Source: Deltaproteobacteria bacterium (lineage in GTDB: Bacteria; Myxococcota_C; UBA6777). Taken from it: DNA of 34,771 nt. Both the position numbers and the translations under genes were made by a program. Positions within the stretch are counted from its first letter, which is position 1; each line of letters begins with the position of its first letter. The stretch lies in contig PCBK01000138.1 in NCBI GenBank assembly GCA_002731275.1, positions 1-34,771 on the forward strand, read 5' to 3'. Under the pieces are notes generated by a model that saw nothing but the letters and a program-made list of their open reading frames with translations, was not told the DNA's origin and did no database searches. Shown one piece after another: positions 1-34,771 of the stretch.

Positions 1-182
1 AACGAACTCCCCATCCCCCAAAAGACCTTCCAACTCCACCAAAATGGTTTCCAAATGAACAAAACACCATGACAGTTCATCTGATGGATGCAGGAGCAAA
101 TCCCTTCAACATCCAGAGACACAATACTCCTGTTATATCCACAAGAGCCCTACACAGCCCTGTTTCGCAAGTCAAATAGATA

Positions 183-312
183 GCTGCAACACGCCGAAGG
201 CGTCAACAGGAGGGGAAGGCAAGCGAAGCGCGCCAGGGGATGCCCATGTATCCCCGTTAGAAAGGGCAAGTGGAAACTTGCCTCATCCCGTGCAGCGTGT
301 CGGGTAGATAGC
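183..312. other. Multi-hairpin structured element in the non-coding region 1-440
   Basis: No convincing gene is visible in 1-440. Within it, four small hairpins follow one another: 191-203 (ACGCC/GGCGT, 3-base loop), 218-234 (GGC-GCG/CGC-GCC with an AA bulge), 236-255 (GGGGAT/ATCCCC) and 265-282 (GGCAAGT/ACTTGCC closing a GGAA loop of the GNRA type). GCTGCA at 183-188 can pair with TGCAGC at 291-296 and enclose all four. TAGATAGC occurs directly repeated at 177-184 and 305-312, just outside. It could be a structured RNA, a repeat element or a leader of the gene at 441. I matched it to no known riboswitch or ncRNA family. Confidence 0.4.
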
Positions 313-440
313 ATCACACAAGTACGCAAAATCAGCACAACGTCTCACAATCGTTGTCGTCATGTGGACGTCATCCTCATCAGCTGGTATGTTCTGGTTG
401 TGTCAGAGACCCCAAACCCCCTACAGGAGGCTCGCGTCGA

Positions 441-884
441 ATGCTCTCAGCCAACACACTCCATCTTTTACTTGTCCTCGCAGGGATTGGACAACTCGTT
501 CTCATCGTAGGAAGCCTTGCGATCCCAACAGTGCTCAAGTGGCGTGAACAGATGACGGACTGGCCGATCTTGCTGCGTCAGATGTTTTGGAATTACGCGG
601 CATACATATGGCTCACAAATCTGTCTTTTGGCCTGCTCTCCACCTTCCGTCCACAGTGGCTCCTCGATGGCTCTCCTCTCGGTGGTGTCGTCGCGGGATT
701 CATCTTTGTGTATTGGGGTGTGCGTGTGCTCGTGCAATTTTTCTACTTCGACATCTCAGAGCTACCGAATGACTGGTTCCACACCCTCGCCAGATACGCA
801 CTTGATGCCCTCTTTATCGCATTGACATGTATCTATGGATATATCTTCGTCATGCAATGGTTAGGGCATTTGCCCCTCAAGTAA
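441..884 (+). CDS. Small integral membrane protein, partner of the MBOAT gene
   Basis: The 147-residue protein is strongly hydrophobic, with about four predicted membrane segments: near residues 5-25, 45-62, 70-92 and 115-138. I do not recognise a named family. The reading frame is open further upstream to 354, but the ATG at 441 is preceded by AGGAGG at 425-430 with good spacing, so I use 441. Its stop lies 12 bases before the ATG of the acyltransferase-like gene, whose ribosome binding site sits in the gap. The two are probably co-transcribed, and the small protein may assist or regulate the acyltransferase. That role is inference from position only. Confidence 0.75.
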   Translation: MLSANTLHLLLVLAGIGQLVLIVGSLAIPTVLKWREQMTDWPILLRQMFWNYAAYIWLTNLSFGLLSTFRPQWLLDGSPLGGVVAGFIFVYWGVRVLVQFFYFDISELPNDWFHTLARYALDALFIALTCIYGYIFVMQWLGHLPLK

Positions 885-896
885 AGGAGTGGAGTG

Positions 897-1874
897 ATGG
901 AAGCCTATCTTCCGAAGACATGGATGCATGCCTATTTGATCCTGGCATGGCTCTTTTTGACGCTGCTGGTGGGATACTTTGTCACACAGTGGACCAAACG
1001 CATTCTGATGAGGAGCGTGGCCTGGTCGTGGGTCGCGCTGTCCTTTGTGGGTGCGCACTTGATGTGTGTCGATGAACCAGCGGGCTTCAGGATGCTCGCG
1101 ATCTGTGGTGTGGTGTTATTCGCGATGAAGATCGTCGTCGCAGCCGAGATGAAGATAAACAAAGACCTCTCACTGACATGGACACAGTGGTTCTCTTGGG
1201 CAGGTTTTTGGCCCGGCATGAAGCCTTCTTTATTCGCAGAAGACAAGAATCCAGACCACAAAGAAGGCCGGGATTTGCTGCTTCGTGGTGTGCTCCGGTT
1301 GTCGACAGGTGTGTCGTTGTTGGTGTTGGCCCACTTTACGTGGGTGTGGACCACTTCGAAGGTGCTCGCGACGATCTTCGCGTTGCCAGGAATAAGTTTG
1401 GTGTTGCACTTTGGTATCTTCAATATTCTTGCAGGTGTGTGGAGATATATTGGGGTCAAGACGTATGTATTGTTCCCGGCACCATTGTATGCGACGAGTT
1501 TGACGGAGTTTTGGGGGCGACGTTGGAACCTCCCCTTCACAGAGATGACACAACGCGCTGTGTATTGGCCGTTATCTGGCGTCTTTGGCAAAAATATTGC
1601 AGCCGTCGCGGGGTTTGTATGTTCGGGTCTGTTGCACGAGTTGGCGATCAGTGTACCCGTTCAGTCGGGCTATGGATTGCCTTCGTTGTACTTTGTGCTA
1701 CATGGAGGGCTGGTAATCGTCGAACGCTCCTACCTTTCAAAGGCCGAATGGTTTGTCACACGACCGTGGCTCGGTAGATTGTGGACGTTGTTGTGGTTGG
1801 CGGCGCCCATGCCCATGTTGTTCCACCCGGCCTTTTTACGCGGTGTGATCTGGCCAATCATCGGCGTCATATAG
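897..1874 (+). CDS. Wax-synthase-like membrane-bound O-acyltransferase (MBOAT family)
   Basis: This 325-residue multi-pass membrane protein resembles the wax synthase-like branch of the MBOAT superfamily, which transfers acyl groups from acyl-CoA to an alcohol. Two hallmark motifs are visible: FWGRRWN at residues 205-211 and SGLLHE at 243-248, which supplies the conserved membrane-embedded catalytic His247. About eight hydrophobic segments are present. A GTG at 894 directly precedes the ATG at 897. The AAGGAG at 884-889 fits the ATG better. The substrate cannot be read from the sequence; wax ester or other neutral lipid formation, or O-acylation of a surface molecule, are the family options. 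It follows the small membrane protein gene in an apparent two-gene operon. Confidence 0.8.
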   Translation: MEAYLPKTWMHAYLILAWLFLTLLVGYFVTQWTKRILMRSVAWSWVALSFVGAHLMCVDEPAGFRMLAICGVVLFAMKIVVAAEMKINKDLSLTWTQWFSWAGFWPGMKPSLFAEDKNPDHKEGRDLLLRGVLRLSTGVSLLVLAHFTWVWTTSKVLATIFALPGISLVLHFGIFNILAGVWRYIGVKTYVLFPAPLYATSLTEFWGRRWNLPFTEMTQRAVYWPLSGVFGKNIAAVAGFVCSGLLHELAISVPVQSGYGLPSLYFVLHGGLVIVERSYLSKAEWFVTRPWLGRLWTLLWLAAPMPMLFHPAFLRGVIWPIIGVI

Positions 1875-2131
1875 AATGTAAACCATCAAATGCCAAATTA
1901 TGACATTCACGATGTGTAGCACAGATATAACTATAACTATCTCGCAAGGTATCGAGACAATACAACAGGGAACATCAAGGATTTTTCTATTTGTACGATC
2001 AGGTTCGTCCAAGAAAGAAGAGCGGAAGAAAAAAATTCGAAGAGGCATGACCTCGAAGCTCACAAAAACAGATCGCAGGACACAACAAGATCATGTATCA
2101 TCCAGCTTGAACGGAAATCCCTGTCTGTGAC

Positions 2132-2160
2132 AGGACACGTGACCTTGAGGCACGTGTCCT
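2132..2160 (+). promoter_or_regulatory. 10-bp perfect hairpin in the leader of the gene at 2201
   Basis: AGGACACGTG (2132-2141) and CACGTGTCCT (2151-2160) form a perfect 10-bp inverted repeat around a 9-base loop, 40 bases before the start codon at 2201. No T-tract follows, so it is not a classical terminator. It could be an mRNA-stabilising or attenuating leader hairpin, or an operator. The rest of the 1875-2200 gap is AT-rich and holds no convincing gene; a 76-codon frame at 1900-2130 lacks a ribosome binding site and looks like chance. Confidence 0.45.
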
Positions 2161-2200
2161 GAATGGGTTGGAACCATCAAAAACGAGAGGTTATGCTTTT

Positions 2201-2731
2201 ATGAGACACAATCATACATACTTACTGCTCTTCTCTTTGGTTGCTTTTTTGCTGCTCCCACACACGGCCTTTGCCAAAGAAAGTCCCCATAAACCCATCG
2301 CATCTTTGCGTGTGTCTGTGATCAGTGGTATCCCAGATATACTCGGCGCATCACTCTCCTTGAAGATGTTCCACCCCTTCGAGCTAGAAGCAGGCGCCTC
2401 CTCACTCGTCCTTGGGTACAGTTTCTACGGAAAAGCCGGCGCCTCCTTGCAGATCTTTGACAACAGACTCCCCATTGGGACAGGTTGGAGCGTCCGGGGA
2501 CTCTTGATGGGGGGATATCGATTTATCCAGGGAGAGATCTTTGGCAACGCGACCTCCCACGCGGTCATGTTGACCGCCGGGATCGAAGCCACCCTCTGGC
2601 TGTTCGCTCACTTTGGCTTGGAACTTCAACTCTCAGCTGGCGCTGGCTATATGCTCGATCGCCAGAACACCAGCAACCAAGATCTTGGTTTCTTCCCAGA
2701 TCTCAGAGCCTCCCTTGGGATCGCCTTCTGA
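2201..2731 (+). CDS. Exported protein, probable small outer-membrane beta-barrel
   Basis: The 176-residue product begins with a basic N-terminus, a long hydrophobic core and an Ala-Phe-Ala cleavage site near residue 25, so it is secreted. The mature part alternates polar and hydrophobic residues with many Gly and aromatic residues and ends in Phe. That pattern is typical of small outer-membrane beta-barrels. I do not recognise a specific family. The frame opens at 2168, but the ATG at 2201 directly begins the signal peptide and is preceded by GAGAGG at 2185-2190, so 2201 is chosen. It stands alone, converging on the minus-strand pair 2738-3963. Confidence 0.7.
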   Translation: MRHNHTYLLLFSLVAFLLLPHTAFAKESPHKPIASLRVSVISGIPDILGASLSLKMFHPFELEAGASSLVLGYSFYGKAGASLQIFDNRLPIGTGWSVRGLLMGGYRFIQGEIFGNATSHAVMLTAGIEATLWLFAHFGLELQLSAGAGYMLDRQNTSNQDLGFFPDLRASLGIAF

Positions 2732-2737
2732 GAGAAA

Positions 2738-3076
2738 TCATCCACCACCGCCATGATTGAGTGTCTTGAAAAGATACGCATCTCCCAAGTACACCCCCAA
2801 CACCATCAACAGATACAAGACAACGAAGAGCACAAAGAGCCGCTTGCTTTGGCTCCATCCCACAGCCACAATCCCACCTGCAAAGAGCAGACTCACCCCT
2901 ACGAATGGATAATACAACCACAACAACGCCCGCTCGTACTCCGTCTTGTGGCCATCAAAGAAGCCAACCCACCGAATGAGCAAAAAGTAGATCGCAACAG
3001 GCAACAAACAAGCCACCACCGCAAAAGCCACGGATAAAGGACGCATCCAATGATTATCTGTGTTTTCTTCAATCAT
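2738..3076 (-). CDS. Small membrane protein coupled to the DUF547 lipoprotein gene
   Basis: The 112-residue protein has three clear hydrophobic segments, near residues 12-33, 50-70 and 76-98, separated by a short charged loop and ending in a Gly-rich tail. No family is recognised. A longer open frame runs back to 3295, but that part is only the other frame of the lipoprotein gene. The ATG at 3076 overlaps the TGA of the upstream gene in an ATGA arrangement and has AAGGAG nine bases before it. Translational coupling therefore supports this start and a shared function with the DUF547 protein. Confidence 0.65.
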   Translation of the reverse strand: MIEENTDNHWMRPLSVAFAVVACLLPVAIYFLLIRWVGFFDGHKTEYERALLWLYYPFVGVSLLFAGGIVAVGWSQSKRLFVLFVVLYLLMVLGVYLGDAYLFKTLNHGGGG

Positions 3077-3963
3077 CGAGAGCGGCTCCTTCTGGTGGAT
3101 GGCTGCGTTTTTCTTTTTGGACCAGCCTGATCGTTGAGTCGCCAATCGTACTTGATAAACTGAATTGTAAAGCCTTCTTCTGGGAGCTGCTTTGTCTTGG
3201 GTCGATACATGTTGATGTAGGTGATGATCGCGTCGAAGGCTTCTGACGTGAGCTTCCTGACTTTCAAATGGTCGGTAAAGTCGCTGCGATACCATTTAAA
3301 CAAAGACGTCAGATGGATCACACGTTCCTCCTCGTCAATACGGACATTTCGCGTCTCCAACAAAAACGCCTTCGTCTCGCGGGTCAGCTCTGCGTCCAAT
3401 GTCTTCCCTCTGAAGGCTTTACGAGGCAGTTTAGGACAACCAAGAGACGCACAATTCAGGGCAAAGTGGATACGTGGCTCCTTGAAGACCTTTCTGAGCA
3501 GTTCTTGTTCGAGGACATGAGGGCTCATCTTTTGACCACCGTAGATAAATTTGCTGAGCGCAAAAAAAGAAGCCCGCCTAGCTTTGCTGTCGAGGTGCGT
3601 CCATTTGGGAAAACGCAAGGCGTTCTTGAGGATCGTCGCGTTGTATGCGTTGAGCCAGTATGCCAACTTGTCCTGCTTTGTCACAAAGAGTTTGGGGTGT
3701 GTGCGTGGACTGACCTTTCCCATCACATCGATATATGTGTCGATCCCAGAAGGATCTTTTCGTAGGGCTTTGTAATCGACCAAACCATCTTTATCGACGT
3801 ACTTTTGCAGGACTTTGTCGAGCACTCCGGGGAGATCTTTTGCGAGCAGGAGCGCCTCTTTCATCGACAGCTTGTCGACCTTGACGACCTCCGAACACCC
3901 CATACACAGCGACAAACACACAAACATCCCTAACAAACAGTATCTTCGGATAGACAACTTCAT
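3073..3963 (-). CDS. DUF547-domain lipoprotein
   Basis: This 296-residue protein matches the DUF547 family. It carries the series KLAYWLNAYNATILK, a KFIYGG segment, EPRIHFALNCASLGCP and LFKWYRSDF. The conserved Cys pair in NCASLGCP and the surrounding His suggest a catalytic or metal-binding site, but the family's activity is not established. The N-terminus has a hydrophobic signal with Leu-Cys-Met-Gly-Cys, so it is probably lipidated at Cys23 and faces the periplasm or outer membrane. The start at 3963 places the signal peptide correctly; the frame extends to 3984 without a better start. It overlaps the small membrane protein gene by four bases. Confidence 0.85.
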   Translation of the reverse strand: MKLSIRRYCLLGMFVCLSLCMGCSEVVKVDKLSMKEALLLAKDLPGVLDKVLQKYVDKDGLVDYKALRKDPSGIDTYIDVMGKVSPRTHPKLFVTKQDKLAYWLNAYNATILKNALRFPKWTHLDSKARRASFFALSKFIYGGQKMSPHVLEQELLRKVFKEPRIHFALNCASLGCPKLPRKAFRGKTLDAELTRETKAFLLETRNVRIDEEERVIHLTSLFKWYRSDFTDHLKVRKLTSEAFDAIITYINMYRPKTKQLPEEGFTIQFIKYDWRLNDQAGPKRKTQPSTRRSRSR

Positions 3964-3988
3964 CAAAACAACCTCACAGCGCATCCAA

Positions 3989-4016
3989 TTGACATATCTT
4001 CCAAAGATACGAGAAT
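3989..4016 (+). promoter_or_regulatory. Candidate sigma-70-type promoter with a palindrome in its spacer
   Basis: TTGACA at 3989-3994 is followed after 16 bases by GAGAAT at 4011-4016, about 60 bases before the GTG of the crotonase gene. The spacer is almost filled by a perfect inverted repeat, TATCTT-cca-AAGATA (3995-4009). A protein bound there would block RNA polymerase, so an operator is plausible. The intergenic region is divergent, so the DUF547 operon could share the control. Confidence 0.45.
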
Positions 4017-4076
4017 AGGCACGAAAAGAAAAGAGCGTCTACAAGACCACACCACCAAGCACCGAAGGAGAAGAGA

Positions 4077-4862
4077 GTGGAAACATTTGAAACGTTGACC
4101 TTTGTCGTAGAGGGACATGTCGCGCTGATTGGCCTTAACAGACCAGAGAAACGAAACGCTTTCAACATCAAGATGCTGCACGAACTTGCGCAGGCCTACA
4201 CCCGCCTAGAAGACGATGATCAGCTCTGGTGTGGTGTGTTGTTCGCCCACGGAGATCACTTTACAGCGGGCCTGGATCTCGCAGAAGTCGGTCCGGCAGT
4301 CTCCTCAGGGGCACCACTCTTTCCAGAAAACACAGTCGATCCACTCGGCTTATCAGGGCGTCCGCGGGATACACCTGTGATCTGTGCGATCCAAGGTTGG
4401 TCGTTGACCATTGGCATCGAGCTGGCGCTCGCGAGTGACATCAATCTCGCGGCAGAGGGCGCGAAGTTCTCACAAATGGAGATCAAACGAGGCATCATGC
4501 CCTTTGGTGGTGCGACCATGAGACTCCCACAACGTGCGGGGTGGGGAAACGCCATGAGATATCTACTCACAGGTGACACCTTTGGCCCCGAAGTCGCGAA
4601 AGAACTTGGTCTCATACAAGAGATCACGACGAAAGAAGACCTCCTCGGAAAAGCCCAAGAGCTCGCACAAAAAGTCGCTAAGCAAGCTCCTCTTGGTGTG
4701 CAAGCCACGATGCGATCTGCCAGAATGTCTGTCGAACAAGGTTTTGAGGCAGCGCGTGATGTCCTGATCGACGAGGCGAGAAAGTTGATGGAGTCCGAAG
4801 ACGCTGCTGAAGGCTTGATGTCATTTGTAGAGCGTCGTGAAGCGAACTTCAAAGGTAAGTAA
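4077..4862 (+). CDS. Enoyl-CoA hydratase/isomerase (crotonase) family protein
   Basis: The 261-residue protein has the size and motifs of soluble crotonases, which hydrate, isomerise or cleave CoA thioesters. The N-terminal LNRPEKRNAFN is the CoA-binding signature. HFTAGLDL and the Gly-rich helix around IQGWSLTIGIELAL form the oxyanion hole. Both classical acidic positions are retained: the Glu in GIELAL and the Glu in QMEI. Hydratase chemistry is therefore possible, although the usual GGG of the oxyanion helix is altered to TIG. It starts with GTG at 4077, preceded by AAGGAG at 4065-4070. It is apparently monocistronic, so the pathway cannot be named from context. Confidence 0.85.
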   Translation: METFETLTFVVEGHVALIGLNRPEKRNAFNIKMLHELAQAYTRLEDDDQLWCGVLFAHGDHFTAGLDLAEVGPAVSSGAPLFPENTVDPLGLSGRPRDTPVICAIQGWSLTIGIELALASDINLAAEGAKFSQMEIKRGIMPFGGATMRLPQRAGWGNAMRYLLTGDTFGPEVAKELGLIQEITTKEDLLGKAQELAQKVAKQAPLGVQATMRSARMSVEQGFEAARDVLIDEARKLMESEDAAEGLMSFVERREANFKGK

Positions 4863-4927
4863 CTCGCGGCGTCCAACAATACATACGGGGAATAGTCGAT
4901 GAGAAGGGGTTGTTACAACAAGAGAGC

Positions 4928-4993
4928 GTAGACATCCACCATTTTTTTCTGAACAAATACAAGAAAGTGGACGTCTACTTAAAGTGTGGATGT
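4928..4993. repeat. Inverted repeat with an extra half-site
   Basis: GTAGACATCCAC (4928-4939) and GTGGACGTCTAC (4967-4978) are inverted repeats matching at 11 of 12 positions across a 27-base loop. On the minus strand the one mismatch becomes a G-U wobble. A further GTGGATGT copy lies at 4986-4993. The repeats sit between the crotonase gene and the exported-protein gene. They could be binding half-sites or a processing hairpin. No T-tract follows the second arm. Nothing else is apparent in the 293-base gap except the promoter at 5080. Confidence 0.35.
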
Positions 4994-5079
4994 GAATACG
5001 CATCTGCAAACTATGACACATCATGACCACAAAGACAGCTATGCTACACAACAAAGGTCATGTGAAAACGGGTGATTCC

Positions 5080-5108
5080 TTGACAGCAAAAGACACCCTG
5101 TCCATGAT
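5080..5108 (+). promoter_or_regulatory. Candidate promoter for the exported protein gene
   Basis: A perfect -35 hexamer TTGACA (5080-5085) is followed after 17 bases by CATGAT (5103-5108), which matches the -10 consensus at four of six positions. It lies 47 bases before the start codon at 5156. This is a consensus-based prediction. Confidence 0.45.
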
Positions 5109-5155
5109 GATCATATGTGAATCAGCAACCTCAGTCGCAACGTAAGGAGAGGCGC

Positions 5156-6094
5156 ATGTTCAAACAAACTCTCGCTTCTTGCATCATCGCCGGTGTTTTT
5201 AGCTTGTCTAGCGCCCCCGCTATGGCTGCAAAGAACACCAAACCATCCAACACCATTCAAATCTCACAAAAATCCAGGCAACTCATCAAGATCGCGAAAA
5301 AACAACTCACGAGCGAATTACGTGTCAGTCTTCGCAATCGTTGTTATTCGACGAAGCCTGCGATCAAACCCATCCTCGACACACACGACCTGATCAGCCT
5401 CAAAGAGCGAGAACGTCGCATTGTCGCGTTGGAGTTGAAGCTCAAGCGCATCGATGGCTACTTGGAGCTGCTCAAAAAAGCCTACAAGGGCAAAGAGTAC
5501 GAACAAAAAGTGATGGAGGTCGGTTACATCGTCTCCGACGGGATGATGACCCTCAGCACCTTCTTTGCCACCAAATTTTTTGGTAGCACCCCGTGGCTTA
5601 GCATTGTTCTCCCTGTCGCACTCAAAGTGACGAGCCGCTCATTGTCATCAGACACCAAGAACATCGTGACACCCCAAAAGCTCTCTCTGCAAGCGAGCAA
5701 AGAGATGGACAGGATCGTGCAACTCGTACAATTCAAAAAGAATCCTGGACCTTACAACGGTGTCATCTGTTACCTGACCGCACCAAAGATGGCGAATGGC
5801 AAGGCATGTCGTCCGGATCATCCGTTCATCATTCAGCAAGCAAAGGCGATCGGTACTCTGTGGCAGAAAAGCCAAAAGGATCTCAACAGCAGGTATGCTT
5901 GGTGGCTCGCTCCGATGGTCGAATTCTTGACCAAACATGAGCTAAAAGTCATCCAAAATGAGAAGAACTTCATCCTCATCTCATCGGGATTGCTTCGCAC
6001 CCAAAAGCAATTCCTCAAAAAGATGCTCGAAGTGCTCAAAAACGACTACAAAGCCCACGGCTGCAAGCACCTCGGTCCCTTCCTCAAATCATAA
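5156..6094 (+). CDS. Exported protein of unknown function
   Basis: The 312-residue protein has a typical signal peptide ending Ala-Met-Ala-Ala near residue 25, so it is exported. The mature region is Lys-rich and largely helical, with a charged stretch around residues 85-120 and a hydrophobic patch around residues 130-165 that could associate with a membrane. Three or four Cys are scattered. I recognise no family. The ATG at 5156 has AAGGAGA at 5144-5150. The longer frame from 5117 would bury the signal peptide and is rejected. It converges on the solute-binding-protein gene. Confidence 0.7.
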   Translation: MFKQTLASCIIAGVFSLSSAPAMAAKNTKPSNTIQISQKSRQLIKIAKKQLTSELRVSLRNRCYSTKPAIKPILDTHDLISLKERERRIVALELKLKRIDGYLELLKKAYKGKEYEQKVMEVGYIVSDGMMTLSTFFATKFFGSTPWLSIVLPVALKVTSRSLSSDTKNIVTPQKLSLQASKEMDRIVQLVQFKKNPGPYNGVICYLTAPKMANGKACRPDHPFIIQQAKAIGTLWQKSQKDLNSRYAWWLAPMVEFLTKHELKVIQNEKNFILISSGLLRTQKQFLKKMLEVLKNDYKAHGCKHLGPFLKS

Positions 6095-6154
6095 CCGCTT
6101 TCGATATATACCGAACGATCCCCTCTTCCCCTTTTCCCAAAACAAACGTCTGAA

Positions 6155-7066
6155 TTAGAGCCACTGACGCTGGAGATACGCGAGTTCGCCAGAGTTTGCG
6201 AGGTCGAGGAGCGCAGCGTTGATCGCCTTCAACAGGTGAGTGTTGCTCTTGTTGACGCCCACACCGTACATCTCAGCCTGACCGAGAGAACGAGCGATAC
6301 GGTAGTTTTTGTTGGAGCTGCGGATCATGTGGATTCCGATAGGTTGATCTGCGATCGCGTAGTCGATTTCGCCAGCGCTCATCGCGAAGATGATCTCGTT
6401 GTAGTCGTTAAATTGAACAACAGTGCCCTTCAATCCCTTGATCTTAGGCATGGTCGTCCCACGGACAACAGCGATCACAGGTTCTTTTGCGGTCATTGGC
6501 TTGCGCTCAATGAGGACCTTGTCTGTCTTGTAGTAGATACGTGAGAATCCAACTTGCTTTGCACGTTTGGCGGTCTTCGAGAAGGACGCGACGACAAAGT
6601 CACAACGGTTTTGAAGCAAGCTCTTCACGCGTTTTTTGGCTTGGACGATCTTCCAGGAGATGTGGAGGTTCTTTTTGAAGTGGATGCTCAAACGCTTCCC
6701 GAGGAGACGTGCGAGATGAATATCAAAGCCAGTCAGTTTTCCGCCTGACAGGTAACCAAATGGTGGAATGTCTGCACGAACACAGACACGCAAGACTTGG
6801 CTGTTGAGGATCTGAGAGAGGCGGCTGTATGCGGGAGGATTTTTGTGTGACGCCGAATCAATTTGATAGAGAGGGACCAACTTGTCTTCCCCTTTTTTCG
6901 CAGAAGGCGCAACAACACGCGCAAGAGGAACAGCAGAGACACTCTCAGCCTTCTTGGCTGCTGCTTTTCGGGTGGTGGGTTTCTTGGCCGGCGTTTTTTT
7001 ATCCTGACTTTGTGCAAACGCTGGTACAAGCATACAAATAATCACAATCGCGAGCGCTCTTTTCAT
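6155..7066 (-). CDS. Periplasmic solute-binding protein, family 3
   Basis: After a signal peptide (about residues 1-18) comes a Lys/Ala-rich spacer of roughly 70 residues, then a bacterial extracellular solute-binding domain of family 3 (about residues 90-303). Recognisable family segments include LRVCVRADIPPFGYL, GFDIHLARLLGKRL, CDFVVASFSKTAKRA and DYAIADQP. These proteins bind amino acids or similar small polar molecules for ABC transporters, or act as sensor domains. No permease or ATPase gene is adjacent, so the partner is elsewhere or it works alone. The basic spacer is unusual for a free periplasmic binding protein. The start at 7066 has GGAGG just upstream. Confidence 0.85.
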   Translation of the reverse strand: MKRALAIVIICMLVPAFAQSQDKKTPAKKPTTRKAAAKKAESVSAVPLARVVAPSAKKGEDKLVPLYQIDSASHKNPPAYSRLSQILNSQVLRVCVRADIPPFGYLSGGKLTGFDIHLARLLGKRLSIHFKKNLHISWKIVQAKKRVKSLLQNRCDFVVASFSKTAKRAKQVGFSRIYYKTDKVLIERKPMTAKEPVIAVVRGTTMPKIKGLKGTVVQFNDYNEIIFAMSAGEIDYAIADQPIGIHMIRSSNKNYRIARSLGQAEMYGVGVNKSNTHLLKAINAALLDLANSGELAYLQRQWL

Positions 7067-7098
7067 CACGAAACCTCCAATGACAAACACGGTTTAAT

Positions 7099-7140
7099 GG
7101 GGTCTTCTCGCAACATCATGTCCGGTAAGACCCCGGACAT
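7099..7140 (-). promoter_or_regulatory. Candidate leader pseudoknot or switch before the solute-binding-protein gene
   Basis: ATGTCCGG (7118-7125) and CCGGACAT (7133-7140) form a perfect 8-bp hairpin. Its loop overlaps AAGACCCC (7127-7134), which is perfectly complementary to GGGGTCTT (7099-7106). On the minus strand this gives either an H-type pseudoknot or two competing hairpins, about 33 bases before the start codon at 7066. This could be a ligand-responsive or translational control element; no known riboswitch class was matched. It could also serve the end of the protease transcript. The rest of the 7067-7381 gap shows no gene. Confidence 0.4.
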
Positions 7141-7381
7141 ATCCCCGTCAAGTCAGGGCTTTATGTCATGAGAATAGATGTAGATGTTAATTCATAGAAC
7201 GAATCCACCATCACGCCGAAAATATCATCTATTTTACAGGCGCGACATCCAGAAACATTCACATTGTCACATTGAGAGACGCATTCATCATACAAAGCCG
7301 CCCCTCCTTGTCAATACAATCACAAACGGCAAACACTCAAGACCAGCCCACGTGATGCGTAAAAAAGTCAGCAGGAATACG

Positions 7382-9976
7382 TTACGGACGACGTCTCAAG
7401 ACAAAGACAAGGAGCAACAACACCCATGATAAAGGTATCAACGGACGTTGCTCTAAAGAGACATCACAGCCACATGTCTGTGGGGGAGGTTGGACGGAAA
7501 GCTCGGGGACTGGATCAGAAGGCTTTTCAGTAGCAGGTTGCTCAATCGCTTGCTCTTGGCCTGCCGCGTCCTTGGTGACAGGCTCTCTGCCATCGCTCAC
7601 TTGAACATCCACAACAGGCCCCGCATCAGCTGCAGGTTCCGAAACAACAGGTTCAACCGGTGCGGGCTCACTGGTTTGTTCGGGCTTTGGCGGTTCAGGT
7701 CGTTCGACCTTCGTACACTGGTTCTCTTTACAAAGATGCAGGAAGGGACACTCTTTATCTTCGAGACATCCTTCTTTACATTGACCTTTCACACAGACGA
7801 GAGACTTGGGACATTGTGTGTGTTGTGTGCAGGCTGTTCCCTTCTCACAGACGCCAAGTGTACCGACAGAGACTTTGCAGACATACCCGACATCACAGCG
7901 GCTCTGGTTGTTACAGAGACAGGCTTTGCTCGCGCCTGCCGTCACACATTGTCCACCTCCAACACACGTCCCGGTCTTGGTGCAATCAGGGAAGCAAAAT
8001 GAGCCACCTGCCGTCGAATTCAAACACAACAGGCCAGCCGCACACGTTCGACTCGCATCACAAGGTTCACCGGCTTTTTGGGTGTTGGCTTTGGGCAAAC
8101 AAATGCGAAACCCAGTGTCGATCTGTTTGCAATCAAAATTGGCTCCACAAGCGTACGGCGTTGTGGGGAGCTTACCGGCGCATACGCCGACATTCTTGAG
8201 CATTGCTTTGTTGCACCCATAGCCAACCTTTCCACAATCACTGTCCTTTGTACACAAGCACAAATTTTGCCCATTTTGGGTGATGCAGCGTCCACCATTG
8301 GTGCAGTCTTCGTCATTTTGACAAAAACGAAGACAGGCCAATCCCGTCGAAGAAATCCTCACACACGTCGTCTCTTGGTCACAGTAACGATTGGTGCGAC
8401 ACGCGCTACCTGGTGTTCCCGGTGGATAAGGTGTACTCGCCGAGCAAACAGCATAGCAAAGATCGTAGCTGCTCGTCCCTTTGTCGTGATTCAAACACCC
8501 GTGGTTACGTCCACAGATGTGGTATTTACGATTGCAAGCATGACCGTACTTTCCGCCCCCAAGGACGCGACAGCTTCCAGAAATACAGGTATAGCCGGTA
8601 TGACAGATGGTGTCGTCTTTACATTTACAATGACCATCAAGAGGGACACACTGACGCCCCAAACCACTGACAAATTCACACTTATACCCGCCTGGACAAA
8701 AATTATCGGCGAGACAAGGCTGTGTACAATATTTGCCTTCGACGTATTGATAGCATTTCCCAGTCCCACAGTCGGCGTCAGAGGCGCACTTTTGACAAAG
8801 TTGTGGAGAAGGCGTGACGACTTTTGGACGACAGGTCTTCTGAAAGCACTCTTCGCCTGGACCGCATTGTGCATCTGTTTGACAGGCAACAGGAGGACAA
8901 ACTGTCGATGTTGGTGTGCATTGCTTGGTCGAAGCGGAGACAGTCGTGCAAGAATAGGATGAAGGACAACAACCCAACGAGTCACACGCCTGCATACAGC
9001 GGTTCCCTTGCTTTGTCCGGACACAGATGTTCCCATTGCCACCACAATCGGCAGGTGACGTACAGGGCTTACAAATCGAAGGATGAGGTGCGGAGACTTT
9101 GGGGACGCACTTGCCAGCAGCGCACTGAAAACAACCCCCACAATCGTTGTTATCGGAGCAGGTGTAACCATGAGTGTTTAAGATCGGCTGAAGCCAGTCC
9201 CCATACACATCAGTACGAAAGTCAAAACCAGAGCCTTCACAGTAGGATTGGCCTGCGTTGCTCGGTCCGGTGACATATGAATTGACACCTATGACGCGCA
9301 GCTTACCGGCAATTTGGTAGAGCGCAGGGCCACCAGAATCGCCACTACAGATGCTCTTCCCTGTGTCTTGGACTTCAAAGCGATCATTCAATAGGCGACG
9401 AAGGGTCAATTGAACGCCGTGTTTGACTTTTGTGGTTTTCTTTGAGGGTCTGGTACCGATCAGACCATAGCCCAAGAATGTGATCTGTTTGTTGACGATG
9501 GTCCCGTCCAGGACTGGTCGGAAGTGGATGGGGAACGGCTGTACATTCGAGACAGGCGCCTTGAGGACCACGCCACCAAGGTCGTTGACCAGCGCGATCC
9601 CGCCTGTTTTACCGTACTGGGGGTGTGAGAGGAGACTTTTCGCCTCGTGGTATTGTGCTTTTGTCGTCCCACCTGAGGGCAGATCGATACGAAAGAAGAT
9701 CTTACTGCCCTGCTTCACGTAATTGCTGGCGGCCGAAATACAGTGAGCCGCCGTCAGGATGAAGGTTGGTGTGACGAGCGTCCCTGTACAAAATTGGCCG
9801 CTCTTGTTGACCATGAGCACACCAATCGCCGGATATCGCGTATCAACGGCCCCGCCAATGATGGACTGCGTTTGTGTCTCCATCGTGTCGGGGGATGCGT
9901 TGTCATGTTGCAATTGGCAGGCCACAGCCGCCAACAAAACAAACCAAAGTCCTACCAAACGAAGATGTTGTGTCAT
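7382..9976 (-). CDS. Secreted S1-family serine protease with Cys-rich repeats and MYXO-CTERM-like tail
   Basis: The 864-residue protein starts with a lipoprotein-type signal (candidate lipidated Cys20). A chymotrypsin-fold domain spans about residues 38-268, with an activation-site-like IIGG at 39-42, His78 in TAAHC, Asp132 in NDLGG and Ser214 in GDSGG. The residue six before the catalytic Ser is Ser208, not Asp, so trypsin-like cleavage after Lys/Arg is not expected. Residues 270-760 are Cys-rich modules of the kind common in myxobacterial surface proteins. A Pro/Glu-rich spacer follows, then CGC, a hydrophobic helix and a terminal Arg triplet, as in MYXO-CTERM sorting tails. Start 9976 has GGAG seven bases upstream. 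A role in digesting external protein is likely. Confidence 0.88.
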   Translation of the reverse strand: MTQHLRLVGLWFVLLAAVACQLQHDNASPDTMETQTQSIIGGAVDTRYPAIGVLMVNKSGQFCTGTLVTPTFILTAAHCISAASNYVKQGSKIFFRIDLPSGGTTKAQYHEAKSLLSHPQYGKTGGIALVNDLGGVVLKAPVSNVQPFPIHFRPVLDGTIVNKQITFLGYGLIGTRPSKKTTKVKHGVQLTLRRLLNDRFEVQDTGKSICSGDSGGPALYQIAGKLRVIGVNSYVTGPSNAGQSYCEGSGFDFRTDVYGDWLQPILNTHGYTCSDNNDCGGCFQCAAGKCVPKVSAPHPSICKPCTSPADCGGNGNICVRTKQGNRCMQACDSLGCCPSSYSCTTVSASTKQCTPTSTVCPPVACQTDAQCGPGEECFQKTCRPKVVTPSPQLCQKCASDADCGTGKCYQYVEGKYCTQPCLADNFCPGGYKCEFVSGLGRQCVPLDGHCKCKDDTICHTGYTCISGSCRVLGGGKYGHACNRKYHICGRNHGCLNHDKGTSSYDLCYAVCSASTPYPPGTPGSACRTNRYCDQETTCVRISSTGLACLRFCQNDEDCTNGGRCITQNGQNLCLCTKDSDCGKVGYGCNKAMLKNVGVCAGKLPTTPYACGANFDCKQIDTGFRICLPKANTQKAGEPCDASRTCAAGLLCLNSTAGGSFCFPDCTKTGTCVGGGQCVTAGASKACLCNNQSRCDVGYVCKVSVGTLGVCEKGTACTQHTQCPKSLVCVKGQCKEGCLEDKECPFLHLCKENQCTKVERPEPPKPEQTSEPAPVEPVVSEPAADAGPVVDVQVSDGREPVTKDAAGQEQAIEQPATEKPSDPVPELSVQPPPQTCGCDVSLEQRPLIPLSWVLLLLVFVLRRRP

Positions 9977-10027
9977 AGCCCGGCTCCGATGTGGGATCAA
10001 CGAATTGTAGATGTAAGTGGAGAGCGT

Positions 10028-10888
10028 TCACCACGTCAACAGCAAACGATCGTGAACATCCTCTCCCTTCATTTTTTCACCGCTTTTTTGGAAACGTCGC
10101 AGCATAGAAGCCCCACACGAGACGAAATGTTCTCGTTCAAACAAACCGTCGGGGACCTCCAGCGCGATCTTCTGTTTCCCTGATTTTTTCTTGCCATCGA
10201 TCGACAAAACGACCTTCACGCCGCGACTTTTACACGATTCGATGACTTCGAGTAATCGCTGGAATTGAAAGCTCTGTGCACCGTACAAGATACGTTGCGA
10301 GGCGATATAGGGTGGATCACAATAAACAAGATCACCTTCTTTGGCCATCGCCATCGTCTCTTCGAAGGACTGGTGATAAAAAGTGGTGCCCTTTAGCCGC
10401 TCACGCCACTCATGAACAACCGCACGAAATGTCTTGATAGACATAGGCTTATGCATCCCAGAGGGGGTGCTCATTTTGCCCTCTTTTGTAAAGCGCACAA
10501 CCCCTCCGTAGCATGTCCTCGTCAAGACGAGCAGATCGGGCCCATTGGGTGTTTCGTTGTAACGAGAAAGAATCCTCGCGTACGTCTCTTTCGGTGCTTC
10601 GACAAATTCATGAAAGTGGGTAGTATAATGTTCGATCAAGTGCTCTGGATCCTCTTGGAGGATCTTCCAGGCCTCGATCAAAGGCGCGAGCGCATCACCG
10701 GCGATACCTTCTTCGGGGGCAACTGTCGCGAGCATCGCGCCAGCACCGATAAAAGGCTCTATGTAACGATTGTATTGTTCTGGAAAATAAGCTGTGATGG
10801 TGTAGGCGAACTTAAATTTACTACCAAGCCATTTGAAAACTTGCCCTTTTGGGCGCGTGTAACCAATCTCTAAAGACATCTGACCCAT
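10028..10888 (-). CDS. D12-class DNA adenine N6-methyltransferase (Dam family)
   Basis: The 286-residue protein transfers a methyl group from S-adenosylmethionine to adenine in DNA. KWLGSK at residues 19-24 is the motif X-like substrate lead, EPFIGAGAM at 44-52 is the AdoMet-binding motif I, and DPPY at 191-194 is the catalytic motif IV. Dam-type enzymes often recognise GATC, but specificity cannot be read here, and the segment around residues 126-144 departs from classical Dam. No restriction endonuclease gene is adjacent, so it looks like an orphan methylase. It is divergent from the HD-kinase/ligase operon across about 245 bases. The ATG at 10888 and the ATG at 10879 are both possible; neither has a strong ribosome binding site. 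Confidence 0.85.
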   Translation of the reverse strand: MGQMSLEIGYTRPKGQVFKWLGSKFKFAYTITAYFPEQYNRYIEPFIGAGAMLATVAPEEGIAGDALAPLIEAWKILQEDPEHLIEHYTTHFHEFVEAPKETYARILSRYNETPNGPDLLVLTRTCYGGVVRFTKEGKMSTPSGMHKPMSIKTFRAVVHEWRERLKGTTFYHQSFEETMAMAKEGDLVYCDPPYIASQRILYGAQSFQFQRLLEVIESCKSRGVKVVLSIDGKKKSGKQKIALEVPDGLFEREHFVSCGASMLRRFQKSGEKMKGEDVHDRLLLTW

Positions 10889-10942
10889 GCTTTGTGTACC
10901 TTACCACTCCATACAAACGGGAACCCCAACCACGAACACAAC

Positions 10943-10964
10943 TGCCGCAACCACTTGCCGCAGT
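10943..10964. promoter_or_regulatory. Repeated TGCCGCA sites in the divergent methylase/repair intergenic region
   Basis: TGCCGCA occurs at 10943-10949 and again at 10956-10962, and ACTGC (10941-10945) and GCAGT (10960-10964) form an inverted pair around them. The sites lie between the methylase gene and the repair operon, where a shared regulator could bind. The region is otherwise C-rich and G-poor on the plus strand, with no gene visible. Confidence 0.3.
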
Positions 10965-11133
10965 CATCCACTTACCTTATCCCGAAATCCCCAAAAAGAC
11001 AAGAATGTGCAACAACACCTCTCACCGACACCTCGGGAAAACGATCTCCTCCAACCGAACCCCGCCACACACTCACACGTTACACACACAGCCACGCCGT
11101 ACACGCCACATCTACCACAAAGGACACAAACCC

Positions 11134-12420
11134 ATGCACGCACTCATCGAACAACTGCAGCAAGACGAACCGCTCACCTTCACACAAGGCGTGCAACACT
11201 TTTCCGATCGTTGCCCCATGTTGCTAGACCTCCAACACACCGAACAAGATCCCATCTGGCACGCAGAGGGAAATGTCGCGATCCATACGAGTATGGTGAT
11301 CGATGCGACTGAAACCCTCCTCGAAGAGAGCAGCATCAAACGCACTGACGAGCAGCGACTCGCCCTACGCCTCGCTGCGCTCTTTCACGACATCGCAAAG
11401 CCCGTCACCACAAGGACCGAAGAAAAAGATGGGAGGATGTGTGTCCTCGCCCCCAAGCACGCCAAACGCGGTCGCTCCTACCTCGCATACAGGCTCGCAT
11501 CACTCTTACAACCGACAACCTACCTCGAAGTCCTTCAACTCGTCGCGCATCACCACGCGCCCATCCAACTCCCCATCCGCAACAAACAAGCCCCTGCCTA
11601 CCACAAAATCGCCCGAAAGGTCGACACACGTTCCCTCTACATGCTCTCCATGGCAGATATGCTCGGACGCACTTGTGATGATCAGCAAACACAAATCGAC
11701 TACGTACATTTTTTCCAGCTCGAATGCGAAAATTACGGATATTGGGAACCGTACAATCCACAAAAAGATTGGAGCGGTTTACTCGAACAGCTCACCGCCT
11801 ACCCCATCATCACCCAAGAGCGCATCCTCATGGAGAGCATCTGGGAGTACGAACGTGGGCTCTATTTTCATCCAGAGGAGGCAATCGCCCGCTCCTACGA
11901 CAAGCAAAAAGAGTGTGCGGAGGTCTATATCATGTGCGGCCCAAGTGGTAGCGGGAAGAGCACGTGGATCGAAGCCAATCACAAAGGAAAGAAGATCATC
12001 TCACTCGACCGGCTCCGAGAGCTGCACACAGGCAAACGCGCAGATCAAAAACACAACGCGCACGTCCTACATGACGCGAGAGAATCTTTTAAACAATGCT
12101 TGCGGGATAAACAGGCGGTCATTTGGGACGCGACCAATCTCCGCTTTGACTTTCGCAACGTCCTCTTCGACATCGCCCGACAATACGGAGCACATGTCAC
12201 CCTCGTCGTCGCCTGTCCCAGACTGAAAACGCTCCACAAACGCAACAAAAAACGCACACATCCGATCAAGCGCTCAGCGCTCGATCGTCAAATCAACTCC
12301 TTCCAATGGCCTGATCTCGACGAAGCACATAGAATGATCTTCATCGATGAAAAAGGCGAATGCCTCGATGATACACGTACACGATTCTTTCCACATCAGG
12401 CGAAAGCGCCAACAAAGTGA
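11134..12420 (+). CDS. HD-Pnk-type end-healing enzyme: HD phosphoesterase fused to 5'-OH polynucleotide kinase
   Basis: The 428-residue protein joins two end-repair activities. Residues about 45-200 form an HD phosphohydrolase domain with His85-Asp86 in LFHDIAKP and a His triplet at 139-141. It resembles the HD domain of tRNA nucleotidyltransferases, which removes 2',3'-cyclic phosphate ends. Residues about 262-405 form a polynucleotide kinase domain: P-loop GPSGSGKST (269-277), the likely general base Asp292 in SLDRLR, and WDATNLR (331-337). A basic lid follows at 366-380. The arrangement matches HD-Pnk enzymes such as that described from Runella. Start 11134 has AAAGGA upstream; the frame open to 10849 is not convincing. 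The ligase gene follows after nine bases. Confidence 0.88.
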   Translation: MHALIEQLQQDEPLTFTQGVQHFSDRCPMLLDLQHTEQDPIWHAEGNVAIHTSMVIDATETLLEESSIKRTDEQRLALRLAALFHDIAKPVTTRTEEKDGRMCVLAPKHAKRGRSYLAYRLASLLQPTTYLEVLQLVAHHHAPIQLPIRNKQAPAYHKIARKVDTRSLYMLSMADMLGRTCDDQQTQIDYVHFFQLECENYGYWEPYNPQKDWSGLLEQLTAYPIITQERILMESIWEYERGLYFHPEEAIARSYDKQKECAEVYIMCGPSGSGKSTWIEANHKGKKIISLDRLRELHTGKRADQKHNAHVLHDARESFKQCLRDKQAVIWDATNLRFDFRNVLFDIARQYGAHVTLVVACPRLKTLHKRNKKRTHPIKRSALDRQINSFQWPDLDEAHRMIFIDEKGECLDDTRTRFFPHQAKAPTK

Positions 12421-12429
12421 GAGCGGACA

Positions 12430-13488
12430 ATGACTGCACAGTCCCCCTTTTTGAGCTACGAAAAAATCGTCGAATCCCCCAAAAAATGGCGTCTTGATGA
12501 AAAAGAAACACGCGCCCTCGACAAACAAACGTGGGTGGTAACGGAAAAAATTCACGGCGCGCACTTCTGCTTTGTCATCGAAGAAGACGATGTCTCTGCC
12601 GCCAAACGAAAGGCATTCCTGGATCAGGATGATGACTTCTTTGGCTACGAAGATGTCTATCTGACCTACGCCGACGCTTGCACCGAATTGTTCGCGCAGT
12701 GGAAACGACATCACCCCCACACCACAAGACTCTACCTTTATGGCGAACTCTTTGGTGGCGACTACCCACATCCAGAAGTCCCGAGCAATGAGAACGTACA
12801 GGCGATCCAGACAGGCGTGTACTACGCACCAGATATTCACTTTTGCGCTTTCGATCTCGCGTACACCGACGCCGACGCGACCAAACAATATGTAGACTTT
12901 GACACCTTCGCAGAACAGCTCGACCACGTAGGGATCATGCGTACACAAGCACTCTTCGAAGGAAAATGGGCAGACGCTCTCTCCTTTGATGTCACCTTCA
13001 CATCAACCATCCCTTCGCGACTCGGACTCCCTCCTTTACAACAGGACAATCTCGCCGAAGGCGTCGTGATCAAACCCAAACAGCCTCTCTTTGTTACAGG
13101 TCCCAAAGGCCCATTTCGCCCGGTGCTCAAACAAAAAATCGCCTCCTTTGCTGAAGATCGACGCTTCCACCAAGCACAAAAATGGGAGAAGAAACATCCA
13201 CACCCATCCTATGAGCAAAATGTTTCCCCTCTCGAACAAACGCTCCTTCAATTTGTGACACCGACTCGATTGGACAACGTGCTCTCCAAAATGGGAAGAG
13301 TCGCGCCACACCAACACAAAAAGAGACAGCAATTGCTCAAAGCGTTTGAGGAAGATGTATGGGAGGCGTTGACAGAGGAAGCGCCTGAGCAGGTCACTTC
13401 CATGCGATCAGATGAGGAGGTTCGACTGAGAGAGGTCGTACAAGTCCAGTGCGAACAATGTATCGAGGCTGCGCTTTCTTCGAGATGA
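12430..13488 (+). CDS. Rnl2-type ATP-dependent RNA ligase
   Basis: All nucleotidyltransferase motifs are visible in this 352-residue protein. Motif I is TEKIHGAH with the adenylated Lys40, motif III is YLYGELFGG (102-110), motif IIIa is FCAFDL (138-143), motif IV is EGVVIKP (210-216) and motif V is LKQK (233-236). KxHG in motif I and the motif spacing match T4 Rnl2-like RNA ligases, which seal nicks with 3'-OH and 5'-phosphate ends. A C-terminal extension of about 115 residues is larger than the catalytic core requires. It begins nine bases after the HD-Pnk gene, so the operon encodes both healing and sealing. The start at 12430 has only a weak GAG element, consistent with coupling. Confidence 0.88.
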   Translation: MTAQSPFLSYEKIVESPKKWRLDEKETRALDKQTWVVTEKIHGAHFCFVIEEDDVSAAKRKAFLDQDDDFFGYEDVYLTYADACTELFAQWKRHHPHTTRLYLYGELFGGDYPHPEVPSNENVQAIQTGVYYAPDIHFCAFDLAYTDADATKQYVDFDTFAEQLDHVGIMRTQALFEGKWADALSFDVTFTSTIPSRLGLPPLQQDNLAEGVVIKPKQPLFVTGPKGPFRPVLKQKIASFAEDRRFHQAQKWEKKHPHPSYEQNVSPLEQTLLQFVTPTRLDNVLSKMGRVAPHQHKKRQQLLKAFEEDVWEALTEEAPEQVTSMRSDEEVRLREVVQVQCEQCIEAALSSR

Positions 13489-13493
13489 TCCAC

Positions 13494-14528
13494 TTACGTG
13501 CGGGCGTCGAGCAGGGCCTTGTACAACACCTCTGGCGCCACGCGTGGCGAACCTTCCTTTTTGGCTTCGGCTTCGTGGACAAGTTCGACGATCTTTTGGT
13601 TACAAGGTGCTTTGAGACCTTGCTGTTCCGCCAGAGTGACAATCTCACCGTTGAGAAAATCGATCTCTGTGGGGCGGCGGAGATGTAGATCTTCCCACAT
13701 CGAGGAGCGAGCTTCTGCGTCGATCTGGATCATCTTGGAGGCGACGAACATAAACAACCAGTTAGGCAAACGCAACACAACAGGAATAAGCCACGGCATC
13801 ACCTTCCCAGCACGGCGCATCCGAATCCCTGCCGCCTTTGTCGTCGCGAGCGCCTCGGACACACATAACGCCATACACTTTCGATACAGCGGGTGCAAAA
13901 GTTGATCTCGAACAGGCACTCCAGAGAGCGCATTGGTCGCATTGTTGAGGTTGAGCATCAGCTTGCTCCAAAGAATCCCTTTGATGTCGGGATGATGCTC
14001 GACAGGTAAGGCAGCGTCTTCGAAAGCGCTTCCCCAGACCTCTTCAAAAGAAGGCGCTTTCTCGACGATCAAGTGTCCCTCCGTCCCACAGTGAAAATGC
14101 CCCCCCTCTTTTGTCAGGACATTGAACGGCACCATTCCTCCAAGCACCTGGAAAGAATGTAGATGTTTACGTAACACGTCCGCATTCCGCACGCCATTTT
14201 GAAAACTCACGACGAGGGCACCTGGTGTCGCATGTTTGGCGATCTCTTTGGCCGCATCTTCGGTGTGACGGCTCTTGACCGTGACCAGAATCAAGGACGC
14301 CTCTGCCATTCGTTCATATGTGGTGAGATACTCGACATCAGCAGGGGCCAATTGTTGATCACGACCACGCCAATCAGTGAGCTTGAGTCCATGTGCCTCG
14401 ATCACCTTCTGCAAACGAGGTCGACCAAAAAACAAGACTGTGTATCCTGCCGCTGATAACGTCCCCCCAACATAGCAACCGATCGCCCCTGCTCCAAAAA
14501 CAGCAATTTTTCCAAGCTCATTGGCCAA
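13494..14528 (-). CDS. Ketopantoate reductase (ApbA/PanE) family protein
   Basis: The 344-residue protein has an N-terminal Rossmann fold with GAGAIG at residues 12-17 for NADPH, the VKSRHTEDAA segment after strand 4, SFQNGVRN, and the C-terminal catalytic segment LWSKLMLNLNNATNAL with the conserved Lys and Asn. Such enzymes reduce 2-dehydropantoate in pantothenate and coenzyme A synthesis, although many paralogues act on other ketoacids. It is somewhat longer than the roughly 300-residue classical PanE, with extra hydrophobic residues around 250-270, so the substrate is uncertain. The start is TTG at 14528, supported by AAAGGAG upstream. It converges on the ligase gene with only five bases between the stops. 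Confidence 0.82.
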   Translation of the reverse strand: MANELGKIAVFGAGAIGCYVGGTLSAAGYTVLFFGRPRLQKVIEAHGLKLTDWRGRDQQLAPADVEYLTTYERMAEASLILVTVKSRHTEDAAKEIAKHATPGALVVSFQNGVRNADVLRKHLHSFQVLGGMVPFNVLTKEGGHFHCGTEGHLIVEKAPSFEEVWGSAFEDAALPVEHHPDIKGILWSKLMLNLNNATNALSGVPVRDQLLHPLYRKCMALCVSEALATTKAAGIRMRRAGKVMPWLIPVVLRLPNWLFMFVASKMIQIDAEARSSMWEDLHLRRPTEIDFLNGEIVTLAEQQGLKAPCNQKIVELVHEAEAKKEGSPRVAPEVLYKALLDART

Positions 14529-14716
14529 TGTCCAATCTCCTTTTCAGTGCGCAAACCCAGTGACTTCGAGCCTCGTGTAGGCGTCTTCAACAAGTGTAAA
14601 GAACACTACACACACTCATCCCTTGCGACAACAGACAGCCTCGTGAAATGTTGAAAGAATAAGTGCAAGTGTTGAATATGCAAGTATGCCATGTGGACAT
14701 TTTTCTTCTTTACAGG

Positions 14717-14756
14717 GTCTCGTTTTTTGCGCATGATGCGTAACAGCAAACGAGAC
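14717..14756 (+). promoter_or_regulatory. Long hairpin in the 14529-14898 intergenic region
   Basis: GTCTCGTTT (14717-14725) and AAACGAGAC (14748-14756) form a perfect 9-bp stem, and the loop contains a CGCAT-G-ATGCG palindrome. It lies about 140 bases before the lipoprotein gene and downstream of nothing on the plus strand. It may be a regulatory leader or a protein binding site. Nothing else in this 370-base gap is convincing; minus-strand frames of 61-64 codons there lack start signals. Confidence 0.35.
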
Positions 14757-14898
14757 AACAAGACCGACACAAAAATGACATGTTGTCTCATTGTGTGGCG
14801 TTGATGGCACCCTTCTTGCTTTTCAAGTCAGGTCATCAATTGAGCAGAATATGTTCTCGTGCACAAAAAGCGCAGTGCCCAAAGGAAAAGGAAAGATC

Positions 14899-15699
14899 AT
14901 GCAAGGAAAGCCAATGTTGCGAAGAAAGAGTGTTCTTATTTGTGTGAGTATGTTGGTATTGGGTTTTGTCTCAACAGGTTGTCACACGACAAGAGGTGTG
15001 ATGTACATCAAGCCTGACCGCGTTGGAAAGTACATCAAACAATTGAAAGAGGAGGAAGCAGCGTCTGCACCAGCCCCTGCGCCAGCCAAAGATGGTAAGA
15101 ATGGCAAGGACGGAAAAGACGGCAAAGACGGCAAAGCACCCGCGCCTGCTCCCGCACAACCCAACGAAGCCGAGCTTCAAAAGCGATACGCCAACCTGGA
15201 GAATGTACCAGACGGCAACCGTATCCTCGGTGGTTTTTGTACAGATCCTGCCGTCAAAAATAATCTCTTCGAGCTTCAAAAACTCGAGCCAAAGTGCAGC
15301 ACCAAAGTGAACACCCTCTCCAAGCAAGCAAAAACACAAGGAATCTTGTACTGGACCTTCTTGGGATTGACGACAGTGAGTGGTGCAGGAATGGTCGTTG
15401 GTGGCGTCGCAGCCCCATCAGATGTCGCAGGACCACTCGCCCTCGGATTTGGTATCGCGACCCTTACCTTCGCTGTTGTAAACGGCGTAGGTGGCTTTGA
15501 CGGCCGACAAGAGCGACTCAAGTTGCTCTCATCGCGCCTTGACAACTACATGTGGTCTTTACGGATGCGTATCATGTTTGAAGTCTGTAACGCCAAAACA
15601 GTCGAGCTCGCAAGAACTCGCTTGAAGCGTATCATGACACAAGCAGAGATGTACTGCAGTGAAAAACCAGATGATGGAACATACCATCCCCCCAAGTAA
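14899..15699 (+). CDS. Lipoprotein with Gly-Lys-Asp repeat spacer and two membrane segments
   Basis: The 266-residue protein has a signal sequence ending Ser-Thr-Gly-Cys at Cys28, so it is probably lipidated. Residues about 58-86 are low-complexity: Ala-Pro repeats on both sides of a collagen-like Gly-Lys-Asp triplet run. The C-terminal half has two Gly/Ala-rich hydrophobic segments near residues 155-180 and 185-205, then a charged tail with two Cys. No family is recognised. AAGGA-type sites precede both the ATG at 14899 and the ATG at 14914; 14899 is used. It converges on the double cyclic-nucleotide-binding-domain gene with four bases between the stops. Confidence 0.65.
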   Translation: MQGKPMLRRKSVLICVSMLVLGFVSTGCHTTRGVMYIKPDRVGKYIKQLKEEEAASAPAPAPAKDGKNGKDGKDGKDGKAPAPAPAQPNEAELQKRYANLENVPDGNRILGGFCTDPAVKNNLFELQKLEPKCSTKVNTLSKQAKTQGILYWTFLGLTTVSGAGMVVGGVAAPSDVAGPLALGFGIATLTFAVVNGVGGFDGRQERLKLLSSRLDNYMWSLRMRIMFEVCNAKTVELARTRLKRIMTQAEMYCSEKPDDGTYHPPK

Positions 15700-15703
15700 T
15701 CCC

Positions 15704-16960
15704 TCAGAGCAAAAACTCCGCTTCGTCCAGTAGCCACGCCTCTCCTAACTCCTCAAACCCCGAATCTAACGGCTCCACAAAATCAGCAAGTTCACTCTTA
15801 CGTGTCTCCATCAGCTCGCGGAGCTTTTGGTCAAGCTTTGGCACCAAGGAGCGAATCGACTGGTAGGCTTCGAGTGGAAGATGCAACAACAATCCCCCTT
15901 GTGGCATCCACACGCTCGCAGTTGTCGCTTCACCGGTGAGTGTGGAGATCTCGCCAAAAGTATCTCCTTCAAAGAGGTCAGCGACGTGGATTCTCCGTCC
16001 ACTTTCCCGGTTTGTCATCACAGAGGCCTCACCGTGAAGGATCAAAAACAATCCCTGTGCAGTTGTTCCCTGCGCAAACACTTCTTCTCCGGGTTGGATG
16101 GAGCGCACCTGAAACGTCTTGAGAAAGCGCTCGCGCCGCTCAGGAGCAAGTTCACCGAGCAAGGCACTCGACAGCACGAGGTTTTCGAGCAGGCGCTGCT
16201 TGAACAATTGCTGGATATGTTGGTGGAGAGAGGCATGTTTGCGGCTGAGCATCTTGAGCAGCTCAGCGCTGATCTTCCAGACCATAGAGGTTTTTTGTGC
16301 GATCACAGAAGCTCGTCGTGGGACGCGTGAGAGCAAGTACATCTCACCGATCAACGCAGGCGCTTCGACTGTTGCCAACTCGACCTCGTCCTCTTCGCCT
16401 CGCTGTTGCATCACTCGAAAACATCCATGCGACGCCAAAAAGGCAGCCTGTTCGGTGTTCCCTTGCTCGATGAGCACATCACCTTCTTTGAGCGGTAGGG
16501 CTTCAACTTTTTGGGCAAGGAGGACAAAGTCAGGGACAGAGAGTTGTGAAAAGATTGGAATTTTAGGAAGCTCTATTTCACCAGGAAGCTGAAGTCCAGT
16601 GAGGATGGTTCCGATTTTGAGGGCGAGTACGACCTGATAATCCAACTCTTTTGGCAGCTCGACACTCCAGGGTTCGGGTTCGACCGAGCCGACAGTCGAA
16701 GCATTGCGTTGTGCCTCTTTCGAAAAGTACTGCGCAAGCAGTGTCAATTTTTCCTGCAGCGCAGCACCCTGGTAGCGGAGACGACAAAGTGCCAACGCGG
16801 TGAAAAACTCGCCACGAAAGATCGCAAGTTGCAACGCGGCCTCCCATACACTACGGGATTCAGGCAGCTTCATTCTCGAAAGCTCCGAAGCCAACGCAAC
16901 ACGTGCTTTAACGGATCCAGGTTGTTCGGACACTGCAAGAATTTTTTCAGCGAGACTCAT
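15704..16960 (-). CDS. Protein with two cyclic-nucleotide-binding domains
   Basis: The 418-residue soluble protein has a helical N-terminal region (1-130) that may be repeat-like, then two tandem Crp-type nucleotide-binding beta-rolls at about 135-240 and 263-375. Each has the Gly-rich turn and the phosphate-binding-cassette region: IGEMYLL...PRRAS in the first and FGEISTLTGEATTAS in the second. The Arg that normally contacts the cyclic phosphate is kept in the first (Arg215) but replaced by Thr in the second, so only the first is expected to bind ligand normally. No DNA-binding helix-turn-helix is visible, so it is not a Crp-like activator; a scaffold or signalling role is possible. The start has GAAGG upstream. 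Confidence 0.8.
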   Translation of the reverse strand: MSLAEKILAVSEQPGSVKARVALASELSRMKLPESRSVWEAALQLAIFRGEFFTALALCRLRYQGAALQEKLTLLAQYFSKEAQRNASTVGSVEPEPWSVELPKELDYQVVLALKIGTILTGLQLPGEIELPKIPIFSQLSVPDFVLLAQKVEALPLKEGDVLIEQGNTEQAAFLASHGCFRVMQQRGEEDEVELATVEAPALIGEMYLLSRVPRRASVIAQKTSMVWKISAELLKMLSRKHASLHQHIQQLFKQRLLENLVLSSALLGELAPERRERFLKTFQVRSIQPGEEVFAQGTTAQGLFLILHGEASVMTNRESGRRIHVADLFEGDTFGEISTLTGEATTASVWMPQGGLLLHLPLEAYQSIRSLVPKLDQKLRELMETRKSELADFVEPLDSGFEELGEAWLLDEAEFLL

Positions 16961-17115
16961 ACACTTATACCTTCAAAGGTTTGAGAAGATGTTGTATGTC
17001 GATGGGAAATGAGCAGACGAGATGTTACCATCAAGTCTACCTTAGAGAGGATATCGAAAAGGCCCATACCCGTCAAGCTGGTAACGGACAGGGCCGACGG
17101 AGGGATAGGGGAAGG

Positions 17116-17144
17116 TTGACAGGGGTGTCGAAAAGTTGTTTGAT
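17116..17144 (+). promoter_or_regulatory. Candidate promoter for the SDR gene
   Basis: TTGACA (17116-17121) is followed after 17 bases by TTTGAT (17139-17144), which matches the -10 consensus at four positions. It lies 72 bases before the ATG at 17217. Prediction from consensus only. Confidence 0.4.
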
Positions 17145-17216
17145 CGTGGGCCAAAGAGACAAGCCAACTTTTACACAAAAAGTATCCCCTCTCTCCCAAA
17201 CAAAGGAGTAAGTTGT

Positions 17217-18095
17217 ATGGGTTCATTACAAGGAAAAACACTCTTCATTACAGGTGCCAGCCGAGGCATCGGACTCGCGATCGCAAAACGCGCAGCCCAA
17301 GACGGCGCAAATGTCGCTGTCGCAGCAAAAACAGTCGAACCCCATCCCAGGTTACCAGGGACCATCCACACAGCCGTTGAAGAGATCGAAAAAGCAGGGG
17401 GGAAAGGTTTGGCCATCCAAGTCGATGTCCGGTTTGAAGAGAGCCTTCAAGCTGCCGTCGACAAGACAGTCGAGACCTTTGGGGGGATCGACATCTGTAT
17501 CAACAACGCAAGCGCGATTCAGTTGACAGGCACGCTCGAAACAGAGATGAAACGATACGATTTGATGAACCAGATCAACGCACGAGGCACCTTCTTGACC
17601 TCGAAGTGTTGTCTTCCTTACCTGCTCAAGGCAGACAACCCACACGTCCTCAACATCTCCCCACCTCTCGACATGGACCCCAGATGGTTTGGTCCCCACG
17701 TCGCATATACCATGGCCAAGTACGGGATGAGCTTGTGTGTGTTGGGTATGGCTGAAGAGTTCAAAGAAAAAGGTGTGGCTTTTAACGCGCTCTGGCCTCG
17801 CACAGCGATCGCGACGGCCGCTGTACGCAACGTTCTCGGTGGAGAAGAAGCGATCAAAGGCTGCCGTACTGTCGAAATCATGGCAGACGCCGCCCATACG
17901 ATCCTGACACAGCCCTCCAAAGAGTGCACAGGTAACTTTTTCATCGACGACACACTCTTGTATGAACACGGTGAGCGAGACTTCGATAAGTATCGCATCG
18001 ATCCAGGCTATGAATTGTTGCCGGACTTCTTTGTGCCTTCCAACGACACACCCCCTCCAGGCATCTCCCTCTCCTCCACCACAGTCGGTCACTGA
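17217..18095 (+). CDS. HSDL2-like short-chain dehydrogenase/reductase
   Basis: The 292-residue protein is a classical SDR with TGASRGIG at residues 12-19 for NAD(P) and the YxxxK pair in YTMAKYG. It follows the oxidoreductase part of hydroxysteroid dehydrogenase-like protein 2 closely from end to end, including the PHPRLPGTI, NNASAI, ISPPLDMDPRWF and NALWPRTAIATAA segments. The SCP2 lipid-binding domain found at the C-terminus of animal HSDL2 is absent. The substrate is unknown; fatty or steroid-like alcohols are family guesses. The frame is open from 17136, but the ATG at 17217 has AAAGGAG at 17202-17208. It is divergent from the cyclic-nucleotide-binding-domain gene. Confidence 0.88.
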   Translation: MGSLQGKTLFITGASRGIGLAIAKRAAQDGANVAVAAKTVEPHPRLPGTIHTAVEEIEKAGGKGLAIQVDVRFEESLQAAVDKTVETFGGIDICINNASAIQLTGTLETEMKRYDLMNQINARGTFLTSKCCLPYLLKADNPHVLNISPPLDMDPRWFGPHVAYTMAKYGMSLCVLGMAEEFKEKGVAFNALWPRTAIATAAVRNVLGGEEAIKGCRTVEIMADAAHTILTQPSKECTGNFFIDDTLLYEHGERDFDKYRIDPGYELLPDFFVPSNDTPPPGISLSSTTVGH

Positions 18096-18170
18096 ACCTC
18101 GTCTCCCTCCTTCAAACACAACCTCCCCCAAAAATGAAACATATTCTATTTCGTCCTAGTAGACGATGTG

Positions 18171-18201
18171 TTGGAATTTCCCCATAAAAATGTGTTATAG
18201 T
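18171..18201 (+). promoter_or_regulatory. Candidate promoter for the sigma-factor operon
   Basis: TTGGAA (18171-18176) and TATAGT (18196-18201) are separated by 19 bases; shifting the second to TTATAG gives 18. They lie 54 bases before the ATG at 18256. It could instead be the sigma factor's own promoter, which need not follow this consensus. Confidence 0.35.
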
Positions 18202-18255
18202 GTGTGTGCATTTTTGGTTGCAAGGACGACAATCCACATAGAAGGTTTTCGAAGA

Positions 18256-18795
18256 ATGACCGCAACACAAGCAGTCGATCGCGAAACATTTGAACACTTT
18301 TACAAGAACCACCACTCCCACGTCGCAGAGCTTTGTCGACGTCGGTTCGCAAAAGAGCAAGATGCCGAGGATCTCGCGGCCCTTGTTTGGATGGAAGTGT
18401 ACAGATTTTTCGAAAAATTCCACACAGAGAACCCACGCCCCAGTCTCTACCGTTTGGTCAACTGGCGCGCCGGCGATTTGTATAGACAGCGATACAGACA
18501 TAGATTTCATGGTGCGCTGCTGCACCCTGAAGACGAATCTTTGCTTGAGATGATGCGAGAAAAGCACCCAGACATTGGTCCAGATGAAAAGGTCGCCCTC
18601 GCACAAGCGCTGCAACATGAGGAAGCCGAAGATCGACAGCTGCTCTTTGGTAGATTCGTAGAGGGTCTCTCATGGGCAGAGCTTGCAACAAGACACGGTA
18701 TCCATCGAAACACCGCTCTCAAACGCATCAAATTGTCGTTACATAGATTGAGGAAGCACCTCGAAGTGCTCCCTTCAACGGAGGCACCAACATGA
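18256..18795 (+). CDS. ECF-type RNA polymerase sigma factor
   Basis: The 179-residue protein has the two-domain layout of group 4 (ECF) sigma factors. Region 2 lies at about residues 10-80 with FAKEQDAEDLAALVWMEVYR, the segment that meets the -10 element and core polymerase. Region 4 lies at about 115-168 with a helix-turn-helix near 139-162 containing GLSWAELATRHGIHRNTALK. No region 3 domain lies between them. Start 18256 follows GAAGG at 18241-18245. Its stop overlaps the start of the next gene as ATGA, the usual arrangement for a sigma factor and its membrane-bound regulator. Confidence 0.85.
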   Translation: MTATQAVDRETFEHFYKNHHSHVAELCRRRFAKEQDAEDLAALVWMEVYRFFEKFHTENPRPSLYRLVNWRAGDLYRQRYRHRFHGALLHPEDESLLEMMREKHPDIGPDEKVALAQALQHEEAEDRQLLFGRFVEGLSWAELATRHGIHRNTALKRIKLSLHRLRKHLEVLPSTEAPT

Positions 18796-19775
18796 GCACA
18801 CCCAAACCAGAGACACCAAGGGAAGAGAGTCCGCCGACCTACGCGACCAACCCCTTCATGATGAGCGATGAAGAGTTGGATCAGAGCCTTACGGAGATAC
18901 CGGAGACACCAGGTAGCGGGCTGCTCGCTGGTGTTCTACACGACTCTCTCTCACCAGAAGAGAGAGCGCTTTGGGATACACACTACGCCCACACAAACGA
19001 AGCCAAACACGCGCTCGCCGTTCATCACAAAACACCGAGCGATCTCGACGCGTTGTTGTCCCGGGGTGGGGCTTTGCTCAAAGAGCTCCCACCACTTCCA
19101 GATGATCTTCTCGCTTCAGGTGAAGCTTCAAAAAGTACCGACAACATCCCCAAACAAACACCTCCACAACGCTCGCTCATCCAGCGCCTGCTTGCGCATT
19201 GGACAACACTAAGTCTTCCAGTTGTGGCGGCCGCAGCGTGGATGTTTATGATCTACCAACCCAAACAGCCATCGTACACAGAGCTTCCCCCGCCGACAGC
19301 GAAAAACAAAGGCACAAAGACCCCTGAAAAAAGAGCTTCCCATGAGATCTCTTTTACGCTCAAAATCGAACATGGTCCCATGCTCTCCATGGACGAAAAC
19401 GAGTACCTCTTGAGAAAACTCATTCGTGCGCGCTTTCAGTACACATCTACGTTCAAGAAATCCCTTTATACCGTCGTGTTCATGAGCGATGAGAAGGGGC
19501 TCTTGACGCGCCTATACCCAGGTACCGAAGAGGGTGTCCTGAAGCTCAAGTCATCTGACTACGCAAATCTTAAGAGATTTGTCACGATCGCACCAGGGAG
19601 CGGACCTGAGCGCATCTATGTATGTGCATCACGCCAACCCATCCATTACACAAAGATCCGAGAAGTCCTCACACAGACCGTAGGAAAGACCCCTCTCAAA
19701 CAACTCAAACGCCTCCCCCTCCCCTGCCTTCACCAACAAAGTTGGCTCTTTATCCCAACAAATCAAAGACCTTAG
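18792..19775 (+). CDS. Membrane-spanning probable anti-sigma factor
   Basis: The 327-residue protein begins with a cytoplasmic part containing DSLSPEERALWDTHY near residues 51-65. This resembles the start of anti-sigma zinc-finger-like domains, but the usual CxxC is missing. One transmembrane segment lies at about residues 139-155, followed by a spacer rich in Pro, Lys and Thr. The C-terminal periplasmic region has YTVVFMSDEKGLLTRLYPG and later hydrophobic strands, similar to DUF4384-type domains found in regulators of this kind. The ATGA overlap with the sigma gene supports a pair in which an outside signal releases the sigma factor. Function is inferred from context. Confidence 0.7.
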   Translation: MSTPKPETPREESPPTYATNPFMMSDEELDQSLTEIPETPGSGLLAGVLHDSLSPEERALWDTHYAHTNEAKHALAVHHKTPSDLDALLSRGGALLKELPPLPDDLLASGEASKSTDNIPKQTPPQRSLIQRLLAHWTTLSLPVVAAAAWMFMIYQPKQPSYTELPPPTAKNKGTKTPEKRASHEISFTLKIEHGPMLSMDENEYLLRKLIRARFQYTSTFKKSLYTVVFMSDEKGLLTRLYPGTEEGVLKLKSSDYANLKRFVTIAPGSGPERIYVCASRQPIHYTKIREVLTQTVGKTPLKQLKRLPLPCLHQQSWLFIPTNQRP

Positions 19776-19807
19776 CTCGCACTCACTCCCAAAGGCTAAC
19801 ACATCAG

Positions 19808-22111
19808 CTATCCATCCCAACTATCTGCACGTGGCACCACAAACGGCGGGGAAGGTTTCGCAAACAGGTATCCTTGTAAGAGATCAACCCCTAGCGCCCT
19901 TAGCGCTTCTTGCTCAGCAAACGTCTCTATCCCCTCTGCGACAATGAGGATCCCTGCGTTGTGAGCGATATCGATCAACGCCGCGATGATATCCCTCTTC
20001 AGCGGCGAGCTGTCCACATTGCGCACCAAGGACATATCGATCTTGGCGATGTCAGGGTGGAGATGCACCAAGCTCGACAAGCCAGAATACCCCTCTCCCA
20101 AATCATCGACCGCCACAGAATAACCAAGCTCCCGTATACATCTCAACTCATGAAGAAGCGCATCATCAGGCTTGAGACTCGCACGTTCGGTGATTTCCAA
20201 CACAATGCGCTCGGAAAATAACAACAACGGATCGTTGTCATCACCAAGTAACCCTGCGTGAAATTCACTAGGATGAATATTGACGAAGATAAATCCTTGG
20301 AAGGTCTGGTTTTCGAGAAGTGTCCTCGCAACTGCCGCACGAACAGCACGACCAACATCAAACGTCGCTCCGAGCAGCTCGGCAGCTGTCAACAATTTTG
20401 GGGGGTTGTTGAGGACAGGGTGACTACACCGAAGCAATGCTTCATATGCATAGACAGAGCCATCTTTGGCCTGGACGATCGGCTGGTACACCATATGAAG
20501 TTGTGGCAACGCCTCCGAAAGATGACGTCGTGTTCCCATAATGTCTGAGAGGAGTTGATCTCCTCCCACTTTCGAGGCCACAAGTTTAGAGTGGATGCGG
20601 TGGACCTGGCCTTCTTCGATCGAACGTCTGACAGAGCGAATCAACACTTCACCACGCACAGGTTTTATCAGATAATCACTTGCACGTTGGCGAATCGCTT
20701 CCCCAGCCATGGCTGGGGAGTGCACACCGCTCGTCAAAATGACAGGAATCTCCAGAAGGGACGCACGCTGCAGCAGCTTTGGTCCAAGCCCATCAGGAAG
20801 ATCGGTACTCACAAGCACTACATCAAAACAATCACATGTCATCGATTGGAGAGGTTTCTCCGCGTCTTTGGCCACGTGGACTTCGAACCCCTGACGCTCC
20901 AAAATACGCTTCATCGCCTCAGCAAGTGTTAAGCTCTCATCGACGATCAGGATCTGCTTGGGTCGCCCACTTGAAGACTCACAAGTGGCGAGCGAGGCGA
21001 ACTCTTTCATCTCTTGCCGTGGCAAAGATAACGAGCCCCCATGTGCGGGCTCAAGCTGCATTGTTTCGAGTGATTGAGAGGAGTGATGAATCACGGACAA
21101 TTGCTGCGTTAACTCCGCCGCTTTTTCTGTCGCATCTTGAAGCTTTGAAAATTCGTCGGGGTACGCCGAGCCGAGCGTAGTCTCCTCTAAAAGGCTCGAA
21201 TAGGACGATATTACCGCAAGTTGGTTGCTAAAATCGCGGGCAAAATCCCCAGCAAGCCGACCAAGCGTCTTCACATTGTCGATCTGCTGCAGCTTCGCCT
21301 CATTCGACATCTCAATGTCGATATCGAGTATCGCTCCCCGGACAAATGAGTACTTTTCGTCGACGACGACAGCGAGCTTTCTCCAATGATACTCATTGTC
21401 CACGAGCAATCGAAAACGCGCACCAAATGCCTGTCGCTTTCCCTCCAACGCCTCCATCCACAAGCTGCCAAGCAACGGTTGTTCCTCAGGATGGATATGC
21501 TCAAACCAGTCCGTCGAAGCCAAAAACTCTTGCTCTGAGCAACCGATGATCTCCTGCACTCTCCCAATCACCCATGCCCCCTGAATCCCGGAGGTCTGGT
21601 TCTCCAAAGGCACATCCAATCGGTACTCATAGAGAATCAAAGGCAACCCACGGATGGCGTTCTGGATGTGGTGAAAAGCCATTTGGCGACTGCTCTCTTT
21701 CGCCTCAGCGATCGAGGATTTTCGATGGTGCGCGAGCTCAACGAGCGTATTCACCTTACAACTTAACTCTGTCAAATTGGTGGGCTTTGTTAAGAAGTCA
21801 ATCGCGCCGAGCTTGAGGGCTTTCTCCCGAACAGCCGTTTCGTTGACTGCGGTGATCATCAACACAGGCAAAGAGGGGACCTTCCCTGCTTCGCGAAGAG
21901 CCTCCAACACGTCCATCCCGCTCACCCCTGGCATCATCAAATCCAGCAACACGAGATCAAACGTCTCTTCCTCCAAACGCGCGAGCGCTTCCTGACCACT
22001 TTGGAGAGGAACAGCATCATGTCCACAGTGTCCGACAACATCGCTCATCAATCTGAGATTGAATGGCTCATCGTCGACGATCAACACCCTCCCGACATAC
22101 TCAGTTTTCAT
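19808..22111 (-). CDS. Hybrid response regulator with REC, PAS, decayed kinase, second REC and EAL domains
   Basis: The 767-residue protein begins with a receiver carrying Asp13-Asp14, phosphoacceptor Asp57 and Lys109. A PAS-like domain follows at about 155-268. A histidine-kinase dimerisation-like segment at 283-308 has Arg292 where the phosphorylated His should be, and no ATPase domain follows. A second receiver (about 386-500) has Ser435 instead of the phosphoacceptor Asp but keeps Lys483. The C-terminal EAL domain (about 535-760) retains Glu557, Asn611, the ITE motif, Asp669-Asp670, Lys690, Glu726 and Gln746, so cyclic-di-GMP phosphodiesterase activity is likely. Its ATG overlaps the stop of the single-receiver gene as ATGA. 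Confidence 0.88.
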   Translation of the reverse strand: MKTEYVGRVLIVDDEPFNLRLMSDVVGHCGHDAVPLQSGQEALARLEEETFDLVLLDLMMPGVSGMDVLEALREAGKVPSLPVLMITAVNETAVREKALKLGAIDFLTKPTNLTELSCKVNTLVELAHHRKSSIAEAKESSRQMAFHHIQNAIRGLPLILYEYRLDVPLENQTSGIQGAWVIGRVQEIIGCSEQEFLASTDWFEHIHPEEQPLLGSLWMEALEGKRQAFGARFRLLVDNEYHWRKLAVVVDEKYSFVRGAILDIDIEMSNEAKLQQIDNVKTLGRLAGDFARDFSNQLAVISSYSSLLEETTLGSAYPDEFSKLQDATEKAAELTQQLSVIHHSSQSLETMQLEPAHGGSLSLPRQEMKEFASLATCESSSGRPKQILIVDESLTLAEAMKRILERQGFEVHVAKDAEKPLQSMTCDCFDVVLVSTDLPDGLGPKLLQRASLLEIPVILTSGVHSPAMAGEAIRQRASDYLIKPVRGEVLIRSVRRSIEEGQVHRIHSKLVASKVGGDQLLSDIMGTRRHLSEALPQLHMVYQPIVQAKDGSVYAYEALLRCSHPVLNNPPKLLTAAELLGATFDVGRAVRAAVARTLLENQTFQGFIFVNIHPSEFHAGLLGDDNDPLLLFSERIVLEITERASLKPDDALLHELRCIRELGYSVAVDDLGEGYSGLSSLVHLHPDIAKIDMSLVRNVDSSPLKRDIIAALIDIAHNAGILIVAEGIETFAEQEALRALGVDLLQGYLFAKPSPPFVVPRADSWDG

Positions 22112-22512
22112 CCTTCAGACTCCTTTCCGAGTAACGCAACAGCTTCCTCTCCACCCAACAACAACTCGACCTTCTTGAGCAGCTCTTTGTAGGCGATCGG
22201 CTTCGCCAGATAATCATCACACCCTCCTTCAAGGATCCGTTTCTGGTCTCCGGGCATTGCATATGCAGTCACAGCAAGAATGGGAATGTGTTGTGTTTTA
22301 TCGCTTGCTCGTAACAAACGTGTCGCAGCCAGACCATCCGTTCCTGGGAGTTGGATGTCCATCACGATAAGATCGTATGTTTTCTGCAAAGCCATCGCGA
22401 TCCCATCATCCGCATTATCAAATTCATCGACTTGATAGCCAGCTCGAAGCAACACACCGCCGATCAATTTACGGTTGGCTGCGTTATCCTCGATAAGTAA
22501 CAATTGTTTCAT
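22108..22512 (-). CDS. Single-domain response regulator
   Basis: The 134-residue protein is one receiver domain of the CheY fold with Glu-Asp near residues 8-9, phosphoacceptor Asp52 in IVMDIQLPG, Thr in AVTAYAM and Lys in YLAKPI. It has no output domain. Its ATG overlaps the stop of the hybrid kinase gene as ATGA, and its stop overlaps the start of the EAL-protein gene in the same way. Such a receiver between a hybrid kinase and an effector usually passes phosphate or controls the kinase; that is inference from context. Confidence 0.9.
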   Translation of the reverse strand: MKQLLLIEDNAANRKLIGGVLLRAGYQVDEFDNADDGIAMALQKTYDLIVMDIQLPGTDGLAATRLLRASDKTQHIPILAVTAYAMPGDQKRILEGGCDDYLAKPIAYKELLKKVELLLGGEEAVALLGKESEG

Positions 22513-25500
22513 GGGAGTGGCCTCTTAGAAGGTTTGTACCCAAACCAAGTCTCGATATACTTCACAATGTCGCTTCCTGCAGTGCTGGCCTTTGAGAACA
22601 GTCCCTGTGTTTGCTGCTTTAACAACAAACGCTCCCCCTGACTGAGTTGTTTGGCGGTGAGGATAATCACGGGAAGATGAAGCGTACGTTGATCAGCACG
22701 AAGTCTCTTGAGGACTTCAAATCCATCGATCTCGGGCATCATCAAATCGAGCAACACCAAATCAGGAGGCTCCTCATGAACCATCGCCAGCGCCTCTGCT
22801 CCTCCGTCTGCCGTGCGTATATCGTAGGGCTTCCCTTCAAAGTATGAAGAGATGATCGACAACGCATTTGGATCGTCATCCACAACAAGAATGCACCCTG
22901 TTTTCCGTGAACACAGGATCTTATCGACGATCTCTAGCATCTCCTTTCGTCGTAGGGGCTTGGCCAACACCGCAAAGGCCCCAATACCGTTGATGACGTT
23001 GACGTGCTCATCAGCACATACAACGATGATTGGTAATCCCCGAAGCTGTTCCGACTGCGCCACCTCCGTATAAAAATCTGGGTCCAGCTGCCCTGAGATA
23101 TGCAGATCGAGAATCATAAAGTGTGGTTGTCTTTTGTAGGCGTGTGTGAGCGCAGAAGCAGTGTCTGGGAAAAAAATCACCTCAATGCCAACATCCTGGA
23201 GATACAGACGTATCAACTCCTGCGAATCAGGATCTTGGCAAACAACGACCGCCAGAGGAGAAATGGCTTCGGAGGAGCTATAGGCTTCTTTCATTTCTAG
23301 CGCGTGGGATACAACATCTTCGGCGATGTGGGTCTTAACAACTTCCGAGGACTGGTCGCAGGGGATGTGCACCCAAAAACGACTCCCTCTTCCTGGCTGA
23401 CTCTCCAATCCAACCTCACCACCGTGTAGCGTCGTGAGGCGTTTGACAAGTGCGAGTCCGAGCCCTGTGCCCTCATATTCACGGTTCATGCCACCATCAA
23501 GCTGCTCGAAGGGACGAAAAAGCCGCCCAAAATGTTCCTCCTCAATTCCGATCCCAGTATCCGAAACAGACACCTCAAAGAAACGCTCCTTGTAGGGCTT
23601 CACTTCCACTGAGACATGTCCTCCCTCAGGCGTAAATTTCACGGCATTGGAGAGCAAGTTGTACACAATTTGACGCATCTTCCTCGCGTCGACTTCGACG
23701 TGAGAGAGCGCAGAATCAACCTCATAAACAAGCTCGATATCTTTTTTCATCGCGCTTTCTTTCACGACGCTGAGTGTGCTTGCGATGAACCCCTTGAGCT
23801 CCACTCTCTCCAAAAAAAGCTCCATTTTACCGGCTTCGACTTTGGACAGATCGAGGATATCGTTAATCAAGGAGAGCAGGTGGTGACCACTCTTGAAGAT
23901 CTCGGAGACATAATCGAGTTGTTGTTTGGACAACTCACCGAGCACTTCGTCCTTCAATATTTCGGAGAACCCAATGATCGCGTTGAGTGGTGTGCGAAGT
24001 TCATGTGACATACTCGCCAAAAACTCGGACTTCATACGATTCGCGTGTGAAAGTTCTTCGTTTTGGAGGGCAATTTGACGGTTGCGTGTGTTGAGCTGAG
24101 AGGTCAGCTTTTTAAGCTGCTCGTGTTGTCGAAGCGTCGAAAGTCCTACAGAAATTTGCGTCCCCACTTGAATCAACCACTTTTTGGAGCGCTCACTAAA
24201 CTCATAACCAGACGTTCCGACCAACACGCCGAGCAAAATTTCTTTGTAGATAAGAGGGATGGCAAAAATGTGCGTGGTCTCAAAGACACCAACACCTGTG
24301 TTGAGTTGAAAGGTCCGGTTTGGGACAGACTCCCAAAAAATAGGCTCTCTTTTGAGGGCTGCTTCTCCCACCAGCCCCTCCCCCATGATGTACGTCATCT
24401 TGACATCAGTCCCAAGCCCAAGCGCACAACGCAAACTCAGCGCCCCCTCCCACTCATCAAACTGATAAAGCGCAACAGGACGATATCCTCCAACCTCTCT
24501 AAGGACATCCAATGCGTTCTCAACGGGATCATTCTCGCCTGTTTGGACAAATGTCAACATCAATTGGGAGAAAACACGCTCGATCTGTAGGCGCTCTTCG
24601 AGCAGTATGGCTTGATGAGATGAAGAAATATCCCACTGTGTCCCAATCATCCGGACCCCTTTGCCATCTTCATCTCTCACAACCACAGCGTACATCTTGA
24701 AAAAACGCTCCACTTGATCTGGGAGCAGTACACGAAACTCTGTGTCAATGTCGCTCAATCCATCGCGAGCATCGTTCATCGTTTTGACGAAGCTATCTCG
24801 TTCATCAGGGTGGACACCTGCACACCACAACTCGTAAGAGCTTGGAAAGAGGTCGGCAGAGATGCCGTAGTGCTTGTACATCTGATCGTTCCACACCATC
24901 TCCTCAGTCTCAAAATCCCACTCCCACACACCGATTCCTGCCGAAGCAGTCGCAATCTCCATCCGCTCCTTCCAATCCTGGAGAGCATCTTCGTATTGTT
25001 TTCGCTCACTCAGATCCCGAATGGCGCCAAGAAACATGACACGCTCACCAACGTGGAGACGCACAGTCGCTAACTCCACGGGAAACGCCGTACCATCCTT
25101 GTGCATCCCGTTGGTCTCTCTGAGTCCAGCCGCTTCGTGTAACTCCCCTCTCTTAAGTTTGTCCGCCTCTGGTTGTTGCACACCATCGACTGGGGAAAAA
25201 ATCGAGATCACACTCTTCCCTAAGAGTTCGCCCTCATCATACCCAAAAATCCGTTCGGCGGTTTGATTGCATTGTTCGATTTTTCCTCGCTCATCTGCGA
25301 CGATTAAGCCATCCAGGATCGTCTCGAAGATGCTCTGGTACAGAGTCGCTTGGTGGTGGGCTTTTTGGTTGGTGGAGATCATTTTTCTGTTTGCAGAATA
25401 GAGACTGAAAGACGCGAGCAAAAAGAGCAACATTGCGACGCTCAGTGTGAAAAAGATAATCTGCTTGCTGCGGTGCAACCTCCTCGAAAAGAAGAGACTT

Positions 25501-26021
25501 AACTCTTCGACGACCTTATCGGCTGTCTGCACCGCAAACAGGCCGCTCTTCACAAACTCACGTTTTGCGCGCTGTGAGGACGTTGTATTTAAGGCCTTAA
25601 AATATCGATGTTGCTCAGCAAACATCCGTTCGAGTGCGCGGTAATGTCGTTGCAGGAGTCGCTTGTTATGCACACCAGGCCAAGATACCGTCGCATGCAT
25701 CGTTTTGGACGTAAGGCGGGGATAGACTTTTCCTCCAGATAACGCTGCCTCAACGGTCGTGCGCAAGAGCAACTTTACCCTCTCCTGTTGGCTGTTTGGA
25801 CGACCGACAAGCAAAGAGAGCCGCATATACCGTTCACAAAGCATCCGTTGCCTTCCGGCAAGATCGAGCTGATGCCCCCCTAACGTCTGGACTTCGAGAG
25901 AATGCAACGCGTACAACAACCCTAAAACGACAAGCAAGAAGCAAAGCCCCACCCCCAAAAGGGCTACAATCCAAATGGGGACCGGGATCTTTTTCTCAAC
26001 GTTGGTATCCGTGTCCTGCAT
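22509..26021 (-). CDS. Membrane-bound hybrid sensor histidine kinase with two receiver domains
   Basis: The 1170-residue protein has two transmembrane helices (about 14-40 and 188-210). Between them is a region beginning HQLDLAGRQRMLCERYMRLS that matches the PilJ/type IV methyl-accepting N-terminal family, so it faces the periplasm. Next come a PAS domain (about 225-340), a PAS_3-type domain (355-467) and a GAF-like domain (480-630). The HisKA domain carries His673 in SHELRTP. The ATPase domain has NLLSNAVKF, DTGIGI and GTGLGL. Two receivers end the protein, with Asp972 and Asp1092. The start at 26021 has AGGAG upstream; the frame open to 26117 is rejected. It heads the three-gene phosphorelay, and its ligand is unknown. 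Confidence 0.9.
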   Translation of the reverse strand: MQDTDTNVEKKIPVPIWIVALLGVGLCFLLVVLGLLYALHSLEVQTLGGHQLDLAGRQRMLCERYMRLSLLVGRPNSQQERVKLLLRTTVEAALSGGKVYPRLTSKTMHATVSWPGVHNKRLLQRHYRALERMFAEQHRYFKALNTTSSQRAKREFVKSGLFAVQTADKVVEELSLFFSRRLHRSKQIIFFTLSVAMLLFLLASFSLYSANRKMISTNQKAHHQATLYQSIFETILDGLIVADERGKIEQCNQTAERIFGYDEGELLGKSVISIFSPVDGVQQPEADKLKRGELHEAAGLRETNGMHKDGTAFPVELATVRLHVGERVMFLGAIRDLSERKQYEDALQDWKERMEIATASAGIGVWEWDFETEEMVWNDQMYKHYGISADLFPSSYELWCAGVHPDERDSFVKTMNDARDGLSDIDTEFRVLLPDQVERFFKMYAVVVRDEDGKGVRMIGTQWDISSSHQAILLEERLQIERVFSQLMLTFVQTGENDPVENALDVLREVGGYRPVALYQFDEWEGALSLRCALGLGTDVKMTYIMGEGLVGEAALKREPIFWESVPNRTFQLNTGVGVFETTHIFAIPLIYKEILLGVLVGTSGYEFSERSKKWLIQVGTQISVGLSTLRQHEQLKKLTSQLNTRNRQIALQNEELSHANRMKSEFLASMSHELRTPLNAIIGFSEILKDEVLGELSKQQLDYVSEIFKSGHHLLSLINDILDLSKVEAGKMELFLERVELKGFIASTLSVVKESAMKKDIELVYEVDSALSHVEVDARKMRQIVYNLLSNAVKFTPEGGHVSVEVKPYKERFFEVSVSDTGIGIEEEHFGRLFRPFEQLDGGMNREYEGTGLGLALVKRLTTLHGGEVGLESQPGRGSRFWVHIPCDQSSEVVKTHIAEDVVSHALEMKEAYSSSEAISPLAVVVCQDPDSQELIRLYLQDVGIEVIFFPDTASALTHAYKRQPHFMILDLHISGQLDPDFYTEVAQSEQLRGLPIIVVCADEHVNVINGIGAFAVLAKPLRRKEMLEIVDKILCSRKTGCILVVDDDPNALSIISSYFEGKPYDIRTADGGAEALAMVHEEPPDLVLLDLMMPEIDGFEVLKRLRADQRTLHLPVIILTAKQLSQGERLLLKQQTQGLFSKASTAGSDIVKYIETWFGYKPSKRPLP

Positions 26022-26473
26022 ACAGCGCTCCTGTGCCGAAAGGAACTTTTTCGGTGGCTGCAAGAAAAAGGAGACAGAAAAAAGAAACGCAGGTGAAAGT
26101 TGCAGTTGGAATCGCAAGCGTCGTGACTCGTCGTCGACATGGTCCAGCCACGTCTTCTCCTCGTGTCTTGCCTGAGGTTCCGTCTACTGTCCTCCTTCGT
26201 ACGCTTTTTTCCTTGCAGCAGCCTTCTCAGAATATCTTTCCGTACATACATCCAAAAAAAGAAGTTCTTACAAGCGAATATCGTATTCTATTCGGAATCC
26301 AACGGTAAAATCAAGCATAAACATACTAAACTGATTTTACATATAAAACCCTCGCAATAAAGTATATGTACAGCAAGCACATAGAAAAAGTCCACACTTA
26401 AAAGTAAAAAAATGTCACATCATAAAAAAATGAACCAAAGTGTCTATGAATGCGTATGCTGCATTGGAAATGG

Positions 26474-26644
26474 GAACTGTTGTGTCAGTACAGTAGCTCA
26501 CTAGGAAGAGCATCGGATTGAAACTCTGAGTGAATGGGTTCGAGTCCCATCGAAAATAGACATACCCCTTCTCCTACTTTCCACCTTGATTCATTGCATT
26601 ATGATCTTGGGACGTATTCAACGAGAACTGTTGTGTTTGTACAG
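26474..26644 (+). repeat. Two copies of a 20-base leader repeat, each before a tRNA-like unit
   Basis: GAACTGTTGTGTCAGTACAG at 26474-26493 and GAACTGTTGTGTTTGTACAG at 26625-26644 agree at 18 of 20 positions, 151 bases apart. The first copy runs straight into base 8 of a tRNA-Phe-like body. The second is followed five bases later by a sequence resembling the anticodon arm and T arm of another tRNA. Each copy contains CTGT and ACAG arms spaced by nine bases. This may be a promoter, a processing signal or a recombination site. Confidence 0.6.
26487..26558 (+). tRNA. tRNA-Phe(GAA)-like unit with a non-pairing acceptor stem
   Basis: From U8 to base 65 the fold is complete. TA lies at 26494-26495. 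The D stem is GCTC/GAGC with G18-G19. The anticodon stem is TCGGA/TCTGA around TTGAAAC, giving anticodon GAA with T33 and A37. The variable region has four bases. The T stem is ATGGG/CCCAT around TTCGAGT. The expected acceptor 3' strand is CGAAAAT with A26558 as discriminator, but the seven bases before U8 (AGTACAG, the end of the leader repeat) pair at only three scattered positions. No CCA is encoded. It is either a damaged tRNA gene whose 5' end was replaced, or an unusual gene needing acceptor repair. Confidence 0.5.
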
Positions 26645-26661
26645 AAAATTCGGCGTTGTAA

Positions 26662-26741
26662 GCCAGAGGTCGAAGGTTCGATTCCTTCTCTCGCCAGTTT
26701 TACGGCGAGATAGCTCAGTTTGGTAGAGCACTGCTTTTCAC
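26662..26741 (+). tRNA. Possible circularly permuted tRNA-Glu(UUC)-like gene
   Basis: A tRNA 3' half lies upstream of a tRNA 5' half. The 3' half (26662-26696) has GCCAG, a five-base variable region, T stem GAAGG/CCTTC around TTCGATT, acceptor strand TCTCGCC and discriminator A. Seven bases later the 5' half (26704-26741) has GGCGAGA, TA, a D stem GCTC/GAGC with G18-G19, then CTGC and TTTTCAC. The acceptor strands pair at 7 of 7 positions. Joined in order, the anticodon loop is TTTTCAC (anticodon TTC), closed by CTGC with G(C)CAG, four pairs plus one bulged C. No CCA is encoded. Alternatively, remnants of two tandem tRNA genes are read as one: bases 26650-26666 alone can form an anticodon-like arm with TGT. 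Confidence 0.45.
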
Positions 26742-26765
26742 ACGAGCACACACCTTCCCTCGTGT
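26740..26765 (-). terminator. Candidate hairpin downstream of the TonB operon
   Basis: ACACGAG (26740-26746) and CTCGTGT (26759-26765) form a perfect 7-bp stem around a 12-base loop, about 40 bases past the stop of the last gene of the minus-strand TonB operon. No T-tract follows in that direction, so factor-independent termination is uncertain. Its left arm overlaps the end of the tRNA 5' half. Confidence 0.3.
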
Positions 26766-26802
26766 CCTCAGATCCCCCCTCCCATGAAGTTGCAAAATGA
26801 CG

Positions 26803-27897
26803 TTATGGACTCGCCTTTGGTCCCACTTTCACACGAATCATACGCCAATCAAAGCCACCTCGCCTGTCTCGTGCGATCGCGACGATATTGACTTGCAGCC
26901 CCTCTTTGAGCGCCTGCCCCCGGAAATCATTTGGATACCAGTATGGATCTTCGGTGTGTTGGGGAGGATTCTTCCCCGAAAAAATCGACGCAGATCGGTC
27001 AAATTCTCCTTCTGTTGCATACCATAAGATCTGGATATCTTCTTTGAATTTAACACCATCGACAGTTGAAGTCAGTTCATCTTGAGAGGCTGGATCAATC
27101 TCTGCTTTGATCTTCAGCTTCCCTCCAATAGGCACGGTGATCTCATCGCACTTGTCGGCTTCCCCTGGCATGCAGGAGGTGATGGACTTTTCGTCAGCCA
27201 AAAACCCTGTAATTTTGGGATTATGGTTGCGATTCTCTTCGGTTTTACTGGAGATCAGCACATTTTTGAGTGAGATCTGTTGAAGTCCGTCATAAGACGC
27301 GGTCAGGATCAACAGCGCATCAGCGCCCTTCTCCTTCTCTTCGGTGGTCTTCAATGGATCCAAAAACCCTTTGGGGACAGTCCAACGAATCGTCTCACCA
27401 CAAGGTGGAAATCCAGGCAGACACACCAAACTCTCCGTTCGATTGGCGTCCATACTCGCAGGACAAAGTGTCACACTACCAAAGGGGTTGCCACCATCAG
27501 GCACACCACCATCAGGTGCACCACCATCGAACCCACCGCTCGCAAGCCCTGTACAAGAAGCGTTTGAGTTACCTGGGCCCAGCATGGGAAGACAGGCAAC
27601 CCAGAGTGCTTGTGGTTTGTCACATGAAAATGTACCTGCTTTGAACGCTCCATCAGGATTCATCGCGAGAAAAGAGAGCTGCGCTGTTTCGCCTGGTGCG
27701 AGCTCAGGAGGTTCTGACTTGATCGCGAGGACCCTAAACTTATCGATCTGTGAGATAGGCGGGAAAGGTGGTTGGCAATCTTCAAAACAGCTCGCAAAAA
27801 GCATCAACGCACAAAGCAACATGCCCCCTTTCAAGAGAGCAAAGATTCTATGTACACGCTGACTTGACATCATACTTCCCTGCTTGTGATGTGACAT
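26803..27897 (-). CDS. Lipoprotein at the end of the TonB operon
   Basis: The 364-residue protein has a hydrophobic signal ending Leu-Phe-Ala-Ser-Cys, so it is probably lipidated. The mature part is rich in Cys and Pro, with a low-complexity Asp-Gly-Gly repeat around residues 150-170, a composition common in myxobacterial lipoproteins. No enzymatic family is recognised. Its placement directly after the receptor gene suggests a surface partner of the receptor. The ATG at 27897 shares a base with the receptor's TGA and has AAAGGA eight bases upstream. A later ATG at 27873 would give a shorter, more typical signal peptide and is a real alternative. Confidence 0.7.
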   Translation of the reverse strand: MSHHKQGSMMSSQRVHRIFALLKGGMLLCALMLFASCFEDCQPPFPPISQIDKFRVLAIKSEPPELAPGETAQLSFLAMNPDGAFKAGTFSCDKPQALWVACLPMLGPGNSNASCTGLASGGFDGGAPDGGVPDGGNPFGSVTLCPASMDANRTESLVCLPGFPPCGETIRWTVPKGFLDPLKTTEEKEKGADALLILTASYDGLQQISLKNVLISSKTEENRNHNPKITGFLADEKSITSCMPGEADKCDEITVPIGGKLKIKAEIDPASQDELTSTVDGVKFKEDIQILWYATEGEFDRSASIFSGKNPPQHTEDPYWYPNDFRGQALKEGLQVNIVAIARDRRGGFDWRMIRVKVGPKASP

Positions 27898-30755
27898 CAA
27901 AACTGTCCTTTCACGCCAAGAGATGGAAAGATCGGGAGCCCTGTAAGCGGCGCTGTTTGGGTGAAATCGTAGTTGTTGATCGTCCCCTCCTGGTTGGGAT
28001 AGTTGTAGACGTTTTGCACATCGAGATAAAAGGAGAGTTTCCACAGTGGGAAGACCAGCTCGTAATCGAGACGGATATCCAGCTGGTGAAAGAGCGGGTT
28101 GCGAGCTGAGTACAACTTCCCAGGGATCTGGATATAGCCGTTGGTGTCGGCGTTGTAGATACTCCCCTGAATCGGCGTGTAGGGGTTTCCACTGACCAAC
28201 CGAAAGCGCGCACTGACAGAGAAGCCAAAGCCCAACTTATACGCTCCCAGGACCGTAAAGATATGCGTCTGATCGTAGTCAAACAAACGCCACTCCTTAC
28301 CAGGAGCGTCTTGTCGTTCGGAGCGACCTACAGTATAGCTCAACCAGCCAAAGAAGCGTTTGTGAGGCGGAAAGCGAATCAACACTTCGAGACCATAAGC
28401 ACGCCCGACACCTTGGTTATTGAGTCGTTCGGACACCTCATCGCCATCTCGGATGACGACTTGATTGCTGCTCGTGATCAAGTCATACAAATGTTTGTAG
28501 TAGAAGGTAAATTCGGTTGTAAACTCTCGACAAATATCGCCGAGAGCGGCTGGACACTTCCAACGCCCTACGAGTCCCGCTGTGTAGTGAATGGCATTTT
28601 CGGACTTGATCAATGGGTTCCCAAAATCGGGGTTCACCTCCTGCCCTGACGGAGGTTGAGAAAACAGGCCGACACTCCCCGTTAAGGTGAGCGGCTTGAT
28701 CACTGTCCAAGAGACGGCAAAACGCGGATTGATCAAAAATTGCTCAGGACGAGAGAAGTAGTCAACACGCACACCTGTGATCGTCCTCAGCGGTTTGACA
28801 GGCTTCCAATTGATCTCAAAGTAAGCAGCAGGCTCCATCACCCATTGTTTATTCTCGATGGTCCGGTACTCATCGAGTGTACTACTTGTCGATCCAGAGC
28901 CGGGTTCATCTTCAGGGCGTGGAGGGGAGATGTTGGGGATTCGTAGAGAGAGCTCGGTCCTCCTGATCCGCGTATCAATCCCCATCCGAAAAGACAAGAA
29001 TGAGAAGGGTTTGAGCCTCAACTCATCGCGAAAAGAGAAGTCATAGTTGGCGTTATCGACAGTGATCGCAGCGCCTGCGTTTGTGTTGGTGCTGGTCAGA
29101 CCAACATCAAATGAGAGCTGGTGTTCGATCGTTTTGGAGGGCGCGATCTTCCAATATGTTTGGAAACGGTAGAAGGTAGTCGTAAAATTAAAGTCCCCTC
29201 GAATATTCGATCGGCCGATGGGTTCATCTCGTAAAAAAGAGAGCCGATCGTCGGAGAAATAGAACATAATCCCGACACTTTGGGCCTTGGTGATTTGCCA
29301 ATCGAGTTTGACTTGAGCGTCGTAGTAACGAGGCGCAACAGTTAAATCAAAAGCCCTGTTATCCGAGGGCAAGACCAACCCCAAAAATGCATCGAGGTGG
29401 CTACGTCGGCCACTGATGATGAGGTTCGCGCCCTTCCACAGTGGTCCTTCGAGAAACAACCCAATATCCGTAAAGTCGAAATCGAGATAACCGTGCCAGC
29501 GATCTTTCCCTTTGCGGGTTTGTAAATCGATAACACCACCTGTTGAGCGGCCATATGCGACACTAAATCCGCCTGGGATAAAATCCAATCGCTTCGCCAT
29601 GTCACCGTTAAGTACAGCGGTCAAACCACCAAAATGGTACAGCTGTGGGATCTGATGACCGTTGAGATACACACGGGAGTCATCTGGAGCCGATCCACGG
29701 ACGACGAAAAAGCCTGTGTTCAGAGGTGTACGAGCGACACCAGGGAGGTTTTGTACAACCTTCAGAGGATCACCTTGTGTGCCAGGTAGGACCTTGATCT
29801 CTTCTTGTCGTAAGGATTGACGATGGATCTCGCGCCGCTCTTTGCGCTCCCTCGTCACAGTCTCAAAGAGTCCGGAGCCTTCGCTGCGGATATACCACGC
29901 CCGCTCTTGTTTTTCACCGGCAAAAATCGGAATGATCGGCTTCTTGGTCTTTCGATCACGTCCTGGTTTGACGGAACGTTTTTTGCCTCTGTAGACACGT
30001 AAAATAGCCTGAAAGCGTTTATAGTTAGGCACAGGGATCACGAGACGATATCGCCCAGGGGGGAGCTTCGGAACTTCATACTGCCCTTGCTCGTTGGCGA
30101 TCACCTGCTTTTTGACGCGTTGTCCGAGGAAAAACATCGTCGCACCATCGATCGGCTTCCTCGTCCCTCGTTCGAGAACGTAGCCATACAACATGGTCTC
30201 TGTTGAGGTCGGCTGCATCGTCCTTTTTTTGACCGTCGTACGTCGCGCAACAGGTCGACTTGTGGGTCGGGAGGTGGGCTGTTGACGTTTGGCAGGACGA
30301 CTTGTCGGTGCCTTCACAGTCTTCACAAAAAAAGCATAGCGATAATTGATCCGAACAGGGACGGGTTTTCCCTTGTAAGTCGCAGGGACAAACTGGAATT
30401 GCTTTGCGGCTTTCATCGCGGCGTCATCGAATGCTTTTCCGGCAGATTGTAGGATGGTCACTTTGGCGACCTGCCCTTTTTTATCGACGATCAATTGAAG
30501 GATCACAGAGACGTTCTTACGCTTCTTCAGCTCGACCTTTGGGTAGGGTGCCTTGATAAACTGCTTCAGCTTTGGGGGAACAAAACCCTTGGGTGTGGAA
30601 GATTTGGAGACTTTCTTTTTCGTCTCATTGTTGGAGGTTTTGGTATCCGTTTTTTTGGATGTCGTATCGGTCGCTTTTTTGGATGTATCTTCAGCATAGA
30701 CAGAAGAAGGCACAAACAAGAGCAATGATAGAAAAAGGAAAAGAAGGGTACGCAT
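27897..30755 (-). CDS. TonB-dependent outer-membrane receptor with an N-terminal TonB C-terminal-like domain
   Basis: The 952-residue protein has a signal peptide (1-21), a Lys/Ser/Thr-rich spacer, then a domain at about 62-145 resembling the C-terminal domain of TonB, ending YKGKPVPVRINYRYAF. A Pro/Arg-rich linker follows. Residues 188-265 form a carboxypeptidase-regulatory-like beta domain, 315-415 a plug containing VVRGSAPDDSRVYLNG and PGGFSVAYG, and the remainder a 22-strand-type barrel ending in Phe. Such receptors import scarce substrates using energy from ExbB-ExbD-TonB, all encoded just upstream. The substrate is not evident. The ATG at 30755 shares a base with the stop of tonB, with GGAGG upstream; an in-frame TTG at 30758 is less likely. 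Confidence 0.88.
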   Translation of the reverse strand: MRTLLFLFLSLLLFVPSSVYAEDTSKKATDTTSKKTDTKTSNNETKKKVSKSSTPKGFVPPKLKQFIKAPYPKVELKKRKNVSVILQLIVDKKGQVAKVTILQSAGKAFDDAAMKAAKQFQFVPATYKGKPVPVRINYRYAFFVKTVKAPTSRPAKRQQPTSRPTSRPVARRTTVKKRTMQPTSTETMLYGYVLERGTRKPIDGATMFFLGQRVKKQVIANEQGQYEVPKLPPGRYRLVIPVPNYKRFQAILRVYRGKKRSVKPGRDRKTKKPIIPIFAGEKQERAWYIRSEGSGLFETVTRERKERREIHRQSLRQEEIKVLPGTQGDPLKVVQNLPGVARTPLNTGFFVVRGSAPDDSRVYLNGHQIPQLYHFGGLTAVLNGDMAKRLDFIPGGFSVAYGRSTGGVIDLQTRKGKDRWHGYLDFDFTDIGLFLEGPLWKGANLIISGRRSHLDAFLGLVLPSDNRAFDLTVAPRYYDAQVKLDWQITKAQSVGIMFYFSDDRLSFLRDEPIGRSNIRGDFNFTTTFYRFQTYWKIAPSKTIEHQLSFDVGLTSTNTNAGAAITVDNANYDFSFRDELRLKPFSFLSFRMGIDTRIRRTELSLRIPNISPPRPEDEPGSGSTSSTLDEYRTIENKQWVMEPAAYFEINWKPVKPLRTITGVRVDYFSRPEQFLINPRFAVSWTVIKPLTLTGSVGLFSQPPSGQEVNPDFGNPLIKSENAIHYTAGLVGRWKCPAALGDICREFTTEFTFYYKHLYDLITSSNQVVIRDGDEVSERLNNQGVGRAYGLEVLIRFPPHKRFFGWLSYTVGRSERQDAPGKEWRLFDYDQTHIFTVLGAYKLGFGFSVSARFRLVSGNPYTPIQGSIYNADTNGYIQIPGKLYSARNPLFHQLDIRLDYELVFPLWKLSFYLDVQNVYNYPNQEGTINNYDFTQTAPLTGLPIFPSLGVKGQF

Positions 30756-31612
30756 CAATCCTCCAACTCAAACCGATAGATGTACCGGACAACGACATCG
30801 ACAGGTTTGCCTTTGTAGCGAGCGGGGTGGAAGCGGAATCGACGAAGAGCAGCGACAGCCGCCTTCCCAAATCCAAATCCTTTGGCAGTAGAAGGTCTCA
30901 CGCTGATGACTTTCGCGAAGCGAACGCGACCACTTTTTCTGATCTGGACGCTCAGTACGACGCGTGCCTGGATCCCACGACGTTTGGCTTCAGCCGGATA
31001 TACAGCTCGTGCTTTGCGAAGCTCTCGGGGGTTCTCATCGACTTCGTAAACAGGCACAGGCCGAAAGACATCCCGTCGCCTTGGAGGAGGTTCGACACGT
31101 CGGGGTGCGTAGTATGGACGCACTTTGCTTGGATCGACGATTTTTTTGTCGGGATCTTTCATTAAGGTGTTCCCGACGCGGACCGCCACTTTGGTGCCTT
31201 TTCCCTTCGCAAGAGAGCTCATCGTGACCCCAAAGATTGGCCTTGGAGGTGGCGCATTTCGGGGTGGAGGCTTACGAGGACGCCGATTGGGAGGAGGAAT
31301 CACGCGTCTCCGTCGTGGAGGTGGCGGACGCCTTCTTTTGCGCTTGCGCTTTTTGAACTTCTTTTTGCGCTTTCGCGGCTTAGGCCGTCGGCGGACAGGC
31401 TTTTTGCGTTTGGGTTTTGGGCGCTTTTTCACTTTGCGTGGACGAGGCCGCACAAGCCTGAATTTCACCACCCGAAACTTTTTCCTTTTGGGGGCATGTC
31501 GCTCGGGGGTCTTAAACGCCCACACACTGAGATGCACACAAGCAGACAGAAAAATGGCGAGAAGCCACCGCTGCCATGCAAGCTCTGTGAACATCTCGAT
31601 AAATCGTCTCAT
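30755..31612 (-). CDS. tonB: Energy transducer TonB with an extremely basic linker
   Basis: The 285-residue protein has one N-terminal transmembrane helix (about 16-33), a long periplasmic linker (41-128) made almost wholly of Lys, Arg and Pro, and a C-terminal TonB domain at about 200-285 with the YP-EA start, RVVLSVQIRKSGRVRFAKV and the final YKGKPVDVVVRYIYRF. TonB carries proton-motive energy from ExbB-ExbD to outer-membrane receptors by touching their TonB box. Ordinary TonB linkers are Pro-Lys and Pro-Glu; this one is far more basic. The start at 31612 has GGAAGG seven bases upstream; the in-frame ATG at 31627 lacks a good site. Confidence 0.87.
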   Translation of the reverse strand: MRRFIEMFTELAWQRWLLAIFLSACVHLSVWAFKTPERHAPKRKKFRVVKFRLVRPRPRKVKKRPKPKRKKPVRRRPKPRKRKKKFKKRKRKRRRPPPPRRRRVIPPPNRRPRKPPPRNAPPPRPIFGVTMSSLAKGKGTKVAVRVGNTLMKDPDKKIVDPSKVRPYYAPRRVEPPPRRRDVFRPVPVYEVDENPRELRKARAVYPAEAKRRGIQARVVLSVQIRKSGRVRFAKVISVRPSTAKGFGFGKAAVAALRRFRFHPARYKGKPVDVVVRYIYRFELED

Positions 31613-31645
31613 CTTACAACCTTCCATTCAGCAAACGAGAAAAGC

Positions 31646-32086
31646 TCACGGCGCATCAGCCTGATCGGGATCAATATTGAATGCATACTGTTCAACGCCA
31701 AGGCGGCGTAAAAGATCCAGCAACCAGATGATCTTTCCGTGGATCACGATGCGATCAGCGGCGATAATCGCCTGTGCATTTTTGCCTTGCTTTTTGGCGA
31801 GCTGCTTGACGCGTTCTTTGAGTTGCTCAGTTGTGACGAGTTTTCCATTGAGATAGAAGGTCTCTTTGCGATTTTTCTCCGCCTTTCGAATAGTAATCGA
31901 GATAGGCGACGTCTTGCTCTCTTCGCCGGTGCTGGCTTTGGGGAGCTCAAGCGGAATCGCTGGTGGGACCATGAGTCTCGCGGTCACCATGAAAATAATG
32001 AGGAGGACGAGGACAACATCAACGAGAGGCGTCACGTTGATCGCGACGATGATGTCGTCATCATCCATAGAAGCACCACCTGCCAT
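31646..32086 (-). CDS. exbD: Biopolymer transport protein ExbD/TolR family
   Basis: The 146-residue protein has a short cytoplasmic N-terminus, one transmembrane helix (about 18-38) with the conserved Asp in TPLVDVVLVLLIIFMV, and a periplasmic domain. That Asp carries protons through the ExbB-ExbD channel. AAGGAGG precedes the ATG. The gene lies 11 bases after exbB and 33 before tonB, so it is the central member of the operon. Confidence 0.92.
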   Translation of the reverse strand: MAGGASMDDDDIIVAINVTPLVDVVLVLLIIFMVTARLMVPPAIPLELPKASTGEESKTSPISITIRKAEKNRKETFYLNGKLVTTEQLKERVKQLAKKQGKNAQAIIAADRIVIHGKIIWLLDLLRRLGVEQYAFNIDPDQADAP

Positions 32087-32097
32087 GATCGTCCTCC

Positions 32098-32781
32098 TTA
32101 CTCAGTAGATTGTTTGGGTGAGACGACGATAGGCTTCTCGAATACGGGATCGAGTGCTTCTTCCGCGTGAATGTGGGCTTTCAGCTCATGGATAAGTGAG
32201 TCTGACTGTGTAAGCACACGTTTGACCTGCCCTTTGAAGTAGTTAAATGCGACAACGGCGGGGATTGCAACGAGCAACCCGACGGCTGTTGCGACGAGTG
32301 CTTCGGAGATGGCCGCCATGATCTTGGGTCCTGCTGATGACATCGCAGCGCCACCGAGCTCGCGAAAGGCATTGATGATACCAAGGACCGTACCAAACAA
32401 GCCGACAAAAGGAGCGTTATTCCCGAGTGTACCGAGAAAAGAAAGTCCACGTTCGAGACGTAACTTTTGCTCACTACGTGCACCTGTTGCGATCTCATCG
32501 ACAGCATTCGCGCCCCCTTTTGCGGTGCGCAGTCCTTCTTGCAGCACGATAATCTCGGGACTATCCCCTCCCGAAAAACGTTTCATCGCGAGATCGGGTC
32601 CCCCCGTCTGTAGCGCTGCGTTGAGCTTTCGCTTCTCTGCGTTGAGGTCCACTCTGTAGCGGAAAAAGAAGATCAGTCTCTCCATCATAATCGCGATGGA
32701 CGCGAAGCTCAGCAACAACAATACGTACAAAACCCATTCGGCCCCAACTGAGGCCATTGACCATAACTTTTCTGTTAACAC
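32098..32781 (-). CDS. exbB: MotA/TolQ/ExbB family proton channel protein
   Basis: The 227-residue protein has three transmembrane segments: about 15-35, a helix following LGTLGNNAPFVGLFGTVLGII, and ATAVGLLVAIPAVVAFNYF. It matches the ExbB/TolQ signature GLFGTVLGI. With ExbD it forms the inner-membrane proton channel driving TonB. A GTG at 32781 has AAAGG eight bases upstream; the ATG at 32757 is a weaker alternative. It is the first gene of the operon running exbB, exbD, tonB, receptor, lipoprotein. Confidence 0.92.
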   Translation of the reverse strand: MLTEKLWSMASVGAEWVLYVLLLLSFASIAIMMERLIFFFRYRVDLNAEKRKLNAALQTGGPDLAMKRFSGGDSPEIIVLQEGLRTAKGGANAVDEIATGARSEQKLRLERGLSFLGTLGNNAPFVGLFGTVLGIINAFRELGGAAMSSAGPKIMAAISEALVATAVGLLVAIPAVVAFNYFKGQVKRVLTQSDSLIHELKAHIHAEEALDPVFEKPIVVSPKQSTE

Positions 32782-32857
32782 AACACCAACCTTTGCTCGT
32801 GAAGAAGAAGAAAATCAAACGTGCACCAAAGCAACAAAGTGTTCATTCAGATCGCAC

Positions 32858-32886
32858 ATCCTAAGCACCTGACACTGACTTGACAA
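32858..32886 (-). promoter_or_regulatory. Candidate promoter for the exbB operon
   Basis: On the minus strand TTGTCA (32886-32881) is followed after 17 bases by TAGGAT (32863-32858), 77 bases before the exbB start. The plus strand carries TTGACA at 32880-32885, overlapping this -35, so a divergent promoter towards 32967 may share the site, although its -10 is weak. Confidence 0.4.
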
Positions 32887-32966
32887 GAGGGTAAATGATC
32901 TGTTAGGCAAGTAGCATTGAACGATGTTTTCATTCGATGAATGTGCTTCAATCTACGAGGCTTTCG

Positions 32967-33380
32967 ATGATCTGGAAGAATCAATTTGTAAAGAGTTTAC
33001 TCCTCGGAATATCCGTAACCTTAGCCCTTTCAGGATGTGGGCCTGTCCAATATACTGCGAAGTATCTTGACGCCACAGCTGCCATTGAGGCAGCACACGT
33101 CGAAAATGCCTGGAAACAAGCTTGCTACGAATATTACGCATCTATCCGTTATTTGCAAAAAGCAATGGAAGAAGCTGGCTTCTCCGACTTTGAAGCGGCC
33201 GCCAACTACGCAGACAAATCGTGGAAACTCGCTGTCGCAGCACGTAACCTTGCGAGAGAACGAAAAATCAAACGCAAGTACATCCCTGTGATGTGTCAGG
33301 CTCCCCCCAAGATTCTCAAGTTTTACAAGAAGAAAAAAGCTCCCAAACGTATCAGAATGGAGAAACGCATTGTCGACTAG
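32967..33380 (+). CDS. DUF4398-like lipoprotein
   Basis: The 137-residue protein begins with a signal peptide ending Leu-Ser-Gly-Cys, so it is lipidated. The mature part is helical and Ala/Lys-rich, with ATAAIEAAHVENAWKQA and YADKSWKLAVAARNLARER, in the manner of DUF4398 lipoproteins often found beside OmpA-type genes. The start at 32967 has GAGG seven bases upstream; the frame is open from 32937 without a ribosome site. The OmpA-like gene follows after about 48 bases, suggesting a shared role at the outer membrane and peptidoglycan. Confidence 0.75.
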   Translation: MIWKNQFVKSLLLGISVTLALSGCGPVQYTAKYLDATAAIEAAHVENAWKQACYEYYASIRYLQKAMEEAGFSDFEAAANYADKSWKLAVAARNLARERKIKRKYIPVMCQAPPKILKFYKKKKAPKRIRMEKRIVD

Positions 33381-33428
33381 CGCTCTTCGGAGTGGAATCG
33401 ATGTGACGATGCTGTCATGGAGGCTCAC

Positions 33429-34526
33429 TTGAAACGAAAATTTTCATACCTTCTCTTTTTGATCGGGGCTGGAGTGCTTCTCTCAGGGGGTTGTGCCACA
33501 GGTCCCGAAGTGCGCAATCGACTCAATTGGCTGAAGATCCAAATGAAAGAAGCCAAAAAAGATGGTGCGCGACTTTGTGCCCCCTACACTTATGCCCATG
33601 CCAAGGCTGAAACGAGCTTTGCCGAGCTTGAGCTAGACCAAGGACAACACATCCGTGCAGAATGGCACATGAAACGTGCTGTAGTCTGGGCCAAACTCGT
33701 CCGAAAAGAGATCGAACCCTTTCGTCAACGCAAAGAACTCTGGAAGTGTCGTGGAGAAGAAAAACCACGCCCACGCCCCAGACCACGACCACGGCCAAGA
33801 AAAATCGATCCTTGTGCCAAGGATACAGACAAAGATGGTATCCCAGATTGTCGCGACCTTTGCAAAAATCAATCAGAAGACTACCAAGGCTACGAAGACG
33901 TCGATGGATGTCCCGATGGTTCACGAGACAGCGATGGAGACGGCATCGCCGACTGGCGTGATAAATGTCCCCTCGAACCAGAAGATCGCAACGCATTCCT
34001 CGACAACGATGGCTGCCCAGACGCTGACCTCGACACAGATGGTGATGGTGTCCCCGATTACAAAGACAAATGTGTCCTTGTTCCTGGTGTCCCTCCCAAT
34101 GGATGTCCCGTTGTCGTGAAAAAACCCAAGTTCCGCTTGATCGTCGTCACCAAAAAGAAGATCGAGTTGAAACAAAAAGTATATTTCGCGACAGCACGTG
34201 CCAAAATTCGTAGCCGCTCATTTGAGATGCTTCGAGAGGTCTCAAAAGCCCTCCGCATCAACAAACTTTACGTATGTATTGAGGGACACACGGACTCTCG
34301 CGGTGGACGTCGATACAACAAGGGTCTCTCACAAAGACGTGCTCGTTCTGTACGCCGCTTCCTAATGCGAGAAGGTGTAGACCCCTCCACGATGCGACCC
34401 ATCGGATATGGTCCAGATTATCCCATCGATACCAACCGCACTCGCTCCGGTCGCGCAAACAACCGCCGTGTTGAATTCGCAATCGTCAAAGCAGGTGCAC
34501 GCTGCCCCAAAAAACAACTCAAGTAA
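33429..34526 (+). CDS. OmpA/Pal-like lipoprotein with thrombospondin type 3 repeats
   Basis: The 365-residue protein has a lipoprotein-type signal (candidate Cys22), a helical region similar to the preceding lipoprotein, and a Pro-Arg repeat linker. Three thrombospondin type 3 calcium-binding repeats of the DTDKDGIPDC kind follow. The C-terminal OmpA domain (about 255-355) contains VCIEGHTDSRG and GRANNRRVEF, the peptidoglycan-binding Asp and Arg positions. It anchors the outer membrane to the cell wall. A TTG at 33429 with GGAGG five bases upstream is preferred because that GGAGG lies inside the frame of the ATG at 33417, which itself has no good site. The ATG start cannot be excluded. Confidence 0.85.
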   Translation: MKRKFSYLLFLIGAGVLLSGGCATGPEVRNRLNWLKIQMKEAKKDGARLCAPYTYAHAKAETSFAELELDQGQHIRAEWHMKRAVVWAKLVRKEIEPFRQRKELWKCRGEEKPRPRPRPRPRPRKIDPCAKDTDKDGIPDCRDLCKNQSEDYQGYEDVDGCPDGSRDSDGDGIADWRDKCPLEPEDRNAFLDNDGCPDADLDTDGDGVPDYKDKCVLVPGVPPNGCPVVVKKPKFRLIVVTKKKIELKQKVYFATARAKIRSRSFEMLREVSKALRINKLYVCIEGHTDSRGGRRYNKGLSQRRARSVRRFLMREGVDPSTMRPIGYGPDYPIDTNRTRSGRANNRRVEFAIVKAGARCPKKQLK

Positions 34527-34539
34527 CCCCCCAGACTGC

Positions 34540-34693
34540 TCCGGCGGACGTTGCAAGTGTGCAACATACGCCTCAACAAACTCACCACCCTGAGCCTTCG
34601 GCTCTTCCCTCCTCTCAAACCTTTCGAGAGGAGGGACCATTCAACCGAGATACACGAAGATTTGGCCATAGTGCTGATCCGGCGGACGTTGCA
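34540..34693. repeat. 16-base direct repeat flanking hairpins
   Basis: TCCGGCGGACGTTGCA occurs perfectly at 34540-34555 and 34678-34693, 138 bases apart. Between and beyond lie several hairpins: GTTGCA/TGCAAC (34550-34565), GAGCC/GGCTC (34592-34604), the long hairpin at 34606-34636, and ATGTCG/CGACAT (34750-34765). The region after 34526 has no gene. It may be an intergenic repeat element that continues beyond the window. Confidence 0.45.
34606..34636 (+). terminator. 11-bp hairpin downstream of the OmpA-like gene
   Basis: TCCCTCCTCTC (34606-34616) pairs perfectly with GAGAGGAGGGA (34626-34636) around a 9-base loop, 80 bases after the OmpA-like stop. A short hairpin (34592-34604) precedes it directly. 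There is no T-tract, so it may stall or stabilise RNA rather than terminate it. Confidence 0.4.
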
Positions 34694-34771
34694 CTTGTGT
34701 CTCCGCAAACTCCCCTGACTCCACTCTACAATCCCCTTCTTTCAGACGTATGTCGCAGGCGACATCCTTGG

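Follow-up and report, generated by a model that had tools for sequence, protein, structure and literature searches.

A probable circularly permuted tRNA-Thr(UGU) gene and related permuted tRNA genes in a bacterial phylum

Circularly permuted tRNA genes have been described from Cyanidioschyzon merolae, the prasinophytes, the Bigelowiella nucleomorph and the archaeon Thermofilum pendens (PMC3978253, PMC3218864). Bacterial tRNA genes, in turn, have been reviewed as uniform, with group I and group II introns as the main exception, and the table of tRNA gene diversity in that review has no permuted tRNA in bacteria (PMC4033280). Judged by that table and by the open-access literature, the gene order reported here is new for bacteria, being known from algae and an archaeon; the first-pass annotation of this DNA, which knew of no accepted bacterial example, is borne out to the same extent. 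An identical permuted order is nevertheless found in the bacterial Y RNAs, which that annotation overlooked; YrlA is described as mimicking a tRNA in circularly permuted form on a long stem (PMC11472068, PMC8394870), and such an RNA is the main alternative to the reading given here.

The window, by which we mean the whole stretch of 34,771 nucleotides analysed here, comes from a genome of 10.75 Mb in 200 contigs (G000), one of the five genomes of a single family that make up our sample of the phylum. Within it, in an intergenic region and on the plus strand, lie the 3' part of a tRNA, a short linker and the 5' part of a tRNA, in that order (Table 1). The acceptor strands, TCTCGCC in the 3' part and GGCGAGA in the 5' part, pair at 7/7 positions across the linker, A73 of the 3' part is position 26696, the T-arm reads GAAGG-TTCGATT-CCTTC (26672-26688), and both the D-arm and the T-arm are canonical; on the acceptor strands, the two arms and the seven-base distance between the halves, the first-pass annotation was correct. 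The algal and T. pendens permuted genes likewise have the 3' half first and complementary acceptor strands, and their flanks pair at the junction; the 7-nt linker compares with linkers of 7 and 1 nt in T. pendens and of 5-85 nt in the algae (PMC3978253, PMC3218864).

To locate the join, all junctions between the two halves were enumerated. The best connects CTG, ending at 26733, to GC, beginning at 26653, and gives the arm CTGGC-GTTGTAA-GCCAG, with five Watson-Crick pairs, T33 and A37 and no bulge; the joined sequence across the junction is CTG followed by GCGTTGTAA. When both flanks were shuffled, a perfect arm at any junction arose in 102 of 20,000 trials. ARAGORN calls the joined halves as a canonical tRNA-Thr(TGT) with neither gap nor overlap, calls nothing from the unjoined sequence, and reports none of the ordinary kind in the window, nor one overlapping the permuted locus. 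The cut, at nt 29/30 of the anticodon stem, is ambiguous by one nucleotide, 28/29 being equally good. The order of the halves therefore stands as it was originally read, but their outer ends move, from 26662 to 26653 (or 26652) for the start of the 3' part and from 26741 to 26733 (or 26732) for the end of the 5' part. With them goes the earlier view of a tRNA-Glu(UUC) with the loop TTTTCAC, a bulged C in the anticodon stem and a junction at the end of the anticodon loop; the junction falls within the stem, the whole loop belongs to the 3' part and the joined arm is that of Thr(UGU). Elsewhere G000 has numerous intact tRNA genes, with both Glu(UUC) and Thr(UGU) among them. An intact tRNA-Glu(UUC) had been put forward as an observation that might refute the permuted reading, but it has no bearing as such, because the identity is Thr; the intact Thr(UGU) tRNAs make the permuted copy supernumerary, and nothing requires it.

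Table 1. Positions of the features discussed, in the window unless a genome and contig are given.
Feature	Position	Strand	Evidence or remarks
HD domain and P-loop polynucleotide-kinase-like protein, candidate RNA end-healing enzyme	10849..12420	+	PF01966, PF13671, kinase part of bacter_Pnkp, phrog polynucleotide kinase
T4 Rnl2-family RNA ligase, candidate sealing enzyme	12430..13488	+	PF09414, PF18043, TIGR02307 (below cut-off), trypanosome editing ligase and T4 Rnl2 in PDB
Sensor-kinase gene on one side of the permuted tRNA locus	22509-26117	minus	
tRNA-Phe(GAA)-like relic, which retains the D, anticodon and T arms but not the acceptor stem	26493..26551	+	RF00005 39.3 bits, model 7-64
Leader (intron 3' side); ACGAG 26621-26625, TTGTGT 26631-26636 and GAAAA 26644-26648 able to pair with trailer	26619..26652	+	partners read from sequence
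3' part of permuted tRNA-Thr(UGU), nt 30-73 (whole anticodon loop GTTGTAA, T-arm, 3' acceptor strand, A73)	26653..26696	+	
7-nt linker GTTTTAC joining the acceptor ends	26697..26703	+	
5' part of permuted tRNA-Thr(UGU), nt 1-29 (5' acceptor strand, D-arm, CTG of anticodon stem)	26704..26733	+	
Trailer (intron 5' side); TTTTC 26735-26739, ACACGA 26740-26745, CTCGT 26759-26763	26734..26771	+	
ORF without known family on the other side of the permuted tRNA locus	26803-28044	minus	
Leu(UAA), 43/44 class	G000:C4		
Asn(GUU), 43/44 class	G002:C201 and G004:C471		
Tyr(GUA), 43/44 class	G002:C138		CUA in G004 ortholog
Pro(UGG), 43/44 class	G002:C138		
Insert-bearing tRNAs	L054 1651-2372, L078 490-607 (G000:C41, C81); G002:C201:23895-24104, C193; G004:C152, C473		

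The sequences on either side of the locus can pair with each other. The leader-trailer duplex has an energy of -36.4 in RNAduplex against -21.8 in shuffles (z -3.8; 1/500 shuffles as good), although no strict bulge-helix-bulge was recognised at the junction, a difference from the algal and archaeal permuted genes. The minimum-energy fold of the precursor is mixed, the acceptor stem being retained and the T-stem lost. This pairing bears on the possibility, already raised in the first-pass annotation, that two tandem tRNA genes have decayed here, leaving by chance a 3' half from one and a 5' half from the other. The tRNA-Phe relic, 110 nt upstream of the permuted tRNA-Thr, indicates that tRNA decay does occur at this place, long tandem tRNA arrays exist in G000, some with common acceptor stems, and intact tandem tRNA pairs do resemble the permuted unit over the junction. 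However, both truncations would need to meet at exactly one nucleotide of the anticodon stem, the leader and trailer pair, and sister genes with covarying leaders (see below) show that the permutation is real in the phylum; we consider this origin quite unlikely. A comparison with relatives, in which two full tandem genes at this position would have spoken for decay, turned up no two intact tandem tRNAs, but no ortholog of the locus was found either in the other four genomes of the family.

Several further observations concern the tRNA content of this genome. A direct repeat, GAACTGTTGTGT..GTACAG, occurs at 26474-26494, before the tRNA-Phe relic, and again at 26625-26644, within the permuted tRNA's leader. 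Three other contigs (L055, L058 and L060; G000:C65, C121 and C200) hold arrays of extra, divergent tRNAs, some with common acceptor stems; C121, for instance, has numerous short-armed Met(CAU)-like copies. A match in a Salmonella phage (SP-058) was rejected as a permuted unit, as it consists of two intact tandem tRNAs.

The locus could instead encode a YrlA-type bacterial Y RNA, with which it has in common the order of T-arm, acceptor hairpin and D-arm on a basal stem; such an RNA would keep a stable permuted tRNA-like fold, never be joined, and mimic a tRNA while bound to a Ro-like protein. The Rfam YrlA model (RF02553) gives 41.4 bits over the tRNA-like module, comparable to the 45.0 and 37.9 of phage units adjacent to Ro-like genes, and G000 encodes both a Ro-like DUF2828 gene, on another contig, and, next to DUF7873, a pair of Y-like RNAs. 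This score covers only model positions 23-85 and lies below the Rfam gathering score of 69, as do those of the phage units adjacent to Ro-like genes (38-45 bits). Because intact pairs of tandem tRNAs score up to 38.9 bits, the YrlA score was rejected as a sole test. As the tRNA-Thr locus, the phage units and the intact tandem tRNAs all score alike, the model is indecisive and it is the joining of the halves that decides. Three YrlA-type units (L253, L256 and L039) gave no proper tRNA when joined, two yielding nothing and the third only an unassigned call whose anticodon has two bases, whereas the tRNA-Thr locus gives one; in a YrlA RNA, where a basal stem replaces the anticodon arm, the halves would give no tRNA, whereas here the arm is perfect. 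A Ro/Rsr partner is usually encoded near a YrlA RNA; no Ro gene was recognised near the locus, and no TROVE match rose above the cut-off in the five genomes, although G000 does have the DUF2828 Ro-like gene mentioned above. A Y RNA is an unlikely identity for the locus.

Such RNAs do occur in the family. Pairs of units at G000:C3, G002:C64 and G004:C306 were dropped as permuted tRNAs and reclassified as Y-like RNAs, because a homologous RNA pair following DUF7873 in Streptomyces and Nonomuraea has no conserved anticodon. They form part of a conserved cassette, comprised of a DUF7873 gene and two tandem permuted tRNA-like (Y-like) RNAs ~145 nt apart (L145, on G000:C3, L147 and L148; L249-L251 in Streptomyces and Nonomuraea), which is homologous between the source phylum and the Actinomycetota.

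The permuted tRNA-Thr is not alone in the phylum; further reversed tRNA genes were found in relatives as well as in G000, the joined halves of which read as Val, Leu, Tyr, Pro and Asn. With R2, a covariance model of permuted units, those of G000, G002, G003 and G004 score 51-70 bits against 48 or less for intact tandem tRNA pairs, although most of the units scored, tRNA-Thr included, were in the model or were orthologs of its members, and the score of the tRNA-Thr unit is inflated and circular because that unit was in the model. Outside the R2 training, the Val(CAC) gene of G003 has the same 29/30 junction as tRNA-Thr, a perfect joined arm and flank pairing with a z of -7.3, and its minimum-energy fold shows a permuted cloverleaf standing on a long basal helix. 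In a second class the junction is at nt 43/44, and the 5' half holds the complete anticodon arm (Table 1); the junctions in this phylum, at 29/30 or 43/44, differ from the 37/38, 20/21 and 59/60 named for the algal and archaeal genes (PMC3978253, PMC3218864).

Genes of the 43/44 class are called as tRNAs when joined, and none is called when unjoined. Their trailers start with (T)AACA or a near-variant, and most, though not all, carry a conserved leader hairpin; in the Leu, Tyr and Pro genes and in C201a, a neighbouring permuted unit that lacks a convincing anticodon loop, this has the form GYGG-7 bp-loop with AUCRG-7 bp-UC-CCRC. Over these four and two orthologs, 98.5% of cells are paired, with 8/11 pairs changed on both sides, compared with 23-62% paired in slid controls, whilst leader-trailer pairing in this class is not significant against shuffles. 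Orthologs in two species have an exon identity of 93-100%. The permuted tRNA-Tyr(GUA) (G002:C138, L199) has an ortholog in G004 (G004:C167, L193) with the anticodon CUA, which would read UAG. The permuted two-piece tmRNA of several bacterial groups (Rfam RF04321) is, like the tRNA-Thr locus, encoded by a permuted bacterial gene for a tRNA-like molecule, but it remains in two pieces; the RF04321 model matched one sister gene weakly, below its threshold. Together with the reversed order, the perfect joined cloverleaf, the non-random flank pairing and the ligase genes considered below, the sister genes and their covarying leader hairpins argue that the locus is probably a circularly permuted tRNA-Thr(UGU) gene, so that the central proposal of the first-pass annotation is the best-supported reading, strengthened by the relatives, even though its Glu identity and junction have been replaced.

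The tRNA genes of this family are unusual in another respect. In five tRNAs of G000 (C41 and C81) an insert of ~45 nt lies in or beside the anticodon arm. Its core is a hairpin, GNGYTTTGTANAAARCNC, with the tail CTCAGCA; in G002 and G004 the tail is CACAGCA or CGCAGCA. Significant copies of the insert-core model (R1) lie inside tRNAs only, in these three genomes, and a search of GTDB genomes and viral contigs gave scattered matches, none within a recognisable tRNA. The hairpin is 100% paired among 11 sequences, with three pairs changed on both sides, and in one ortholog pair a G-C of the anticodon stem has become A-U across the insert, the flanks being 49% and 17% identical. A group I intron was rejected, as the inserts are too short and have no Rfam group I match. 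In the tRNA-Thr locus the trailer can form a local hairpin, ACACGAG..CTCGTGT followed by CCTCAG, with a faint likeness to this insert core, but R1 gives no match there. A Ro-like gene (DUF2828 and DUF7788, phrog_850) stands directly upstream of the insert-tRNA pair or array in G000, G002 and G004; the phrog_850 phage family is annotated as 'Ro-like RNA binding protein' in mycobacteriophages. A tRNA-Tyr(GUA)-like gene (L059 838-1000, G000:C160) has a longer insert, of ~85 nt, between the D-arm and the anticodon arm, and acceptor strands complementary at 7/7 positions. The closest parallel may be the tRNA introns of Lak megaphages, called enigmatic where they were described (PMC6784885); both are non-standard tRNA inserts in the bacterial world, likened here by description, and the Lak introns were not reported as permuted.

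Maturation of the permuted tRNA-Thr would call for both cutting and sealing. The archaeal/eukaryal tRNA splicing endonuclease (PF01974), found in four archaeal controls, is absent from G000, which sets this genome apart from the hosts of the algal and archaeal permuted genes; PF01974 is, however, a part of the known permuted-tRNA machinery and not of the gene order itself. RtcB is present in 4/5 genomes, with several copies in G000. The window also encodes an HD-kinase/Rnl2 healing-sealing pair (10849-13488), ~13 kb from the permuted tRNA. In the maturation that we propose, the transcript would run from the leader through the 3' half, the 7-nt linker and the 5' half to the trailer, and pairing of leader with trailer would draw together both cut sites within the anticodon stem (nt 29/30). 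Cleavage there would fall to a nuclease or ribozyme yet to be found, and an RNA ligase, for which either RtcB or the HD-kinase/Rnl2 pair may serve, would seal the halves as a circle. The acceptor ends would then presumably be cut by RNase P and tRNase Z, which would free the linker, leaving a tRNA-Thr(UGU) that may be charged.

It is possible, and we suggest it tentatively, that this bacterial phylum has a tRNA splicing of its own, in which that yet-to-be-found nuclease or ribozyme does the cutting in permuted genes and ~45-nt hairpin introns and RtcB or HD-kinase/Rnl2 does the sealing, independently of the archaeal/eukaryal endonuclease. If this is true, permuted genes and short structured introns within one bacterial phylum would represent a second route of tRNA splicing, with a new cutting activity open to experiment. 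Permuted tRNA genes may also be an evolutionary source of the Y RNAs, in which the identical permuted order is found but the halves are not joined.
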